A stretch of DNA of 64,000 bases from Chryseobacterium gleum. Lineage in GTDB: Bacteria > Bacteroidota > Bacteroidia > Flavobacteriales_D > Crocinitomicaceae. Where the stretch lies: assembly GCA_945862165.1 (NCBI GenBank), contig CAMAXI010000002.1:248001-312000 (forward strand), given 5' to 3'. The position numbers and the translations under genes were made by a program. Each line of letters opens with the position of its first letter. The first letter of the stretch is position 1. The notes beneath the pieces are model-generated. The model was not told the DNA's origin, ran no database searches, and worked only from the letters and a program-made list of their open reading frames with translations. This document shows positions 1 through 64,000 of the stretch, one piece after another.

Positions 1-420
1 AAGGATACTGCATCGATGATTACAGTTCATGCGAGTTTAGATGGGAATTACCTTAATTCGTATTGGGCGGATGGATTGATTGTTGGTACACCAACTGGTT
101 CTACTGCTTATAATTTAAGTTGTGGCGGACCGATTGTAACTCCTGGTTGTCAGATACACATTTTAACTCCTATTGCACCACATAATCTAAATGTGCGACC
201 GATGGTAGTTCCTGACCATTTACCAATAAAATTAAGTGTGGAGGGAAGAGAACGAAAATATTTAATCAGTTTAGACGCTAATACGAAAAGTATCCCTCAA
301 GGTTCCGAAGTTTTGGTGCAAAAAGCAGAATTTATGATTAATGTTGTTCGTTTTGATGACACTAGTTTCTTGGATACTATACGTAATAAGATGTCTTGGG
401 GCATGGATAAGCGAAATTGA
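1..420 (+). CDS. nadK: NAD kinase, C-terminal part (5' end outside window)
   Basis: The reading frame is open from base 1 (KDTAS before the ORF-track methionine), so this is the last 139 residues of a gene that begins upstream. NAD kinase phosphorylates NAD to NADP in the cytosol. The fragment carries the family's second conserved block, WADGLIVGTPTGSTAY, at about residues 22-37, followed by the glycine-rich GGPIV segment and the all-beta C-terminal domain (LNVRPMVVP). In the family the GTPTGSTAY loop contacts the NAD substrate. The catalytic GGDG motif must lie upstream of the window. A strong hairpin follows the stop codon. Identification is firm; total length cannot be judged. Confidence 0.93.
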   Translation, partial: KDTASMITVHASLDGNYLNSYWADGLIVGTPTGSTAYNLSCGGPIVTPGCQIHILTPIAPHNLNVRPMVVPDHLPIKLSVEGRERKYLISLDANTKSIPQGSEVLVQKAEFMINVVRFDDTSFLDTIRNKMSWGMDKRN

Positions 421-465
421 TCGTAAAATAAAGTTACAATACAATTATAAAACTTTCATAAATCA

Positions 466-495
466 AAAACGCCCCGCTTTTCAGCGGGGCGTTTT
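466..495. terminator. Bidirectional intrinsic terminator between nadK and the SprB-like gene
   Basis: A 13-bp perfect stem (AAAACGCCCCGCT / AGCGGGGCGTTTT) with a TTTC loop lies between two convergent stop codons. The A-tract and T-tract at the stem ends let it work in both directions. Confidence 0.9.
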
Positions 496-515
496 CTTTA
501 TACCCTAGATGGACA

Positions 516-3500
516 TTATTTTGAAATCATGCGCGTGAAGCTTGACGTTTCACTAACAATTTTTAAAATATATTGACCATTTACCAAATGACCTAAATCC
601 AAGTTAATTGCATTTGTATTCGCAAAAGAATTTGTGTATAATTGTTTACCAGACATGTCCATTACATGGATTTGGTAATCTTGCACTTTTTCTAATTTAA
701 CCGTGAATTTATCACTGAAAGGGTTCGGATAAACATTCACATTTTCAGTTACTTTTTCTACAATTGCTGTTGTACCTTCCGCTATATAATAAAAAGATTC
801 AGAAGCTTTTAAGAAATTTCCAATTGCTTTCTTTTCGTCACAGTACAACTCTAAATTAATAGCGTATACACCAGTACCAGCAGTGAATACATACATATCT
901 GTCACATAAGTAACATTTGAAGCACTATAAATCGCCCAAGTTACTAGTAATGAATCCTTAGCTATCATTTTGTATTTAACAATTTGTACAGAATCGATTG
1001 CGTTGTAATCAATAGAACATTCTTTAGTAACTGAAGTAGATACTGTATCAACTACAGTTGTATCTGAACCTACTGGCACTTCAACTTCTTCGTTAATAAT
1101 TGTATTCAATGGAGAAGAGATTAAGTAAGATAATTCAACAACTTCATTTTTAGCGTCTTTTACAATTACAGAGTATACTCCAGCACATACACCAGTTCTA
1201 CTATCCGATACTTCACCATTTGAGTGGTAGAAGTAATACGGAGCGTTACCACTAACTACTTTAACATTTACAGTTCCATCACAAGCACCAGCAGCTGTTA
1301 CATCCGTTGAAGTAACATACGCTTTAAGTTTTTGTTTTTTAGATGGTAACATACGTACTTTACCATTTAAGGTAATGTTACATTCGTTAGCGTCAACGAT
1401 AGTTAAAGAATAACCACCTTCACATAAGTTAGAAGCAAATAAAGTAGAATCACCATTAGACCAAGAATAGTTGAAAGGTGCTTTACCACCTTTTACAGTT
1501 ACTTCTAAACCTCCTAAACAAGTAGAATCATCAGCTGAATAATCTTTTACACTTGAAATATAGCCATTGAACCCTTTACATAAGTCAACGATGGAATCAG
1601 AACCAACAAATTTATCTACTTGGTTTATACAATTATTCGCATCTTTTACATATAAGAAATACTTATCTGAACAAACATCTATAATATTTGCTGTTTTAGC
1701 ACCATTCGACCATAAATAATCATAAGGAGCTTTTCCACCAAGTGTTGAAGTAAAGATAGCACCAGAACATTTGTTATCTCCGGCTTTATCATTTTTCACC
1801 TCTACTACTTTCGTAAAGAAACCATCACATACATTTTTAGTTGAATCTATGGATACTTTACCCGTTAGAACAATTGCACATTTATTTGCATCTTTTACCT
1901 CCACGGAATATTCATTAGGACATAGATCCGAAATAGAAGGTGCTTTTACACCATTAGACCATGTAAAGTCATACGGAGCCTTACCTCCTGCAACTGCAAC
2001 TTTAAGTCCGCCATTACATTTAGTAGCATTTAAACCACAATTTTCAACCGAAGCAATTTTCGCGTAGAAATTTTTACATGGATTAAAGACTGAATCAAGA
2101 CCTACATATTTTTCAATGGTTAAAGAACAATTATTAGCATCAAAAACAGAAACAGCGTATGAACCTTTACAAACATCTTTCAGATATGGTTGCTTAGAAC
2201 CATCTGACCATTTATAGTTGTATGGTGATTTCCCTCCGCCAGCATTTACTAATAAAACACCAGAACAAATAGTGTCGCCATCTTGATCATTTTTTACATT
2301 AACATTTGCAAAGAATCCTGCACATGGATTTTGAACGATAGAATCACGTCCAACATATTTATGCACTTTAATTGCACATTTTTTCGCATCCATTATAGTA
2401 ACTGAATAATTCCCTTCGCATAATCCATTAATTGCTTTTCCAGTCGCTGAAGTATTCCATACAAAAGCATATGGAGCTGTTCCTCCATTTACAGAAATTT
2501 CTAATGCACCATTACATGCGTTTGCTGAAGCGTTCGTATTTTTAACAAGCACATTTGCTGTTAACGTTGTACAATCATTGTTTACACTAGCCGTGTCTGC
2601 TTTCACTTCTTTCGTAATACTTACCAAACAACCATTTGCATCTAAAGCTTTTAACGTATAAGTTCCTGCACAAACATTGGATAAAAACAAATCTTTTGTC
2701 CCATTACTCCAATAGAAAGTATACGGTTGTTTACCGCCAGAAACATTTGTCATAATAGCTCCTGTACAGTTATTTGCTCCTTTTACCGCGTTTTTAATAC
2801 CGTTTACATTGATGATAAAACCAGCACAATTGGAAGTAGTGGTTGAATTAATAATCGAATCTGCTTTAACGAAAGCTGTTAGTTCAGATCCACAATTATT
2901 TTTATCTCTAACTAATAAGGTATATTTTCCTTCACACAATTTATCCATCACGTTTGTAGAACCGCCATTGCTCCATTTATACGTATATGGTGCTGTTCCA
3001 CCGTACGTGCGAGCTTCAATAAGTCCTGTACAAACTGTCTCTCCTTTGCGTGTATTTTGAATTTTTGCAATTTCTACTTTAAAGCCTTGACAAGGATTGG
3101 AAACAATCACCGAATCTTGGAAAATAGATTGCGTAAACGAAGCATAGCAATTATGCGCATCTTTTACATTTAATGTATACGAGCCAGCACACAATTTTTC
3201 ATTGTAAGGAGTATTCACACCATTATTCCATTTAAAGTAAAAAGGAGCTGTTCCACCAACAGTGTGTACATCAATTAAACCAGTACAAATTGAGTCGCCA
3301 TATTTATCGTTAATCGCTTTGGTCAATTCCAATTTGAATTCTTTGCAAGGATTACTACCAACAACAGAATCATTTTTGATTTCAAAAGAAGCCATTACAG
3401 AACAATTGTTTGAATCTTTCAAATGAACATCATATTTACCAGGGCATAATCCTTTCGCAAATTCGCCAGTAATGTTATTATTCCAATGGAAATGATAAGG

Positions 3501-4778
3501 AGATTTTCCTCCTGTCGCTTTCACCTGAATTAAACCAATACAATTAGTACTTCCTTGTTTATTATTTTCGATTTTAACTAATGCAACTTTTAGGGTGCTA
3601 TTTTTACAATCTGTTTTTGGTTCATCAAAATATGGAAATGACATGGTATCTATTTGTCTATCTTCACAGCCTATAGAAGTAGTAATTGCATATTCAAATG
3701 TATGTTTTCCAGGAGTCATTTTAGCAATAAATGTCGAATCTTTAGAAACTACTTTTCCATCGATTTTTAATTCGTAAGATTTTACAGTTCCATTATTATC
3801 TACTCTTGTTTGTAATGTTAAATAGAAATTTAAACCTGTTGAATCTGTGGATTTTCCTTTTAATTCAACCTGACATGGTTTTCCATTTGATCCACCACCG
3901 TTATTTCCTCCACCGTTATTAAACGATGTATCTTTTATTGCAACATTGAATTGTGCGGTACAACCCATCGAATCTTTTACATAACCTCCATAGTTACCTC
4001 CACATAATCCTTCCGCACTATTTGTTTGGTTTGGGGCATTTGTTGTCCATGTAAACATAAATGGTTTATGACCACCTGCTACGGAAAGTTCGATACGTCC
4101 AGTACATTTTCCAGATGAATCTTTAACGTTTGGTCGAACATAACTAGGAAACACTTTGAAGCCATCACATGTGTTTGTTCCACCTCCAGTGCCTCCACCG
4201 TTATTAAACGATGTATCTTTTATTGCAACATTGAATTGTGCGGTACAACCCATCGAATCTTTTACATAACCTCCATAGTTACCTCCACATAATCCTTCTG
4301 CACTATTTGTTTGGTTTGAGGCATTTGTTGCCCATGTAAACATAAATGGTTTATGACCACCTGCTACGGAAAGTTCGATACGTCCAGTACATTTTCCAGA
4401 TGAATCTTTTACATTTGGTCGAACAAAACTTGGGAAAACTTTGAAGCCATCACATGCGTTCGTTCCACCTCCAGATGATTTTGTGTTAACAAAAAACGAA
4501 TCGATATGCGTTTTGTTCTGTTTGTCTACATATTGAATTATGTATTTACCACCACAAAGATTTACTAAATCTTTACCATCTTTTTGAATAATGGTTGTGT
4601 CTTTTTTCCAAACCCAGGATGTAAGATTTGGAAGTGCAAGGGATGAAATGATAGCAGTACCATCACATTTTCCTTTTGAAGTTTCATCACTTGTGGTTAC
4701 AATACTTTGTGCATTCACGAAAGAAAGCATAAAAACATAGATAAACACAAGCAGAAATTGTGTAAATTGTTTCTTCAT
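516..4778 (-). CDS. Giant SprB-like repeat surface protein, T9SS type A cargo
   Basis: Start taken at the internal ATG giving MKKQFTQFLLVFIYVF, a clean signal peptide ending at NAQ; a TACATTTG promoter box lies 28 nt upstream of it, inside the longer ORF-track version. The 1420-residue product has about a dozen modules of roughly 90 residues with the pattern C-GF ... C-G ... GG-xPYxYxWSNG ... LC-GxYxLxVxDANNC. This is the SprB-repeat type known from Flavobacterium gliding adhesins. Modules at about 102-195 and 197-290 are nearly identical; about 295-390 is a divergent Ig-like module. Gly/Asn linkers (GGGTGGGT) separate the early ones. The last ~75 residues (VYPNPFSDKF ... NGQYILKI) are a type A sorting domain. 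Likely a cell-surface adhesin exported by T9SS; the ligand is unknown. Confidence 0.88.
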   Translation of the reverse strand: MKKQFTQFLLVFIYVFMLSFVNAQSIVTTSDETSKGKCDGTAIISSLALPNLTSWVWKKDTTIIQKDGKDLVNLCGGKYIIQYVDKQNKTHIDSFFVNTKSSGGGTNACDGFKVFPSFVRPNVKDSSGKCTGRIELSVAGGHKPFMFTWATNASNQTNSAEGLCGGNYGGYVKDSMGCTAQFNVAIKDTSFNNGGGTGGGTNTCDGFKVFPSYVRPNVKDSSGKCTGRIELSVAGGHKPFMFTWTTNAPNQTNSAEGLCGGNYGGYVKDSMGCTAQFNVAIKDTSFNNGGGNNGGGSNGKPCQVELKGKSTDSTGLNFYLTLQTRVDNNGTVKSYELKIDGKVVSKDSTFIAKMTPGKHTFEYAITTSIGCEDRQIDTMSFPYFDEPKTDCKNSTLKVALVKIENNKQGSTNCIGLIQVKATGGKSPYHFHWNNNITGEFAKGLCPGKYDVHLKDSNNCSVMASFEIKNDSVVGSNPCKEFKLELTKAINDKYGDSICTGLIDVHTVGGTAPFYFKWNNGVNTPYNEKLCAGSYTLNVKDAHNCYASFTQSIFQDSVIVSNPCQGFKVEIAKIQNTRKGETVCTGLIEARTYGGTAPYTYKWSNGGSTNVMDKLCEGKYTLLVRDKNNCGSELTAFVKADSIINSTTTSNCAGFIINVNGIKNAVKGANNCTGAIMTNVSGGKQPYTFYWSNGTKDLFLSNVCAGTYTLKALDANGCLVSITKEVKADTASVNNDCTTLTANVLVKNTNASANACNGALEISVNGGTAPYAFVWNTSATGKAINGLCEGNYSVTIMDAKKCAIKVHKYVGRDSIVQNPCAGFFANVNVKNDQDGDTICSGVLLVNAGGGKSPYNYKWSDGSKQPYLKDVCKGSYAVSVFDANNCSLTIEKYVGLDSVFNPCKNFYAKIASVENCGLNATKCNGGLKVAVAGGKAPYDFTWSNGVKAPSISDLCPNEYSVEVKDANKCAIVLTGKVSIDSTKNVCDGFFTKVVEVKNDKAGDNKCSGAIFTSTLGGKAPYDYLWSNGAKTANIIDVCSDKYFLYVKDANNCINQVDKFVGSDSIVDLCKGFNGYISSVKDYSADDSTCLGGLEVTVKGGKAPFNYSWSNGDSTLFASNLCEGGYSLTIVDANECNITLNGKVRMLPSKKQKLKAYVTSTDVTAAGACDGTVNVKVVSGNAPYYFYHSNGEVSDSRTGVCAGVYSVIVKDAKNEVVELSYLISSPLNTIINEEVEVPVGSDTTVVDTVSTSVTKECSIDYNAIDSVQIVKYKMIAKDSLLVTWAIYSASNVTYVTDMYVFTAGTGVYAINLELYCDEKKAIGNFLKASESFYYIAEGTTAIVEKVTENVNVYPNPFSDKFTVKLEKVQDYQIHVMDMSGKQLYTNSFANTNAINLDLGHLVNGQYILKIVSETSSFTRMISK
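3909..4473. repeat. Direct tandem duplication, 285-bp period, within the SprB-like gene
   Basis: Bases 3909-4188 and 4194-4473 match with about a dozen mismatches by eye, exactly 285 bp (95 codons) apart. The encoded modules differ at about three residues (PSF/PSY, TWAT/TWTT, NAS/NAP), whereas other modules in the gene are strongly diverged. This points to recent duplication or gene conversion. Confidence 0.9.
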
Positions 4779-4806
4779 AAAAATTATTTTTTTAGTTATT
4801 ACACGA

Positions 4807-4814
4807 CAAATGTA
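4807..4814 (-). promoter_or_regulatory. TAnnTTTG (-7) promoter box for the SprB-like gene
   Basis: On the minus strand the sequence is TACATTTG, an exact match to the Bacteroidota -7 consensus TAnnTTTG, 28 nt before the ATG at 4778. It lies inside the extended ORF, which argues for the internal start. No convincing -33 TTTG was seen. Confidence 0.6.
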
Positions 4815-4880
4815 CAAAAAATATCGACCAATTTATATTTTATTAACTAATTTAATAATTAACAGCGATTTAATATATAA

Positions 4881-7439
4881 TCATTTTGCAACGACTATCG
4901 GAAGTTTAAAATGGGATATTTTGGCTTTGGTAAAATCAAAAATTTGCACCCAAAACACATAAATACCTACTGGTAGTTTTTGCTTGTTCAAATCTAAGCC
5001 ATCCCAAATAAAAAGCGAATTTTGTGCGATTAATGTATTTTTTACGAGTGGTCGAACTTCTACACCATTCATCGAAAAAACACTAATTGTCGCACTTACA
5101 TTTGGATCTGCATTCGCCAATTTAATTTCCACAAAATCTTCGAATCCATCATTGTCTGGAGAAATTGTTGGAGAAGAAATACTGATTTTTACAGGGATTT
5201 CTGACGATAACCCATGGGAATTTACTTCTCCAGGTGTTGCAAAACCAACAGATTCAGCAGCAGTGAACCAATTATCATAATCCATGGTGGGTAAAAATGT
5301 ACTTAAGCGTTCTAACGATTTACCTTCTTTATCATATATTAAAGAAAAATGCGAAGATTCCTCATACGTCGCTTTATCTATGACTTGCTTATTATACATT
5401 AGAATAACCGTCCCAGAATCATTATTCATGGTTGGAATGGACATTTGTATTCCATGTAATTTATTCGTGTTTGGATATATTTTTTCTTGAGAAGCAATGT
5501 AAGGTGTGAGAAAAACATACTCATGGGGTTTTAGAATTCTATTTTGCTCGATTACTTTAGGACTTGATAGTAAGCCTTTTTCAAGTGAAAATAATGTAAG
5601 GCCTTTTAGGTTAATCCATTTTTCCGAAGTATTGTATAACTCGATAAAATCTGCACCATCGGGATATGGATTAAATAGTAACTCATTGATTACGATTTCA
5701 TTGGTGTCCATTTTTTCTGTATTTGCAAAAGTTGTAGCTAAGGAATACGAATGCACCCAACAATCCTGTATTCCGTTTAGTTGAAGTACAAATTCTTTCG
5801 ATTTTTCAAGGGCGGAAGGTAAAATGATTTGCATGCTGTTCTCCTTAAAAAACCTAGATTTCCAATTTAATTCTGGCACAAATTGAATCGCCACATTATC
5901 AGCTGAAACAGTATCTATTTGTTTGGAAAAAACAACTTCTAATACCGAATCAGAAAGCACATTACTGGAAGTAACCTCCATCGTTGTGTTATCTGGAAGC
6001 GTATCATAGACCGAATTTTGTTCATTTGGTGTTCCACCATCTGGATGAGTTGCTCCTTTCCAGTTTGAAGCATCCGAACAAGGATGATAAGGATTCATTC
6101 GTTCAAGGCTAATTCCTCCAGTTGATATACCATCGAATTTATACCACGAAAGTGCATATTCCACCTCATCCAACTGATTTCCTAAAGTATCCAACAAGGT
6201 GATTTTATCTCCAGAATTATTTAGACTTGGAAACGAGGTTACCCCTACCGCTGGATTCAAAAATGGGAGTCCACTTGTATTGCATAACACTTTGTATTCA
6301 TGTGGTCCTAACCAAGCGGTTGCAATTTTCCCTTTGCTCGTTCCGTCCGTTACTATCCAATTTTCGAGGTTAAAATACTTGTTGCTTTTGTTGTAGATTT
6401 CGATGTATTCGATTTCTGGTAATCCGACTACAGGACTAGGATTGCTCATGATTTCATTGATAATCACCTCTCCTTTTTCTGGTTTTTCAGCGATGATGTA
6501 ATATATGTTTTTAGTTTCTGGAAGCATCACATTTCCAGACAAATCGGCAATTTGACTAATGTTAATCGTATAATTCGTCGCGTTTTGAAGTGGAGTATCG
6601 AGTTCAAGCATAACACAAGCAGTAGCATTTTGTATCCGGGAGGCACTTAAGATGGTATTGCTTGAATTTATAAATGCATAATTTTCAGGGATATTCGCGC
6701 TGGTAGAATCGATCGTTTCCGAAAAGGTTAACTTCAGGTGTTTGTTGTCGAGCACTTGAATTTGTTGGCAGGTCGGTGGAATTTTATCGACAACTTTGGG
6801 GCCAAAATAAAAATTATCGTAATAAAATTTGGTCGCATAGGTCTTCGTAAATTGACAATACACGCCCGAATATTTACCAGACACTTGCGCATTATCTAAT
6901 GCCGAAGCTTCGAGTGTGTAATTTTCACCACCATTAAAATCCGAGTAGATTTTCCATTCCCCAGATGGCTCACGAACGACTTTGATTGAAGTGATAAAAT
7001 TGGTCGAAATAGCCCCAATTGTGCCAGCGCAAATTTGCGTAGAAATACTATTTTTTCGCTTAAAAAGTCGAATTGCGTCGTTGGTACCCGTTTCTCCGAA
7101 CTGCAGGTAATACCCATCCGGATTTGACTTTAAATCTAACACATTGGTAATCAGATAAAAACGCGAAAAATTATTGCTCGATGGCGAAAATGAATGCTTC
7201 ATCCAGAAGTGCCATTCGACCGAATTTTGAAAATCGATCTTGTTTTCAAGTGCTAAAAAAATAGAATCCGAAGTAGTGCTTTTTGAGTGTAATTGAAAGG
7301 AATTATTGACCTCAAATTTAGTATCTGAACCTACCCAATTCGGATTCAAGGTAAAATTTCCGTCTGTAAACCCATCTGTAATTTGTGCATAATCAATAAA
7401 ATACAAAAAAGAACAGAAAAATAATAGAAAGTAACGCAT
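4881..7439 (-). CDS. Secreted protein with two lamin-tail domains
   Basis: An 852-residue secreted protein with a signal peptide ending at YAQ. Residues ~20-215 look like a jelly-roll/LamG-type region. Residues ~220-315 (IPPTCQQIQVLDN ... LTFSE) resemble an SbsA-type Ig-like domain. Two lamin-tail domains follow: about 325-450 (EVIINEIMSNPSPVVG, FIEIYN-type core) and about 580-700 (EIVINELLFNPYPDGADFIELYN). The C-terminus (SPTISPDNDGFEDF ... LPVGIYVFWVQIFD) resembles the gliding-motility/T9SS type B end domain but finishes in a longer tail. Lamin-tail proteins of Bacteroidota are usually exported surface or nuclease-associated proteins; no catalytic domain is visible here. It shares strand with the SprB-like gene (~100 bp gap). 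Confidence 0.8.
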   Translation of the reverse strand: MRYFLLFFCSFLYFIDYAQITDGFTDGNFTLNPNWVGSDTKFEVNNSFQLHSKSTTSDSIFLALENKIDFQNSVEWHFWMKHSFSPSSNNFSRFYLITNVLDLKSNPDGYYLQFGETGTNDAIRLFKRKNSISTQICAGTIGAISTNFITSIKVVREPSGEWKIYSDFNGGENYTLEASALDNAQVSGKYSGVYCQFTKTYATKFYYDNFYFGPKVVDKIPPTCQQIQVLDNKHLKLTFSETIDSTSANIPENYAFINSSNTILSASRIQNATACVMLELDTPLQNATNYTINISQIADLSGNVMLPETKNIYYIIAEKPEKGEVIINEIMSNPSPVVGLPEIEYIEIYNKSNKYFNLENWIVTDGTSKGKIATAWLGPHEYKVLCNTSGLPFLNPAVGVTSFPSLNNSGDKITLLDTLGNQLDEVEYALSWYKFDGISTGGISLERMNPYHPCSDASNWKGATHPDGGTPNEQNSVYDTLPDNTTMEVTSSNVLSDSVLEVVFSKQIDTVSADNVAIQFVPELNWKSRFFKENSMQIILPSALEKSKEFVLQLNGIQDCWVHSYSLATTFANTEKMDTNEIVINELLFNPYPDGADFIELYNTSEKWINLKGLTLFSLEKGLLSSPKVIEQNRILKPHEYVFLTPYIASQEKIYPNTNKLHGIQMSIPTMNNDSGTVILMYNKQVIDKATYEESSHFSLIYDKEGKSLERLSTFLPTMDYDNWFTAAESVGFATPGEVNSHGLSSEIPVKISISSPTISPDNDGFEDFVEIKLANADPNVSATISVFSMNGVEVRPLVKNTLIAQNSLFIWDGLDLNKQKLPVGIYVFWVQIFDFTKAKISHFKLPIVVAK

Positions 7440-7467
7440 AAACTAAATCAATGGTATTAAAAAATAG

Positions 7468-7475
7468 TAATTTTG
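7468..7475 (+). promoter_or_regulatory. TAnnTTTG (-7) box for asd
   Basis: TAATTTTG lies 26 nt before the asd ATG at 7502 and downstream of the ORF-track start at 7451. It therefore supports the later start. Confidence 0.6.
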
Positions 7476-7501
7476 AATCACATCTATTAAAGTTAAGAAA
7501 A

Positions 7502-8488
7502 ATGAGAGTAGCAGTAGTCGGCGCAACAGGTATGGTGGGTAATGTGATGCTTCAAGTATTACGTGAACAAAGTTTTCCAATCACCGAATTAATTCCAGTA
7601 GCATCTGAAAAATCAGTGGGTCAAAAAATTGATTTTGGGGGTATGGAATGTACCGTTGTTGGTTTGGCTACCGCAGTATCGATGAAACCAGATTTGGCTA
7701 TTTTTTCCGCTGGAGGTGATACCTCGTTGGAATGGGCTCCAAAATTTGCAGAAGTTGGAACGTTTGTGATTGACAATAGTTCTGCTTGGCGTATGGATCC
7801 TACAAAATGCTTGATCGTTCCAGAAATTAATGGAGATATACTTACCTCCGAAGATAAAATCATTGCGAATCCAAATTGTAGCACGATACAAATGGTATTG
7901 GCATTGGCTCCTTTACACCGTAAATACAAAATCAAACGTGTGATTGTTTCTACGTATCAATCCATTACAGGAACAGGTGTAAAAGCGGTTACCCAAATGG
8001 AAAATGAGCGTGCAGGAATTTCAGGCGAAATGGCGTATGCATATCCAATCGACAAAAACTGTATCCCACATTGTGATTCATTTACCGAAAATGGGTATAC
8101 AAAAGAAGAATTGAAGTTGATGAATGAGCCTAAGAAAATCTTAGATCCAAGTATTCAAGTTACTGCTACTGCGGTGCGTGTACCAGTAGTTGGAGGACAT
8201 TCCGAGGCGGTGAACGTTGAATTTGAAAACGATTTCGAATTAGCAGACGTGCGTAAACTCTTACACGAAACTTCTGGCATTACCTTGAAAGATGATCCAA
8301 CGACCAACAGTTACCCGATGCCGAAATATGCGGAAGGTAAGGACGACGTATTTGTTGGAAGAATTCGTAGGGATGAATCGCAAGCAAATACCTTGAATAT
8401 GTGGATTGTAGCGGATAACTTACGTAAAGGCGCTGCGACGAATGCGGTACAGATTGCGCAATTGTTGATTAAGAAAGGAATATTGTAG
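7502..8488 (+). CDS. asd: Aspartate-semialdehyde dehydrogenase
   Basis: Reduces aspartyl phosphate to aspartate semialdehyde with NADPH, the branch point to lysine/diaminopimelate, threonine and methionine. The 328-residue product begins MRVAVVGATGMVG, the family's N-terminal dinucleotide-binding motif. The ORF-track start 51 nt upstream adds a non-homologous leader and lies before the promoter box. The catalytic cysteine is Cys126 in NPNCSTIQ. The family's STYQSITGTG segment follows, and a His in the C-terminal half (GGHSEAV) fits the second catalytic residue. Length is normal. It is divergent from the lamin-tail gene. Confidence 0.96.
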   Translation: MRVAVVGATGMVGNVMLQVLREQSFPITELIPVASEKSVGQKIDFGGMECTVVGLATAVSMKPDLAIFSAGGDTSLEWAPKFAEVGTFVIDNSSAWRMDPTKCLIVPEINGDILTSEDKIIANPNCSTIQMVLALAPLHRKYKIKRVIVSTYQSITGTGVKAVTQMENERAGISGEMAYAYPIDKNCIPHCDSFTENGYTKEELKLMNEPKKILDPSIQVTATAVRVPVVGGHSEAVNVEFENDFELADVRKLLHETSGITLKDDPTTNSYPMPKYAEGKDDVFVGRIRRDESQANTLNMWIVADNLRKGAATNAVQIAQLLIKKGIL

Positions 8489-8489
8489 A

Positions 8490-8563
8490 GACGGCCCTTC
8501 CTTTCGACAGGATCAAGGTTGGGAGTGACGGAAGCGACGGCCCTTCGAGAGCCTCAGGGACCG
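8490..8563. repeat. Two REP-like GTCGAAG-family short repeats, GC-rich
   Basis: The asd-recJ gap contains GACGGCCCTTC twice (from about 8490 and 8536). The second copy reads CCCTTCGAGAGCCTCAGGG, whose reverse complement CCCTGAGGCTCTCGAAGGG matches the widespread imperfect palindrome CCCTGAGCCTGTCGAAGGG. The stretch is clearly richer in G+C than its surroundings. It is intergenic repeat material between convergent genes. Confidence 0.6.
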
Positions 8564-8619
8564 ATGAGATTGGCGATTTGCTTTGCTCATGGGGGGAACC
8601 ATATAAGGCATATAAGTTC

Positions 8620-10350
8620 CTACTCACTCATCCGAATATCCTTCAAATTCAACTGTATCGTTGTTTTTTCCTTCCAGGTGTTGGATTCAATGGTATAGAG
8701 AATATCGCAGGGTTTACCGGATTGTAGGAGGTCAAATAATTCAGTCATACGGAAACCGATTGCAGGAATTTTTCGTTGTTGAGTGCCTTCTGTGAAAACT
8801 GCTTTGATGTGTTCGCCTTTTAAAAGTGTAGCTTCGCATACTTCCACTCTTTTAGTACGAAAGATTGGTTTCCTGTTTCCTGGTCCGTAAGGTTCCATTT
8901 GATTGAGCAAACGGGAAAATTTAGGAAGTTGGAAATTTGCTTCATTGACTTCAAAAAGTTCATCAAATGAAAGGTCGGAATCAATTATGATCTCCTCTGT
9001 TTTTTCTTCTTGAAGTAGGAGTTGATCTACTACTGTTTCAAATTTTTCTCTGAATAACTCGTAATTATCTGGATGGAGTGTCATCCCAGCAGCAAAGGTG
9101 TGACCACCAAATTGTTCCAATATATCTTCACAATGTGTTAGGGCTTCATGAATATCAAGGCCTATTATACTTCGTGCAGAGCCTGTCAATTTACCATTCG
9201 ACTCGGTCAATACAATCGTTGGTTTATAATGTGTTTCTATCAATCTGGATGCTACAATACCAATCACTCCTTTGTGCCATTTTTTACTAAATACTACAGT
9301 AGTTTTACGCTGACTAAATGAAATATCTTCTTCAATTTGTTGTAATGCTTCGAAGGTAATTTGGGCGTCTAATTCGCGACGTTCTTGATTGTCTAACTCA
9401 ATACTCGTTGCGATTTCTTGAATTACGGTATTATTCGTAGAAATCATTAATTCCACCGCTTTTCTACCCGATTGAATTCGTCCTGCAGCATTGATGCGTG
9501 GCGCAAGGACAAATACCACATCTTCTAATTTGAGAGGCAATTGTTTGTTTGCTATTTGTAATAAGGCCACGACACCTTTGCGCGGCGATGTATTGAGTTT
9601 TTGTAACCCATGGTAACAAAGTATGCGGTTTTCCTCCGTAATAGGAACAATATCTGCTCCGATACTAATAGCTAAAAGGTCTAGTTGATCCAATAATAAT
9701 TGTTCATCCCAATTATTGGTTTGTTGGAGTGCTTGAAGTAATTTAAATCCTACTCCACAACCCGACAAGCCTTTGTATGGATAACTACACTCTTTTTGCA
9801 TTGGATCTAGAATGATGGCTTCCGGTAACTCTTCTCCAGGATGGTGGTGGTCGCAGACAATGAAATCAATTCCTAAGGAATTCGCATAGGCGATTTTATC
9901 CACCGCGCGAATACCACAATCTAAAGAAATAATTAGTGAAACACTGTTAGCTTTAGCAGTATCAATTCCTTGTGTGCTTATTCCATATCCTTCTGCATAA
10001 CGATCCGGGATGTAAGATTCCAAATTTTTGTAATAGGAATGAAGGACATTCCACATTACTGCAACTGCGGTGGTGCCGTCCACATCGTAATCTCCGAACA
10101 ACATAATTCGTTCTTTGTTGATGAAAGCCTGATTGATGCGTTTGACAGCACGATCCATATTCAGCATCAAAAACGGGTCGTTGATTAAGGACCAATCTGG
10201 ACGAAAAAAAGCACGTGCTTGCTCGAAATTTTGGATGTCGCGTTGGACTAGAATTTTTGCAAATGTGGTTGGAATGTTTAGTTCAGTTTGTAGATTTTGA
10301 ATTTGCTGTAAGGTTGGTGTTTCTTTTACTTTCCAAATTTTGTTACTCAT
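8620..10350 (-). CDS. recJ: Single-stranded-DNA exonuclease RecJ
   Basis: A 5'-3' single-strand exonuclease of the DHH superfamily acting in recombinational and mismatch repair. At 576 residues it is of normal length. DHH motifs in order: FGDYDVDGTTA (~80-90), DCGI (~145), and DHHHPGEELP (~165-174), which supply the metal-binding Asp/His residues. The DHHA1 domain follows with GSARSIIGLDIHEAL and FGGHTFAAGMTL (~390-425), then the OB-fold C-terminus. It is convergent with asd and divergent from the GT9 gene; no exact TAnnTTTG box was found upstream. Confidence 0.96.
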   Translation of the reverse strand: MSNKIWKVKETPTLQQIQNLQTELNIPTTFAKILVQRDIQNFEQARAFFRPDWSLINDPFLMLNMDRAVKRINQAFINKERIMLFGDYDVDGTTAVAVMWNVLHSYYKNLESYIPDRYAEGYGISTQGIDTAKANSVSLIISLDCGIRAVDKIAYANSLGIDFIVCDHHHPGEELPEAIILDPMQKECSYPYKGLSGCGVGFKLLQALQQTNNWDEQLLLDQLDLLAISIGADIVPITEENRILCYHGLQKLNTSPRKGVVALLQIANKQLPLKLEDVVFVLAPRINAAGRIQSGRKAVELMISTNNTVIQEIATSIELDNQERRELDAQITFEALQQIEEDISFSQRKTTVVFSKKWHKGVIGIVASRLIETHYKPTIVLTESNGKLTGSARSIIGLDIHEALTHCEDILEQFGGHTFAAGMTLHPDNYELFREKFETVVDQLLLQEEKTEEIIIDSDLSFDELFEVNEANFQLPKFSRLLNQMEPYGPGNRKPIFRTKRVEVCEATLLKGEHIKAVFTEGTQQRKIPAIGFRMTELFDLLQSGKPCDILYTIESNTWKEKTTIQLNLKDIRMSE

Positions 10351-10469
10351 GTAGTGTTTTTGTTAATTTTTACTTTAAGTTAGTGAATAATATCATTTGG
10401 CTGTTTATTTATTCAAGAAAAAAACCACTGGAATACATTTCTAGCGGAACTTACTATTAAATTTACACC

Positions 10470-11447
10470 ATGAAGATTTTGGTTGTACGTTTTAGTTCTA
10501 TTGGTGACATTGTGTTGACTACACCTGTTGTTCGTTGTCTAAAACAGCAACTTCCTGGGGTTGAAATCCATTTTTTAACCAAAAAAAAGTTTGCGGGAAT
10601 TCTTTCTTCGAATCCATATATTGACAAACTTCATACCATTGATCGTTCCATTAACGAAGTACTCTCTACCTTAAAAACGGAGAAATTTGACTTTGTGGTT
10701 GACTTACATACCAATTTACGCACAAAAAGTTTGCTTTGGAAATTACGTGTTCCTTCCGCTAGTTTTCCAAAATTGAATTTCAAAAAGTGGTTGTATGTAC
10801 GTTTTAAATTCAACAAGTTACCCGACACACACATCGTAGAACGTTATTTTGAAACCGTTAAAAGTCTAGGCGTTAAGAATGATCAGCAAGCTTGTGATTA
10901 TTTCATTGCTTCCGAAGATCATGTGGATACAACTACCATAGGTTTGGAACCTAATTCCTATATTGCATTTGCAATTGGCGCACAATTCGCAACCAAACGT
11001 ATGCCGACCAATAAACTTATCGAAGTCTGTAACGCCATCGGAAAACCTGTCGTTTTACTTGGAGGACCAGAGGATGCTGAAATTGCTAACTCCATTATTT
11101 CACAGTCTACAGGGAACATACAATCACAATGTGGAACGTTACGCTTGGGGCAATCTGCAAGCGTGGTTCAACAAGCGCAACTATTAGTTACCCACGACAC
11201 CGGATTGATGCATATTGCTTCTGCGTTTAACAAACGAATCGTTAGCATTTGGGGGAATACTACTCCAGCATTGGGAATGTATCCATATATGCCGCAAAAC
11301 AGCAAAAATTACAGCATACATCAAGTAGAGGGATTAGAATGTAGACCATGTTCTAAAATTGGATTTCAAGCGTGTCCCAAAAAGCATTTTTCGTGTATGC
11401 ATTTACAAGATGTAGGAAAAATTGTAGCGGAGATAAACCGTTTATAA
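10470..11447 (+). CDS. Glycosyltransferase family 9 (heptosyltransferase-like)
   Basis: Family 9 enzymes transfer heptose from ADP-heptose onto the lipid A-core. The 325-residue product starts MKILVVRFSSIGDIVLTTPV, the family N-terminal signature. The nucleotide-sugar half contains THDTGLMHIASAFNKRIVSIWG (~240-260), with the expected D-TG-MHIA motif. Cysteines near the C-terminus (CRPCSKIGFQACPKKHFSC) form a conserved cluster of this Bacteroidota subgroup. The HldD homologue at 28 kb could provide its donor. A near-consensus TAAATTTA box ends 4 nt before the ATG. The exact acceptor position is not assignable. Confidence 0.87.
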   Translation: MKILVVRFSSIGDIVLTTPVVRCLKQQLPGVEIHFLTKKKFAGILSSNPYIDKLHTIDRSINEVLSTLKTEKFDFVVDLHTNLRTKSLLWKLRVPSASFPKLNFKKWLYVRFKFNKLPDTHIVERYFETVKSLGVKNDQQACDYFIASEDHVDTTTIGLEPNSYIAFAIGAQFATKRMPTNKLIEVCNAIGKPVVLLGGPEDAEIANSIISQSTGNIQSQCGTLRLGQSASVVQQAQLLVTHDTGLMHIASAFNKRIVSIWGNTTPALGMYPYMPQNSKNYSIHQVEGLECRPCSKIGFQACPKKHFSCMHLQDVGKIVAEINRL

Positions 11448-11448
11448 T

Positions 11449-11856
11449 ATGAATGATCAAAAACAAAGAACTTATACATATCCATTATTTACCTGGATAC
11501 TAACCATATTAATTGCACCTCTTTTTCTGGTTATAATTAGTATTATTAAATATGGATTTAGAAACAATCGATTTTTCGAAATTTTCGAAGTGTTATCCGT
11601 TTTTTTTATTCTCGGTGGGCTTTATTCATTACCAACTCTTTTAGTTTTTCTAATTAACTACTATTTTTTGACACAAAGAAATGTATCGAATTTACTAATA
11701 AGAAGTATATCTATGTTTATAGTTTATCTTTGTATCTATCTCACATTTTTATTTATTGGAGGATCTGAATCTATGAAATTAACCCTCGTTTATGGTATTA
11801 CAATGACTATTTTAGTTTGGATTGTTAAAATTAAACAACACAATAAAACACTATAG
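11449..11856 (+). CDS. Small four-helix membrane protein, unknown function
   Basis: A 135-residue protein starting one base after the GT9 stop codon, so almost certainly co-transcribed with it. It has about four hydrophobic segments (~15-35, 48-70, 80-105, 112-130) separated by short polar loops and a basic C-terminus (KIKQHNKTL). I recognise no family. Its 3' end overlaps the convergent gene by 6 bp. Confidence 0.7.
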   Translation: MNDQKQRTYTYPLFTWILTILIAPLFLVIISIIKYGFRNNRFFEIFEVLSVFFILGGLYSLPTLLVFLINYYFLTQRNVSNLLIRSISMFIVYLCIYLTFLFIGGSESMKLTLVYGITMTILVWIVKIKQHNKTL

Positions 11857-12687
11857 ATTTCCACACGCCTCTTCTCCCAACACGCCAAGAGAACGAAGAA
11901 TTTGATACATGACTTCCCCATTGAGTGCTTCAAAAGTAGAAGCCTTTAATTTCTTTGAATTTTCAAGCGACTGAACAAACAAATAGGTATTGTTTAGAAA
12001 TTCTACATAGCCGATATACCACGCGTGTTGTTTGCCGTTTTGTAAACCTGTTACTTTGAAGGTATACACGTTTTTATTTACCAATTTAGTTAGGCGAAAC
12101 GTCGACTTTACCAATCGAATATTCTCAAAGGAGAATGGTAAGTTATAGTAGTACAACTTTTTCAGTAAATCGAATTGTTGTTTGGTGGAAATCTTTAGGC
12201 TATTGTTGTTCCAAAATACAGTTGTTCCTCCAGAAATATCTCTGTTACCATAATTTAGAAGATTTAACCAATTTTGTATCTTTTCCTGTTTTAATCTACG
12301 TGCATTCACCGAGAAAAAAACTGGATTATCCGACTTCAATGCTTTGATTAGATTGTCATTCGTTAAGGTGTCATCTCCATTTGGAGTCTCATAATTTTTG
12401 ATAACACCACTTTCTAAACCGATTAATCCTGCATATAAATGAAAAGAATTATTTGGAGTTTGTAAGGTTTGTATTTTTATGGTATCGCTGTAATAATAGC
12501 TATTCTTACTTTGATTAAAAACCACACATGCACCAGTTACTCCAAATTTTTTATAAATGGAATCTAGTTTTAGGTGTTGTTCGTGATAGGATTTTTGAGC
12601 GAACAAATTTTGAGAAGTAAAGGATATAGAACCCCAAACAAAAATTAAAAAAAACAAGAAATTTGAAAATCTAATCGAATAATTCAA
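11851..12687 (-). CDS. Class D beta-lactamase-like protein lacking catalytic residues
   Basis: A 278-residue protein with a signal peptide (cleavage near LFAQ). Over its length it follows OXA-type class D beta-lactamases: LIGLESGVIKN, NYGNRDISGG (146-155), FW (158-159), NSLKIS, YIGYVEF. The active-site positions are changed. PASTFK is PNNSFH here (Ser to Asn80, Lys to His83), SxV is SDN (119-121), and KTG is VTG (212-214). The acylated serine and the lysine that would be carboxylated are both missing, so hydrolysis or acylation by the known mechanism is not expected. The frame is intact, which suggests a maintained non-enzymatic role such as ligand binding or signalling. The homology call rests on my own alignment from memory. 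Confidence 0.75.
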   Translation of the reverse strand: MNYSIRFSNFLFFLIFVWGSISFTSQNLFAQKSYHEQHLKLDSIYKKFGVTGACVVFNQSKNSYYYSDTIKIQTLQTPNNSFHLYAGLIGLESGVIKNYETPNGDDTLTNDNLIKALKSDNPVFFSVNARRLKQEKIQNWLNLLNYGNRDISGGTTVFWNNNSLKISTKQQFDLLKKLYYYNLPFSFENIRLVKSTFRLTKLVNKNVYTFKVTGLQNGKQHAWYIGYVEFLNNTYLFVQSLENSKKLKASTFEALNGEVMYQILRSLGVLGEEACGNL

Positions 12688-12740
12688 AATAAACTACATA
12701 AATTAACCATTTCAAAAATAACTAAAAATAACTTACACCA

Positions 12741-13613
12741 ATGATAGACTATAATCCGCGAAATTGGCTTACACTAATTTTCGCACTTCATAAAAGCGAC
12801 ACATTACGAATGCTTTGGAAAGAGTTAATATACATGGGTATATTTACCTTGCTTATCGCTTTTTTAAAAATTCATTTTTTCCCAAAAGTCGATTATTTAG
12901 ACAAATTAATTGCCGTTTACTCCCTTATAGGATTTGTGATTTCATTGCTTTTAGTGTTCAGAACAAATACAGCCTATGATCGTTGGTGGGAAGGAAGAAG
13001 AAAGTGGGGAGAATTAGTAAATGATACCCGAAATTTTTCTGTAAAATTAAATGCTATGGTTTCAAATACAGATGAAAAGAAAGAATTTGCACGTCTCATT
13101 CATTTATTTGTTTTTTCCATGAAAGAACACTTACGAAAAGGTGTTTTAATAGATGAATTGCCTTTTACAGAAAATGAAAAACTACAATTGAATACATCTA
13201 AACACATACCAACAACTGTTGTGGGTTGGATATATGCTAAAATTCATATTTTAGTAAAAGAAGGTAAATTATACAAAGAGGATTTAATAGTATTGGATAA
13301 AAATTTAAATGGTTTCTTAGAAGCATGTGGCGCATGTGAGCGTATAAAAAACACGCCTATTCCATTTTCTTACTCTTTGTTTATAAAGAAATTTATATTC
13401 ATCTATGTATTGACTTTACCGCTTGCCTTTGTCTCTGTATTTGGATATTTATCGGCCTTAATAGCAACATTTGTTTTTTATGTATTGGTAAGTATGGAAG
13501 TATTGGCAGAAGAAATTGAAGATCCATTTGGCGATGATGATAACGACTTACCAACGGACCAATTATCCCAAAAAATGAAAGAAATATCTGAAAGTATATT
13601 GATCCAAAAATAA
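12741..13613 (+). CDS. Bestrophin/UPF0187-family membrane channel protein
   Basis: A 290-residue protein of the bestrophin (RFP-TM) family. Bacterial members form pentameric ion channels in the inner membrane. The conserved N-terminal block is present: FRTNTAYDRWWEGRRKWGEL at ~75-94 after two membrane helices (~28-46, 53-72). Two further helices lie near 215-255, followed by DPFGDDDNDLP, the acidic cluster found at the equivalent place in the family. It diverges from the class D-like gene with a ~50-bp gap. A hairpin terminator follows. Ion selectivity cannot be read from the sequence. Confidence 0.88.
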   Translation: MIDYNPRNWLTLIFALHKSDTLRMLWKELIYMGIFTLLIAFLKIHFFPKVDYLDKLIAVYSLIGFVISLLLVFRTNTAYDRWWEGRRKWGELVNDTRNFSVKLNAMVSNTDEKKEFARLIHLFVFSMKEHLRKGVLIDELPFTENEKLQLNTSKHIPTTVVGWIYAKIHILVKEGKLYKEDLIVLDKNLNGFLEACGACERIKNTPIPFSYSLFIKKFIFIYVLTLPLAFVSVFGYLSALIATFVFYVLVSMEVLAEEIEDPFGDDDNDLPTDQLSQKMKEISESILIQK

Positions 13614-13624
13614 AATTAAAGGAA

Positions 13625-13660
13625 ACTAAAAAGGCGACTCTCACGAATCGCCTTTTTAGT
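13625..13660. terminator. Hairpin terminator between the bestrophin gene and hpd
   Basis: A 13-bp perfect stem (ACTAAAAAGGCGA / TCGCCTTTTTAGT) with a 10-nt loop lies just past the bestrophin stop codon. A/T tracts on both sides suit both converging genes. Confidence 0.85.
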
Positions 13661-13724
13661 TATGGATTATGGATTATGAATGGATAGATTAAAATTTATA
13701 ATTCATCATCCATCCTTTATAATC
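13661..13724. repeat. Degenerate GGATTATGAAT inverted-repeat element
   Basis: TATGGATTATGGATTATGAA is followed after ~25 bp by TTCATCATCCATCC and TATAATCC, an imperfect inverted repeat between convergent genes. It resembles the perfect element at 61411-61453. Confidence 0.45.
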
Positions 13725-13725
13725 C

Positions 13726-14886
13726 CTAAAGAGTTCCTCTTTTTGCTTGTTCTCTTTCGATAGATTCAAACAAGGCTTTAAAGTTACCTGCTCCGAATCC
13801 TTTAGCGCCCATACGTTGGATTATTTCAAAGAATAAGGTTGGTCTATCTTCTACTGGTTTTGTAAAGATTTGTAACAAATATCCTTCTTCATCCGCATCC
13901 ACAAGGATAGATAATCTTTGAAGTTCCTTGATATCTTCTTTCATTATATCCATATGTACTCCTAAACGTCCTGGAATCTCATCGTAATATGCTTGAGGTG
14001 GTGGTGGTAAAAATTCAATTCCACGTGCTCTTAATTCACGTACAGTTGCAATAACATCATCTGTAGCTACAGCGATGTGTTGAACTCCTGGACCTTCATA
14101 GAAATCTAAATATTCTTCAATTTGAGAACGTTTGTTTCCTTTAGCTGGTTCGTTGATTGGGAATTTAATACGACCGTTACCGTTCGACATTACTTTACTC
14201 ATTAACGCAGAATATTCTGTGTGAATTTGTTTGTCATCAAACGAAAGGAAGTTAACAAATCCCATTACATCTTCGTACCATTTTACCCAAGTATTCATTT
14301 CACCCCAACCAACATTTCCAACCATGTGGTCGATGAATTTTAAACCTACTGGTGCTGGGTTATAATCGGATTTCCATTCTACGAAACCAGGTAAGAAAGA
14401 ACCAGTATAGTTTTTGCGTTCTACGAACATGTGAACCGTTTCTCCGTAAGTATAAATACCTGCACGAACCGTTTCTCCATTTTCGTCTTTTTCTACCGTT
14501 GGTTCTTGGTACGATCTAGCACCACGTTTGATAGTTTCTTTGTATGCTTGACGTGCGTCGTCTACCCACAGAGCAACAACTTTTACACCGTCACCATGTT
14601 TTTTCACGTGCTCACCAATAGGAGAATCACTTGTTAACGCAGTAGTTAAAACTAAACGAATTTTATCTTGTTTCAATACATAAGAAACACGATCCGTAAG
14701 ACCAGTTTCTAAACCAGCATATGCATAGGATTGAAATCCAAAAGCTGTCTTGTAAAAGTGAGCCGCTTGTTTTGCATTCCCAACATAAAACTCTACGTAA
14801 TCTGTTCCTAATAATGGAAGGAAATCTTGTGCACCTTCGAAGATTTTCTCTAAACCGTATTCTACGTTTTTGATTTCTTTACTCAT
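13726..14886 (-). CDS. hpd: 4-hydroxyphenylpyruvate dioxygenase
   Basis: A non-haem Fe(II) enzyme converting 4-hydroxyphenylpyruvate to homogentisate in tyrosine catabolism. The 386-residue product has two vicinal-oxygen-chelate halves (YVEFYVGNAKQAAHFY near residue 30; FIDHMVGNV near 185). The iron ligands are visible as His in FIDHMV, His in GVQHIAVATDD, and Glu in FFEIIQRMG near the C-terminus. The conserved tail GFGAGNFKALFESIE is present. It lies 24 nt downstream of hmgA on the same strand, an operon encoding consecutive pathway steps. Confidence 0.97.
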   Translation of the reverse strand: MSKEIKNVEYGLEKIFEGAQDFLPLLGTDYVEFYVGNAKQAAHFYKTAFGFQSYAYAGLETGLTDRVSYVLKQDKIRLVLTTALTSDSPIGEHVKKHGDGVKVVALWVDDARQAYKETIKRGARSYQEPTVEKDENGETVRAGIYTYGETVHMFVERKNYTGSFLPGFVEWKSDYNPAPVGLKFIDHMVGNVGWGEMNTWVKWYEDVMGFVNFLSFDDKQIHTEYSALMSKVMSNGNGRIKFPINEPAKGNKRSQIEEYLDFYEGPGVQHIAVATDDVIATVRELRARGIEFLPPPPQAYYDEIPGRLGVHMDIMKEDIKELQRLSILVDADEEGYLLQIFTKPVEDRPTLFFEIIQRMGAKGFGAGNFKALFESIEREQAKRGTL

Positions 14887-14910
14887 TGTTTGTAGTGTTA
14901 AATAATTAAA

Positions 14911-16071
14911 TTAATCTTCTAACCAACTAGTTAGGTAATCTTTATCTGCTATATCCACTGCAGCTTGTGTTATTTTTAATGGTCTAAACGTATCTACCAT
15001 CACTGCTAATTCTGCAGTTTCTTTTTGGCCAATACTACGTTCCATTGCACCCGGGTGAGGTCCATGAGGAATTCCACCTGGATGAAGCGAGATATATCCT
15101 TTTTCTACATGATTTCTAGACATAAAGTCTCCATCTACGTAGTACAATACTTCATCTGAATCGATATTACTGTGGTTATAAGGCGCAGGAATCGATTTTG
15201 GATGATAATCATACAAGCGTGGAACAAAGGAACAAATCACATAGTTATGCGCTTCAAACGTTTGGTGTACTGGGGGTGGTTGGTGCACACGACCAGTTAT
15301 AGGTTCAAAATTATGAATCGAGAAAGCATATGGGAAATTGAAACCATCCCATCCTACAACATCAAAAGGATGCGTTGCATACACTAATTCGTGTAGTACA
15401 TTCTCTTTTTTGATTTTAATTAAGAAATCCCCTTTTTCATCAAATGTTTCTAATTCAGTTGGCATTTTTAAATCACGCTCACAAAAAGGAGAATGTTCTA
15501 ATAATTGACCGAAATCATTTCTATATCTTTTAGGCGTAACTACAGGACTAAAAGATTCTACGATAAACAAACGATTGTCTTCCGTATCAAAATCAATTTG
15601 ATAGATAATCCCACGAGGAATTACCAGATAATCGCCATATACAAAATCGATATTTCCTAAAAAAGTTCGCAGCTTACCAGAACCTTTATGAATAAAGATT
15701 ACTTCGTCCGCATCCGCATTTTTATAAAAATAGCTTCGTAAAGATTTTTTCGGTGCAGCTAAAGCAATGTTTAAGTCATTATTAAACAATACAATTGTAC
15801 GACTCTCTAGAAAATCTTCTTTTGGAGCAATTTCAAAACCTCGCAACATTTGGGAGGAAATGTTTTTATCAATTGCTGCAACAGGCGTTAAATCAACCGG
15901 TTTTGAAACCGATCGTACTTGTGTTGGTCTGTGTACATGGTATAACAAGGATGCAAATCCATGAAACCCTTCCGTACCAAACAACTGTTCATAGTAATAT
16001 CCACCTTCCGGCTTTTCAAACGTAGTGTGACGTTTAGCAGGGAACTTACCAAGTTTCGCGTAAAAAGGCAT
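14911..16071 (-). CDS. hmgA: Homogentisate 1,2-dioxygenase
   Basis: Opens the ring of homogentisate to maleylacetoacetate, the step after hpd. The 386-residue product is shorter than animal enzymes (~445) but usual for bacteria of this phylum. The C-terminal cupin carries the expected iron ligands: a His/Glu pair in HSNIDSDEVLYY and a His in the HPGGIPHGPHPG loop. The upstream gene of a two-gene operon with hpd. A TAAATTTG box about 75 nt upstream is a candidate promoter. Genes for the next two steps (maleylacetoacetate isomerase, fumarylacetoacetase) are not in the window. Confidence 0.95.
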   Translation of the reverse strand: MPFYAKLGKFPAKRHTTFEKPEGGYYYEQLFGTEGFHGFASLLYHVHRPTQVRSVSKPVDLTPVAAIDKNISSQMLRGFEIAPKEDFLESRTIVLFNNDLNIALAAPKKSLRSYFYKNADADEVIFIHKGSGKLRTFLGNIDFVYGDYLVIPRGIIYQIDFDTEDNRLFIVESFSPVVTPKRYRNDFGQLLEHSPFCERDLKMPTELETFDEKGDFLIKIKKENVLHELVYATHPFDVVGWDGFNFPYAFSIHNFEPITGRVHQPPPVHQTFEAHNYVICSFVPRLYDYHPKSIPAPYNHSNIDSDEVLYYVDGDFMSRNHVEKGYISLHPGGIPHGPHPGAMERSIGQKETAELAVMVDTFRPLKITQAAVDIADKDYLTSWLED

Positions 16072-16145
16072 AAAACTTTTGTCTTTTTAAATAATTAATA
16101 AACAACTTCTCACTATGAATTTAATAAATAAATAAAGAAGTAGAA

Positions 16146-16153
16146 CAAATTTA
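16146..16153 (-). promoter_or_regulatory. Candidate -7 box for hmgA-hpd
   Basis: The minus strand reads TAAATTTG, an exact TAnnTTTG match 74 nt before the hmgA ATG in the 232-bp divergent gap with the AsmA-like gene. The plus-strand near-match TAATTTCG at 16272-16279 would serve the other gene. Confidence 0.45.
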
Positions 16154-16303
16154 GGATTTGATTTGCAATTCTGCAACAAAATGAAAGCAACGTGTTTAAA
16201 CAAATAAGATATAAACGTTTGAAAGTGTTAAATTTTTAAAAATTACAAATCAAATAGAATATAAAAGTACTTAATTTCGTTACCACATTTAAAATCTAAA
16301 AAA

Positions 16304-19168
16304 ATGGAAGTTGTTGGAAAAAAAAACATTGGTAAGAAAATAGCAAAATGGACTGGAATTTCATTAGGAATTCTATTACTATTAGCGATTATCGTTCCTT
16401 ATATCTTTAAAGATGAGATAAAGGAAATGGTGCAAAAAGAAATGAAACAACAGTTACTTGCCGATATCGAACTTAAAGATTTCGACCTTACATTTTTAAG
16501 TACATTCCCTCATATATCTGCAAGATTAGAAGGATTAAAAGTTACTGGAACAGATAAAAACTTCAAAGGAGTTGTATTGGCTGAAATGGAAAGTTTTGAG
16601 GCAAACCTAAATTTTTGGAGTGTTGTTGGTAGCGACAAAATGGAAATTGAAGGAATCGTTTTAAACAAACCAAAATTTGATGTACGTGTTTTGAAAGATG
16701 GAACTGCAAATTATAACATCGTTAAACCAGATTCAATCAAGACACCGGAAGAGAAATCGGAACCATCAAACTTTAAATTGAGCATGCAAAAATATGAGAT
16801 TAACGAAGCAAGTATTCGTTACGATGATCAAAGCATGGATTTGTTCGCAGACATACAAAATTTAACCCATGTTGGTAAAGGAGATTTAACTTCGGATATC
16901 ATTGATTTTGAAACAACAACTACCATGGATGCTTTCACCTACGAAATGGATGGGATGTCTTATTTACAAAAAGTTAAAACAAATTTCGTTGTTAATTTAT
17001 TGATGGAATTCACCGAAAAGACATCAAAATTTACCTTAAAAGAAAACACATTTGAATTAAATGCGTTAAAATTTTCTTTGAATGGATTTTATGAAATGTT
17101 GGAACATAAAGACAATATGGACCTTACATTAGCAGCAAAAGAAGCAACATTCAAAGACTTCTTATCCTTAATTCCATCCTTCTATCAATCCGGTTACGAA
17201 GACATGTTAACACAAGGAACCTTAGCCATGCATGCAAAGGTAAAAGGGGTAATGGATGAAAAAAATATGCCAGGTTGGGACGCGGGAATTCAAGTGAAAA
17301 ATGCTTCCATTCAATATGCTGGGTTACCACAATCCATTAAAAACATAGCAATTGATGCTAATTCAAGTTTTGCAGGAGGTTCCAATTTAGACCAAATGAA
17401 GTTAGATGTTTCTAAATTTCATGCAGACTTTGCTGGAAATGTATTAGACATGACTATGCGCCTACGCAATCCAATGACAGATCCAGCAATTGCAGCTAAA
17501 ATTAAGGCTAAAATTAACTTAGCAACATTAGGAAAAGTTATGCCAATGGCTGAGGGTGAGTCCTACCAAGGAAAACTACTTGCAGATATTGCATTGAATG
17601 GTAAGATGAGCACGATAGAACAAGAGCGCTATGAAGATTTTGATGCGAAAGGTATGGTAGAACTGAAAGACATTCTTTACACATCAAAAGATTTGCCAGC
17701 AGCTGTTAAAGTAGCAGGAATGAAATTACTATTTACACCACAAAATTTACGTTTGGAAAATTTACAAGCGAAAATGGGGACTAGTGATTTTGCAATGAAT
17801 GGTACAATAGATAATTATTTAGCCTATGTATTTAGAAATGAATTGTTAAAAGGAAATTTCAATTTTTCGAGTACTACGTTAGATTTGGATGCATTGATGG
17901 GCACAAGCGCTACACCAGCAACTACTGAAACCGAAACAACGGACAAAGCTCCAGAAACAGCCTCAACCGAACCATTCTTAATTCCAGACAATTTAGACGT
18001 ACTACTTACGATGGATGTAAAAAAAATGATATATAATGGTATTACTATTCAAAATACCAAAGGTTCAGTTGGGATGAAAGAAGAAATTGCTTCATTGAAT
18101 CAGTTAACGATGAATGTATTAGGCGGTAAAGTAGGTTTAGACGGTATATATAATACACAAAATCATTCTAAACCAAGTGTTAATTTCAGCTATGATATCC
18201 AACAAATAGGTGTAGCCGATTTAGCAAAAAACTTTGTTACCATTGAAAAATTAGCACCAATAGCAAAATATGTAAAAGGTAAAATATCCACTTCATTTAC
18301 GATGAAAACGATTCTACAAGCATCGATGGAACCTGTTTACAGCACGTTAACTGGTAAAGGGGATATCTCGTCAAATGAAATTAATATTTCTGGATATGAA
18401 CCATTGACGAAACTAGCGGGTGAATTGAACATGCCCAAATTAGCCTCACAAACAATGCGTGACTTTAAAGCAAAATTCAAATTTGAAAATGGTAAAATTA
18501 CACTAACTCCATTTACAATTAAATTAGGAAAAATTAATACGGATGTTTCTGGATCTACTTCTTTCGAACAAGATTTAGATTACAAATTAGTCTTAAAAAT
18601 TCCACGTGAAGAAATACCTGCTGATGCCCTTAAACTAATTGAAAATGGACTAGCAAAATTAAATAATTTACCAATTAAATTAAAAGTTCAAGAATTACCA
18701 TCTATCATACCTGTAAATGCGATAATTACAGGAAAAACAACTAAACCTATAGTTTCCGTTGATTTAAAAGAAACAATTGGTAAATTAACAGGTAACCTAA
18801 AAAATTCGTTAAAGGATGCTGTAAAACAAGCAAAAGATTCTGTTACTACTATTGTAAAACAAAAAGTAGCGGAGAAAGTCAACGAAGTAAAAGAAGACTT
18901 AACTAAAAAGAAACAACAATTAATTGCAGATGCGCAAAAACAAGTAGACAATATTAAAGCAGAGGCAAAACGTGCAGCAGATGCAGTTCGTGCAGAAGGG
19001 AACAAACAAGCAGATGCATTGATTACAGAAGCAGGAGGAAATCCAATTAAAAAGAAAGTAGCGGAAGTTGCTGCGACAAAAATTCGCAAAACAGCCACTG
19101 AGAAAGCACTTCGTATTGAGCAAGAAGCGAATCAAAAAGCGGATGAAATTATGAATAAAGTAAAGTAG
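16304..19168 (+). CDS. AsmA-family envelope protein with C-terminal coiled coil
   Basis: A 954-residue AsmA-like protein anchored by one N-terminal helix (~18-36). The repeat-beta-groove family includes bacterial proteins implicated in lipid movement between membranes and envelope homeostasis. Family features are the TFPHISARLEGLKVTG opening and repeated beta-strand blocks ending in a DUF3971-like C-terminal core (SGSTSFEQDLDYKL ... IPVNAIITGKTTKP). A proline/threonine linker lies near 540-565. From about residue 825 there are ~130 residues of Lys/Glu/Ala-rich helix (KQAKDSV, QKVAEKVNEV, RAADAVRAEG), predicted coiled coil, which is not part of the standard AsmA fold. Single-gene unit. Confidence 0.85.
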   Translation: MEVVGKKNIGKKIAKWTGISLGILLLLAIIVPYIFKDEIKEMVQKEMKQQLLADIELKDFDLTFLSTFPHISARLEGLKVTGTDKNFKGVVLAEMESFEANLNFWSVVGSDKMEIEGIVLNKPKFDVRVLKDGTANYNIVKPDSIKTPEEKSEPSNFKLSMQKYEINEASIRYDDQSMDLFADIQNLTHVGKGDLTSDIIDFETTTTMDAFTYEMDGMSYLQKVKTNFVVNLLMEFTEKTSKFTLKENTFELNALKFSLNGFYEMLEHKDNMDLTLAAKEATFKDFLSLIPSFYQSGYEDMLTQGTLAMHAKVKGVMDEKNMPGWDAGIQVKNASIQYAGLPQSIKNIAIDANSSFAGGSNLDQMKLDVSKFHADFAGNVLDMTMRLRNPMTDPAIAAKIKAKINLATLGKVMPMAEGESYQGKLLADIALNGKMSTIEQERYEDFDAKGMVELKDILYTSKDLPAAVKVAGMKLLFTPQNLRLENLQAKMGTSDFAMNGTIDNYLAYVFRNELLKGNFNFSSTTLDLDALMGTSATPATTETETTDKAPETASTEPFLIPDNLDVLLTMDVKKMIYNGITIQNTKGSVGMKEEIASLNQLTMNVLGGKVGLDGIYNTQNHSKPSVNFSYDIQQIGVADLAKNFVTIEKLAPIAKYVKGKISTSFTMKTILQASMEPVYSTLTGKGDISSNEINISGYEPLTKLAGELNMPKLASQTMRDFKAKFKFENGKITLTPFTIKLGKINTDVSGSTSFEQDLDYKLVLKIPREEIPADALKLIENGLAKLNNLPIKLKVQELPSIIPVNAIITGKTTKPIVSVDLKETIGKLTGNLKNSLKDAVKQAKDSVTTIVKQKVAEKVNEVKEDLTKKKQQLIADAQKQVDNIKAEAKRAADAVRAEGNKQADALITEAGGNPIKKKVAEVAATKIRKTATEKALRIEQEANQKADEIMNKVK

Positions 19169-19223
19169 ATTAGGAATAGGGCATGCTATTTATACTACTA
19201 CATCATGAAAAAATATTCAAAAT

Positions 19224-19592
19224 ATGATAAAATCGATTTTTTTTGTAGGATTCGGGGGAGCTGTTGGGAGTGTAATGCGTTATCTTTTGGGTGTTTTAGG
19301 TGCACACTATTTAAAAGGAATATTTCCAATAGCGACATTTATAACTAATTTTTTAGGATGTTTAATTATTGGATTATTAATTGGTTATTTTGGGAAAAGT
19401 AATGAAATAAATCCTCAATTAAAATTGTTGTTGATCACCGGGTTTTGTGGGGGATTTACAACTTTTTCTACGTTTGCTGCAGAGAATGTGCAGTTGTTGG
19501 AAAATGGAAATTATTGGTTGTTGCTAGGGAATGTAGTAGGTAGTGTAATATTGGGGATTGGAGGTGTGATTTTAGGGATGAAAATGATATAA
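19224..19592 (+). CDS. crcB: Fluoride efflux channel FluC/CrcB
   Basis: A 122-residue, four-helix dual-topology fluoride channel. Family motifs: GGAVGSVMRYLLG (~10-22), TFITNFLGCLIIG (~38-50, with the pore Asn), and GFCGGFTTFSTF (~73-84), containing the break in helix 3 and the Phe-box. It lies 55 bp after the AsmA-like gene. I looked for a fluoride riboswitch in that gap and did not find one. A hairpin pair follows. Confidence 0.95.
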   Translation: MIKSIFFVGFGGAVGSVMRYLLGVLGAHYLKGIFPIATFITNFLGCLIIGLLIGYFGKSNEINPQLKLLLITGFCGGFTTFSTFAAENVQLLENGNYWLLLGNVVGSVILGIGGVILGMKMI

Positions 19593-19599
19593 ATAAACA

Positions 19600-19624
19600 T
19601 TTTTTGGAATTTTATTCCAAAAAA
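19600..19624. terminator. Terminator hairpin after crcB
   Basis: A TTTTTTGGAAT / ATTCCAAAAAA stem with a 3-nt loop lies immediately after crcB and ahead of the convergent gene's 3' end. It can act on both. Confidence 0.75.
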
Positions 19625-19628
19625 ATGG

Positions 19629-19648
19629 GGTCGCGATGCGTCGCGACC
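19629..19648. repeat. GC-rich GGTCGCGA inverted repeat
   Basis: GGTCGCGATGCGTCGCGACC is an 8-bp perfect stem with a 4-nt loop, 100% convergent-intergenic and far above local G+C. It resembles short dispersed palindromes rather than a terminator, since no T tract follows. Confidence 0.55.
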
Positions 19649-19672
19649 GTTCGGGAAAATGGATTGATATTA

Positions 19673-21010
19673 TTAAATAATAGAATGTTTTTCTGTGAAA
19701 GTGATTCCATAATTTTCTAATTCCGATAAAATAGGATCATACACCTCTTTCATAACCGGTATTTGCACCCCTTTTAAGGTTAATTTTCCGTTTAGAATCA
19801 TTTTTCCACAAATTGCAACTGGCAATCCTACGGTGTTGCTCATTGCTGTAAACACTTGATTTTCTCCAATATTAACCATCGAAGAAATGATTTTATGTCG
19901 AGTGCCGCTGATCGAGTACTCGAAATCATGGTACATCACTAACATATCTTTATCGTTTTCTTCCAACACCCATTTTTCGACCAAAATTTTCTCTAATAAT
20001 TGTGCTGGCGAAGCATTTTTCAATCCGATAGGCGCATCATTCTCGAAAATTCCTAACCATTTAAATTTGTGGAACAACTCATCATCACCCTTGGTAAACA
20101 AACGTTTAAACTTATCTTCTACAGACTCACCTACTTGAAATGGTAAAAAAGCATTAATAAAATTACGTGGGGTTAAGTGTTCAGAGTTCTCCAATTTGTA
20201 ACTGTCCTCCGTCATTCCTAGTTCGACAAAAATATTCCATGCATAAGAAAATCCTGGTCTACGCAATGTACCACGATAAATAGTTGGAATATTATCTAAT
20301 TGATAAATTGGTCTATACGAAAGTGAATTACGATTTGCATACCCTTCAAACTTTCCATATCCTTCAATTTCAACCACTTCTAAACGTTGAAATAAACGAT
20401 TGTATGGAATGTATTTATATTCTTTCTCTTCGATAAAAGCAGCTGCTGGACCTTGTCCTGCAATCACCACATTTCTCGGATTCCACGTAAACTTATAATT
20501 CCACGGATTGGTATCGTTGCTTGGTGCGATCAAACCACCACAAAATGACTTAAAACTATGAATTACTGCATCTTGAGTACTTATTTCATCTAAAATTTTA
20601 GAAGCAGACATGTGATCTATCCCTGGATCCACACCGATTTCATTCATAATGATGATACCTGCCGCTTTTGCTTCTGCGTCCAATGCATTCATATCTTCCG
20701 AAACATAAGATGGAGTTATCAAATTGGTTTTAAGTGCAATACAATCTTTCGCTACTTCCAGGTGAAAACGTGCTGGTAGCATACTAATTACTAAATCAGC
20801 CTTTTCAATTTCAGGTTTTCTTTCTTCTGGATCAAGGGCATTAAAAGATAATGCAACTCCTCGACGATGTCCATTTAACTTATGTTGAACCAATGCTAAA
20901 TCTTGGTCGCAGACACGTAATTGCCAGTCAAATTTTTCAGAATGATCTAAAAAATAGCGTATTAAAGAAGAGCTAGAAAGTCCAGCACCCAAAAGAAGTA
21001 TAGTTTTCAT
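19673..21010 (-). CDS. Saccharopine dehydrogenase-family protein (LYS9-like)
   Basis: A 445-residue protein with an N-terminal Rossmann fold (ILLLGAGLSSSSLIRYFL) and the saccharopine-reductase block ADLVISMLPARFH ... YVSEDMNALDAEAKAAG followed by NEIGVDPGIDHMSA. Closest to the C-terminal (glutamate-forming) saccharopine dehydrogenase half of the lysine-degradation enzyme, which converts saccharopine to aminoadipate semialdehyde and glutamate. The ketoglutarate-reductase half is not adjacent. Related families (carboxynorspermidine synthase) share the fold, but the GVDPGIDHMSA segment favours LYS9. Confidence 0.82.
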   Translation of the reverse strand: MKTILLLGAGLSSSSLIRYFLDHSEKFDWQLRVCDQDLALVQHKLNGHRRGVALSFNALDPEERKPEIEKADLVISMLPARFHLEVAKDCIALKTNLITPSYVSEDMNALDAEAKAAGIIIMNEIGVDPGIDHMSASKILDEISTQDAVIHSFKSFCGGLIAPSNDTNPWNYKFTWNPRNVVIAGQGPAAAFIEEKEYKYIPYNRLFQRLEVVEIEGYGKFEGYANRNSLSYRPIYQLDNIPTIYRGTLRRPGFSYAWNIFVELGMTEDSYKLENSEHLTPRNFINAFLPFQVGESVEDKFKRLFTKGDDELFHKFKWLGIFENDAPIGLKNASPAQLLEKILVEKWVLEENDKDMLVMYHDFEYSISGTRHKIISSMVNIGENQVFTAMSNTVGLPVAICGKMILNGKLTLKGVQIPVMKEVYDPILSELENYGITFTEKHSII

Positions 21011-21081
21011 CAGTTAATAGATTAACGATGCTAATTTAGAAATAAAAAGAGAGTATAGAATGATGAATGCTGATTTATGAA

Positions 21082-21435
21082 TTATTTTACAAACATCTCC
21101 ACTGCTTTCGCAACTTGGTCTTTGGTGTTTCCAATCGTTACGTTTTCTCCATTAATACAAAATGGACGTTTCAAAAACGTATATTCTTCTAACAATAATG
21201 AACGATAATCTGCTTCTGTCAATTGTTTTTCATGCAGACCTTGAAGACGAAATTTTTGTGCTTTCTTAGAAAATAAGGCTTCATACGAACCTACTTTTGA
21301 TTGGATCCAATCTAGTGTGGGAGCATCGATATTATTAACTTTTATATCCACTAATTCTATCGTTGAATCTGGATTAATTTCATTTAAAATGCGTTTACAT
21401 GTAGAACATGTAGAAAGGTGATAAATGCGTTTCAT
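21082..21435 (-). CDS. ArsC/Spx-like thioredoxin-fold protein
   Basis: A 117-residue arsenate-reductase-family protein. It opens MKRIYHLSTCSTCKRIL with a CSTC motif at residues 10-13 and continues through the family's KRP motif (FLKRPFCING, ~90). In true ArsC the catalytic cysteine and an Arg triad bind arsenate; here only part of that set is evident, so a YffB-like or regulatory role is equally possible. The start codon follows the mgtE stop with no gap, so the two are one operon. No ars genes are nearby. Confidence 0.75.
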   Translation of the reverse strand: MKRIYHLSTCSTCKRILNEINPDSTIELVDIKVNNIDAPTLDWIQSKVGSYEALFSKKAQKFRLQGLHEKQLTEADYRSLLLEEYTFLKRPFCINGENVTIGNTKDQVAKAVEMFVK

Positions 21436-22782
21436 TTAAGCGTACATTAACATTCCAATACTAAAATAGATAAATAAGCCTAGTACATCATTCAAAGTTG
21501 TTATAAATGGACCGGTAGCAAGTGCGGGATCTATGTCGTATTTATCTAAAATCAATGGTATTAGAGTCCCCATAACTGCAGCAAAAACTATAACTACAAA
21601 CAAGGAAGCACTAACTACTATCCCTAAATCTATCGTTCCAAAAATACTTGCTATTCCAAAAATAAGTGAGGAACAAATAAGACCATTAAAAAGTCCTACC
21701 AATACCTCTTTTCCTAACTTAGCGAAAATACTTTTAAACTGGTTTCCCTTTGCCAAAGATTGCACCACGATTGCGGACGATTGTACCCCAACATTTCCAC
21801 CCATAGCTGTTATCATTGGAATAAAGAAAGCCAATGCAGGCACATGACTAATACTACCCTCAAACGAAGAAATTACTTTAGCGCCAAGGGTTCCTCCCAA
21901 CATACCGATAATTAACCATGGTAAACGTGCCTTGGTAATACGGAATATACTTGCATTGTCTTCTACTTTTTCCGAAATACCCGTTGCTAATTGGAAGTCA
22001 CGATCTGCTTCTTCGCGGATAATATCTACAACATCATCAATGGTAATTCTACCAACCAGCTTATTTTGATAATCTAATACTGGAATGGATACCAACCCAT
22101 ATTTATCAAACAAACGCATTACCTCATCTTGATCATCGGTCACCTTCACCGATATAATATTTTTAGCTTGGTATAAATCTCTAATTTTAAATCCTGGTTC
22201 TGAAAAAAATAAGGCTTTTAAAGATAAAACTCCCACTAACTTATTCAGATTATCCACCACATATATGGTATATACCTTATCTACTTCTTTTGCTTGCTCT
22301 CTAATTTCAGCCAAACATTGTTCAACCGTCCAATCAATTTCTGCATGAAGAAACTCTTTTTGCATGAGTCCCCCTGCCGTATCTTCATCGTAATTTAGTA
22401 GGTCAACGATATCGTCTGCGGCATCATCATCCTCCATATGGGAGATTACTTCCTGAATCTCGGTATCATCATACTCGTATAAAATATCCGCCGCATCATC
22501 GGAATCCAAGTTTTCTAATTGTTCTGCGATTTCCTTCTTAGAAAGTGATTTTAAGAAACGGTCGCGGACCTCTTCTTCCAACTCCATCAATACATCCGCC
22601 TGGGTTTCTTCATCCATTCGGAAGTAGATGGCTTTCGCATCTACGTTAGGAAGTTCATCCAGAATTTCAGCAATATCTACGAAGTGTAATTCCAGGACAT
22701 TTTTATCAATCCATTCAAAATCATTACTTTGAATTGCGATGTGGACTTGTTCTAAAAATTCTTTCGTAAGGTTGAACCGCAT
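21436..22782 (-). CDS. mgtE: Magnesium transporter MgtE
   Basis: Start taken at the ATG giving MRFNLTKEFLEQ. The ORF-track start lies 90 nt upstream, and a TACCTTTG promoter box falls between the two. The 448-residue product has the MgtE N-domain of acidic helical repeats (LDSDDAADILYEY, MEDDDAADDIVDLL), a pair of CBS domains (~140-260) and five membrane helices from ~285. The diagnostic pore segment MITAMGGNVGVQSSA is intact. In the family, cytosolic Mg2+ bound at the N/CBS interface closes the channel. First gene of a pair with the ArsC-like gene. Confidence 0.94.
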   Translation of the reverse strand: MRFNLTKEFLEQVHIAIQSNDFEWIDKNVLELHFVDIAEILDELPNVDAKAIYFRMDEETQADVLMELEEEVRDRFLKSLSKKEIAEQLENLDSDDAADILYEYDDTEIQEVISHMEDDDAADDIVDLLNYDEDTAGGLMQKEFLHAEIDWTVEQCLAEIREQAKEVDKVYTIYVVDNLNKLVGVLSLKALFFSEPGFKIRDLYQAKNIISVKVTDDQDEVMRLFDKYGLVSIPVLDYQNKLVGRITIDDVVDIIREEADRDFQLATGISEKVEDNASIFRITKARLPWLIIGMLGGTLGAKVISSFEGSISHVPALAFFIPMITAMGGNVGVQSSAIVVQSLAKGNQFKSIFAKLGKEVLVGLFNGLICSSLIFGIASIFGTIDLGIVVSASLFVVIVFAAVMGTLIPLILDKYDIDPALATGPFITTLNDVLGLFIYFSIGMLMYA

Positions 22783-22802
22783 GGTGATAGGTATTAGAGG
22801 TG

Positions 22803-22810
22803 CAAAGGTA
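22803..22810 (-). promoter_or_regulatory. -7 box for mgtE
   Basis: TACCTTTG on the minus strand, 20 nt before the chosen mgtE ATG. It fixes the start at 22782 rather than 22872. Confidence 0.6.
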
Positions 22811-22839
22811 CTTAAATTTGTTACTTTTTGGAGAATTTG

Positions 22840-23059
22840 CGATTTAGTAACACAGAGGTCACAATGACGCAAAGAAGCACAAAGATTTTCGCCGAGAATC
22901 TGGAGATAGTTGAAGTATTTGACGGAATTATTGATGGCGCAGAGTTTTCTACTTTTAGTAGAAAATCAAGTGTATTTATTTTTGACTTTGTCAAAAATCT
23001 CTGCGTTCTCAAAAACGTGTTATCGTCAAAAAACTCAATAAACTCTGCGCAAAAAAACT
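22840..23059. repeat. Decayed repeat-like intergenic stretch with an 11-bp inverted repeat
   Basis: The 277-bp mgtE-lipoprotein gap contains CACAGAGGTCACAATGACGC and AAGAAGCACAAAG, which resemble a dispersed non-coding repeat often seen in this phylum. GCGCAGAGTTT (22937-22947) recurs inverted as AAACTCTGCGC (23040-23050). A TTTTCTACT-TTT-AGTAGAAAA hairpin sits at 22945-22965. An 89-residue ORF across it shows no protein-like features. Confidence 0.4.
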
Positions 23060-23323
23060 CTACTTATCACACGCTTCTTTCAATTCAAGCATTTTAGCGC
23101 CGTCCATCGTTTGGAAATCCACACATTTTTTTTCTTGATCCGCCTTTAGTTTTTTCATTTTTTTAAGGTCTTTCGCTGTTGCTTCGCGTTGCAATAATTC
23201 CGCAGAGAAAATTTCTAATTTTTTTCCGGATTCAAGACACGAACAAATTTCGGTATTCGAAGAACAAGCTGTCAAGCTTAACGTAAAGATATACGCAGTA
23301 ACACCAAGTATAAAAGATTTCAT
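23060..23323 (-). CDS. Small lipoprotein, unknown function
   Basis: An 87-residue protein with a hydrophobic signal and lipobox LTAC, giving lipidation at Cys19. The mature part has further cysteines (CSC, KKC, EAC) and a Lys/Glu-rich helix (ATAKDLKKMKKLKADQEKK). A TAATTTTG box 24 nt upstream supports it as a real gene. Envelope-located; function not recognised. Confidence 0.72.
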   Translation of the reverse strand: MKSFILGVTAYIFTLSLTACSSNTEICSCLESGKKLEIFSAELLQREATAKDLKKMKKLKADQEKKCVDFQTMDGAKMLELKEACDK

Positions 23324-23347
23324 AGTAATGGAATTTTAAATTTTTCC

Positions 23348-23355
23348 CAAAATTA
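23348..23355 (-). promoter_or_regulatory. -7 box for the small lipoprotein gene
   Basis: TAATTTTG on the minus strand, 24 nt before the ATG; exact consensus. Confidence 0.5.
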
Positions 23356-23445
23356 ACAGAATGTTTAGCAAGGTTAATTATTTGGTAATAAAAATTGTAA
23401 TGTATTATATTTACGATTGATATAATTTTAACACGAATTTCATTT

Positions 23446-24576
23446 ATGCAATCAAAATTACCACATATCGGAACGACCATTTTTACTACGATGTCGAAAA
23501 TGGCCAATGATTATCAAGCGATTAACTTAGCACAAGGATTCCCGAATTTTCCGGTGGATGAACGTCTTGTACAATTATTACAAGAGACAAGTATTGAAAA
23601 TGCACATCAATATGCCCCAATGGCTGGTCACCCCTTGTTATTACAAGAGATTGCTTTATTAACAGAGAAAAGTTATGGTCGTACAGTAAATTCAAATACC
23701 GAAGTATTAGTAACTGCTGGAGCAACACAAGCGATTTTCACGATTCTACAAGCATTGGTGCATGCTAACGACGAAGTGGTTATTTTAGACCCTGCATATG
23801 ATTGTTATGCGCCATCTGTATTATTGGCTGGTGGCAAACCTATACACGTATCCTTGAAAGCTGATTTTATGCCTGACTGGGATAAAATTGAACAGGCTTG
23901 TAATGAGCGTACTAAAATTTTATTTGTAAACAACCCACACAATCCATCTGGTCGTATATTTCAAGAAGCAGACATCCAAGCGATTGAAGGTATTTTAGCA
24001 AAATATCCTAACATCATTTTGTTATCAGACGAAGTGTATGAATACATTACATTTGAGCAAAAACACATTTCTGCTAATACACGCAATTCATTGTTGGACC
24101 GAGCAGTAATTGTTTCTTCCTTTGGAAAGACCTTTCATATTACCGGCTGGAAAATGGGATATTTAATTGCACCAGAAGCTATTATGGTAGAAATTAAAAA
24201 AGTACATCAATTTTTAGTTTTTTGTGTGAATAGTGTAGCACAAATTACTTTGGCTAAATATTTACGTGAAAAAGATGTACAAACGCTTGGAGCTTATTAC
24301 CAGGAAAAGCGTGACTTCTTTCGAAAATTACTAGAAAAAAGTCGATTTACCCTATTACCTTCGGAAGGCTCCTATTTCCAAACCGTTCGCTACGATGCTA
24401 TCTCAACAGAAGGAGATGTAGCATTTTGTGAACGTTTGGTAAAAGAATATGGCGTTGCAGCAATTCCGCTTTCCGTATTTTACAAAGATCAAACAGATAC
24501 ACATACCATTCGTTTTTGCTTTGCCAAAGACGATCAAACCTTAATAAACGCAGCAGAAAAATTATGCAAGATTTAA
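23446..24576 (+). CDS. ybdL: Methionine/glutamine aminotransferase (YbdL-like, PLP fold I)
   Basis: A 376-residue class I/II aminotransferase close to E. coli YbdL and kynurenine/glutamine transaminase K. Signature opening: MANDYQAINLAQGFPNFPVD. The PLP lysine is in SFGKTFHITGWKMGY (~220-234). NNPHNPSGR (~165) and the C-terminal FCFAKDD give the Asn and Arg of the active site. YbdL-type enzymes reaminate 2-oxo-4-methylthiobutyrate to methionine. The 13-bp overlap with an omega-amidase gene supports glutamine as amino donor, since the amidase removes the 2-oxoglutaramate formed. Confidence 0.88.
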   Translation: MQSKLPHIGTTIFTTMSKMANDYQAINLAQGFPNFPVDERLVQLLQETSIENAHQYAPMAGHPLLLQEIALLTEKSYGRTVNSNTEVLVTAGATQAIFTILQALVHANDEVVILDPAYDCYAPSVLLAGGKPIHVSLKADFMPDWDKIEQACNERTKILFVNNPHNPSGRIFQEADIQAIEGILAKYPNIILLSDEVYEYITFEQKHISANTRNSLLDRAVIVSSFGKTFHITGWKMGYLIAPEAIMVEIKKVHQFLVFCVNSVAQITLAKYLREKDVQTLGAYYQEKRDFFRKLLEKSRFTLLPSEGSYFQTVRYDAISTEGDVAFCERLVKEYGVAAIPLSVFYKDQTDTHTIRFCFAKDDQTLINAAEKLCKI

Positions 24577-25340
24577 AAGTTACCCTAGTACAAGCCAACC
24601 AAGTTTGGGAAGACAAAAAAGAAAATATGCGTCACTTCGAAGACCTATTAGCAGAAGTGGAAGAAACGGATATCATCGTTCTACCTGAAATGTTTCATAC
24701 AGGGTTTACCATGCATGCAAAGAAATTTGCAGAGGAAATGAAAAAATCGTCTGCAATTAGTTGGTTACAATCCATGGCTGCTAAAAAAAATGCAGCAATT
24801 TACACTTCTTTTATTGCGAAAGAAGACGATTATTACTTTAATCGCGGTGTATTTGTGGAACCATCTGGAAAATATACCCATTACGACAAACGCAAATTAT
24901 TCACCTTAGCGGGAGAAGAAAAAGTATTCAAAGCAGGTCATGTAAAAACTCGAGTGAACTACATGGGTTGGAAAATACAATTACAAATTTGTTACGATTT
25001 ACGTTTCCCGGAAATTACCAGAAATGGCTTACAAGACCATAAATCAGCTAAGTTTGATGCGTTATTATACATTGCAAATTGGCCTGAAAAACGCAATACA
25101 CATTGGAAGGCTTTATTAACAGCTAGAGCGGTTGAAAATCAATGTTATGTTGTTGGTGTAAATCGCGTAGGGGAAGATGGTAAAGGGTTGACATATAGCG
25201 GAGATTCAGCTGCAATAAATGCGTATGGGGAATCTATTGCAAAATTAAAGGCGCATAAAGAAAGAGTAAAAACGGTGGTTTTATCTGCGGATCATTTGAC
25301 GGAGGTGCGAACGCAATTGCAATTTTTGAAAGATATATAA
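24564..25340 (+). CDS. yafV: Omega-amidase, YafV/Nit2-type nitrilase family
   Basis: Start taken at the ATG giving MQDLKVTLVQANQVW, overlapping the aminotransferase by 13 bp; the ORF-track start 48 nt earlier is inside the upstream gene. The 258-residue carbon-nitrogen hydrolase has the Glu-Lys-Cys triad: Glu in LPEMFHTGF (~43), Lys in YDKRKLFTLAGE (~110), Cys in LQICYDLRFPE (~145). YafV hydrolyses 2-oxoglutaramate to 2-oxoglutarate and ammonia, pulling the YbdL reaction forward. Translational coupling is implied. A terminator hairpin follows. Confidence 0.92.
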   Translation: MQDLKVTLVQANQVWEDKKENMRHFEDLLAEVEETDIIVLPEMFHTGFTMHAKKFAEEMKKSSAISWLQSMAAKKNAAIYTSFIAKEDDYYFNRGVFVEPSGKYTHYDKRKLFTLAGEEKVFKAGHVKTRVNYMGWKIQLQICYDLRFPEITRNGLQDHKSAKFDALLYIANWPEKRNTHWKALLTARAVENQCYVVGVNRVGEDGKGLTYSGDSAAINAYGESIAKLKAHKERVKTVVLSADHLTEVRTQLQFLKDI

Positions 25341-25346
25341 AACAAA

Positions 25347-25377
25347 AAAGTCCTGATAGAAATTCTACCAGGACTTT
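25347..25377. terminator. Bidirectional terminator after yafV
   Basis: AAAGTCCTG / CAGGACTTT 9-bp stem with partial inner pairing (TAGA/TCTA). It is placed between convergent genes, with A and T tracts on either side. Confidence 0.8.
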
Positions 25378-25397
25378 ATACTTTTTACTAAGTACTC

Positions 25398-26114
25398 TTA
25401 ATCTCTGTTTCCTAACAAACGTAATAAGGATAGGAATAAGTTGATGAAAAGGATGTACAACATCAAACCACCAATTAAGGCTAATTTATTGCGTTGTACG
25501 CCTTCTAACGTTGGATCATTGCTAATGTGTTTCAATTGTTGCATTTGATACGCTGTTAAGCCAGTAAAAACAAACACACCTAAAACTGAAACAACAAAGT
25601 CCATTGTATCACTTTTCATAAAGATGTTTACGATTGTTGCTATGAACATCCCGATAAAGACCATGTACAACAAACTTCCAAATTTAGTTAAGTCTGTTTT
25701 AGTAGTATATCCTAAAATTGCCATCCCCGCAAAAGCACCTGCAGTAACTAAAAAAGTAGTATAAATAGATGCGATATCATATACCAAAAATATGGTACTC
25801 AAACTCAATCCCATTAATGCAGAATAAACTCCAAAAAGAAGCAATAATACAGGTAAAGACAAGCGATTATAAGCCATTTGAATTAACAATCCCAATCCAA
25901 CAGGGGCAAATACTACGAGGTAAAATAACCCTGATATACCACCGTTTGTAATAAAATACTTCATCACAAACTCAGGTGTACCACACAAATATGCTATTGC
26001 TCCAGAAATACCTAAAGCAGCAAACATATAGGAATACACATTTCTAAAAAACTCCGACGACATCGTCTTTGCATTTGCATCGTACTCTTGACGATTTAGT
26101 AAATTTTCAAACAT
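25398..26114 (-). CDS. Bax inhibitor-1/YccA family membrane protein
   Basis: A 238-residue integral membrane protein with about seven helices. The family features are the N-terminal cytosolic stretch (AKTMSSEFFRNVYSYM), GYTTKTDLTKFGS in the middle, and a C-terminal LIGGLMLYILFINLFLSLLRLLG. Bacterial members such as BsYetJ are pH-dependent calcium leak channels; YccA-type members interact with FtsH. It lies 17 bp downstream of folE on the same strand, so possibly co-transcribed. Confidence 0.9.
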   Translation of the reverse strand: MFENLLNRQEYDANAKTMSSEFFRNVYSYMFAALGISGAIAYLCGTPEFVMKYFITNGGISGLFYLVVFAPVGLGLLIQMAYNRLSLPVLLLLFGVYSALMGLSLSTIFLVYDIASIYTTFLVTAGAFAGMAILGYTTKTDLTKFGSLLYMVFIGMFIATIVNIFMKSDTMDFVVSVLGVFVFTGLTAYQMQQLKHISNDPTLEGVQRNKLALIGGLMLYILFINLFLSLLRLLGNRD

Positions 26115-26131
26115 AGTTTAACGTTTTTAAA

Positions 26132-26719
26132 TTAATGTAATTTGGCTTGCACCAAGCTAATAAACTCCTTACGTGTAGCATCATTTTGTAAAAACAAACC
26201 AGTAAACGCACTGGATGTCGTTACCGAATTTTGTTTTTGTACGCCACGCATTTGCATACACATATGACAACATTCTATTACGACAGCAACGCCTTTAGGT
26301 TTCAACGTTTCTTGAATACAGTCACGAATTTCGATGGTCAATCGTTCTTGCACCTGTAATCTTCGTGCAAAAGCATCTACTACACGCGGTATTTTACTTA
26401 AGCCAACAATCGTGCCATTAGGAATATAAGCCACGTGTGCTTTACCGAAAAATGGCAACATATGATGTTCACACATAGAATATACTTCAATGTCCTTAAC
26501 CAATACCATTTCGGAGTATTCTTCTTGAAATAGAGCAGATTTCAGTATATCCGCAGGATTTAAATCATACCCATGCGTTAAAAATTGTAAGGCTTTCGCT
26601 ACACGCTCTGGTGTTTTCAATAAACCTTCACGTTGTGCATTTTCTCCTAAATCGGACAAAATTTCAGTATAAACCGTTGAAATTTTGTCTGTTATTTCTT
26701 GTTTGTAATATTTTTCCAT
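26132..26719 (-). CDS. folE: GTP cyclohydrolase I
   Basis: Converts GTP to 7,8-dihydroneopterin triphosphate, the entry to folate and tetrahydrobiopterin. The 195-residue product has the zinc and active-site motifs [18 protein letters not shown] (~83-100) and the C-terminal [17 protein letters not shown]. It is downstream (51 bp) of a PTPS-type gene on the same strand, so the two successive pterin steps are probably transcribed together. Confidence 0.96.
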
Positions 26720-26770
26720 CGTATAAAAAGTTAAATTAGATTAATTCTAAATAATAAAAGACTAAAATAA

Positions 26771-27205
26771 TTAATACGGTTCATTTCCACCGAAATATTC
26801 GACGAAATTGTTTTCTGTTTCTTCCAATCTAATTTTTGCAAGGATACCACCTGCCTTTAAAATAGGTTGTTCTAAAATTTCCCAGATTTTAATAACTATG
26901 TTTTCAGTAGAAGGAAGAATATCTTTCATGCAAGCAACGTCGAGATTCAAATTTTTATGATCGAAAACATCTACCACTTCTGTTTTGATAATTTTACTCA
27001 AGTCTTTTAAGTTAATTACAAACCCAGTTACTGGATTTGGAGTGCCTTTTACTGTGACAATTAAATTAAAATTATGTCCATGCCAGTTTTTGTTGGCACA
27101 TTTTCCAAAAATTTCTTCGTTTTTTTCGTCCGACCAGTCATTACGTGACAATTTATGTGCAGCGTTGAAATGTTCTTTTCGAATGATATAGACAGTTTTA
27201 CTCAC
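26771..27205 (-). CDS. 6-pyruvoyl-tetrahydropterin synthase (PTPS/QueD family)
   Basis: A 144-residue T-fold enzyme. The sequence tracks animal PTPS closely: FGKCANKNWHGHNF (catalytic Cys plus zinc histidines), PVTGFVINLKDL, FDHKNLNLD, PSTENIVIKIW, and the C-terminal Glu in RLEETENNFVEY. QueD proteins have the same fold and can use the same substrate, so a role in queuosine precursor synthesis cannot be excluded. The adjacent folE and nearby hpd/hmgA favour tetrahydropterin cofactor synthesis. Start at MSKTVYIIRKEHFNAAH fits the family. Confidence 0.85.
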   Translation of the reverse strand: MSKTVYIIRKEHFNAAHKLSRNDWSDEKNEEIFGKCANKNWHGHNFNLIVTVKGTPNPVTGFVINLKDLSKIIKTEVVDVFDHKNLNLDVACMKDILPSTENIVIKIWEILEQPILKAGGILAKIRLEETENNFVEYFGGNEPY

Positions 27206-27279
27206 GTTATTTTTATTAACTATAGTATTAAATAATACTCAAGATGCAATCAATACTAAAATTACTATTTATTTTATTT

Positions 27280-27360
27280 CCACCTTTTATTAACTTCGTT
27301 GCTGCCTCGCGGTCATTGCCAAAAAAAGGTGGAGCCAAAAAAGTCTAGGCCATATATGGC
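27280..27360. repeat. Intergenic inverted repeat plus 12-bp palindrome
   Basis: CCACCTTTT (27280-27288) and AAAAGGTGG (27324-27332) form a stem with a 35-nt loop. GCCATATATGGC (27349-27360) is a perfect palindrome just beyond. The loop is GC-richer (CTGCCTCGCGGTCATTGCC) than its surroundings. Nothing coding is visible in this 165-bp gap. Confidence 0.45.
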
Positions 27361-27370
27361 TTCAAAAATT

Positions 27371-27820
27371 CTACCCAAATACTTCTTCTACGATTTTGAA
27401 TCGGTAGGCGAAAATTTCTTCTAATTTGGGTTTCACTAAAAATGGTTCAACTAATTTTCCAAGAAATCCAAGTGGTATAATGTACGAGACAATATCCGTC
27501 ATTTCTACTCCTCCTTCCACTGCTTTAAAATGGTGTTCGTGGTGCCACATGGTATATGGACCTTTACGTTGCTCATCTACGAAAAACGATTTGTCTTTCA
27601 CGTGGGTAATTTCTGTCACCCACTCTACCGGAATTCCTAATAAAGGTTTTACCGTATACGCAATAATTAAACCTTCATACATTTTTGTAGGAACTTCTGT
27701 TTTCACATCAAATCCCATGTACGACGGTGTAATGCGTTTCAAATTTGCTGGTGAGGAGAAAAAATCCCAACACGTTTGCAAATCCGTTTTGACAAATTGT
27801 TTTCGAATAAATTGGTGCAT
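27371..27820 (-). CDS. SRPBCC-fold protein, unknown ligand
   Basis: A 149-residue START/Bet v1-like (SRPBCC) protein of the type often labelled cell-division inhibitor or polyketide cyclase-like. Typical features: WDFFSSPANLKRITPSYMGF at ~18-37, the GPYTMWHHEHHF strand, and a C-terminal helix (FAYRFKIVEEVF). It starts one base after the hldD stop, so it is its downstream operon partner. These domains bind hydrophobic ligands; no specific function can be assigned. Confidence 0.78.
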   Translation of the reverse strand: MHQFIRKQFVKTDLQTCWDFFSSPANLKRITPSYMGFDVKTEVPTKMYEGLIIAYTVKPLLGIPVEWVTEITHVKDKSFFVDEQRKGPYTMWHHEHHFKAVEGGVEMTDIVSYIIPLGFLGKLVEPFLVKPKLEEIFAYRFKIVEEVFG

Positions 27821-27821
27821 A

Positions 27822-28808
27822 TTAATAGTATTTATGCTCGGTTAAGTAATTTTCAACGTAATCCTTTACGCCTTCTTCTAAAGTGTGAAATGGTATTTTG
27901 TATCCTGAAGAAACTAACTTATTCATGTTTGCCTCCGTGAAATATTGGTATTTATCGCGTATATCAATTGGTGTATCAATGAATTCAATGTTTGGTTTTA
28001 AGTGCAATGCTTGGAAAGTATTTGTCGCTAAATCTAAGAAAGTACGCGCTTTTCCAGAACCTAAATTGTAAATCCCGGAAGTTGGTTTTTCGTTCATCAA
28101 ATACATACACACTTCCACTACATCTTTTACATACACGAAATCACGTAATTGTCCGCCATCCGTAAAATCAGGATTGTGCGAACGGAACAATTTCATGCCA
28201 CCATTTGCTTTAATTTGATTAAACGCATGGAAGATTACTGAAGCCATTCTTCCTTTGTGGTATTCGTTTGGACCATACACGTTAAAGAATTTTAAACCAG
28301 CCCAAAATGGTGGTTGTTTTTCTTGTTGTAAAGCCCAAATATCAAAGTCATTTTTAGAATCACCGTATGGATTCAATGGCTTCAATTTGGTAATTACATC
28401 ATGATTATCTTCGTATCCAAACTCCCCTAAACCATAAGTCGCAGCAGAACTAGCATATACCAACGGGATCGAATGAGCTGCACAGAAATTCCATAGCATT
28501 TGTGTGTATTCCACATTCAACGCATCAAAAATTGCCTTATCAAACTCTGTAGTATCTGTACGTGCGCCAATGTGAAAAATGATGTCGATTTGTTTTTGGT
28601 TTGTCGCTAACCAATCTGCCAATACTCCACGTTCTACTTTTGCTTCGAAGATTTTCCCTTCTAAGTTCTTATCTTTTTCGTGTTTCGTGAAATCATCTAC
28701 AACTACTACATTGTTAAAACCTGCTTGGTTTAGTTTGCTTACTAAACAGCTACCTATGAATCCTGCTGCTCCTGTTACTATAATCATCTTTTTTATCTTT
28801 TGTGACAT
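27822..28808 (-). CDS. hldD: ADP-L-glycero-D-manno-heptose 6-epimerase
   Basis: An extended short-chain dehydrogenase/epimerase giving ADP-L,D-heptose for LPS core. NADP-binding motif GAAGFIGS (~13-20), VVVDDFTKHEKDKNL specific to HldD, catalytic YASSAATYG and Tyr/Lys in NPYGDSKNDFD, then FNVYGPNEYHKGRMASV. The start at 28808 puts the TAATTTTG box at a usual 29 nt; the alternative MIIVTGAAGFIG start at 28787 also fits homologues. It is followed without a gap by the SRPBCC gene. Functional link: the GT9 gene at 10.5 kb. Confidence 0.92.
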   Translation of the reverse strand: MSQKIKKMIIVTGAAGFIGSCLVSKLNQAGFNNVVVVDDFTKHEKDKNLEGKIFEAKVERGVLADWLATNQKQIDIIFHIGARTDTTEFDKAIFDALNVEYTQMLWNFCAAHSIPLVYASSAATYGLGEFGYEDNHDVITKLKPLNPYGDSKNDFDIWALQQEKQPPFWAGLKFFNVYGPNEYHKGRMASVIFHAFNQIKANGGMKLFRSHNPDFTDGGQLRDFVYVKDVVEVCMYLMNEKPTSGIYNLGSGKARTFLDLATNTFQALHLKPNIEFIDTPIDIRDKYQYFTEANMNKLVSSGYKIPFHTLEEGVKDYVENYLTEHKYY

Positions 28809-28837
28809 ATATAAATTGCTTTTTCTTCGTTCAACAT

Positions 28838-28845
28838 CAAAATTA
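28838..28845 (-). promoter_or_regulatory. -7 box for hldD
   Basis: TAATTTTG on the minus strand, 29 nt before the ATG at 28808, inside the 129-bp gap after the ABC exporter gene. Confidence 0.45.
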
Positions 28846-28937
28846 AACTCCTCATATACTAAGGTATACTGCGGATTTAATTTCTTGTTTGCCTCAAAAA
28901 ATCTAATTTATAAAAGCCACTATGTTCAATTAATACT

Positions 28938-30689
28938 TTATTTTTCCCTTTTTAAAAATTGAATTTCATATAACTTCTTATAAAATCCATCGATTTGCAA
29001 TAATTCATGGTGGGATCCTTGTTCTACCAATTCTCCTTTATCTACTACAACTATTTTATCCGCTTTTTGGATGGTGGAAAGTCGGTGTGCAATGACAATC
29101 GACGTTCTTCCTTCTGTTAATTTTTCTGTTGCACGTTGTATCATTTCTTCCGATTCGTTGTCTACGCTAGACGTTGCTTCGTCTAATATCAAAATGGAAG
29201 GATTGTAGACATACGCACGAATAAATGAAAGCAATTGACGCTGACCCACAGACAAGACGCCTCCTCTTTCGCCAACGTGGTAATCATAACCATTTGGTAA
29301 TTTCATTATAAAATCGTGTGCACCCACCGCTTTTGAGGCATCCATGACTTGCTCCAAACTAATCGAAGGGTCACGCAAGGTAATGTTGTGGTAAATCGAA
29401 TCGGAAAACAAAAATACATCTTGTAATACGATTGCAATGTTTTTTCGCAGAACATCCAATTGAATGTCTTGTAAATTAGTAGTTCCAATGAAAATATCGC
29501 CTTTTTGGTATTCGTAAAAACGTCCCAATAAATTCACAATAGTAGATTTTCCTGCACCCGTAGCACCAACAAAAGCAACTGTTTTTCCTTTTTCGATGTT
29601 TAGGTTAATATTTTTTAATACCCAATCTTCGTATTTATAAGCAAAATGAAGGTTTTGGAAATGAATATCCAGATGAAAATCTAGTTGTGTAATTGTTCCA
29701 TCTTTTTGGGTATGTTCGTTCAAATCTAAAACTTCAAAAACGCGTTCTGCGCGCACAATTCCACGTTGTAGGATATTAAATTTATCCGCTAATTGACGAA
29801 TCGGCCGGAACAGCATATTTACCCACAAGGTGAAGGAAATAATTTCCCCATACATTTGTTCTGGATTCGGAGGAACATCCCCCATAAATTGAAATGCGCC
29901 CCACACCAATAAAAACGCAATGGAAAGCGAACTTAAAATTTCTACTACCGGAAAGAAAATCGAGAAAGCCCATACCGCATTAATGTGTGCTTTTTTATGG
30001 TCTTGATTGATTTCATCAAACAATTTTTCTTCTTGTTTTTCTCGAGAGAAAAGTTGCACAATTGCCATTCCTGAGATGTGTTCTTGCACAAACGAACTTA
30101 AACGAGTGACTTGCAAACGTTCTTGTTGAAAGGATTTTTTCATCGCATTAGCAAAAATACGGGTAGCTATAAGTAATAGTGGAATTGGAATTAAGGTCAA
30201 TAAAGTCAATTGCCAATTACTAAAAAACATGATGAAAATTACGAAAAACAACATTAGGAAATCGCCTACAATTTCAATCATTCCTGAAGAAAACACTTCT
30301 GCAATCGCTTCAATGTCAGAAATTAATCGTGTCACCAACGAACCAATAGGTGTTTGGTCGAAATACTTCATACGAAAGGAAAGCATGTGCTTAAATAACT
30401 TTTGACGGATGTCGCGAATGATGGATTGTGCCAATAAATTACTCACCAAAGCATTAAAGAATTGAAACACTCCTTCTAAAACCAACAAGCCTAAAATCAA
30501 TAAAGACCAATGTAATAATGCATCCGGATTTTTGGTAGAAATAATGTATTTATCTACCATCTGTCCGATTAATTTTGGTCGCATAGGACCTACTATCGAA
30601 AGGGTTATCGTACAAATAAATGAATAAATCATCAAACGTTTGTAGTTCTTTACAAACTTCAACAGACGTTTAAAAACATTAAAATCCAT
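28938..30689 (-). CDS. ABC exporter, fused permease and ATPase (MsbA-like)
   Basis: Start taken at MDFNVFKRLLKF because a TAAATTTG box would otherwise end only 4 nt before the ORF-track ATG at 30707; that longer (589-residue) leaderless form cannot be excluded. The 583-residue half-transporter has six membrane helices, including the ITLSIVGPMRPKLIGQMVDKY region. The nucleotide-binding domain carries Walker A GATGAGKST (~370), signature LSVGQRQLL (~475), Walker B ILILDEATSSVD and the H-loop IAHRLST. Such homodimers export lipids or hydrophobic compounds; an LPS/phospholipid substrate is plausible beside hldD but unproven. Confidence 0.9.
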   Translation of the reverse strand: MDFNVFKRLLKFVKNYKRLMIYSFICTITLSIVGPMRPKLIGQMVDKYIISTKNPDALLHWSLLILGLLVLEGVFQFFNALVSNLLAQSIIRDIRQKLFKHMLSFRMKYFDQTPIGSLVTRLISDIEAIAEVFSSGMIEIVGDFLMLFFVIFIMFFSNWQLTLLTLIPIPLLLIATRIFANAMKKSFQQERLQVTRLSSFVQEHISGMAIVQLFSREKQEEKLFDEINQDHKKAHINAVWAFSIFFPVVEILSSLSIAFLLVWGAFQFMGDVPPNPEQMYGEIISFTLWVNMLFRPIRQLADKFNILQRGIVRAERVFEVLDLNEHTQKDGTITQLDFHLDIHFQNLHFAYKYEDWVLKNINLNIEKGKTVAFVGATGAGKSTIVNLLGRFYEYQKGDIFIGTTNLQDIQLDVLRKNIAIVLQDVFLFSDSIYHNITLRDPSISLEQVMDASKAVGAHDFIMKLPNGYDYHVGERGGVLSVGQRQLLSFIRAYVYNPSILILDEATSSVDNESEEMIQRATEKLTEGRTSIVIAHRLSTIQKADKIVVVDKGELVEQGSHHELLQIDGFYKKLYEIQFLKREK

Positions 30690-30711
30690 TTTCGATTCCT
30701 TACGCATTGTA

Positions 30712-30719
30712 CAAATTTA
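30712..30719 (-). promoter_or_regulatory. -7 box for the ABC exporter
   Basis: TAAATTTG on the minus strand: 22 nt before the ATG at 30689, or 4 nt before the ATG at 30707. The distance decides between a leadered short protein and a leaderless longer one. Confidence 0.55.
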
Positions 30720-30806
30720 ATAGAAAAGATTGGTTGATTTTCTAATAATGTAGGTTCAAGAATAAATTGTTGTCTTTTTTATTTTAACTTTACAAAAAGC
30801 ACAGTT

Positions 30807-31454
30807 ATGATTATCAATTTTAGCGAAAACAAATCCATCGTTGGTCCTATTTTAGCGGAATTACGCGATGTACAGATTCAGAAAGATTCCATGCGTTTCA
30901 GAAAAAATCTAGAGCGTTTAGGAGAAATTTTGGCGTATGAAGTTTCTAAAAAATTAGATTACACAACACAAGTTGTTACAACTCCCCTTGGTCAATCCAA
31001 TGAATATCAATTGGTTGAACAACCTATTTTAGCTACGATTTTACGTGCAGGTTTACCTATGCACCAAGGATTTTTAAATGTCTTTGATAAAGCAGATTCT
31101 GCATTTGTTTCTGCATACCGCAAACATGTTCACAACGATGAATTTGAAATTCATGTGGAATATGTTGCCGCTCCAACGTTTGAAGGAAAAGCATTAATTA
31201 TCGTTGACCCAATGTTAGCAACTGGTAGCTCGATGGTGAGTGTATACAAAGCACTGTTAAAGCAAGGAAATCCGGGAAAATTATTTATCGTTTCAGCGAT
31301 TGCTTCGCCAGAAGCATTAGAATACTTAAAAAACTATTTACCAGAATCTACACAATATTTTGTTGGGGCAATTGACCAAGAATTGACTGCGCAAGCATAC
31401 ATTGTACCAGGTATGGGCGATGCAGGAGATTTGGCATTTGGTATTAAATGTTAG
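30807..31454 (+). CDS. upp: Uracil phosphoribosyltransferase
   Basis: Salvages uracil to UMP with PRPP. The 215-residue type I PRTase has the PRPP loop IIVDPMLATGSSM (~130-142), ILRAGLPMHQGFL (~70) and the C-terminal PGMGDAGDLAFG uracil-binding segment. Near-consensus box TAACTTTA lies 14 nt upstream. It opens a plus-strand run (membrane protein, YjjG-like, GT, ileS) with small gaps; YjjG's pyrimidine-nucleotide activity matches upp. Confidence 0.96.
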   Translation: MIINFSENKSIVGPILAELRDVQIQKDSMRFRKNLERLGEILAYEVSKKLDYTTQVVTTPLGQSNEYQLVEQPILATILRAGLPMHQGFLNVFDKADSAFVSAYRKHVHNDEFEIHVEYVAAPTFEGKALIIVDPMLATGSSMVSVYKALLKQGNPGKLFIVSAIASPEALEYLKNYLPESTQYFVGAIDQELTAQAYIVPGMGDAGDLAFGIKC

Positions 31455-31465
31455 TTCATTAAACA

Positions 31466-31936
31466 ATGAATTTCGCAACCTACAGCACCTTCTTTTTACT
31501 ATCCATGGTAAAATTTTTGTTCACACCTTTCGGTGGACCAGCTGCAGGATTGACATTTTTCGAAACGTATTTTTCCTGTTTAGCAGGAGGAATTTTTAGT
31601 GGAACTATCTTCTATTTTTTAGGAGAATTTTTATTAAAAAAAGCGCGCGCTAAAAAACTTGCAGCTTACCAAGCGTCTATAAAAAATGGTGTTCCCATCA
31701 AACAAAAAAAGACATTTACTCCTCTTAATAAAGGGGTGGTCAAAATGAAACGTAAACTTGGAATTGTAGGAATTTCGTTTTTTGCTCCCTTATTTATGTC
31801 TGTACCTGTTGGAACCATTGTAAGTGCTAAATTTTTCGGAAAAAATAAATTCACCTACCCACTAATCGTACTCGGAATGGTATGTAATGGACTGTTAACC
31901 ACAGGTATTGCGTTTGCAATTGCTTCTTTCTTCTAA
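31466..31936 (+). CDS. Small membrane protein, unknown function
   Basis: A 156-residue protein 11 bp after upp and overlapping the next gene by one base (TAATG), so part of an operon. Three to four hydrophobic segments (~5-20, 32-55, 95-118, 130-155) with a basic loop (KKARAKKLAAYQ, KQKKTFTPLNKG) between the second and third. No family recognised. Confidence 0.7.
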   Translation: MNFATYSTFFLLSMVKFLFTPFGGPAAGLTFFETYFSCLAGGIFSGTIFYFLGEFLLKKARAKKLAAYQASIKNGVPIKQKKTFTPLNKGVVKMKRKLGIVGISFFAPLFMSVPVGTIVSAKFFGKNKFTYPLIVLGMVCNGLLTTGIAFAIASFF

Positions 31937-32637
31937 TGATTTTTCTCAAACACGTATTTTTTGATTTAGACAGAACATTATGGGATTTCGAACAAAATTC
32001 TCGAAATGCCTTGCAGAAAATTTACGACCAACACGAGTTATCAAAACATTTCGATCATTTTTTACATTTTCATAAAGTCTACCACAACATCAATAATGAC
32101 TTATGGAAGAAATATGGGAAAGGAAAAATTACCAAAGATGATTTGCGGATTGTTCGTTTTCAAAAAACATTGGAGCGTGTGGAAGTCTATAATTTAGCCT
32201 TTGCGGACAAACTAAACATTGACTACGTAGCAACAGCACCTAAAGAAACCATCTTATTTCCAAATGCAACAGAAACATTAATTGAACTCAAAAAACGCTA
32301 TCAATTACACATCATCACAAATGGTTTTGAAGAAGCACAATTTGTAAAACTAAAAGCATCCAACCTGTTTGATTTTTTTGATGTTATTGTTTGTTCTGAA
32401 ATGGTGGGTAAAACGAAACCACATCGCGACATTTTTCAGTATGCGTTAACACAAGCCAAAGCAACTCCTCAAGAAAGTGTGATGATTGGTGACGACCATA
32501 CCACAGATATACTTGGAGCAATTCAAGTGGGTATGCAAGCCATTTTATTTGATCCAAACGAAAAACACCGAAAATCAGCAGGACAACATAAAATTAAAAA
32601 CCTAGGAGAATTACCCTATTTACTGACAACGCTATAA
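31936..32637 (+). CDS. yjjG: HAD-family pyrimidine nucleotidase (YjjG-like)
   Basis: A 233-residue HAD subfamily IA phosphatase. Motif I is FFDLDRTLWDFE (nucleophile Asp10), motif II HIITNGF (~115), motif III Lys in GKTKPHRDIF, motif IV IGDDHTTDILGA. LWDFEQNSRNAL matches YjjG/YfnB, which dephosphorylate non-canonical pyrimidine nucleotides. Overlaps the previous gene by one base. Sits in the upp cluster. Confidence 0.88.
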   Translation: MIFLKHVFFDLDRTLWDFEQNSRNALQKIYDQHELSKHFDHFLHFHKVYHNINNDLWKKYGKGKITKDDLRIVRFQKTLERVEVYNLAFADKLNIDYVATAPKETILFPNATETLIELKKRYQLHIITNGFEEAQFVKLKASNLFDFFDVIVCSEMVGKTKPHRDIFQYALTQAKATPQESVMIGDDHTTDILGAIQVGMQAILFDPNEKHRKSAGQHKIKNLGELPYLLTTL

Positions 32638-32657
32638 AAATTAAGTGATTAGTTAAG

Positions 32658-33800
32658 ATGGCCTCTAAATGCAAACATATCTATATTTCTGTTAGTAACG
32701 ACTTGGTAACCGACCAACGTGTACATAAGGTATGTGAAACGATTTGTTCTAATTTCCCAGAATATAAAATCACCTTAATAGGACGCTTAAAAAAAGATAG
32801 TAAACCTGTAAATCAGCGTGCTTACAACGTACATCGTATGTCGTTACGTTTTGAAAAAGGATTTACATTTTATGCAGAATACAATTTGCGGTTGTTTTTA
32901 TACTTATTATTCAAACCTCGAGGTGTTTACTTTTCCAATGATTTAGACACTTTGCTGCCAAACTTTTTACTTTCAAAAATCAAAGGGAGTGCGTTAATTT
33001 ACGATAGTCATGAATACTTCACGGAAGTCCCAGAGTTAATTGGTCGTGATAGAGTGCGTGCCATTTGGTTGCGGATTGAATCATACATTTTGCCCAAACT
33101 TAAAACGATGTTTACCGTCAACGAAACATTAGCAAAAATATATTCCGAAAAATACCATATTCCAGTGCATGCTGTTCGAAACGTCCCGAAAATTAGTGGA
33201 TATGTAAAAAGTTCAGAGGATAATCATGTTCGCGAAAAATATGGCATTTCTTCAATAGATCATTTGATTATTTACCAAGGTGCTGTAAACAAAGACCGTG
33301 GTTTGGAAGAATTGATAGAGGCGTTTGCGCTTTTACCTTCCACCTTTCACCTATTGATTATTGGAACTGGAGACGTGCACCAAGCGTTAGTGGAAAAAAT
33401 CAAAATATTGAAATTAAAACAGGTGCATTTCTTAGGACAAATTCCATTTAGTGAACTTGCAGCCTATACAATTCAAGCGGATTTAGGTGTTTCTTTGGAA
33501 AAATCTACCAACTTAAATTACCGGTATGCCTTGCCCAATAAAGTGTTTGATTACCTCGTATCTGGGGTTCCAATTTTGGTAAGTCCATTAACAGAATTGT
33601 GCGCTATTTTAGAAAAACACGATGTTGGAAAACTTCTACCTTCCCACGAACCAAAAGAAATTGCCGTTACCATTGAAACTATCTTTGCTAACCAAAATCA
33701 ATTAGCAATTTGGAAAGAAAACACCCAAAAAGCAAGCGAAGAATATTGTTGGGAAAATGAAGAGAAAAAGTTGGTCGATCGACTTTTGGAGATTTTATAA
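32658..33800 (+). CDS. Glycosyltransferase, GT4-like
   Basis: A 380-residue GT-B fold glycosyltransferase. N-terminal half: VSNDLVTDQRVHKVCETI and YFSNDLDTLLPN, YDSHEYFTEVPEL. C-terminal half: VRNVPK, IIYQGAVNKDRGLEELIEAF and YALPNKVFDYLVSGVPILVS, with the Glu/Asp-rich nucleotide-sugar loop. Substrate unknown; a surface polysaccharide or lipid glycan is likely. 20 bp after the YjjG-like gene, 52 bp before ileS. Confidence 0.85.
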   Translation: MASKCKHIYISVSNDLVTDQRVHKVCETICSNFPEYKITLIGRLKKDSKPVNQRAYNVHRMSLRFEKGFTFYAEYNLRLFLYLLFKPRGVYFSNDLDTLLPNFLLSKIKGSALIYDSHEYFTEVPELIGRDRVRAIWLRIESYILPKLKTMFTVNETLAKIYSEKYHIPVHAVRNVPKISGYVKSSEDNHVREKYGISSIDHLIIYQGAVNKDRGLEELIEAFALLPSTFHLLIIGTGDVHQALVEKIKILKLKQVHFLGQIPFSELAAYTIQADLGVSLEKSTNLNYRYALPNKVFDYLVSGVPILVSPLTELCAILEKHDVGKLLPSHEPKEIAVTIETIFANQNQLAIWKENTQKASEEYCWENEEKKLVDRLLEIL

Positions 33801-33818
33801 AATTCCCCTCAAATTTCT

Positions 33819-33826
33819 TATCTTTG
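33819..33826 (+). promoter_or_regulatory. -7 box for ileS
   Basis: TATCTTTG, exact consensus, 26 nt before the ileS ATG. It suggests ileS has its own promoter in addition to any read-through from upp. Confidence 0.6.
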
Positions 33827-33852
33827 TTACTTGTCACCAAATTTTTGATTGA

Positions 33853-36800
33853 ATGAGCACAAAATACAACGAATACAAAGGGTTGAATCTACCAGAAGTC
33901 GCTAAAAACGTACTAGAAAAATGGGAAAATCAACAAGTGTTTGAGAAATCCATGTCAACACGCGAAGGACACAAACCATTCGTGTTTTTTGAAGGACCAC
34001 CTTCCGCAAATGGACTTCCAGGTATTCACCACGTAATGGCACGTTCAATCAAAGATATTTTTTGTCGTTACAAAACCTTAAAAGGGTTTCAAGTAAAACG
34101 TAAGGCTGGTTGGGATACACATGGTTTACCAATCGAATTAGGCGTTGAAAAAGAATTAGGAATTACCAAAGAAGATATCGGCAGCAAAATTTCGGTGGAA
34201 GATTATAACAAAGCCTGCAAGGAAACTGTAATGCGTTATACCGATATTTGGAACAACCTTACCCAACAAATGGGATATTGGGTGGACATGAATGATCCTT
34301 ATATTACCTACGATTCCAAATACATGGAATCTGTTTGGTGGTTGTTAGGGCAACTATACGAGAAAAACTTAATTTACAAAGGATACACCATTCAACCGTA
34401 TTCCCCTAAAGCGGGCACTGGATTATCATCCCATGAAATCAATCAACCAGGGTGTTATCAAGATGTGAAAGATACAACAGTGGTGGCACAGTTTAAGGTG
34501 GTAAATCCTTTGGATACACCATTTGGGAATGCCGTAGAGCCACAATGCCTTGTGGCTCTACTGGCATGGACGACAACCCCTTGGACACTTCCATCCAATA
34601 CTGCATTGTGTGTTGGACCAAAAATTGAATACGTATTGGTGAAATCCTTCAACCAATATACCTTCGAACCAATCAATGTTATCTTAGCGAAAAACTTGGT
34701 AGGTTACCAATTCGGAAAAGGATTTACCGCAGTAACTTCTATTGAAGAATTGGCGTCTTACAAACAAGGTGATAAAACCATTCCTTTCTTCGTTGCAGGA
34801 GAATGTCTGGGTACAGATTTAGTTGGCATCAAATACGAACAATTATTGCCTTTCGTGCTTCCGGATGAAACACCAGAAGAAGCGTTTAGAGTAATCAGTG
34901 GTGATTTCGTAACTACTTCCGATGGTACGGGTATCGTTCACATTGCTCCGACTTTTGGTGCGGACGATGCGCGCGTAGCTGCCGACGCAGGTGTACCAGG
35001 TATGTTAGTAAAAGACGAACATGGAAATTTAGTTCCATTGGTAGATTTACAAGGTAAATTCCGTCCAGAAGTTGGTCCTTTTGCTGGAATGTACGTGAAA
35101 AACGAATATTACAACGACGGAGAAGCACCAGAACGTTCGGCAGATGTTCAGATTGCCATCTTATTGAAAGAAGAAAATAAAGCATTTGCGGTAGCGAAAT
35201 ACGAACACAGCTACCCACACTGTTGGAGAACAGACAAACCAGTATTGTATTACCCATTAGATTCTTGGTTCATCAAAGCGACTGCTGCGAAAGAACGCAT
35301 GATGGAATTAAACAAAACAATCAACTGGAAACCAGAATCTACTGGAACAGGACGTTTTGGAAAATGGTTGGAAAATCTTAACGATTGGAACCTTTCTAGA
35401 TCGCGTTATTGGGGTATCCCAATTCCAATTTGGTCGACAAAAGAAGGCGATGAACGAATCATCATTTCTTCGGTAGAGCAATTGAAAAACGAATGCGATA
35501 AAGCAGTACAAGCGGGTGTAATGGCAACAAACCCATTGGCTGACTTTGTTATAGGTGATATGTCAAACGAAAACTATGCAAAAATCGATTTACATAAAAA
35601 CTATGTAGATACAATTACCTTAGTTTCTGCGACTGGTAAACCTATGCAACGCGAAGCTGACTTAATCGACGTTTGGTTTGATTCTGGTTCGATGCCGTAT
35701 GCACAATGGCACTATCCATTTGAAAATAAAGAATACATCGACAATCACGCGAGTTTCCCAGCAGACTTTATCGCAGAAGGTGTAGACCAAACACGTGGAT
35801 GGTTCTATACCCTTCACGCCATTGCGACGATGGTATTCGACAAAGTAGCCTACAAAAACGTTATTTCTAATGGATTAGTGTTAGACAAAAACGGACAAAA
35901 AATGTCGAAACGTTTAGGAAATGCTGTGGACCCATTTACGACTTTAGATAAATTTGGTCCAGATGCGACTCGTTGGTACATGATTACCAATGCACAACCA
36001 TGGGATAACTTAAAATTTGACTTAGACGGAATTACAGAGGTGCAACGTAAATTCTTCGGAACGTTATACAACACCTACTCGTTCTTTACATTGTATGCGA
36101 ATATCGATGGGTTTGATTATGCTGCAGCAGATTTAGACATCAACGAGCGACCAGAAATTGATCGTTGGATTATCTCACAACTTCATTCCTTGATTCAAAA
36201 TGTGGATGAAGCGTATGAGACATTCGAGCCAACAAAAGCAGGCCGTTTGATTCAAGATTTCGTAACGGATCAATTATCGAATTGGTATGTGCGTTTGTGT
36301 CGTAGAAGATTCTGGAAAAGCGATGATTCGAAAGATAAATTGTCGGCTTACCAAACATTGTATACCTGTTTGGAAACTGTCTCCATTTTAGGAGCGCCAA
36401 TCGCACCATTCTTTATGGATCAACTATTCAGCGATTTAAATGCTGTTACGAAACGTCACGATGTGATTTCTGTACATTTAGCAGACTTCCCGAAAGTAAA
36501 TACAGCATTGATTGATAAAGCATTAGAAACACAAATGGACATCGCACAACGTGTTTCTTCTTTGGTATTAGGTATTCGTAAGAAAGAACGTATTCGAGTA
36601 CGTCAACCGCTACAAACGATTATGGTTCCTACCTTAAATCAAACATTCTCAGACAACATTACGCATGTGAAAGAGTTGATTTTATCGGAAGTAAACGTGA
36701 AAGAATTACGTTTATTAGAAGAAGGAAGTGGGGTGTTGGTAAAAAGCATCAAACCCAACTTTAAAACGATTGGTCCGAAATACGGTAAACAAATGAAGTC

Positions 36801-37263
36801 TATCGCTGCGTTAGTTGGCAAAATGACCGCAGAAGACATTGCTATTGTTGAGAAAAACCAAGGTTGGTCGGGCGACATCGATGGAGAAAACATCGTGTTA
36901 GACATCAACGACTTTGAAATCTTAGCACAAGACATCCCAGGATGGTTGGTAAGTACCGAAGGCGGATTAACGGTTGCCTTAGACATTACAATTTCTGAAG
37001 AATTAAAATCGGAAGGTATTGCGCGTGAGTTAGTAAACCGCGTACAAAATTTACGTAAAGATTCTGGTTTGGAAGTGACAGATAAAATTCGTTTGACCGT
37101 AGAATGTGCGAGTGAAATTCAAGCTGCCATTGCGCAAAATGAAGAGTATGTTTGCAATGAGGTGTTAGCTACAGAAATTTCATTTGGTTCATTTGACGGT
37201 GAAGCGTTAATCGTGGATTTAGTGGAAGAAGGAGATGCGAAGATTGGGTTGGTGAAGAATTAA
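33853..37263 (+). CDS. ileS: Isoleucyl-tRNA synthetase, long form
   Basis: Charges tRNA-Ile. At 1136 residues it is longer than the E. coli-type enzyme (~940). The class I motifs are GIHHVMARS (HIGH-type, ~57) and KMSKR at 683-687. The editing domain CP1 (LAWTTTPWTLPSN, GTGIVHIAPTFGADD) is complete. The size, GWDTHGLPIELGVEKELG and a long C-terminal domain fit the eukaryote-like type 2 class, which tends to be insensitive to mupirocin. A hairpin terminator follows. Confidence 0.97.
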   Translation: MSTKYNEYKGLNLPEVAKNVLEKWENQQVFEKSMSTREGHKPFVFFEGPPSANGLPGIHHVMARSIKDIFCRYKTLKGFQVKRKAGWDTHGLPIELGVEKELGITKEDIGSKISVEDYNKACKETVMRYTDIWNNLTQQMGYWVDMNDPYITYDSKYMESVWWLLGQLYEKNLIYKGYTIQPYSPKAGTGLSSHEINQPGCYQDVKDTTVVAQFKVVNPLDTPFGNAVEPQCLVALLAWTTTPWTLPSNTALCVGPKIEYVLVKSFNQYTFEPINVILAKNLVGYQFGKGFTAVTSIEELASYKQGDKTIPFFVAGECLGTDLVGIKYEQLLPFVLPDETPEEAFRVISGDFVTTSDGTGIVHIAPTFGADDARVAADAGVPGMLVKDEHGNLVPLVDLQGKFRPEVGPFAGMYVKNEYYNDGEAPERSADVQIAILLKEENKAFAVAKYEHSYPHCWRTDKPVLYYPLDSWFIKATAAKERMMELNKTINWKPESTGTGRFGKWLENLNDWNLSRSRYWGIPIPIWSTKEGDERIIISSVEQLKNECDKAVQAGVMATNPLADFVIGDMSNENYAKIDLHKNYVDTITLVSATGKPMQREADLIDVWFDSGSMPYAQWHYPFENKEYIDNHASFPADFIAEGVDQTRGWFYTLHAIATMVFDKVAYKNVISNGLVLDKNGQKMSKRLGNAVDPFTTLDKFGPDATRWYMITNAQPWDNLKFDLDGITEVQRKFFGTLYNTYSFFTLYANIDGFDYAAADLDINERPEIDRWIISQLHSLIQNVDEAYETFEPTKAGRLIQDFVTDQLSNWYVRLCRRRFWKSDDSKDKLSAYQTLYTCLETVSILGAPIAPFFMDQLFSDLNAVTKRHDVISVHLADFPKVNTALIDKALETQMDIAQRVSSLVLGIRKKERIRVRQPLQTIMVPTLNQTFSDNITHVKELILSEVNVKELRLLEEGSGVLVKSIKPNFKTIGPKYGKQMKSIAALVGKMTAEDIAIVEKNQGWSGDIDGENIVLDINDFEILAQDIPGWLVSTEGGLTVALDITISEELKSEGIARELVNRVQNLRKDSGLEVTDKIRLTVECASEIQAAIAQNEEYVCNEVLATEISFGSFDGEALIVDLVEEGDAKIGLVKN

Positions 37264-37286
37264 GATTGATTGAGATAAATGATAGG

Positions 37287-37309
37287 ATGGTCGCAAATTT
37301 TGCGGCCAT
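37287..37309 (+). terminator. ileS terminator
   Basis: ATGGTCGCAAA / TTTGCGGCCAT, 11 bp with one G-T pair, followed by a T-rich tract; 24 bp after the stop codon. Confidence 0.85.
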
Positions 37310-37419
37310 TTTTTGTTTTATAATTCACCTCCATCCACTTTATTTCCCCCTTCATCGATTTTATTGCCACTCCTCTTTTTCCTTTTCTTATCTTTAATCA
37401 TTCTTAATAATGCTTACCT

Positions 37420-38661
37420 ATGATTTTTCGCTTTTTAATTTTTATTGCCATTTGGTTATTGGTTGATTTATACGTTTTTCAAGCAATGAAAACGGTTTTT
37501 ACAGGACCCAAAGCAGTCTATGTAAACTATGCCTATTGGTTATTTGACATCGTATTAATGGTGATTATCATCTACGTAGGTGCATCCGGTAAAATGGCGG
37601 GTGGACCTCCAAAAGGTGGAAGTTACATCATGGGTTTAGCTGTTCTTTCCTTAGCTCCAAAAATCATCGTGACTCCATTTTTATTGATTGAAGACATTGT
37701 TCGGTTGATTCAAGGAGGATATGTAGGCATTCAAAAAATGCGTCATGTTATTGGTTCGGAAGACTTACACATGTGGGGACGACGAAAATTTGTAAGTCAA
37801 GTTGCATTGGGAGTAGCAGCTATTCCATTTATCGGAACTGCTTGGGGAATGATCAAAGGAAAATACGATTATCGCGTGCACAATGTAAAAATTGCATTCA
37901 AAGATTTACCGGATGCTTTTCATGGATTTAAAATCACGCAACTTTCGGATATACATTCTGGTTCGTTGGACGATGTGGCAGCAGTTCGAAGAGGAATTGA
38001 ACTAGCAAATGCACAAAAAAGTAACGTCGTTGTTTTTACGGGTGACTTAGTAAATAATGTAGCAACCGAAATGGATCCTTGGATAGAGCATTTTTCGCAA
38101 TTAGATGCGCCACACGGGAAGTTTTCAATCTTGGGTAATCATGACTATGGTGATTACGTACAATGGCCGTCAGAAGAAGCAAAAGCGAAAAACTTGCAAG
38201 ATTTAAAAGAGGTGCATGGTAAAATTGGTTTCCGTTTGTTACTGAATGAAAGTTTGCATTTGGAGAAAGACGGAGAAAAAATCGCGTTGATTGGCGTAGA
38301 GAACTGGGGGAAACGCGGATTTGTGAAACATGGAGATTTGGATAAAGCCATTGCTCCGATTGAAGACTCAACGTTTAAAGTATTATTATCCCACGACCCA
38401 TCCCATTGGGAAGCAGTGACGGTACCTCACGAGAAAAAAGTGCACTTAACCTTAGCAGGTCATACCCATGGAATGCAATTTGGTATCGAAATTCCCGGAA
38501 TCAAATGGAGCCCAGTGAAATACATCTACCCACAATGGGCGGGATTATATCCAAAAGAAGGGCAATACATCTATGTAAACCGTGGATTTGGCTTTTTAGG
38601 ATTCCCAGGAAGGGTTGGGATATTACCGGAAATTACGGTAATTGAGTTGGTGAAAGGGTGA
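37420..38661 (+). CDS. Membrane-anchored metallophosphoesterase (YkuE/YaeI-like)
   Basis: A 413-residue protein with about three to four N-terminal hydrophobic segments (~2-20, 35-52, 68-95) and a C-terminal calcineurin-like phosphoesterase. Metal-binding motifs in order: QLSDIHSG (~172), VFTGDLVNN, LGNHDYGD, LLSHDPSHW, LAGHTHGMQFG. Homologues hydrolyse UDP-diacylglucosamine-like or phospholipid substrates; the substrate here is unknown. A TATCTTTA near-box lies ~23 nt upstream. Convergent with dprA (3-bp gap). Confidence 0.9.
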   Translation: MIFRFLIFIAIWLLVDLYVFQAMKTVFTGPKAVYVNYAYWLFDIVLMVIIIYVGASGKMAGGPPKGGSYIMGLAVLSLAPKIIVTPFLLIEDIVRLIQGGYVGIQKMRHVIGSEDLHMWGRRKFVSQVALGVAAIPFIGTAWGMIKGKYDYRVHNVKIAFKDLPDAFHGFKITQLSDIHSGSLDDVAAVRRGIELANAQKSNVVVFTGDLVNNVATEMDPWIEHFSQLDAPHGKFSILGNHDYGDYVQWPSEEAKAKNLQDLKEVHGKIGFRLLLNESLHLEKDGEKIALIGVENWGKRGFVKHGDLDKAIAPIEDSTFKVLLSHDPSHWEAVTVPHEKKVHLTLAGHTHGMQFGIEIPGIKWSPVKYIYPQWAGLYPKEGQYIYVNRGFGFLGFPGRVGILPEITVIELVKG

Positions 38662-38664
38662 TTC

Positions 38665-39765
38665 TCACAAACCAAACCGCTTCCCTGGTAAGGCTTTAAC
38701 CACCCCTTTTAATTCTAATCCCAACAAAATTCCGCTCATCAAGCGCACTGGAATTTCCGTTTTAATTGCCAACACATCTAAACTGACTTCCTGACTTTCT
38801 TTTAATAAGCCTACAATTTTTTGTTCTTGCTCATCAAGCTCTGCAAAGAGTTGTAATTGCTTATTTTCTGTTTTAGGAGTATCCTTCCAATCCATCATTT
38901 CAAAAAAATCATCCGAAGACGTAATGAGATGCGCTTTATTTATTTGGATGAGATAATTACAACCTTTGGAGTATTCTCGCGTTATATCGCCTGGAAAAGC
39001 AAATACATCACGCGCATAATCATTAGCTAACTCTGCTGTTATTAAAGAACCACCGCGTTCGCCACTTTCAATTACGATGGTTGCATCACACATACCAGCC
39101 ACAATACGATTACGCATGGGAAAATTTTCACGATCAGGTTTACTTCCTGGAAGAAATTCTGTCAGTAGGCCACCATTTTCGAGCATTTTTTGCGCGATTG
39201 GTGTATGTGCTTGTGGATAAATGCGGTCCAAACCGTGTCCAAGCACGCCAATCGTTTGTATTCCTAATTCCGTGCATAATTTGTGTGCGTAGATATCTAT
39301 TCCGTAGGCTAATCCACTTACCACAACAATATCCTTGCCTACAAAGGAATGTATTAGTTCTTCACATATTTTACGACCATAGCTGCTTGCATTTCGTGTT
39401 CCTACAATGGACACTAGCCGTGTCGCATTACACGTCATTTTACCCATCTTATACATCAAAACAGGAGCGTCGTCACATTGATTCAGACGATAGGGAAAAG
39501 CATCGTCTTTATAAAATAAGGTTTCGATCCGATGTTGGTCAAAATACTTCGTGTATTTTTCAGCTTCGCGAAGGGCCGTATTTCGGTCTAATTGCTGTAA
39601 GAATTTCTCCCCGATTCCTGGAATTGTTTTTAAACGATGTTTGCTTGCTTTAAAAAAATCTGCGCTATCTTCAAAATGTGCTAAAATTTTTCGGATTTTC
39701 TTCTTTCCTCCGCCAGTAAGTAAGGTTAATGCTATCTGATGTTGTAGACTCATGCTAATTTTCAA
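38665..39765 (-). CDS. dprA: DNA-processing protein DprA
   Basis: Loads RecA onto incoming single-stranded DNA during natural transformation. The 366-residue product has the Rossmann core VGTRNASSYGRKI, VVSGLAYGIDIYAHK, GVLGHGLDRIYP, PMRNRIVAGMCDATIVIESGERGGSLITA (quoted in parts), and a C-terminal winged helix (~300-366). An N-terminal helix-hairpin-helix region (TIPGIGEKF) is present. Other competence genes are not in view, and dprA is common in non-competent bacteria too. Confidence 0.95.
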   Translation of the reverse strand: MKISMSLQHQIALTLLTGGGKKKIRKILAHFEDSADFFKASKHRLKTIPGIGEKFLQQLDRNTALREAEKYTKYFDQHRIETLFYKDDAFPYRLNQCDDAPVLMYKMGKMTCNATRLVSIVGTRNASSYGRKICEELIHSFVGKDIVVVSGLAYGIDIYAHKLCTELGIQTIGVLGHGLDRIYPQAHTPIAQKMLENGGLLTEFLPGSKPDRENFPMRNRIVAGMCDATIVIESGERGGSLITAELANDYARDVFAFPGDITREYSKGCNYLIQINKAHLITSSDDFFEMMDWKDTPKTENKQLQLFAELDEQEQKIVGLLKESQEVSLDVLAIKTEIPVRLMSGILLGLELKGVVKALPGKRFGL

Positions 39766-39854
39766 GTTTGTTACTTAAAATTAAGCACAACAAAGAAGAT
39801 GTAGACTCTTGCTAAAAAAGTAATTTTTTCGTATTTTAATTTATGAGCACAAAA

Positions 39855-39881
39855 AAAGCCACCTCAAAATGAGATAGCTTT
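39855..39881 (-). terminator. Terminator of the acidic-tail gene
   Basis: AAAGC...CTCA-AAA-TGAG...GCTTT hairpin with two mismatches, and a T tract in the minus-strand sense. It lies 20 bp beyond the stop at 39901. Confidence 0.65.
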
Positions 39882-39900
39882 ACTATATGCTTTAGTGAGA

Positions 39901-40260
39901 TTATTCTTCGTCAGAATCCTCTTCTTCGTCTGCTGGTTCGTCGAAATCATCCTCCTCATCATCTGCAACATCCTCTGCTTCTTCTACTTTTACTTCTTCC
40001 TCTTCAATATCATCGATATCGTCCTCTTCTTCCTCATCCTCCTCTTGTGGAATAACTACCGGTTTTTTATTTACTTTATTTAATTTAATCAAGTAAATAA
40101 TTTCATCTGTTTCCCATAAAAGCGCATCTAATGTTTCTCCTGTAGGCGTTTTGATTTGCGTCATACCACCACCAAATCCGTCTGGAAATGCATCTTCTAA
40201 TCGGTCTTTCATGTCTTCTGAAAGCTTGTCATAACTAACTATCGCACGTTTTTTCGACAT
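39901..40260 (-). CDS. Conserved small protein with long acidic C-terminal tail
   Basis: A 119-residue protein. Residues 1-70 are a compact basic-acidic mix (KKRAIVSYDKLSEDMKDRL, FPDGFGGGMTQI, ALLWETDEIIYLIKL). Residues ~72-119 are nearly all Asp/Glu with few interruptions. The layout recalls RNA-polymerase delta subunits or histone-chaperone-like tails, but I see no homology and make no functional claim. A TATTTTTG box lies ~46 nt upstream and a hairpin downstream, so it is a monocistronic, real gene. I believe it is a family restricted to Bacteroidota, from memory. Confidence 0.75.
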   Translation of the reverse strand: MSKKRAIVSYDKLSEDMKDRLEDAFPDGFGGGMTQIKTPTGETLDALLWETDEIIYLIKLNKVNKKPVVIPQEEDEEEEDDIDDIEEEEVKVEEAEDVADDEEDDFDEPADEEEDSDEE

Positions 40261-40306
40261 AATCTAAAAATTTCCTATTATTTATTGTTGAATGCTTAAT
40301 CTTTGG

Positions 40307-40314
40307 CAAAAATA
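40307..40314 (-). promoter_or_regulatory. -7 box for the acidic-tail gene
   Basis: TATTTTTG on the minus strand, 46 nt before the ATG; exact consensus. Confidence 0.5.
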
Positions 40315-40454
40315 TATTAATTGCTGAATTTACAAGGTAAAATAAAAAACTTTTTATTTTTTTTTCTAAAAAGATGTGTTGTTCGTCGCGAAAGTATAGA
40401 AATATTCGCGGATAGAACATTTCCTAAAAGTGAATTCAAGCCAAGAAATTCTTG

Positions 40455-40462
40455 TATTTTTG
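40455..40462 (+). promoter_or_regulatory. -7 box immediately before the SpoIID-domain gene
   Basis: TATTTTTG then four bases (TCGC) then GTG at 40467. If transcription starts about 5 nt past the box, the mRNA begins at the start codon. The box also rules out the TTG start at 40452 in the ORF track. Confidence 0.6.
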
Positions 40463-40466
40463 TCGC

Positions 40467-41669
40467 GTGAAAGCACTATTTATATTTATTTTTCTTTGTT
40501 TTCTTTCGCTGATTTCGTTTGGACAACAAATTCGTATCGGCGTATACCGTGATAATGATATTCAAAGGATTGTATTTGCACATGACGGAACAAATTACAG
40601 TGTTTTCGCGGACACATCTTATGTAGGAGAACTCATAAACGAGGGATATATTGAAATTCAACAAACTACGGATAAACGCTTAGAATTATTTATCGGAATT
40701 ATTTCACAAGGAATTTTTGATAAAATATCACTAATCGCCAACGAAGAAAATGCAAGTATCGAACTTACACCGACGATACCAACTGTTAAAACACGAAAAT
40801 ATCAAGATGATTTTGAAATTATACCCGGATTAAAAGGACTGACATTAGTCAATGTGGCAAATTTCAATAATTATTTAGCTGGGGTTGTTGAATCGGAAGG
40901 AGGTACTGGAAAAGAAATTGAGTATTACAAAGTACAAGCGTTAATGAGTCGTACGTATGCGTTAAAATATCTCTCTAAACATGTGAAAGAAGGATTCAAT
41001 TTATGTGACCGTGTACATTGTCAAGCATACCATTACAAACTGCGTTTTACACCGGATATTGAAAAAGCAGTGAGAGCAACCGAAAATGAGATGATGGAAG
41101 ATGAACGCGGTAATTTAGTGGATGCATATTTTCATGCGAATTGTGGCGGACAAACCAGTGAAGCAGACTACATTTGGAACAATCGAGTAGAGTATCTAAA
41201 CACATTTAAAGACACATTTTGTATCTATACAAAACAGGCAACTTGGGAAAAGCGTATTCCAAAACAACAATGGGCTGATTTTTTAATAAAACGGTATAAT
41301 TATCCAATAGATGATTCGATTTTAGGTCCATTAGTTTTTAACTTCACACAAACAGAACGTTTAGCTTTTTACCACCATCCAATTTTAGGAATTCCACTAC
41401 GCGATATCCGTCAAGAATTTAAATTAAAATCCACCTACTTCAGCAATTACTTGGACGGGAAAGAGGTGTTAATTCGAGGAAGAGGATACGGACACGGCGT
41501 AGGTTTGTGTCAAGAAGGTGCTATGCAGATGGCAAAATATAAATATAATTACCTCCAAATTGCCATGTATTATTTTCCAGGGATACAGATTCATAATGTA
41601 GCGGAAGACGCTTTTTATGCACAACGGGGTAATTTATTTTTATGTTCGCCGTATCGAACAGAAGATTAA
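40467..41669 (+). CDS. SpoIID/LytB-domain secreted protein
   Basis: Start taken at GTG 40467, giving MKALFIFIFLCFLSLISFGQ, a signal peptide; the ORF-track TTG start lies inside the promoter box. The 400-residue protein has the SpoIID/LytB domain from ~125: NYLAGVVESEGG, EYYKVQALMSRTYAL, CDRVHCQAYH, HANCGGQTSEADYIW, and GRGYGHGVGLCQEGAMQMA near the C-terminus. SpoIID is a lytic transglycosylase acting on peptidoglycan lacking stem peptides. In a non-sporulating organism the role is probably wall remodelling in the periplasm. Confidence 0.88.
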   Translation: MKALFIFIFLCFLSLISFGQQIRIGVYRDNDIQRIVFAHDGTNYSVFADTSYVGELINEGYIEIQQTTDKRLELFIGIISQGIFDKISLIANEENASIELTPTIPTVKTRKYQDDFEIIPGLKGLTLVNVANFNNYLAGVVESEGGTGKEIEYYKVQALMSRTYALKYLSKHVKEGFNLCDRVHCQAYHYKLRFTPDIEKAVRATENEMMEDERGNLVDAYFHANCGGQTSEADYIWNNRVEYLNTFKDTFCIYTKQATWEKRIPKQQWADFLIKRYNYPIDDSILGPLVFNFTQTERLAFYHHPILGIPLRDIRQEFKLKSTYFSNYLDGKEVLIRGRGYGHGVGLCQEGAMQMAKYKYNYLQIAMYYFPGIQIHNVAEDAFYAQRGNLFLCSPYRTED

Positions 41670-41993
41670 TTACTTATAGGTAATTATAAAAATATCTTCG
41701 TCATCTTTTTTGAAAAGCTTATTTTCACGAGCATAAGCCTCTAATTCGGAAGTGTAACGCAATTTATCTAGGGTGTTTTTAGTCTTCGCTAATTTTGCTT
41801 CCACTAACGCTTTTTCTTCTTTCATATTACTTAATTTAATGTTTTGCGAAATGATGGTAAAAATATCTACATCATCCAAAAACATTCCGTAAAATGAAAA
41901 AATGAAAAGTGTTACTACATATTTATTTTTGTAATATTTCGATTTACTTTGTATCCAAATTCCAAATTTGCTCGAGGCGATTGCACTTTTCAT
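41670..41993 (-). CDS. DivIC/FtsB-like septum formation initiator protein
   Basis: A 107-residue bitopic protein: ~24-residue basic N-terminus, one membrane helix (~25-40, VVTLFIFSFYGMF), then a coiled coil (NIKLSNMKEEKALVEAKLAKTK) and the family-typical end YARENKLFKKDDEDIFIITYK. FtsB/DivIC links FtsL, FtsQ and FtsW-FtsI at the division site. Ends back to back with the SpoIID gene. A TATCTTTG box ends 4 nt before its ATG, so the transcript may be leaderless. Confidence 0.85.
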   Translation of the reverse strand: MKSAIASSKFGIWIQSKSKYYKNKYVVTLFIFSFYGMFLDDVDIFTIISQNIKLSNMKEEKALVEAKLAKTKNTLDKLRYTSELEAYARENKLFKKDDEDIFIITYK

Positions 41994-41997
41994 AATT

Positions 41998-42005
41998 CAA
42001 AGATA
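41998..42005 (-). promoter_or_regulatory. -7 box immediately before the DivIC-like gene
   Basis: TATCTTTG, AATT, ATG on the minus strand: a 4-nt gap to the start codon. Confidence 0.6.
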
Positions 42006-42072
42006 CAAGCAAATCTAAAAAATAATTTGTGTAAGAATGGATATTTTCAAGATTGAAATGTTTGTAAAACAA

Positions 42073-42103
42073 AAAAGGTGTTCGAAAAATCGAAACACCT
42101 TTT
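42073..42103 (-). terminator. Terminator after the small CxxC gene
   Basis: AAAAGGTGTTCGA / TCGAAACACCTTTT stem with one bulged base and an AAAA loop; a T tract follows in the minus-strand sense. Confidence 0.75.
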
Positions 42104-42125
42104 AAAATTTGAAGATGTTTTAGAA

Positions 42126-42317
42126 TTAGCTTCCACAATAAAGACAACCATCCTCGTCCTCTTCCGCTGTTGGGTTGAATTCAATTGCTGGATATAAGTG
42201 TTTTTTCAATTCATAGATAGCTTGCATTGTTTCACCATCTTCGAATAAATTTCCTGTTAATTTTGTTTTTAATTCCGTAATCTCTTGTTTGATTGCATCT
42301 TCCGTCATTGTAACCAT
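42126..42317 (-). CDS. Small hypothetical protein with C-terminal CxxC
   Basis: A 63-residue protein (60 if started at the second methionine, MTEDAIKQEI). A charged helix (TEDAIKQEITELKTKLTG) precedes a hydrophobic/acidic end with DGCLYCGS. It has its own terminator and a TATCTTCG near-box ~20 nt upstream, which supports it as a gene. The CxxC might bind metal or form a disulfide. No family recognised. Confidence 0.6.
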   Translation of the reverse strand: MVTMTEDAIKQEITELKTKLTGNLFEDGETMQAIYELKKHLYPAIEFNPTAEEDEDGCLYCGS

Positions 42318-42462
42318 AATACCTGTTTTTGATGCTACGAAGATATTTCAAAATCATGGATGTTTCCTAAAAATGAATGGATAAAGTTTTGAGTAGTAGG
42401 TGTTAATAAATTCTTATTTTGAACATGAAAAAAATTTAGATATAACTTATTATTTAATTATT

Positions 42463-42470
42463 TACATTTG
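42463..42470 (+). promoter_or_regulatory. -7 box immediately before the BBP2 porin gene
   Basis: TACATTTG, ATTC, ATG: a 4-nt gap to the start codon at 42475. Confidence 0.6.
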
Positions 42471-42474
42471 ATTC

Positions 42475-43578
42475 ATGAGAAAATTACAAATACTACTACC
42501 ATTCCTTATTATAACACAATGCTTGTTTAGTCAAGTAACTAATACCGGCTTAATGGATACTCTTGGCGGTGAAAAAATTAAAAATGTGACGATTGGTGGT
42601 TACCTAGACACCTATTATTCTTTTGGTTTTAACCAACCAAAAGATGGAACTATCCCATATTTAGTTTCAGCTGATAATCACAATGATTTTTCCATAAATC
42701 TCGCTTATTTAGACTTACGTTATACCGATTCACATGTTAGAGCGCGCTTTGTACCGGGCTTTGGCACTTATATGAATGCTAATTATTCCAACGAAAAAGG
42801 ATTATTTAAAAATTTAGTAGAAGCATCTGTTGGGATTTGTTTATCTAAAAAAAGAAATATTTGGCTGGAATCCGGAATCCTAGGTTCTCCATTTACCAAT
42901 GAAAGTGCTATCTCCAAAGATCACTTTATGTATACACGCAGTTTATCTGCAGAAAATGTACCCTATTACTTAACGGGGCTAAAAGTAAGTATTCCTTTAA
43001 CTTCAAAATGGAATCTATATACCTATATTTTAAATGGTTGGCAACAAATCACGGATCAAAATTCCGGAAAATCATTTGCTACACAACTAGAATTTCGACC
43101 AAATGAATCGCACTTAATTAATTGGAATACCTATGTTGGAGATGAACGTAGCGCAATAAATCCATCTTTTCGAATGCGCTATTTTTCGGATTTGTACTGG
43201 ATTTCCTCGCCAACTAAAAAATTAAATTTTATTACTTGTATGTATGCGGGGGTGCAAGAATTTTCAAACCGAAAACACGCATTTTGGTGGCAAGCGAATC
43301 TTTCAGCAAAATGGAAATTTTCAGAAAAACAAAACCTAGCAGGACGTATCGAATACTTTAACGATCCGCAAAATTGTATGATTATTAATCAACTAAAAAA
43401 TGAAAAAATAGGAATATTAAGTACAGGACTTTGTTATAATATTACTATTCAAGAGCATGCACTTTTTCGCATCGATGCACGACAATTTTATACTCAATAC
43501 CCAATGTTTACAAACCAACAATCCACCAATAAAAATAACGCATTTGTTTTAACTGGAAATATTACAGTTTGGTTTTAA
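42475..43578 (+). CDS. Outer-membrane beta-barrel protein (BBP2/OmpL-like)
   Basis: A 367-residue protein with a signal peptide ending at LFSQ. The mature part is built of alternating aromatic beta strands ending in WF, typical of outer-membrane barrels. The opening NVTIGGYLDTYYSFGFNQP and AYLDLRYTDSHVRARF match the putative beta-barrel porin-2 family. No solute specificity can be read. Its 3' end overlaps the convergent YgiQ-like gene by 4 bp. Confidence 0.82.
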   Translation: MRKLQILLPFLIITQCLFSQVTNTGLMDTLGGEKIKNVTIGGYLDTYYSFGFNQPKDGTIPYLVSADNHNDFSINLAYLDLRYTDSHVRARFVPGFGTYMNANYSNEKGLFKNLVEASVGICLSKKRNIWLESGILGSPFTNESAISKDHFMYTRSLSAENVPYYLTGLKVSIPLTSKWNLYTYILNGWQQITDQNSGKSFATQLEFRPNESHLINWNTYVGDERSAINPSFRMRYFSDLYWISSPTKKLNFITCMYAGVQEFSNRKHAFWWQANLSAKWKFSEKQNLAGRIEYFNDPQNCMIINQLKNEKIGILSTGLCYNITIQEHALFRIDARQFYTQYPMFTNQQSTNKNNAFVLTGNITVWF

Positions 43579-45473
43579 CGTTTCCTACGTTTCGCTAACC
43601 ATTCTGGAACCTCTTTCTTCGGTTGTTTGTGATTTTCGGATCCCAATAACTTTTCAGCTAAATCTGGACGGTTTGCTTTTTGTAAACAATTTTTGATCCA
43701 ATCCCTATTTTCACGTTTGTACCAAAAGAAGAAACGATTTTGATTCAATTTTTCCTCCTTGGTTTTAACGGTTTTAATCGGTTTTAAGGTATATGGATGT
43801 ACCCCTGAATAATAAATTACTTCAGCAACCGTCATTGGGGTTGGAGTAAAGTCTTGTACCTGCTCCAATTGAAAGCCCATATCTTTCGTTTCTGCTGCCA
43901 AATTCGCCATATCTTCTTCCTCACACCCTGGATGTGAAGATATGAAATACGGTATCAATGGTTGATTTAAATTGTGTTTCGCAGAAATCGCATCGTATTT
44001 TTCCTTGAATTTATGGAAATACGAAAACGAAGGTTTACGCATCACCCGCAAAGTAGCATCTGAAGTATGTTCTGGCGCAACTTTTAACCGTCCAGATATA
44101 TGGTGTTTTACAACTTGTTCGATGTATTCGTCGTGGTTTCCGTCTTCGTTATTTTTATTGAAATCATCCACCAATAAATCGTAACGTATCCCTGAACCAA
44201 TAAATGCTTTTTTCACTTTCGGATGTTGGTCTACTTTTTTGTAGAGTTCCGTCATCGGTTTGTGGGAAGTGTCCAAATTCGAGCAAATTACGGGATGTAT
44301 ACAACTAGGACTCGAACAACGATTACAAATCGCTTCATCTTTACCTTTCATTTTGTACATGTTCGCCGAAGGTCCACCTAAATCAGAGATGTATCCTCTA
44401 AATTCTGGGTGACTGGTAACTTGTTCTAATTCTTTTAAAATTGATTTCTCGCTACGCGACGCAATAAATTTCCCTTGGTGTGCAGAAATCGTACAGAAAC
44501 TACAGCCACCAAAGCATCCACGGTGCATGTTGATCGAAAACTTAATCATGTCATACGCAGGAATAGCGCCACGCTTTTTGTATTTTGGATGCGGCATACG
44601 CGTATACGGTAAGTCAAAGGATTTATCAATTTCCTTTTCTTCCATGGTTTTGTATGGAGGATTAATTACCAAGGTTTCATTTCCAACGTGTTGAATAATA
44701 CGGTTCGCTTCCCATTTATTAGACTCAACCTCTACTATTTTGAAGTTCGCCGCATACTTAATTTTATCCTCTAAACAAACTTCATGACTTGCCAATTCAA
44801 CCGTTTCCCATTGTTTATTTTTCGGTAATTCTTCTTCTTTCGGTTGTAAAAATGCAATTTGTTTTAATGTCTTCAAAGAAGAAAATGGAACGCCTTTTTT
44901 CAATAAACGCAACATTTCGCGCAAGGGTTGTTCGCCCATTCCATATACCAACATGTCGGCTTTGGAATCCACCAAAACAGAAGGCATCAATTGGTCTTTC
45001 CAATAATCGTAGTGAGTAACACGACGCAAAGAAGCTTCGATGCCACCAATTAAAATTGGAACATCTGGATATAATTCTTTTAATATATTTGAATAAACGA
45101 TTGTAGCATAATCTGGTCGATAGCCCGCTTCTCCTCCAGGTGAATAAGCATCCGTGGAACGTAAACGTTTATTCGCTGTGTAATGGTTCACCATCGAGTC
45201 CATACAACCAGCGGTAACCCCAAAGAAATACTTTGGTTTACCAAACTTTTTGAAGTCGCGCAAATCATCTTTCCAGTTCGGTTGCGCAACGATCGCAATA
45301 CGAAAACCTTCGTCTTCGATGATACGGCCAATAACAGCCGTTCCAAATGCAGGATGATCTACATAGGCATCACCGGAGATTAAAACGACATCTACATCGT
45401 CCCATCCACGTTTTTCAACTTCCTGTTTGGTGATCGGTAACCAGTCGGTAATTGGTCTTAATTGTTGTTCCAT
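43575..45473 (-). CDS. YgiQ-family radical SAM protein
   Basis: A 632-residue radical SAM protein. The N-terminal UPF0313 domain is followed by the 4Fe-4S cysteine motif HRGCFGGCSFCTISAHQGK (~315) with the C-x3-C-x2-C spacing. A second cysteine group (CNRCSSPSCIHPVIC) follows near 395. KVAPEHTSD and SSHPGCEEEDM are family-specific. YgiQ function is not established. The C-terminus is basic (KKEVPEWLAKRRKR). TACCTTTG lies 6 nt before the ATG. Confidence 0.92.
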   Translation of the reverse strand: MEQQLRPITDWLPITKQEVEKRGWDDVDVVLISGDAYVDHPAFGTAVIGRIIEDEGFRIAIVAQPNWKDDLRDFKKFGKPKYFFGVTAGCMDSMVNHYTANKRLRSTDAYSPGGEAGYRPDYATIVYSNILKELYPDVPILIGGIEASLRRVTHYDYWKDQLMPSVLVDSKADMLVYGMGEQPLREMLRLLKKGVPFSSLKTLKQIAFLQPKEEELPKNKQWETVELASHEVCLEDKIKYAANFKIVEVESNKWEANRIIQHVGNETLVINPPYKTMEEKEIDKSFDLPYTRMPHPKYKKRGAIPAYDMIKFSINMHRGCFGGCSFCTISAHQGKFIASRSEKSILKELEQVTSHPEFRGYISDLGGPSANMYKMKGKDEAICNRCSSPSCIHPVICSNLDTSHKPMTELYKKVDQHPKVKKAFIGSGIRYDLLVDDFNKNNEDGNHDEYIEQVVKHHISGRLKVAPEHTSDATLRVMRKPSFSYFHKFKEKYDAISAKHNLNQPLIPYFISSHPGCEEEDMANLAAETKDMGFQLEQVQDFTPTPMTVAEVIYYSGVHPYTLKPIKTVKTKEEKLNQNRFFFWYKRENRDWIKNCLQKANRPDLAEKLLGSENHKQPKKEVPEWLAKRRKR

Positions 45474-45479
45474 ACCTTA

Positions 45480-45487
45480 CAAAGGTA
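45480..45487 (-). promoter_or_regulatory. -7 box close to the YgiQ-like start
   Basis: TACCTTTG, TAAGGT, ATG on the minus strand: a 6-nt gap, so the 5' leader would be two bases at most. Confidence 0.55.
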
Positions 45488-45535
45488 AGGGATAAAGAAT
45501 GAAGAGGGAAATTTTTAAGGGGTATTTTATCCCAA

Positions 45536-45820
45536 TTAGATTTTTGTCGAATGATAATAAGCAAATTCCGGGCTAATGTCGTAAGCACAAGCAATTATAG
45601 TCCCATCATAATCCTTCATTTCGCCTACGTTTTCCCAGTAAATTTCTCCAAAAGAACCAATTTTTGCAGCTTTGTAGGTGTTGTTATCCATTAATTTTTG
45701 GACAAACTTATTTTTTATATCTAACGATTTTGATACATCTAACAGTTTCGTTTCTCCAGTGTTAAAAGTACACTGAATTTGAAATGCGTCTAATATGAAT
45801 ATGTTGGTTACTTTATACAT
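45536..45820 (-). CDS. DUF2442 protein, partner of the DUF4160 gene
   Basis: A 94-residue protein with the DUF2442 pattern: VTNIFILDAFQIQCTFNTGE, KLLDVSKSL, then GSFGEIYWENVGEMKDYDG and an end CAYDISPEFAYYHS. It starts two bases after the DUF4160 stop, so the two are one transcript. These two domain types are commonly found side by side in bacteria and have been suspected of forming toxin-antitoxin-like modules; activity is not established, and which partner would be which is unknown. Confidence 0.82.
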   Translation of the reverse strand: MYKVTNIFILDAFQIQCTFNTGETKLLDVSKSLDIKNKFVQKLMDNNTYKAAKIGSFGEIYWENVGEMKDYDGTIIACAYDISPEFAYYHSTKI

Positions 45821-45822
45821 TT

Positions 45823-46071
45823 TTATCTTAATGGTTCGATTTTATGAAAATCTTTTGAATTCCACATTTCTAATAACTCTTCTTTGTGAATTTCAGCCCA
45901 AGCAGAAACAAGTTTAAGTTTACTAATAGGAAAATCTCCATTCAAAATGGAACCATTCTCAATTAAAATATTTGCTTCAAATTCTGAATATTTTACCTTA
46001 AAATGAGGAGGGTTATGATCATTGAAGAACATATAAATTATTATTCCGTAAAATCTACTTATTTCAGGCAT
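45823..46071 (-). CDS. DUF4160 protein
   Basis: An 82-residue protein nearly full-length DUF4160: MPEISRFYGIIIYMFFNDHN, PPHFKVKYSE, GDFPISKLKLVSAWAEIH, EELLEMWNSKDF. The His/Asn cluster NDHNPPHF is the family's most conserved motif; its role is unknown. A TACATTTG box ends 4 nt before the ATG. Three 16-bp operator-like sites lie 106-205 bp upstream, and an XRE-type regulator is the next gene on the same strand. First gene of the DUF4160-DUF2442 pair. Confidence 0.85.
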   Translation of the reverse strand: MPEISRFYGIIIYMFFNDHNPPHFKVKYSEFEANILIENGSILNGDFPISKLKLVSAWAEIHKEELLEMWNSKDFHKIEPLR

Positions 46072-46075
46072 TCAA

Positions 46076-46083
46076 CAAATGTA
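46076..46083 (-). promoter_or_regulatory. -7 box immediately before the DUF4160 gene
   Basis: TACATTTG, TTGA, ATG on the minus strand: a 4-nt gap. Confidence 0.6.
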
Positions 46084-46176
46084 TTAAAAATATATAAACT
46101 CTGCAATAATCTTGTTGCCAGACAACAAAAACGAGCAAATATTTGTATCAACTAGGAAATTAACGCCATTTATTTT

Positions 46177-46192
46177 TAGGGTTATAACCCTA
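46177..46192. promoter_or_regulatory. Operator-like palindrome, site 1
   Basis: TAGGGTTATAACCCTA is a perfect 16-bp palindrome. First of three related sites whose ATAAC cores lie at 46184, 46226 and 46268, exactly 42 bp apart, in the DUF4160-XRE gap. Confidence 0.65.
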
Positions 46193-46218
46193 TATTCTTA
46201 TCCATTTTTAAAGCTTTT

Positions 46219-46234
46219 TATGGGTATAACCCTA
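46219..46234. promoter_or_regulatory. Operator-like site 2
   Basis: TATGGGTATAACCCTA, sharing TATAACCCTA with site 1 and 42 bp from it. Confidence 0.6.
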
Positions 46235-46260
46235 AAAACTTTAAATTTATTTTAACTAAT

Positions 46261-46276
46261 TAGGGATATAACTTAT
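46261..46276. promoter_or_regulatory. Operator-like site 3 (degenerate)
   Basis: TAGGGATATAACTTAT keeps the TAGGG half and the ATAAC core of site 1 but has lost the CCCTA half; 42 bp from site 2. Confidence 0.5.
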
Positions 46277-46343
46277 TTATTACGATTAGATTTTATTTGA
46301 GTGGTTCTGTTCTCTTTTGTTTATCACCGCCCTCGGTCCCTCC

Positions 46344-46592
46344 TCACTTCGGAAAAGAAATTCCCTCAAAAAATTCTGCCAAGGTAATTTTAAATAATTC
46401 GCAAATTCGAATGAGTGTTTTTAATTCAAAGTTGGCACCAGACTCCAAACGCCAATAGGCAGAACGCGACATATTCAATTCAAAAGCAATGTGCTCGTAA
46501 TTTTTATATCCTTTTGCTTTACGTAACTCTTTCAAGCGCAAAGCAATTGCTTTATAGGATTCTGAATAATCAACTTTTTGGTCCATGCTCAA
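46344..46592 (-). CDS. XRE-family HTH regulator
   Basis: An 82-residue protein that is mostly a single Cro/CI helix-turn-helix: ALRLKELRKAKGYKNYEHIAFELNMSRSAYWRLESGANF (in parts) with turn and recognition helix at ~42-56, then LIRICELFKITLAEFF. No ligand or multimerisation domain follows. It is upstream of and co-directional with DUF4160-DUF2442, separated by the 272-bp gap carrying three operator-like sites, which it is a natural candidate to bind (inference). Confidence 0.9.
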   Translation of the reverse strand: MSMDQKVDYSESYKAIALRLKELRKAKGYKNYEHIAFELNMSRSAYWRLESGANFELKTLIRICELFKITLAEFFEGISFPK

Positions 46593-46655
46593 AATTGAAA
46601 ATTCTAAGATTCAAAAAGTACTCTATTAAAAAATACACCTTATAATAGAATTAAT

Positions 46656-46663
46656 TATATTTG
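46656..46663 (+). promoter_or_regulatory. -7 box for the LamG-cohesin-dockerin gene
   Basis: TATATTTG, exact consensus, 162 nt before the ATG at 46826. If used, the mRNA has a ~158-nt leader in which I recognise no known riboswitch. Confidence 0.35.
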
Positions 46664-46825
46664 TGCAGAAAACAATGTAAACAGAAAATTATCTATATAT
46701 TTAGAAATTAAATAAATAAGAATTTTTTAAACTGAACTTATATTTCAGTGGTTTAGGTTTATTTTGTAAGATAGCGGTATCTGAAAAGCTAAAAAAAATA
46801 GAGTAGAAATTAAAAACAAATAAAT

Positions 46826-49099
46826 ATGAAAAAACAATTACTTTTTGTAACAGTACTTTTTTTAAGTATATCATCAATTTTCGCGCAAAATGTGCCGAAT
46901 TATGTACCTACAAATGGCTTAGTTGGTTGGTGGCCATTTAATGGGAATGCGAATGATGAGTCAGGGAATGGAAATCATGGCACTGTGAATGGTGCGGCTT
47001 TGACAGCTGATAGAATTGGAAAAGCCAATAATGCCTATAAATTTAATGGAGCTGAAAAAATTGTAATTCAAAACACCATTTTAACAAATGATTTTACAGA
47101 TCAAAGTACGTCTGTATGGATTAATACTAAAGTTGGAGCTACAACAATTATGTCTGATCGAGGAAAAAATGGAGGATATCCAGGTTATTTTTGGTACAAA
47201 AACAGTTTATTTGTTGATAGCATTGGAGATTGGAGGTCAGTTTCTCATAATAATAATTGTGTTAATGAATCATACAGCAAATCTAATTCGAGTGTAATAG
47301 ATGGAAACTGGCATCATTTGTTGATTGTATGGGATTCAAAAAACAATTTAATAAAACTTTATACTGACGGTGTTCTAACAAAAACCAATACAAGTATAAA
47401 TAAAAATTGTTATGGTAATGTTGGTCAACCTTTAACAATTGGTTGTTTTCCAGGCTATCCAGGTATTTCAGATTTAAGCTTCTATAATGGTTTAATAGAC
47501 GACATAGCCATCTATAACCGCGCACTAAGCGAACAAGAAATCACTAACTTATACAACGGTGGTTCGCAATCTACAATAGCATCCACCAAAGTCTTCGTAG
47601 ATGCTCCAGCAAGCGTAAAACAAAATGACACCTTACAATTATCCATCAGCACTGAAACGTTGAATACGAGTGATAATGTAATTGCTTATCAAACAGATTT
47701 TTCCTACGACACAACACGTTATACCTATTTGAGTAATAATTTGGTTGGAACATTAAACACCAATGGAAGTGTGGTAGTAAATAGTACTAAAAACGGAAAA
47801 CTATCTATTAGCTACATGTCTCAAACAGCATTAAATGGTGCAGGAAGTTTGATGAAATTGAAATTTAAATCCAACAATACATTAGGACAAGGAATTTTTG
47901 GTTTGTCTAATTTCTTGTATAACACCACAACCATTACAAGTTTAAAAAGTGACACGGTAGTTACGATTGATGGTATCCCTCCAACGGCAAAAATCACATA
48001 TTCCGTGAATCCAGCGCGTAAAGGAGATTCCCTTTTAATTACGGTAAAATTCAATGAAAAAATGGCGGTTTCACCAGTTCCTCAATTGAATTTAACAGGT
48101 CAAAATACCTTAGCTAATTCTAATTTAACCAAAGTGAATGATACAACTTATACCTACTGGTGGGTAGTTGAGAAAGGAAACGGAGCAGTAAATGTAAATT
48201 TAGCTACAGGTAAAGATTTAGGTGGAAATGGTATTGTTGCAACACCTACACAAAATCCAAGTTTTACAGTATTACCAACGTTATTTGGAGATATTGATAC
48301 AAACAAATCAGTACAAGCGTATGATGCAGCTTTGGCATTGCAATACTCTGTAGGTTTAAACCCATTACCAACAATGGATCCTTTACCTTGGTCCAATTGG
48401 AGATTAGCAGTAGCAAACGTAGATACGGTTGGAAATGTGACTGCAAATGATGCTTCTTTGATTTTACAATATTCAGCAAAATTGATTTCTACTTTCCCAG
48501 CAGATGCGAAGAAACGTGGTGGTGATGCACCAACAGCAGATGTGACAGTTAGCAAAGAAGGAAACCAATTAGTATTTAGAACAACTGGTACATTGTATGG
48601 TTTTAATGTCTATTTCAAGGAAAATTTCAATGCTTTTGGTCAACCAGAAGTTAGCGATAAAAATGTAATTTTGGCGACGAATATAAATGCAACAACTTAC
48701 AACCTTGGTTTAGCATCTACTAAACCAATTACCGTAAATGAACCATTTTTAATTATTCCAATCCTAACAAACACAGACGTTAAAGGAACAATGGATATCG
48801 TAGCAAATACGCAAGAAAAATCCTTAGCATATGGTGCAGCTTTAAGTATTTTAGAAATTAATAAAGAAATGCTAATTGTATATCCTAACCCAACGAAAGA
48901 TATAGTGACGATTAAAAATGCACAAGGAAACACACTTCGTATCCTAAATGTAGAAGGAAAAGAAGTGTATAATCAAAAGATGACTGGAAACACAATGGAT
49001 GTCTCTTTAAAAACAGTAGGTGCTAAAGGAATGTATATACTACATATCCAAGATGCAAATAATGAAAGCATTCAAAGTAAACAAATTATTTTAGAATAA
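46826..49099 (+). CDS. T9SS cargo with LamG, cohesin-like, Ig-like and dockerin-like modules
   Basis: A 757-residue secreted protein with a signal peptide ending at IFAQ. Residues ~25-245: LamG/concanavalin-like domain (GLVGWWPFNGNANDESGNG, DGNWHHLLIVWD, GLIDDIAIYNRALSEQEI). ~250-385: cohesin-like domain (TKVFVDAPASVKQNDTLQLS ... DFSYDTTRY). ~385-490: bacterial Ig-like domain (PPTAKITYSVNPARKGDSL). ~490-570: dockerin-like pair of calcium loops (GDIDTNKSVQAYDAALALQY, ANVDTVGNVTANDASLILQY). The end (VYPNPTKDIVTI ... KGMYILHI) is a type A sorting domain. Probably a surface carbohydrate- or protein-binding scaffold. Confidence 0.8.
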   Translation: MKKQLLFVTVLFLSISSIFAQNVPNYVPTNGLVGWWPFNGNANDESGNGNHGTVNGAALTADRIGKANNAYKFNGAEKIVIQNTILTNDFTDQSTSVWINTKVGATTIMSDRGKNGGYPGYFWYKNSLFVDSIGDWRSVSHNNNCVNESYSKSNSSVIDGNWHHLLIVWDSKNNLIKLYTDGVLTKTNTSINKNCYGNVGQPLTIGCFPGYPGISDLSFYNGLIDDIAIYNRALSEQEITNLYNGGSQSTIASTKVFVDAPASVKQNDTLQLSISTETLNTSDNVIAYQTDFSYDTTRYTYLSNNLVGTLNTNGSVVVNSTKNGKLSISYMSQTALNGAGSLMKLKFKSNNTLGQGIFGLSNFLYNTTTITSLKSDTVVTIDGIPPTAKITYSVNPARKGDSLLITVKFNEKMAVSPVPQLNLTGQNTLANSNLTKVNDTTYTYWWVVEKGNGAVNVNLATGKDLGGNGIVATPTQNPSFTVLPTLFGDIDTNKSVQAYDAALALQYSVGLNPLPTMDPLPWSNWRLAVANVDTVGNVTANDASLILQYSAKLISTFPADAKKRGGDAPTADVTVSKEGNQLVFRTTGTLYGFNVYFKENFNAFGQPEVSDKNVILATNINATTYNLGLASTKPITVNEPFLIIPILTNTDVKGTMDIVANTQEKSLAYGAALSILEINKEMLIVYPNPTKDIVTIKNAQGNTLRILNVEGKEVYNQKMTGNTMDVSLKTVGAKGMYILHIQDANNESIQSKQIILE

Positions 49100-49120
49100 T
49101 TTATCTAAAACATAAAATGT

Positions 49121-49146
49121 AACCCTGTTCAGCAATGGACAGGGTT
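49121..49146 (+). terminator. Terminator after the LamG gene
   Basis: AACCCTGTTC / GGACAGGGTT stem (one G-T pair) with a 6-nt loop, then T6. Confidence 0.88.
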
Positions 49147-49208
49147 TTTTATTTTATAACACTTCAATTTAACTGACCTACATCACATTTTAATACTCCA
49201 CTCTTTCC

Positions 49209-49216
49209 TAACTTTG
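49209..49216 (+). promoter_or_regulatory. -7 box for the stress-protein-like gene
   Basis: TAACTTTG, exact consensus, 23 nt before the ATG at 49240. Confidence 0.6.
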
Positions 49217-49239
49217 TACTATATAAATTGTATACTACG

Positions 49240-49734
49240 ATGAGATCACAAGTTGCTATATACGATAACCATGAAAAAGCGGTAGAAGCTTTAGGAAAAT
49301 TAAAAGAAGCTAATTTCAACATGGAACATACTTCCTTGATTGGTCAAGCTGAAATTATCGATGACCATGTGCACGTAAAATCTGTAACAGATATGCGTAT
49401 CAAAACAACTGCAATTGGGGTTGTTGCTACGTCCACCTTAGGCTTACTTTCAGGCATTGGTGTATTCGCTATTCCAGGTTTAGGATTCCTTTTTGGAGCT
49501 GGGGCTTTAGTTGGTGCAATCGCAGGACTAGAAATTGGCGTTGTTGGAACAGGTATTTTTAGTGTATTAACCGCTGCTGGATTTAAAAATGATAATATCG
49601 TGAAATACGAAGAGCATATCAAAGAAGGGCGTTTCTTAGTAATAGTAAAAGGTCCTTTAGAAGAAATCGAAAAAGCAGAACATATTTTACATACGGAAGG
49701 CACCCATTTGGGATTGGAATTATTGGATAAATAA
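49240..49734 (+). CDS. Small glycine-zipper membrane protein, general-stress-protein-like
   Basis: Start taken at ATG 49240 (MRSQVAIYDNHEKAVEAL), not the TTG at 49228. The 164-residue protein has an N-terminal alpha/beta region of the type seen in YflT/general stress protein 17M-like families (VAIYDNHEKAVEALGKLKEA). Two glycine-rich hydrophobic segments follow (~60-110, LSGIGVFAIPGLGFLFGAGALVGA in parts). A C-terminal ferredoxin-like stretch (FLVIVKGPLEEIEKAEHIL) closes it. Function unknown. Confidence 0.7.
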   Translation: MRSQVAIYDNHEKAVEALGKLKEANFNMEHTSLIGQAEIIDDHVHVKSVTDMRIKTTAIGVVATSTLGLLSGIGVFAIPGLGFLFGAGALVGAIAGLEIGVVGTGIFSVLTAAGFKNDNIVKYEEHIKEGRFLVIVKGPLEEIEKAEHILHTEGTHLGLELLDK

Positions 49735-49771
49735 TTTTTTGTTTTTATTATATATTCGAATTATATATGGA

Positions 49772-49809
49772 TGTATGTAGGGATAGGGCATGCCCTATCC
49801 CTACATACA
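49772..49809. repeat. 38-bp perfect palindrome
   Basis: The arm TGTATGTAGGGATAGGGCA is followed directly by its exact reverse complement, with no spacer. It sits between convergent genes and could terminate both, although there is no loop-forming spacer. Confidence 0.9.
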
Positions 49810-49917
49810 ATAAAAACATCCCTACATACAATAAAAAACATCCCTACATACAATAAAAAAAATATCCCTACTGCAATAAAAATATCCCTACCTATAATAA
49901 AAATATATCCCTATAAA
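49797..49917. repeat. Degenerate tandem repeat derived from the palindrome arm
   Basis: About 5.5 copies of ATCCCTACATACAATAAAAA, 20-24 bp each, starting at 49797, 49818, 49840, 49864, 49884 and 49907 (partial). The first copy is the right arm of the 38-bp palindrome. Copies decay towards the murF-alr stop codon. No spacers, so it is not a CRISPR. Confidence 0.85.
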
Positions 49918-49921
49918 ATAA

Positions 49922-52231
49922 TCACGATTCCACGTACACCCGATGTACACGTGACGAAACAGACGTCAACACTTCATAGGGTATCGTATTCATTTTTTTA
50001 GCATAGGCGGATAAAGATTGATGTTCGCCTATGATTTCAACGGCATCTCCCTCCAAAACTTCCACATTAGAGACGTCGATCATCGTCATATCCATACACA
50101 CATTACCAACTACCGGACAAAATACACCATGGATAACCATTCCACCTGCCCCATTGCCTAAAGTTCTTCTAAAACCATCTGCATAACCAATAGGTATTAC
50201 GGCAATTTTCATTGTTTTTTGGGCAACAAAAGTACACCCATAACCTACAGATTCTCCTGTCTGAATGGTTTTTACCTGCGTAACCACACTTTTCCATGCA
50301 ACAGCCGATTGTAGGGACGCTTGTACTTGCGCATTCGAACTATAGCCATACATACCAATCCCCAAGCGTACCATATCTAAATGGGCAGAAGGATAATTTG
50401 CAATTGCTTCAGAATTAGCAATATGCTTAATATATGGATAGGAAATAGTTGCATCTAAATAACGAATAATTTCGTTGAACTTTTCAATTTGACCATGTGT
50501 AAAAGTGAAATTTTGAGCATTATCTGCATCTGCTAAATGACTATATACACTTTGTAATTTTATTTCTGGTTGTGTTTGTAAAATCGCAATAAGTTCATCT
50601 AAATCAGCCTGTTCAAATCCCAAACGTCGCATACCTGTATCAAACTTTACATGCACCGGATAATTTTCAAGGCCTTCTCGAATTAATACCTTAATAAAAT
50701 CATCTAACATCTTAAAAGAATAGATTGCTGGTTCTAATTGATACTGAATAATATCATCAAAACCATCTTCTTCCGCATTCATGACTAAAATTGGGACAGT
50801 TATCCCATGTTTGCGCAATTCTACTCCCTCATCTGCATAGGCTACGCCTAAATAATTAACGCCGTTTTTTTGGAGGTATTGTGCAATTTTTATGGCTCCT
50901 GAACCATACGAAGAGGCTTTCACCATCGCTAAAATTTTACACGTATTTGGTAAATATGTGCGATAAACCTCTATATTATGCTTAACAGCAGATAAATCTA
51001 TTTCTAAAGTTGTTTTATGCTTTTTCAATTGAAATAATCGGACTAATTTTTGAAGTTGCGCGGAACGTGTTCCTTTAATAAGTACGGTTGCGTTAGATAT
51101 TTCTGTAACCGGAATTTCTGTGCCTTCCTCCAAATAATACACAGCATTCAGTTTAAAACCAGCAACTACCTCTTTCACTTCCTGAATTTGCTCCTGCGAA
51201 AAACCGGTAGTAGCTATAATTGCAACGCGCTGCTTGTGTTCCGAAATACTTAATTGATATTCCAACGATTGCACCAAGGCGTCTAAATCCAAGTTGTACG
51301 AATCATTAATAATGGTAGTTTGATTAATCCCTTCGAAAGTTTCCATACGCAAAGCCAAACGCGGCAAAGTCTTGATACGTTCTTTAAGTATTTCACTATT
51401 TTTTTCAAAGTAAAGAGCGATAGCAACAACCAATTCTAAATTACGCTTACTAACCGCATCGTTAAATGGATTTAAATCTACTAATTCTTTCGTTGAATCA
51501 TTAAGTTGTACCACACCTCTAATTGAATTTAACTGATTACTATTCAATAAAATATCTTCTGAAAACCAAGTCATTTCACAGGTTTCAAATGCTTTTAATT
51601 TTTCAGCTAAATGTTGCTCTTTCGTTTCAAAGTTGTATGAATGTGCACGACCAAATGCGGTGAAAATTCCATACGTAGATTGAATCATTTCTACCAAGCT
51701 TTGCATCTCATTTGGTGCAGAAATACCAGCTTCTATCAATGCCATTTCGTGTGTTTCGTTGATTTCCAACAAAGAAAGGGCAACACCCAATTGAGAATTA
51801 AAACTTTTTGGACTTCTAACTATTTTTTTAGTAGATGAAAGCAAGTGATATAGCCATTCTTTAACTATTGTTTTTCCTACACTTCCTGTGATAATAAAAA
51901 CAGGAAGTAAGAATTGATTGCGATGAAAAGTTGCTAATTTTTGAAGTGCTTTCAACGGTGAATCTACCACTAAAAAACACGCATCCGAAAATGTTTCTAT
52001 ACCAAAACTTGCGTCTACCACAAAAACACGCACTCCTTTTTGATAGGCATCTGCAATAAAACTTAGACCATCTCTAAATTTTCCAGGTAAAGCAAAAAAA
52101 ACAGTGTTTTGTGTATCCGACAATTTACGGGTGTCATAAGCAACACGATGTAATATATCGGTATAAGATCCTATAACTTGATTTGCCTGAATGGCAGATG
52201 TAAATTGCGCTATGGTTAAATTTAATTTCAA
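49922..52231 (-). CDS. murF-alr: Bifunctional MurF ligase / alanine racemase
   Basis: A 769-residue fusion usual in Bacteroidota. Residues ~1-400 are MurF-like (adds D-Ala-D-Ala to the UDP-MurNAc tripeptide): ATP loop FIITGSVGKT (~113), RSPKSFNSQLGV and LIEAGISAPNEM. Residues ~405-769 are PLP-dependent alanine racemase: AMVKASSYGSG carries the PLP lysine, and the catalytic Tyr lies in GESVGYGCTF. Together they make and use D-Ala. The only in-frame start is a TTG at 52231 without a clear ribosome site; a TATATTTG box overlaps it, leaving the true start uncertain. Confidence 0.92.
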   Translation of the reverse strand: MKLNLTIAQFTSAIQANQVIGSYTDILHRVAYDTRKLSDTQNTVFFALPGKFRDGLSFIADAYQKGVRVFVVDASFGIETFSDACFLVVDSPLKALQKLATFHRNQFLLPVFIITGSVGKTIVKEWLYHLLSSTKKIVRSPKSFNSQLGVALSLLEINETHEMALIEAGISAPNEMQSLVEMIQSTYGIFTAFGRAHSYNFETKEQHLAEKLKAFETCEMTWFSEDILLNSNQLNSIRGVVQLNDSTKELVDLNPFNDAVSKRNLELVVAIALYFEKNSEILKERIKTLPRLALRMETFEGINQTTIINDSYNLDLDALVQSLEYQLSISEHKQRVAIIATTGFSQEQIQEVKEVVAGFKLNAVYYLEEGTEIPVTEISNATVLIKGTRSAQLQKLVRLFQLKKHKTTLEIDLSAVKHNIEVYRTYLPNTCKILAMVKASSYGSGAIKIAQYLQKNGVNYLGVAYADEGVELRKHGITVPILVMNAEEDGFDDIIQYQLEPAIYSFKMLDDFIKVLIREGLENYPVHVKFDTGMRRLGFEQADLDELIAILQTQPEIKLQSVYSHLADADNAQNFTFTHGQIEKFNEIIRYLDATISYPYIKHIANSEAIANYPSAHLDMVRLGIGMYGYSSNAQVQASLQSAVAWKSVVTQVKTIQTGESVGYGCTFVAQKTMKIAVIPIGYADGFRRTLGNGAGGMVIHGVFCPVVGNVCMDMTMIDVSNVEVLEGDAVEIIGEHQSLSAYAKKMNTIPYEVLTSVSSRVHRVYVES

Positions 52232-52236
52232 ATATA
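52229..52236 (-). promoter_or_regulatory. TATATTTG overlapping the murF-alr TTG start
   Basis: Exact TAnnTTTG match whose last G is the third base of the TTG codon. If it were a promoter, the transcript would begin inside the ORF, so it may be chance or the start may be mis-placed. Confidence 0.3.
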
Positions 52237-52318
52237 AAAGCGATAGATAAAAGTCACCATAAATGTAAGAAAATATCCTATTTATACGTTTAATATTCTT
52301 AATCGCTCTACTAACTAA

Positions 52319-54643
52319 ATGAAAAAGTATATTTTCGCTAAAAAATTACACACGTTGAAATTTCTTTCTCTATTTATACTGTTTCTAGTTCATGCTGCTT
52401 TCACACAAGCCCAGGTGACAACACCCGAGCGTGAAAAAGAAATGGAAGAAGTGCATATTATACTTAAATCCAAAAAACAACGCGGGAAAGAAGTCATGAA
52501 AAAAGTGATTGAAAAACGCGAATTCTATGCAGATCAACTAAAAAATTATTCGGTAGAAACCTACTGTTTTACTACATTGGATAAAGAAGTAGATGACACC
52601 ATTCAGAAAGATGTAAAAGAAACAAAGCGCATTGATCAACTAGAATGGAATGCTACGAGTTACTATAAAACGAATGGTAACTATAAAGATGTATTCCATG
52701 GCTATTTGAATTACGCAGAAGACATACTTTTTGTAATGGGTTCCGATGGTGGAAAATCGAGACCTAACATGATGGGAGATGAATCCATTATGCCAAATTT
52801 TTCCATAAGTGTAAACCCATTTGTATTTATTAAAGGATATAAAGAATCCGATATAAATCTTTACACGAACTTAATTTACGCTCCAAGTATTTGTGAACGT
52901 CCAATCATTTCTCCTTTAAATGCAAACGCATTTCTTTATTACGCGTTTTACCTAGAAAATGTCACTATCAATACTTTGAATCAGACGGTATACGAAATTC
53001 GCATAGACCCTATTTTTGATAACGAAGCATTATTTCAAGGACGTTTATGGATTATAGACAACACATTTACACTAGAATCCTACGATTTAATTGTAAATAC
53101 TAGTGCTTTACCATTCTTCAAGTCTATGGAAATCAAAGGGAAATATGAACTAAAAGATTCGTTTTTATTTCCGACGCAACGCGAATTCAATTATATAACA
53201 AATGAAGGGAAAAGTCTTGTTTTTGGGAATTCAAGAATCAACTATTCCAACTTCACAAAACAGATGGATGAAAAACCAACTAAATTTTGGTTAGAGCCTG
53301 TTACCTATGAGGATAAAGCATTAGTTCAAAAAAAAACGTATTGGGATTCTATTCGTCCAATACAACTTACTACCAGGGATAGTGTGTTTTTTGCTAAACA
53401 AGATAGTATATTTCAAGTACAACATTCGGATACGTTTTTACTCCGAAAAGACAGTGTTTATAATGCAGTATCCTTTATGGATATACTTTGGTATGGGGTA
53501 GGATTTAAAAACACATACAAAGGAAACAGCTTGTGGATTAGTTCATTGGCTACGCAAATTGTTCCACTTGGTGTTGGTGGTTACAGACATCGCTTTTTTG
53601 TAAAATATAATAAGAAGTTCAAAAACGGGAAAGGTTTTAACATTGAACCATTGATAGATTATGGATTTTCGAATCACGATGTAAAAGGGGAACTAACACT
53701 GGCCTATCTCTATAATCCAAATCGCGCATCACGCATCCAAATCAAAGGAGGAGATATGTACGATTTCATTAATAGTTACCAAAGTATTGTAGGAACTTGG
53801 GGTCCAGGTAATCGCGTTCGAAATCAAAAATTGGAACTGACCCACCGTATGGAAATTTTAAACGGACTTTACCTGGAAAATTCCTTTTTATATTCTAATA
53901 GAAGTTCTATCGAAGGCATCAAATATCCTGCTTGGGTGGATGGCTTTGGAACATTCGCTAAACCTACCCCATTTGAAGGCTATAAAATAAGTTTATTAAC
54001 TGCCGATTTTGAATACCACCACCAACAAAAATACCTCATCAAAAATAATCGGAAAGTAGTTATTGGTTCCAAATGGCCAACCGTTGCAGCAAAATTTAAC
54101 GTCGGAATTCCTTCCCTTTTTGGAGGACAATCCAATTTTGGCTTTTTAGAATTTCGCGTAACAGATGAACGAAAATTGAGAACCTTCGGAGATTTCTTTT
54201 TCAAACTTACGTTTGGTCAATTTCTATATAAAAACGATTTACGTGTAATCGAACATAAATATTTTAGAACGTCGGATAATTTCTTCTTTTCAAACCCTAC
54301 CAACTCCATGCAGTCCCTAGACACCAATATGAATACTTCCGCGGGTTACTTGCAAGGCAATGCGATACATCATTTCAACGGGTTCTTTTTAAATAAAATC
54401 TGGGGAATTAATAAATTAAAATTAGAAGAGTCTGTTGGTTGCGGAATACTGACAATTCCAAACACGCAATTTTTACAAACAGAAATATATGTAGGTGTGG
54501 AACGAAAATTCAGAATTCGGAGAGACCTATTAAAATTTGGCGTGTATTTAATCAGTGCAAATTCTACCCATGCACCACATTCGTTTCGATTCAAAATAGG
54601 TATCAATGGCTACGATACCTTCCGATCTAAATGGTTGTATTGA
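52319..54643 (+). CDS. DUF5686-family outer-membrane protein
   Basis: A 774-residue protein with a signal peptide ending near TQAQ. It has the DUF5686 layout: a periplasmic region (MKKVIEKREFYADQLKNYSVETYCFT, FQGRLWIIDNTFTLESYDL in parts), then a C-terminal beta barrel of long aromatic strands from ~410. Family members usually begin with a carboxypeptidase-regulatory-like domain; here there is only a short charged helix (~35-65) instead. Function unknown. Divergent from murF-alr (87-bp gap). Confidence 0.8.
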   Translation: MKKYIFAKKLHTLKFLSLFILFLVHAAFTQAQVTTPEREKEMEEVHIILKSKKQRGKEVMKKVIEKREFYADQLKNYSVETYCFTTLDKEVDDTIQKDVKETKRIDQLEWNATSYYKTNGNYKDVFHGYLNYAEDILFVMGSDGGKSRPNMMGDESIMPNFSISVNPFVFIKGYKESDINLYTNLIYAPSICERPIISPLNANAFLYYAFYLENVTINTLNQTVYEIRIDPIFDNEALFQGRLWIIDNTFTLESYDLIVNTSALPFFKSMEIKGKYELKDSFLFPTQREFNYITNEGKSLVFGNSRINYSNFTKQMDEKPTKFWLEPVTYEDKALVQKKTYWDSIRPIQLTTRDSVFFAKQDSIFQVQHSDTFLLRKDSVYNAVSFMDILWYGVGFKNTYKGNSLWISSLATQIVPLGVGGYRHRFFVKYNKKFKNGKGFNIEPLIDYGFSNHDVKGELTLAYLYNPNRASRIQIKGGDMYDFINSYQSIVGTWGPGNRVRNQKLELTHRMEILNGLYLENSFLYSNRSSIEGIKYPAWVDGFGTFAKPTPFEGYKISLLTADFEYHHQQKYLIKNNRKVVIGSKWPTVAAKFNVGIPSLFGGQSNFGFLEFRVTDERKLRTFGDFFFKLTFGQFLYKNDLRVIEHKYFRTSDNFFFSNPTNSMQSLDTNMNTSAGYLQGNAIHHFNGFFLNKIWGINKLKLEESVGCGILTIPNTQFLQTEIYVGVERKFRIRRDLLKFGVYLISANSTHAPHSFRFKIGINGYDTFRSKWLY

Positions 54644-54652
54644 TATTATACT

Positions 54653-55042
54653 TTAAAAACTCAAGTCAACTACCAACTTGCGTGTATGTATCTTCCAAAC
54701 ACCACCTTCTTGTACAAATGTATCATGATATACACCTGTCATGATTGTCTTCGTAGACTCAATTGCATCAACAACCAACAAATAACTTTGTGCATAAGCT
54801 CCACCTTCGTGCAAATCGACCAAGGTATTCGTTATGAAGTGTCGTTTTCCGCGAGTAAACTCAACTATTTTAGATAATAACGCCTCAATTTCTTCTTTTC
54901 CTTTTGCTTTTCCAATGCGTAATTCCAATTTCCCATCTTCGATAAACAAATCGCGGCATACATCGATGCGTTCAATATCTAAATGAATGGTATAGGAATT
55001 TATAAGCTCTGTGATCTGAAATTTATCAAATATGTCTTGCAT
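54653..55042 (-). CDS. SnoaL-like (NTF2-fold) protein
   Basis: A 129-residue NTF2-fold protein of the SnoaL_4 type: ITELINSYTIHLDIERIDVC (~10-29), EEIEALLSKI, KRHFITNTLVDL, and VWKIHTRKLVVDLSF at the end. The family holds small enzymes and ligand-binding proteins; function cannot be assigned. Convergent with the DUF5686 gene, 9-bp gap. Confidence 0.78.
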   Translation of the reverse strand: MQDIFDKFQITELINSYTIHLDIERIDVCRDLFIEDGKLELRIGKAKGKEEIEALLSKIVEFTRGKRHFITNTLVDLHEGGAYAQSYLLVVDAIESTKTIMTGVYHDTFVQEGGVWKIHTRKLVVDLSF

Positions 55043-55073
55043 TGGAAAATGTTTAAATGGAATGTTCTAAGTC

Positions 55074-55095
55074 AGTCTGAGCGTAGTCGAAGACT
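55074..55095. repeat. REP-like GAGCGTAGTCGAAG palindrome
   Basis: AGTCTGAGCGTAGTCGAAGACT reads as an imperfect palindrome (AGTCT/AGACT ends). It matches a dispersed repeat common in Flavobacteriia, and overlaps the stop codon of the OmpA gene by two bases. Related to the element at 8541-8559 (CTGAG...GTCGAAG core). Confidence 0.6.
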
Positions 55096-56059
55096 ACTTA
55101 CTAATCAACTCATACAACGGATTCAAATTCGGAGAAATAATAATATCAATACGACGATTTTTTGCTTTGTCTAATTCGTCTACTGGATGGAATTCACCGC
55201 GTCCTGCAGCCATTAAAATAGTTGGACTAATCGCAGTATTTCCAGTCATGATTTCAACCACTGAAGTTGCACGCAAAACAGACAATTCCCAGTTGTTTTT
55301 AGGATGACCAGCACGTGTCATTTTATCACTATCGGTATGACCTTCCACGATGATCTCTAATTCTTTTTCATTTTCTAACACTTTAGCCAAATCAATCAAA
55401 GCTGTTTTTCCTTCTGGTTCTACATCCGTACTTCCAGTCTTAAACAATAATTTAGCCTCCAAACTCACATAAATTTTACCATTTTTGTTAACTACCGTTA
55501 ACCCACGATTTTTATACGCCAATAAAGCATCAGCAACCTTTTTTTGTAACATCTTAATGGCATCGTCTTTGCGTTGCATCATCTCTTCCAATTCATTAAC
55601 GCGCTTCTCACGATCTGCTAATAAACGTTGTTTTTCTCTCAATTCCTCTTCTAATTCTTTAAGCACGTCTTGTTTACGTTGCAATTCGATGCTCTTCGCA
55701 TCCATTTCTGCTTGCATACTTCCAGCACTTTTCGAAATCGTTGCACGATCATTTTCAATGCGTTTTTCGTAAGCTTTATTTTGCTCTTCTAGTTTTCCAA
55801 ATTTTGTTCGTAGATCACGCAATAATTCGCCTAAATTAGTAGTGTCTAATTTCAATTGCGTAGCTTCTTTCTGTAAAACATTTAATGTTGCCCCTAATTC
55901 ATTCGATTTTGTTTCAAAATTGATTGCTTTATCCTTCAATGCATTCAATTCTTCTTCACACAAACGTGCTTTATCTTTTACATCATTGTATTTTTTCATT
56001 GGGACACAGCCTACTAAAAGCAGACAAGCGGTAAAAAAGACGATACAGGTGTTTTTCAT
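55094..56059 (-). CDS. OmpA-family lipoprotein with long coiled coil
   Basis: Start taken at MKNTCIVFFTACLLLVGC, whose lipobox LVGC predicts lipidation at Cys18; the ORF-track start 51 nt upstream would bury it. The 321-residue protein has a coiled coil from ~25 to ~175 (NALKDKAINFETKSNELGA, EELREKQRLLADREKRVNEL), then an OmpA domain (~195-310) with the peptidoglycan-binding residues in VEGHTDSDKM and NWELSVLRATSVVEIM, NRRIDIII. Likely tethers the outer membrane to the wall. Confidence 0.88.
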   Translation of the reverse strand: MKNTCIVFFTACLLLVGCVPMKKYNDVKDKARLCEEELNALKDKAINFETKSNELGATLNVLQKEATQLKLDTTNLGELLRDLRTKFGKLEEQNKAYEKRIENDRATISKSAGSMQAEMDAKSIELQRKQDVLKELEEELREKQRLLADREKRVNELEEMMQRKDDAIKMLQKKVADALLAYKNRGLTVVNKNGKIYVSLEAKLLFKTGSTDVEPEGKTALIDLAKVLENEKELEIIVEGHTDSDKMTRAGHPKNNWELSVLRATSVVEIMTGNTAISPTILMAAGRGEFHPVDELDKAKNRRIDIIISPNLNPLYELISK

Positions 56060-56175
56060 ACTAGTTAGTTTGTGGTTTACGTGACTAACAAATATCGTAA
56101 TTAGAAGCACGTTTTTCCTTGCACTACGTAATAGTTTTAAACACTAAATTTTTAGAAACTCAACAAGCACGTACC

Positions 56176-57102
56176 CTAAAATAAAGGACAAGATAGTTTA
56201 TCGGTTGGTCTCGTTTCACAGGAAGAATAATGAAAGGATAATTCGTGGGTTAATAATGCCACCGTATTTATTTTGGAACTTATAAAATCTACCGAATACC
56301 CAAATGCAAATTGGTCTTTAAATCGCACTTGCATCATACCAATAAAAGACTCGTTATTTCGGATACCAAGTCCAATTTTAAAAGCATCTTTAAAATCTAA
56401 AAAGGCATTCAAATCAATAGACATAGGAGAATTTACGGTTTTTTTAACTAATAAATTAGGAACAATTGTGTATTTCTCATTAATTGCATAGCGAAACCCA
56501 CTCGATAAATTATAATGCAAACGATAATAAGATTCTACACCCATACCTGTCCATTTAGAAGCGCTTAATTGATCCAAACTTAATCCTACAAAATAATTTT
56601 TTCCATCCCACCAAGTCCCAAAACACGCGATTGGGGTGTAAAAAGTACTACTCTTTTGGGTAGCTGGGTCTGCTTGAAATGTCGTGATATTTCTATTAGA
56701 AAATGTCATCTGCCTTGCACCTACATTCACCCCAAAGGAAATACGTGTTGCTTGTGTAAAATTAAAATGTATCGCATAGGTAAAAGACAAACCATTACTT
56801 GTAAACGGACCAATGACATCGCGCTCAAATTTAACACCAAAACCTTGACGAGGACTAAACATTTGGGTACGTTTTGTTTTTATGGGTGTAGTAAAAGTGA
56901 TCATATTACTAACAGGCGCACCCTCAAAACCTACCCATTGCAAACGACTCATTGTCTTAACTTTCGAGCAATTTTGTATCCCAGCAATAGCAGGATTATA
57001 CGCAACATGATTCCACATCCATTGCGAATATTGTGTTTCCTGCTGTGCATTTACCAGCAAAACCGTAACCAGAAAAAAGATATTCGTCCAGAACTTTTTC
57101 AT
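56176..57102 (-). CDS. PorP/SprF-family type IX secretion membrane protein
   Basis: A 308-residue outer-membrane barrel protein with a signal peptide ending at VNAQ. Family signature: QQETQYSQWMWNHVAYNPAIAG, then RLQWVGFEGAP and GFGVKFERDVIGP. PorP/SprF proteins assist export or surface attachment of particular T9SS cargos; SprF is required for SprB in Flavobacterium. It overlaps the 3' end of a type B cargo gene by 4 bp, the usual cargo-then-PorP/SprF order. Confidence 0.93.
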   Translation of the reverse strand: MKKFWTNIFFLVTVLLVNAQQETQYSQWMWNHVAYNPAIAGIQNCSKVKTMSRLQWVGFEGAPVSNMITFTTPIKTKRTQMFSPRQGFGVKFERDVIGPFTSNGLSFTYAIHFNFTQATRISFGVNVGARQMTFSNRNITTFQADPATQKSSTFYTPIACFGTWWDGKNYFVGLSLDQLSASKWTGMGVESYYRLHYNLSSGFRYAINEKYTIVPNLLVKKTVNSPMSIDLNAFLDFKDAFKIGLGIRNNESFIGMMQVRFKDQFAFGYSVDFISSKINTVALLTHELSFHYSSCETRPTDKLSCPLF

Positions 57103-58388
57103 CGGATAACGGTTACTGTGCCCTGCATTGGAGCATTATTAAACGAATCTCTCAAATGAATAATGTAAAAATAAACACCTTCATCCACCACATTTCCATT
57201 GTAAGTTCCATCCCACGATTTTTTATAGGAATAACCAGTAGTTTCAAACACTGGTTGACCCCAACGTGTATAAATTTTAACTTCACAATTAGGATAATCT
57301 TCTAAATATGGAACTAACCAAGTATCATTAATACCATCTCCATTCGGACTAAAACTAGTTACAGCATCCAAGGCATGTTTTAGTACTTTAACTTGAACGG
57401 CATCCGATAAGGTACATCCTTGATACGTTGAAACAAGTGTATAAGTGGTTGTGATATTAGGTTTAACGATTGGTTTTAGTGTAGTTGAGTTACCAAATGT
57501 AGGACTCCAAATAAAACTATCTCCATTCGTAAAACTTTGTAATTGAACAGATTCTCCTTCGTAGATTGTGGTATCTTTCCCTGCATCTACCACAAAATCT
57601 ACCACAGAAAACGCTTGTGTTTTAGCTTTGACTTCGATTCTACATTTAGTAAAACACGCATTGGAAACACTTACCACATCCCCTTCTTTCAAGCGATTTG
57701 TCTCAAAATAGGAGGAATCTGTTTTCGCAACTAAAGTATCATTAATGAACCAATTGTAGATCGAGGAATCTTTGCAATGTAATAATTGACTACCTATACG
57801 GATCGTTTCTTTTTTACACACCTTTTGTTTAGACGAAAAAACGGAAATAGCCGGTATTGGTCGTGCAACCGCAGTGCCTAGCATGTGTACCCGCATTTGT
57901 GCTTCCGCAGGTATCGAAGCTCCTAAAGTTACCCCACCAGAAATTAGCACATAGTAGGTAGTATTTGCAGGTAAATTCACATCCGAAATGGTCAAACTTG
58001 TTGTACCGTTAGCCACACAATTACCAAGTAATTTATAGGTTGTTGGGTCACATGGTAATAAAGCATTTACTAAGGCCACATTCAATGCATTTGCCTGATT
58101 TGGATTTATTTTATAAATAATATTGTCAATGATAAACTGTATATCACCACCTGTATCATTGGTTGTAAAAGTCAACCAAATCGTATTTTTAGCAGGAAAA
58201 CATACTACTTTCGAAAAATCATCTTCACAATTGATACATTTTGTACTTGTAGAATTATAGTTCGTAACGAATACCGTATCGTTTGGACAAATCGTTAAAG
58301 CGGATGCACAATTATCATAACCCTCTTGTGAAAACACAAAAGAAGACATCCAAGAAAAAAGAAGAAGTACTATGCTACAATTGCGCAT
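57099..58388 (-). CDS. T9SS type B cargo with gliding-motility C-terminal domain
   Basis: A 429-residue protein with a signal peptide ending at VFSQ. Residues ~25-180 form a beta-rich domain (YDNCASALTICPNDT, VVCFPAKNTIWLTFTTNDTG in parts) like the PPC/CUB-like N-termini of such cargos. Ig/PKD-like modules follow (~185-335). The last ~85 residues are the type B sorting domain: TSFSPNGDGINDTW, VKIYTRWGQPVFE, SWDGTYNGN, GVYFYIIHL. Paired with the PorP/SprF gene, probably its dedicated partner. Confidence 0.9.
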   Translation of the reverse strand: MRNCSIVLLLFSWMSSFVFSQEGYDNCASALTICPNDTVFVTNYNSTSTKCINCEDDFSKVVCFPAKNTIWLTFTTNDTGGDIQFIIDNIIYKINPNQANALNVALVNALLPCDPTTYKLLGNCVANGTTSLTISDVNLPANTTYYVLISGGVTLGASIPAEAQMRVHMLGTAVARPIPAISVFSSKQKVCKKETIRIGSQLLHCKDSSIYNWFINDTLVAKTDSSYFETNRLKEGDVVSVSNACFTKCRIEVKAKTQAFSVVDFVVDAGKDTTIYEGESVQLQSFTNGDSFIWSPTFGNSTTLKPIVKPNITTTYTLVSTYQGCTLSDAVQVKVLKHALDAVTSFSPNGDGINDTWLVPYLEDYPNCEVKIYTRWGQPVFETTGYSYKKSWDGTYNGNVVDEGVYFYIIHLRDSFNNAPMQGTVTVIR

Positions 58389-58527
58389 ACCAAAGCTTTA
58401 GTTATAATTCTATACGTAAGAATTGAAAAAATGTTGTGTTTTATAGCGTTTAAATTATTGATCAAGTATTTATAGATTAAATGAATTCCCATTAAAATTC
58501 GTAATATTGCCTCATAAAAAATATACA

Positions 58528-61407
58528 ATGAAAAAAATTATTTTATCTATTTCCATCCTTTTTATACTTGTACTTCAAGTAAAAGGACAACAAAATGCAT
58601 TCAACATACAAAAATTTGTATTAGATAATGGACTGACCGTTATTCTAAATCCGGATCCACACGCTGTAGGAGTTTATGGTGCAGTTGCGATAAAAGCAGG
58701 TAGTAAAAATGATCCTGCAGATGCAACAGGAATGGCACATTATTTAGAACATTTACTATTTAAAGGTACTACTGAATTAGGTACTACAGATTACGCAAAA
58801 GAAAAACCATTTTTGGATTCCATCGTTTATTACTACGATTTATTAGGAAAAACAAGCGATGTAGATCAACGCAAAAAAATTCAGAAATTAATCAATCACC
58901 AAAGTGTGCAGTCGGCTAAATACGCAAACCCAACAGAATTTGACAAATTAATCAAAAGCATAGGGGGAACCGAATTAAATGCATTTACAGCAAATGATAT
59001 GACGGTTTATCACAATGCATTTCCAGCTACACAAATCGATAAATGGTTAGAGCTATATGCGCACCGTTTTCAAAACCCTGTATTCCGTTCGTTTCAATCG
59101 GAATTAGAAGTAGTGTATGAAGAAAAAAATCGAGGAATGGATAATCCATTCAGTAGTCTAATTGAAGATTTACATACCAAAGTATTTGCTACGCATCCAT
59201 ATGGAACACAATCTACCATTGGAACAGTTGAGCACTTAAAAAATCCTTCGCTTACTAAAATGTATAAATATTTCAACGATTACTACGTTGCAAATAACAT
59301 GGCCTTAGTTATTTCCGGAAATTTTGATGTCGCTACTACTACCGCTAGTATCCAAGAAAAATTCTCCAAACTGCGTTCGGGTGTTGTGCCTACATTTCCA
59401 AATTACCCACAAAGTAAATTTGAAAAACCAGAGATTATGGAGGTAAAACGTACACCTATCAAATTTGGTGTATTAGCATATAAAACCTTTGGCTCACGTC
59501 ATAAAGACCAAATTCCGATGGAAATTTGTTTGCGTTTATTAAACAATGCTTCCGAAACAGGAAGTTTAAATAAAATACAATTAGATGGTAATTTACTGTT
59601 TTCAGCGGTAACTAATTTAACCTACAACGACGATGGTGCTGCAGCTATACTATTCGGTCCAAAAATTCTTGGACAAAGTTTTGAGGAAGCAGAAAAACTA
59701 ATTTATACGGAAATTGACAAGTTAAAAAAAGGGGAGTTTTCGGATACCAATATTCGCATCATTCAACAAGAAATTGAACGGGAACGCAAAGAACAATTGG
59801 AAAATGAGCAAAGTAAATGTATGACGCTTGTTTCCCTTTTTAGTGAAGGATCATCGTGGGAAGAATATATCGCACAAATCAACCAAATTAACCAAATCAC
59901 AAAAGAAGATATTATCCGTGTTGCCAATACCTACTTCATCGAGAATCATTTTACTCTGCGTTCTTCCATGGGTTTCCCAAATAAAACTACCTTAGAAAAA
60001 CCAAGCTTTGAAGCTGTAGTTGCAGAACAAAAAATTGAATCCGCTTTTTGTAAAAACTTCTTAGCAAATATGAAAGAATCCGGCACCCCAAAAATGTTAG
60101 ATTATGAAAAAGATGCAAAATTGACACAATTATTTGGTACAAGTAACTTTTACTTGACGCCAAATCCTTACAACGACATCTTTACCTTAAAATTAGTGCG
60201 TTCAGTGGGGAGTGATTCGATTATCAATTTAGACGCAGCAGCGTATTTATTTAATAATTTTTACACCAAAGATTTAACGAGAGATAAACTAAAACAAGCT
60301 TTTGCAATGCATGGAATTTCTTACAGAGCATACACCTCTGAAAATCGTTTTACAATCGAGTTTTCTGGTTTAGAAGGGAATTTAACTAAAGCTTTACCAT
60401 TAATAAAAACATTAGTTTACGAACCATTATTAGATGAAAATGCTATAAAAACAATGTTGGATGGTGAAAAATCAAACCGTGATGCGGAAGCGAAAAACCC
60501 TGATGGAATGGGTAGAATTCTATTAGATTATGCGCGTTATGGAAAACAATCGGAATACCTTTCTCGTATTCCTTTAAAAGAATTAAAGAAAATAACCGCA
60601 AATGATATTCTAGGAATTTATCATAAAACAGAAAATTATAAAACAACTTGGCATTTTGTAGGTAACATACCAGAAGCAAACATTAAAACTCAAATTGAAA
60701 CAGTATTCCCTGCTGACAAAGGAGTGAAAAATATTCCTTATTTAGACAAATTGACTTTACCAATCCTAAAAAACAAAGTGTATTTGGTAAATGATAAAAA
60801 AGCAGTTCAAGGTCAAGTATATTTCTTTTTAAATGGTGCAAACTATTCTGGTCTTACTAATGAATTAGTAAATGCACAGGCATTTAATTCCTACATGAGT
60901 GATGGTTTCTCTGGACTTTTAATGCAAGAAATACGTGAATATCGTTCCTTAGCATATACTACTGACGGAATGTTAGCTACACCTAACGTGAAAAACAATC
61001 CAAACTGGTTCTACTCATATGTTGGTTGTCAAATGGATAAAACAAATGATGCTACTGCAGTAATGGATAGTATTTTACGTTTTATGCCAAAAAAACCAGA
61101 ACGTATTGATATGGTTAAAGCGGGACTGATCAACTCTATGTCCTCTAATTATCCAAACTTTAGATCCATTTCTTCTTCGATAGCAACGGGACGAGAATTT
61201 GGATATACGCATTCACCTGCATTAGATCGTTATCCGCTTTACAAATCGCTTACATTCGATAATATCCTTGATTTCTACAACACTAATTTGGTGAATCGTC
61301 CTCGTATCATTACCGTTTACGGAAACCTAAAACTAGTAGACAAAAAGAAATTAGCACAATTCGGTGAAATCGAAATTTTGAAACCAAATCAGATTAGAAT
61401 AGATTAA
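58528..61407 (+). CDS. M16-family zinc metallopeptidase
   Basis: Start at the ATG giving MKKIILSISILFILVLQVKG, a signal peptide; the ORF-track TTG at 58507 is upstream of it and inside a TAATATTG near-box. The 959-residue pitrilysin-type protease holds two M16 units. The first carries the zinc site HYLEH (71-75) with its distal Glu in YEEKNRGMDNP (~200). The second unit (from ~520) lacks HxxEH, as expected for the inactive half. Likely periplasmic peptide degradation. Confidence 0.94.
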   Translation: MKKIILSISILFILVLQVKGQQNAFNIQKFVLDNGLTVILNPDPHAVGVYGAVAIKAGSKNDPADATGMAHYLEHLLFKGTTELGTTDYAKEKPFLDSIVYYYDLLGKTSDVDQRKKIQKLINHQSVQSAKYANPTEFDKLIKSIGGTELNAFTANDMTVYHNAFPATQIDKWLELYAHRFQNPVFRSFQSELEVVYEEKNRGMDNPFSSLIEDLHTKVFATHPYGTQSTIGTVEHLKNPSLTKMYKYFNDYYVANNMALVISGNFDVATTTASIQEKFSKLRSGVVPTFPNYPQSKFEKPEIMEVKRTPIKFGVLAYKTFGSRHKDQIPMEICLRLLNNASETGSLNKIQLDGNLLFSAVTNLTYNDDGAAAILFGPKILGQSFEEAEKLIYTEIDKLKKGEFSDTNIRIIQQEIERERKEQLENEQSKCMTLVSLFSEGSSWEEYIAQINQINQITKEDIIRVANTYFIENHFTLRSSMGFPNKTTLEKPSFEAVVAEQKIESAFCKNFLANMKESGTPKMLDYEKDAKLTQLFGTSNFYLTPNPYNDIFTLKLVRSVGSDSIINLDAAAYLFNNFYTKDLTRDKLKQAFAMHGISYRAYTSENRFTIEFSGLEGNLTKALPLIKTLVYEPLLDENAIKTMLDGEKSNRDAEAKNPDGMGRILLDYARYGKQSEYLSRIPLKELKKITANDILGIYHKTENYKTTWHFVGNIPEANIKTQIETVFPADKGVKNIPYLDKLTLPILKNKVYLVNDKKAVQGQVYFFLNGANYSGLTNELVNAQAFNSYMSDGFSGLLMQEIREYRSLAYTTDGMLATPNVKNNPNWFYSYVGCQMDKTNDATAVMDSILRFMPKKPERIDMVKAGLINSMSSNYPNFRSISSSIATGREFGYTHSPALDRYPLYKSLTFDNILDFYNTNLVNRPRIITVYGNLKLVDKKKLAQFGEIEILKPNQIRID

Positions 61408-61410
61408 TAC

Positions 61411-61453
61411 ATTATGAGTTATGGATTATGATTTATAATCCATAACTCATAAT
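61411..61453. terminator. 19-bp perfect inverted repeat, bidirectional terminator
   Basis: ATTATGAGTTATGGATTAT and its exact reverse complement flank a GATTT loop between convergent M16 and pdxJ genes. The low G+C makes it a weak terminator; it resembles the degenerate element at 13661. Confidence 0.6.
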
Positions 61454-61457
61454 TATT

Positions 61458-62174
61458 TCACACCAATTCCTTCAAATACAATTGAACCGTATTCTCCAAA
61501 CCGAAATACAAGGCATCTGAAATCAAGGCATGTCCAATCGAAACCTCTGCTAAAAAGGGAATGTGTTTTTTGAAAAAAGCCAAGTTTTCTAGGCTCAAAT
61601 CATGTCCTGCATTGACTTCCATGCCTAGTTCTCTAGCCAATTCTGCCGCTTTAACATAAGGAGCAATTGCTTCTTCTTTATTGATTGGAAAATGTTCTGC
61701 GTAAGGACCAGTATATAATTCGATGCGATCTACCCCTGTTTTTGCAGCAAATTCAATGTTTTTCAACTCCGTATCCACAAAAATCGAAGTTCGCACACCA
61801 TGCCTTTTAATTTCAGCAATAATATTACTTAATTCCTCCAAATGTTTCTCGGTGTCCCAACCAGCGTTAGAAGTCAACACATGCGGTGGATCAGGAACCA
61901 ATGTTGCTTGCGCAGGTTTAATTTCAGCAACTATGGCCATAAAGCGTTGGTCTGGATATCCTTCAATATTCAACTCTGTTTGTACCACATTTGCTAAGTC
62001 ATAGGTATCCTTCGTCGTTATATGTCGTTCATCTGGACGCGGGTGAATAGTAATGCCATGTGCACCAAAACGTTCACAATCAATCGCTGCTTGAACAACA
62101 TTCGGAGTATTCCCACCACGCGCATTACGTATTGTAGCGATTTTATTGATGTTAACGCTTAGTTTTGTTTGCAT
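61458..62174 (-). CDS. pdxJ: Pyridoxine 5'-phosphate synthase
   Basis: Condenses 1-deoxyxylulose 5-phosphate with aminoacetone phosphate in DXP-dependent vitamin B6 synthesis. The 238-residue TIM barrel opens KLSVNINKIATIRNARGGN and contains GAHGITIHPRPDERHI, the phosphate-binding histidine/arginine block, ELYTGPYA, and NAGHDLSLEN. Length is normal. A TATCTTTG box lies 15 nt upstream. Its product PLP is the cofactor of the aminotransferase and Alr in this window. Confidence 0.97.
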   Translation of the reverse strand: MQTKLSVNINKIATIRNARGGNTPNVVQAAIDCERFGAHGITIHPRPDERHITTKDTYDLANVVQTELNIEGYPDQRFMAIVAEIKPAQATLVPDPPHVLTSNAGWDTEKHLEELSNIIAEIKRHGVRTSIFVDTELKNIEFAAKTGVDRIELYTGPYAEHFPINKEEAIAPYVKAAELARELGMEVNAGHDLSLENLAFFKKHIPFLAEVSIGHALISDALYFGLENTVQLYLKELV

Positions 62175-62189
62175 GTCAAAATATTTTTA

Positions 62190-62197
62190 CAAAGATA
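62190..62197 (-). promoter_or_regulatory. -7 box for pdxJ
   Basis: TATCTTTG on the minus strand, 15 nt before the ATG, just after the HAD gene stop codon. It allows pdxJ transcription independent of that gene. Confidence 0.5.
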
Positions 62198-62200
62198 AAA

Positions 62201-62818
62201 TTAAAACAAACTACAGATACGCTCCCCTTTTCCTAAATGATACGTTTGAATCCCTAGTTTCTGTGCCCCCAAAATATGTTGTTCTGTATCATCAATAAAC
62301 AAGGTTCTTGTTGGATCCAATCGTTGTTCTTTCAAAACAAATTCAAAAATTTCAGCATCCGGTTTACGCATACCAATGTCGCTCGAAAAATAAACCTTTT
62401 CAAAATACGGATGTAAGGTTTTTTCCTCCGAAACTTGTTGCAAATGATGGTGCACTTTTTGAATGTGAATTTCATTTGTATTACTCAACAAAAACGTGCG
62501 TTTCTCGGTCTGCAAACGCTTTAATAATTCTAAATTCTCCACCGGAAAATCTAAAATCATCGCATTCCAAGCCTCTACCACCTGATTCGCTTGTGTTCCT
62601 GTAGGTAAATAATCTAATACCTTATTAATAAAATACTGCACCGAACACGCGCCTTTTTCAAAGGCATCAAACAAACCGCTTTGTGCAGCTTGCGAATAAA
62701 GATCATTGAAATTGGTCAAGCCCAAAGCCTCAAAAGCCATCGTTGTCCGTTCATACTCTAAGTTGATTACTACACCTCCCAAATCAAAAATAATCGTGTC
62801 AAAATCTGCTAATTTCAT
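62201..62818 (-). CDS. HAD-family hydrolase, subfamily IA
   Basis: A 205-residue HAD phosphatase: motif I IIFDLGGVVINLEYE (nucleophile Asp12), motif II FLLSNTNEIHI, motif III Lys in MRKPDAEIF, motif IV LFIDDTEQHILGA. The GGVV variant of motif I matches the YihX/epoxide-hydrolase-N-terminal-like group of sugar-phosphate phosphatases. Upstream of pdxJ on the same strand (26-bp gap); substrate unknown. Confidence 0.88.
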   Translation of the reverse strand: MKLADFDTIIFDLGGVVINLEYERTTMAFEALGLTNFNDLYSQAAQSGLFDAFEKGACSVQYFINKVLDYLPTGTQANQVVEAWNAMILDFPVENLELLKRLQTEKRTFLLSNTNEIHIQKVHHHLQQVSEEKTLHPYFEKVYFSSDIGMRKPDAEIFEFVLKEQRLDPTRTLFIDDTEQHILGAQKLGIQTYHLGKGERICSLF

Positions 62819-63063
62819 TCTATTCTAATTTTTATCAAACCCCTTATTAAGAATCAAAAAATGAACATCGTGAACTCAATGTTCTCCCATTCCTCCTTCT
62901 CCAAAAACGTCCTAAATTTCTGAACGTCTTAATGGTGAAAAAAAAATAAATGTACACATTCTTCACCTATTCACTTCACATTTCTCCTCCAGAATTTCTC
63001 TATTATTTTTTGTTAATATTTGTTTATCGCACTAACTTCGTTTTTTCTTACATTAAAATTTCC

Positions 63064-63071
63064 TAACTTCG
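63064..63071 (+). promoter_or_regulatory. Near-consensus -7 box just before ftsX
   Basis: TAACTTCG (one mismatch to TAnnTTTG), five bases, then ATG at 63077. The same TAACTTCG occurs at 63033-63040. Confidence 0.4.
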
Positions 63072-63076
63072 CGACA

Positions 63077-63967
63077 ATGAGTGAATCTGCAGAAAAATAC
63101 AGCCGCAAAGGACTACGTACCAGTTACGTTTCTACTGTTATCGGTATTTCCTTGGTGCTATTTATGATTGGTTTGGTGTTAGGTGGTATGTTAGGACTAA
63201 AATCCATTCAAACCCAAGCGAAAGAAAACCTACAAGGGGATTTGTTTTTTAAACCGGAACAAACAAATGCTGATATCAAACAAATTGAACTAGAAATAAA
63301 TACGTGGCCTGAATTTAAAGAAGTAACCTTTATTTCTCCGGATCGTGCCATGAGCGAATTCAGTGGATCTACCAATAACACGAAAGAAATACTTTCCATT
63401 TTTGAGAAATCAAATCCGCTGCCTCCAACAATAAGTTACCGACCAAAAGAGAAGTACGCGAATAAAAAAGGCATGTTATTTATCAAACATAAATTATTAA
63501 GAGCATATAAAAAGCAAATCGACGAGGTGAATTACGACGAAGCAAGCGTGGAACAAGTAAACCTTGGTTTCAGACAATTCGTTTTCTTATTCTTAATTGT
63601 TGCAGCTTTATTAATTGTTGTCGCAGTAGCTATGATAAATAATACCATCCGTTTAGCATTATACTCCAAACGTTTTACCATCAAAACTATGCAATTAGTA
63701 GGTGCAACCTCCGGATTTATTCGTAAACCTTTTTTAACACAAGCGATACTACAAGGTATTGTTTCTGCATTAATTGGTATGGCTTTATTGGTATCACTAT
63801 TTTATACAATTAATAATTTAATCGATTCTGTTGAAATCGCATTTAACCTACAAACACTATTAATACTATTTATTTCTATCGTATTAATTGGAATAATTAT
63901 TACACTCGTTTCTACTTGGTTTGCATTAAACAAGTATTTACGCATGAAATTAGACGACTTATATTAA
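63077..63967 (+). CDS. ftsX: Cell-division ABC-transporter-like permease FtsX
   Basis: Start taken at ATG 63077 (MSESAEKYSRKGLRTSYVST); the ORF-track leader upstream is not FtsX-like. The 296-residue protein has the FtsX layout: helix 1 (~20-45), periplasmic domain (~50-165), and three helices at ~175-200, 220-250 and 260-285, with LALYSKRFTIKTMQLVGAT between helices 2 and 3. With FtsE it activates peptidoglycan hydrolases at the septum; ftsE is not in the window. Confidence 0.93.
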   Translation: MSESAEKYSRKGLRTSYVSTVIGISLVLFMIGLVLGGMLGLKSIQTQAKENLQGDLFFKPEQTNADIKQIELEINTWPEFKEVTFISPDRAMSEFSGSTNNTKEILSIFEKSNPLPPTISYRPKEKYANKKGMLFIKHKLLRAYKKQIDEVNYDEASVEQVNLGFRQFVFLFLIVAALLIVVAVAMINNTIRLALYSKRFTIKTMQLVGATSGFIRKPFLTQAILQGIVSALIGMALLVSLFYTINNLIDSVEIAFNLQTLLILFISIVLIGIIITLVSTWFALNKYLRMKLDDLY

Positions 63968-63982
63968 TTAAACTAGATAACC

Positions 63983-64000
63983 ATGGACAAAGCAAATCAC
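63983..64000 (+). CDS. Start of a gene continuing past the window
   Basis: ATG followed by five codons (MDKANH) to the window edge, 15 bp after ftsX. In Bacteroidota the next gene is often a DUF3098 small membrane protein; six residues cannot confirm this. Confidence 0.35.

Follow-up and report, generated by a model that had tools for sequence, protein, structure and literature searches.

The window, as we call the whole stretch of 64,000 nucleotides analysed here, contains an array of three sites spaced at 42/42 bp (46177-46278, minus strand) that is very probably the upstream region, now orphaned, of an AAA_14-DUF4143 (PDC-S01) ATPase of the L033/L207 clade, the gene itself having been lost at this locus. 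ATPases of this kind are very common and poorly understood, and they are thought to defend bacteria against phages. The same sites precede most members of this one ATPase clade in several phyla, where they occupy fixed positions relative to each other and to a promoter element.

Site architecture and gene context

In agreement with the initial annotation, the three sites have ATAAC cores at 46184, 46226 and 46268, each 42 bp from the next. The inner site 1 (46177-46192, minus strand) is the perfect palindrome TAGGGTTATAACCCTA and shows three mismatches to TTTATGGTTATAACCATAAA, the 20-mer consensus of the homologues. Site 2, with the core TATGGGTATAACCCTA (46219-46234, minus strand), is the best conserved of the three with two mismatches to the consensus, and it is extended into a longer inverted repeat, TTTAAAGcTTTTTAtGGGT/ATAACCCTAAAAACTTTAAA (46207-46246, minus strand). 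The earlier description of the sites stands for their positions and for the palindrome at site 1 but not for the outer site 3 (TAGGGATATAACTTAT; 46261-46276, minus strand), which is only a half site and differs from the consensus at 9 of 20 positions. An outer site corresponding to site 3 is also present at loci L033 and L034.

When both strands of the window were scanned for three successive GGTTATAACC-like cores at 41-42/41-42 bp, this array was the one occurrence, and the 16-mer with up to three mismatches was found twice in 64 kb against 0.31 occurrences expected. The array has one copy in the whole genome; the other 16-mer match, which has one mismatch (scan at 1-2 mismatches), sits inside a coding region, and on these two grounds a genome-wide regulon was rejected. 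An intrinsic terminator was likewise discarded, because neither strand has a T-run after the hairpins. Two further interpretations offered earlier, iterons and a 42-bp tandem duplication, found no support. The spacers between the sites are identical at 12 of 26 positions compared with 10.0 by chance, and being this unlike they speak against a recent duplication as the origin of the 42-bp regularity.

The genes around the array are all encoded on the minus strand, in the order XRE gene, array, DUF4160, DUF2442 and ygiQ. The small XRE/HTH_3 protein (46344-46592) is separated from the array by a GC-rich repeat (GAGGAGGGACCGAGGGCGGTGATAAACAAAA on the minus strand; 46314-46343). This repeat, of the form CCCTCC..GGAGGGACCGAGGGAGGTG, is dispersed in the genus and often adjoins these arrays. 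On the other side, the 5' part of a VapC (PIN) toxin gene survives as a remnant (GVNFLVDTNICSFLLSGNKIIAEF; 46074-46168, minus strand) between the array and DUF4160; vapBC is complete in G007 (L107:665-1187), and G002 carries an intact vapB together with the same VapC remnant. The DUF4160 protein (45823-46071, minus strand; Pfam PF13711) is a DhiT-like toxin that scores 85.5 bits with the NCBIfam DhiT model, under its cut-off of 100, and its gene has its own TAnnTTTG box at about 46076-46083. It is followed by the DUF2442 protein (45536-45820, minus strand), a DhiA-like antitoxin, the two making up a pair of the same kind as the type II toxin-antitoxin DhiT-DhiA of Dickeya dadantii. The YgiQ-type radical SAM gene ygiQ (43575-45473, minus strand) serves in the genus as the fixed landmark of an otherwise variable locus. 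Paralogues with Laminin_G_3 and Por-secretion-tail domains (46826-49099 in the window; L030, L031, L032, L035, L036 and L037) adjoin many toxin-antitoxin and array loci in the genus.

ATPase loss at the ygiQ locus

With ygiQ as the fixed anchor, we compared the congeneric genomes that hold the locus. In G009 and G010 the array, with three sites at 42 bp, directly precedes the start of a gene for an AAA_14-DUF4143 ATPase of 405 aa, which is followed by ygiQ, and the counterpart of site 1 abuts the ATPase ATG. In G003, G005 and G006 the array is fused to the last ~28 codons of the ATPase (75-86% identical over 28-29 residues), again followed by ygiQ; the array running into the 3' end of the gene shows that the ATPase has been deleted from this place in the three genomes. 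In the window, in G001 and in G008 (to its contig end), the array is followed by the VapC 5' remnant and then by DUF4160-DUF2442. Judged from this alignment of loci, the place of the lost ATPase in the window is now taken by the VapC remnant and the DhiTA toxin-antitoxin pair. No ATPase of the array-linked clade was found in the own genome, which is 99.97% complete (best match 37%).

The sites are still recognisable in seven genomes whose assemblies lack the cognate ATPase, most of them incomplete MAGs from close lineages. Such persistence could mean that the sites have another user, and close kinship explains it only partly. Further copies of the array without an ATPase were observed elsewhere in the genus. 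G001 holds a second, two-site copy (L030:6593-7416) that lacks one 42-bp unit and has a DUF2683-YoeB toxin-antitoxin pair and a fragment of DUF4160/DUF2442 behind it; another copy precedes HipBA in G003 (L036:5585-5660), and two at the queA-side locus of G005 and G004 (L037:6259-6316 and L038:3854-3911, respectively) carry the motif in a drifted form (CTTACACCC). No ATPase remnant was detected beside any of these four arrays.

The initial annotation had taken the sites as part of a self-regulating module made up of the XRE regulator and DUF4160-DUF2442, and it had proposed their conservation at orthologous loci and their lack of scatter as a check. The orthologous locus does retain the sites, and they show no scatter, but their occurrence follows neither the DUF4160 gene nor the XRE gene. 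We therefore consider it quite unlikely that the array represents operators through which the adjacent XRE protein controls its own gene and DUF4160-DUF2442, even though palindrome binding is common among small XRE proteins and an XRE gene adjoins the array in G000, G003, G005 and G006, with an XRE fragment in G001 and G010. The array is intact without any XRE gene at the atpD-side locus of G007 and G011 and at the ATPase locus of G009, and it is equally intact beside the fragment in G010. The XRE frame is intact in G000 and G006, whereas in G001, G003 and G005 it is eroded and yet the sites are kept. Moreover, the array lies past the stop codon of the XRE gene and not at its promoter. The toxin-antitoxin pair fares no better as a partner, since it occurs without the array in G002, G003, G009 and G010 (L044-L047) and the array occurs without DUF4160 at L031-L036; the constant partner is the AAA_14-DUF4143 ATPase. 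Autorepression by DhiTA acts on its promoter within 100 bp (PMC8198452), whereas the array is located 106-205 bp upstream of the DUF4160 ATG with the VapC remnant in between, farther upstream than the DhiTA operator region, and it is not common to the DhiTA loci of relatives.

Sites before one ATPase clade across phyla

A sequence model consisting of two sites and their spacer was run over 13 genomes of the genus and gave matches in 11, with one to three per genome. At a different, atpD-side locus of G007 and G011, the match immediately precedes a second AAA_14-DUF4143 ATPase, which shares 68% identity with the first. The ATPase was thereby suspected as the owner of the array, and 80 loci of ATPase relatives with their flanks were collected from public genomes (79 usable), mainly from Bacteroidota and Bacillota but also from Fusobacteriaceae and Spirochaetes. 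The relatives were fetched by a contig scan with a five-sequence alignment, which favours conserved members, and many of them come from MAGs. After removal of redundancy, we counted GGTTATAACC with at most one mismatch within 150 bp before the start codon, using 361 other genes of the fetched loci as controls. Such sites precede 29 of 34 ATPases at 57% identity or above, compared with 7 of the 361 control genes (Fisher p=3e-32). Their frequency falls to 10/21 among ATPases at 45-57% identity and to none among 61 DUF4143 proteins below 45%. Across the 79 loci, there were 80 sites with up to four mismatches to the 20-mer consensus in the region from -160 to +60 around the ATPase start, whereas the rest of the loci (488 kb) contained 4.

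No gene family besides the ATPase recurs in more than 6 of the 79 loci. Array carriers include Bacteroidota, Caloramator and Desulfosporosinus of the Bacillota, and one Fusobacteriaceae MAG. The consensus 20-mer had no match in 395 Bacteroidota genomes (up to one mismatch) or in viral contigs (exact), a result that shows the rarity of the motif and says nothing on its linkage. ATPases of this family were also found on plasmids and in viral or phage records, and several of the 28 upstream regions from these sources contain paired sites 40-41 bp apart in drifted sequence.

The arrangement of the sites is conserved as well. Before the homologous ATPases, 29 of 36 spacings between neighbouring sites equal 41 bp (15 cases) or 42 bp (14 cases), while shuffled upstream regions are expected to yield 0.22 site pairs in all. 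A cooperative operator array in helical phase, as suggested in the earlier reading of the three sites, is strongly supported by these spacings. The consensus of the Bacteroidota -7 element is TAnnTTTG. In 12 of 25 arrays selected by having the 41-42 bp spacing, this box, searched as TAnnTT[T/A]G with one base left free, begins exactly 9 bp ahead of the inner site, against a background of 0.0025 per position. At this distance the transcription start falls within the inner site, with the next site just upstream of the -33 region, so that the homologous arrays appear to place two in-phase operators around one promoter.

The window conforms to this pattern in part. It contains at least two GGTTATAACC-type palindromes at the 41-42 bp spacing, and its site 1 would overlap the transcription start of the lost gene. 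In contrast, there is no ATPase gene directly downstream, and the place of the promoter box present in 12 of 25 homologues (46193-46208, minus strand) is degenerated (TAAGAATATA); 9 bp before the inner site the window reads TAAGAATATAG and shows no TAnnTTTG, which we read as decay. With both the box and the cognate ATPase gone and site 3 reduced to a half site, the array of the window is probably a relic and not a working member of its kind.

Two other explanations for the sites were weighed against the promoter geometry. The sites are inverted repeats, perfect or nearly so, and the inner one would fall in the 5' leader of the ATPase mRNA, as befits an RNA hairpin or attenuator acting in the leader instead of a DNA operator. 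However, the outer sites precede the promoter box and are hence absent from the transcript, and it is the centre-to-centre spacing that is tied to the helical repeat while the spacers vary, which makes a leader RNA very improbable. Least probable of all is a site-specific recombination site of the integron attC type, or a mobile repeat, at the boundary of changing cargo: the region of site 2 does fold as a long hairpin with extrahelical bases and the cargo by the array (ATPase, VapBC, DhiTA, YoeB) varies between relatives, but arrays number one to three per genome with a single one in the own genome, no integron integrase scores above the TIGR02249 cut-off, no matching site was found at the other end of the cargo, and the array keeps, as a regulator site would, a fixed distance from the ATG and promoter box of one gene across phyla. 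The copy number, the lack of an IntI and the constant association with a single promoter led us to reject an integron attC. A 390-aa tyrosine recombinase like integron integrases (G000:C17:12195-13013, L069) lacks profile positions 179-237, the same positions that are missing from the best own-genome match to TIGR02249.

The ATPase as candidate binder and other DUF4143 clades

The array-linked ATPases match the PADLOC candidate PDC-S01 with E-values down to 6.5e-154. PDC-S01 was described as the fourth most common defence system of prokaryotes, with an ATPase fused to a PD-(D/E)XK domain, and experimental validation is pending for most such defence candidates (PMC12988326). The same kind of gene stands behind the arrays of relatives, whereas in the window the gene itself is absent. 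The palindromes are not mentioned in PMC12988326, and no cis element for DUF4143 or PDC-S01 was found in the literature searched.

The predicted structure of the ATPase (44 homologues; mean pLDDT 90, pTM 0.90) comprises an AAA/STAND domain, a winged helix at residues ~212-290 and a nuclease-like C-terminal domain. The latter contains E310...EIDF...IQV, as in PD-(D/E)XK nucleases, and its reading as a nuclease fits the published description (PMC12988326). A PDB sequence search with the ATPase returned no relative. The nearest solved folds are the archaeal STAND-type ATPases 2qen and 2fna (Z 17.8 and 17.7), followed by NLR proteins and Orc1/Cdc6 (Z about 14); these matches span residues 1-306 and barely cover the C-terminal domain. 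Archaeal STAND/MNS-type ATPases and Cdc6/Orc1 initiators share the AAA and winged helix fold with the bacterial ATPase, but at an identity of 10-18% and without the additional nuclease-like domain, and Cdc6/Orc1 initiators bind origins and not a promoter array as considered here. The winged helix usually makes no DNA contact in NLR-type STAND proteins, whereas it is DNA-binding in Orc1/Cdc6, so the fold alone is not decisive.

In its working form the array would consist of two or three palindromes 41-42 bp apart, corresponding to four helical turns, which would bring the bound proteins onto the same side of the DNA. Proteins on the inner site, at the transcription start, and on its neighbour, immediately upstream of the -33 region, would together clamp the promoter. 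The proposed binder is the ATPase itself, acting via its winged helix as an autorepressor, and repression would be relieved when the ATPase is engaged or depleted. Such self-repression is the best reading, given that no neighbouring gene recurs and that the protein has a predicted winged helix and nuclease-like domain. The private pairing of the motif with one protein clade, together with the lack of any other constant gene, speaks for direct binding of the ATPase to its own array, and on balance we favour it. In-phase palindromes on either side of a promoter are also found in the lambda OR, LacI and toxin-antitoxin autorepressor systems; in contrast to these, the array is linked here to the gene of the presumed effector, the ATPase itself, and the palindromes differ from one DUF4143 clade to the next.

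Outside the clade, DUF4143 genes are preceded by inverted repeats of other sequence, with z > 2 in 36 of 61 cases compared with 64 of 361 controls (p = 1e-10). The sharing of upstream 16-mers (at least 14 matches) declines with protein identity, from 75% of pairs at 60% identity or above to 28% at 45-60%, 8% at 35-45%, 10% at 25-35% and 3% for pairs without a long alignment. The own 2.9 Mb genome contains 19 DUF4143 matches; 10 of the 15 upstream regions that could be scored have z > 2, with differing palindromes. Most of the own-genome DUF4143 loci that were read (e.g. L189-L206) have a palindrome of their own, or direct repeats, immediately ahead of the start codon, L198 and L200 being exceptions among DUF4143 genes. 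There is about an even chance that PDC-S01 ATPases in general possess private promoter palindromes that co-diversify with the protein, with many orthogonal copies per genome, the ATPase being its own repressor and perhaps a sensor. Titration or activation of the ATPase in a phage event would then free the promoter.

These results correct the reading of the locus: the sites are best regarded as the scar of a lost defence-candidate gene and not as the switch of the adjoining toxin-antitoxin pair. Following them revealed that many ATPase genes of this kind have their own palindromes just upstream. A conserved cis element with fixed geometry would provide a handle on PDC-S01, as a likely DNA target of the winged helix, as a reporter of phage induction and as a means to distinguish orthogonal paralogues.
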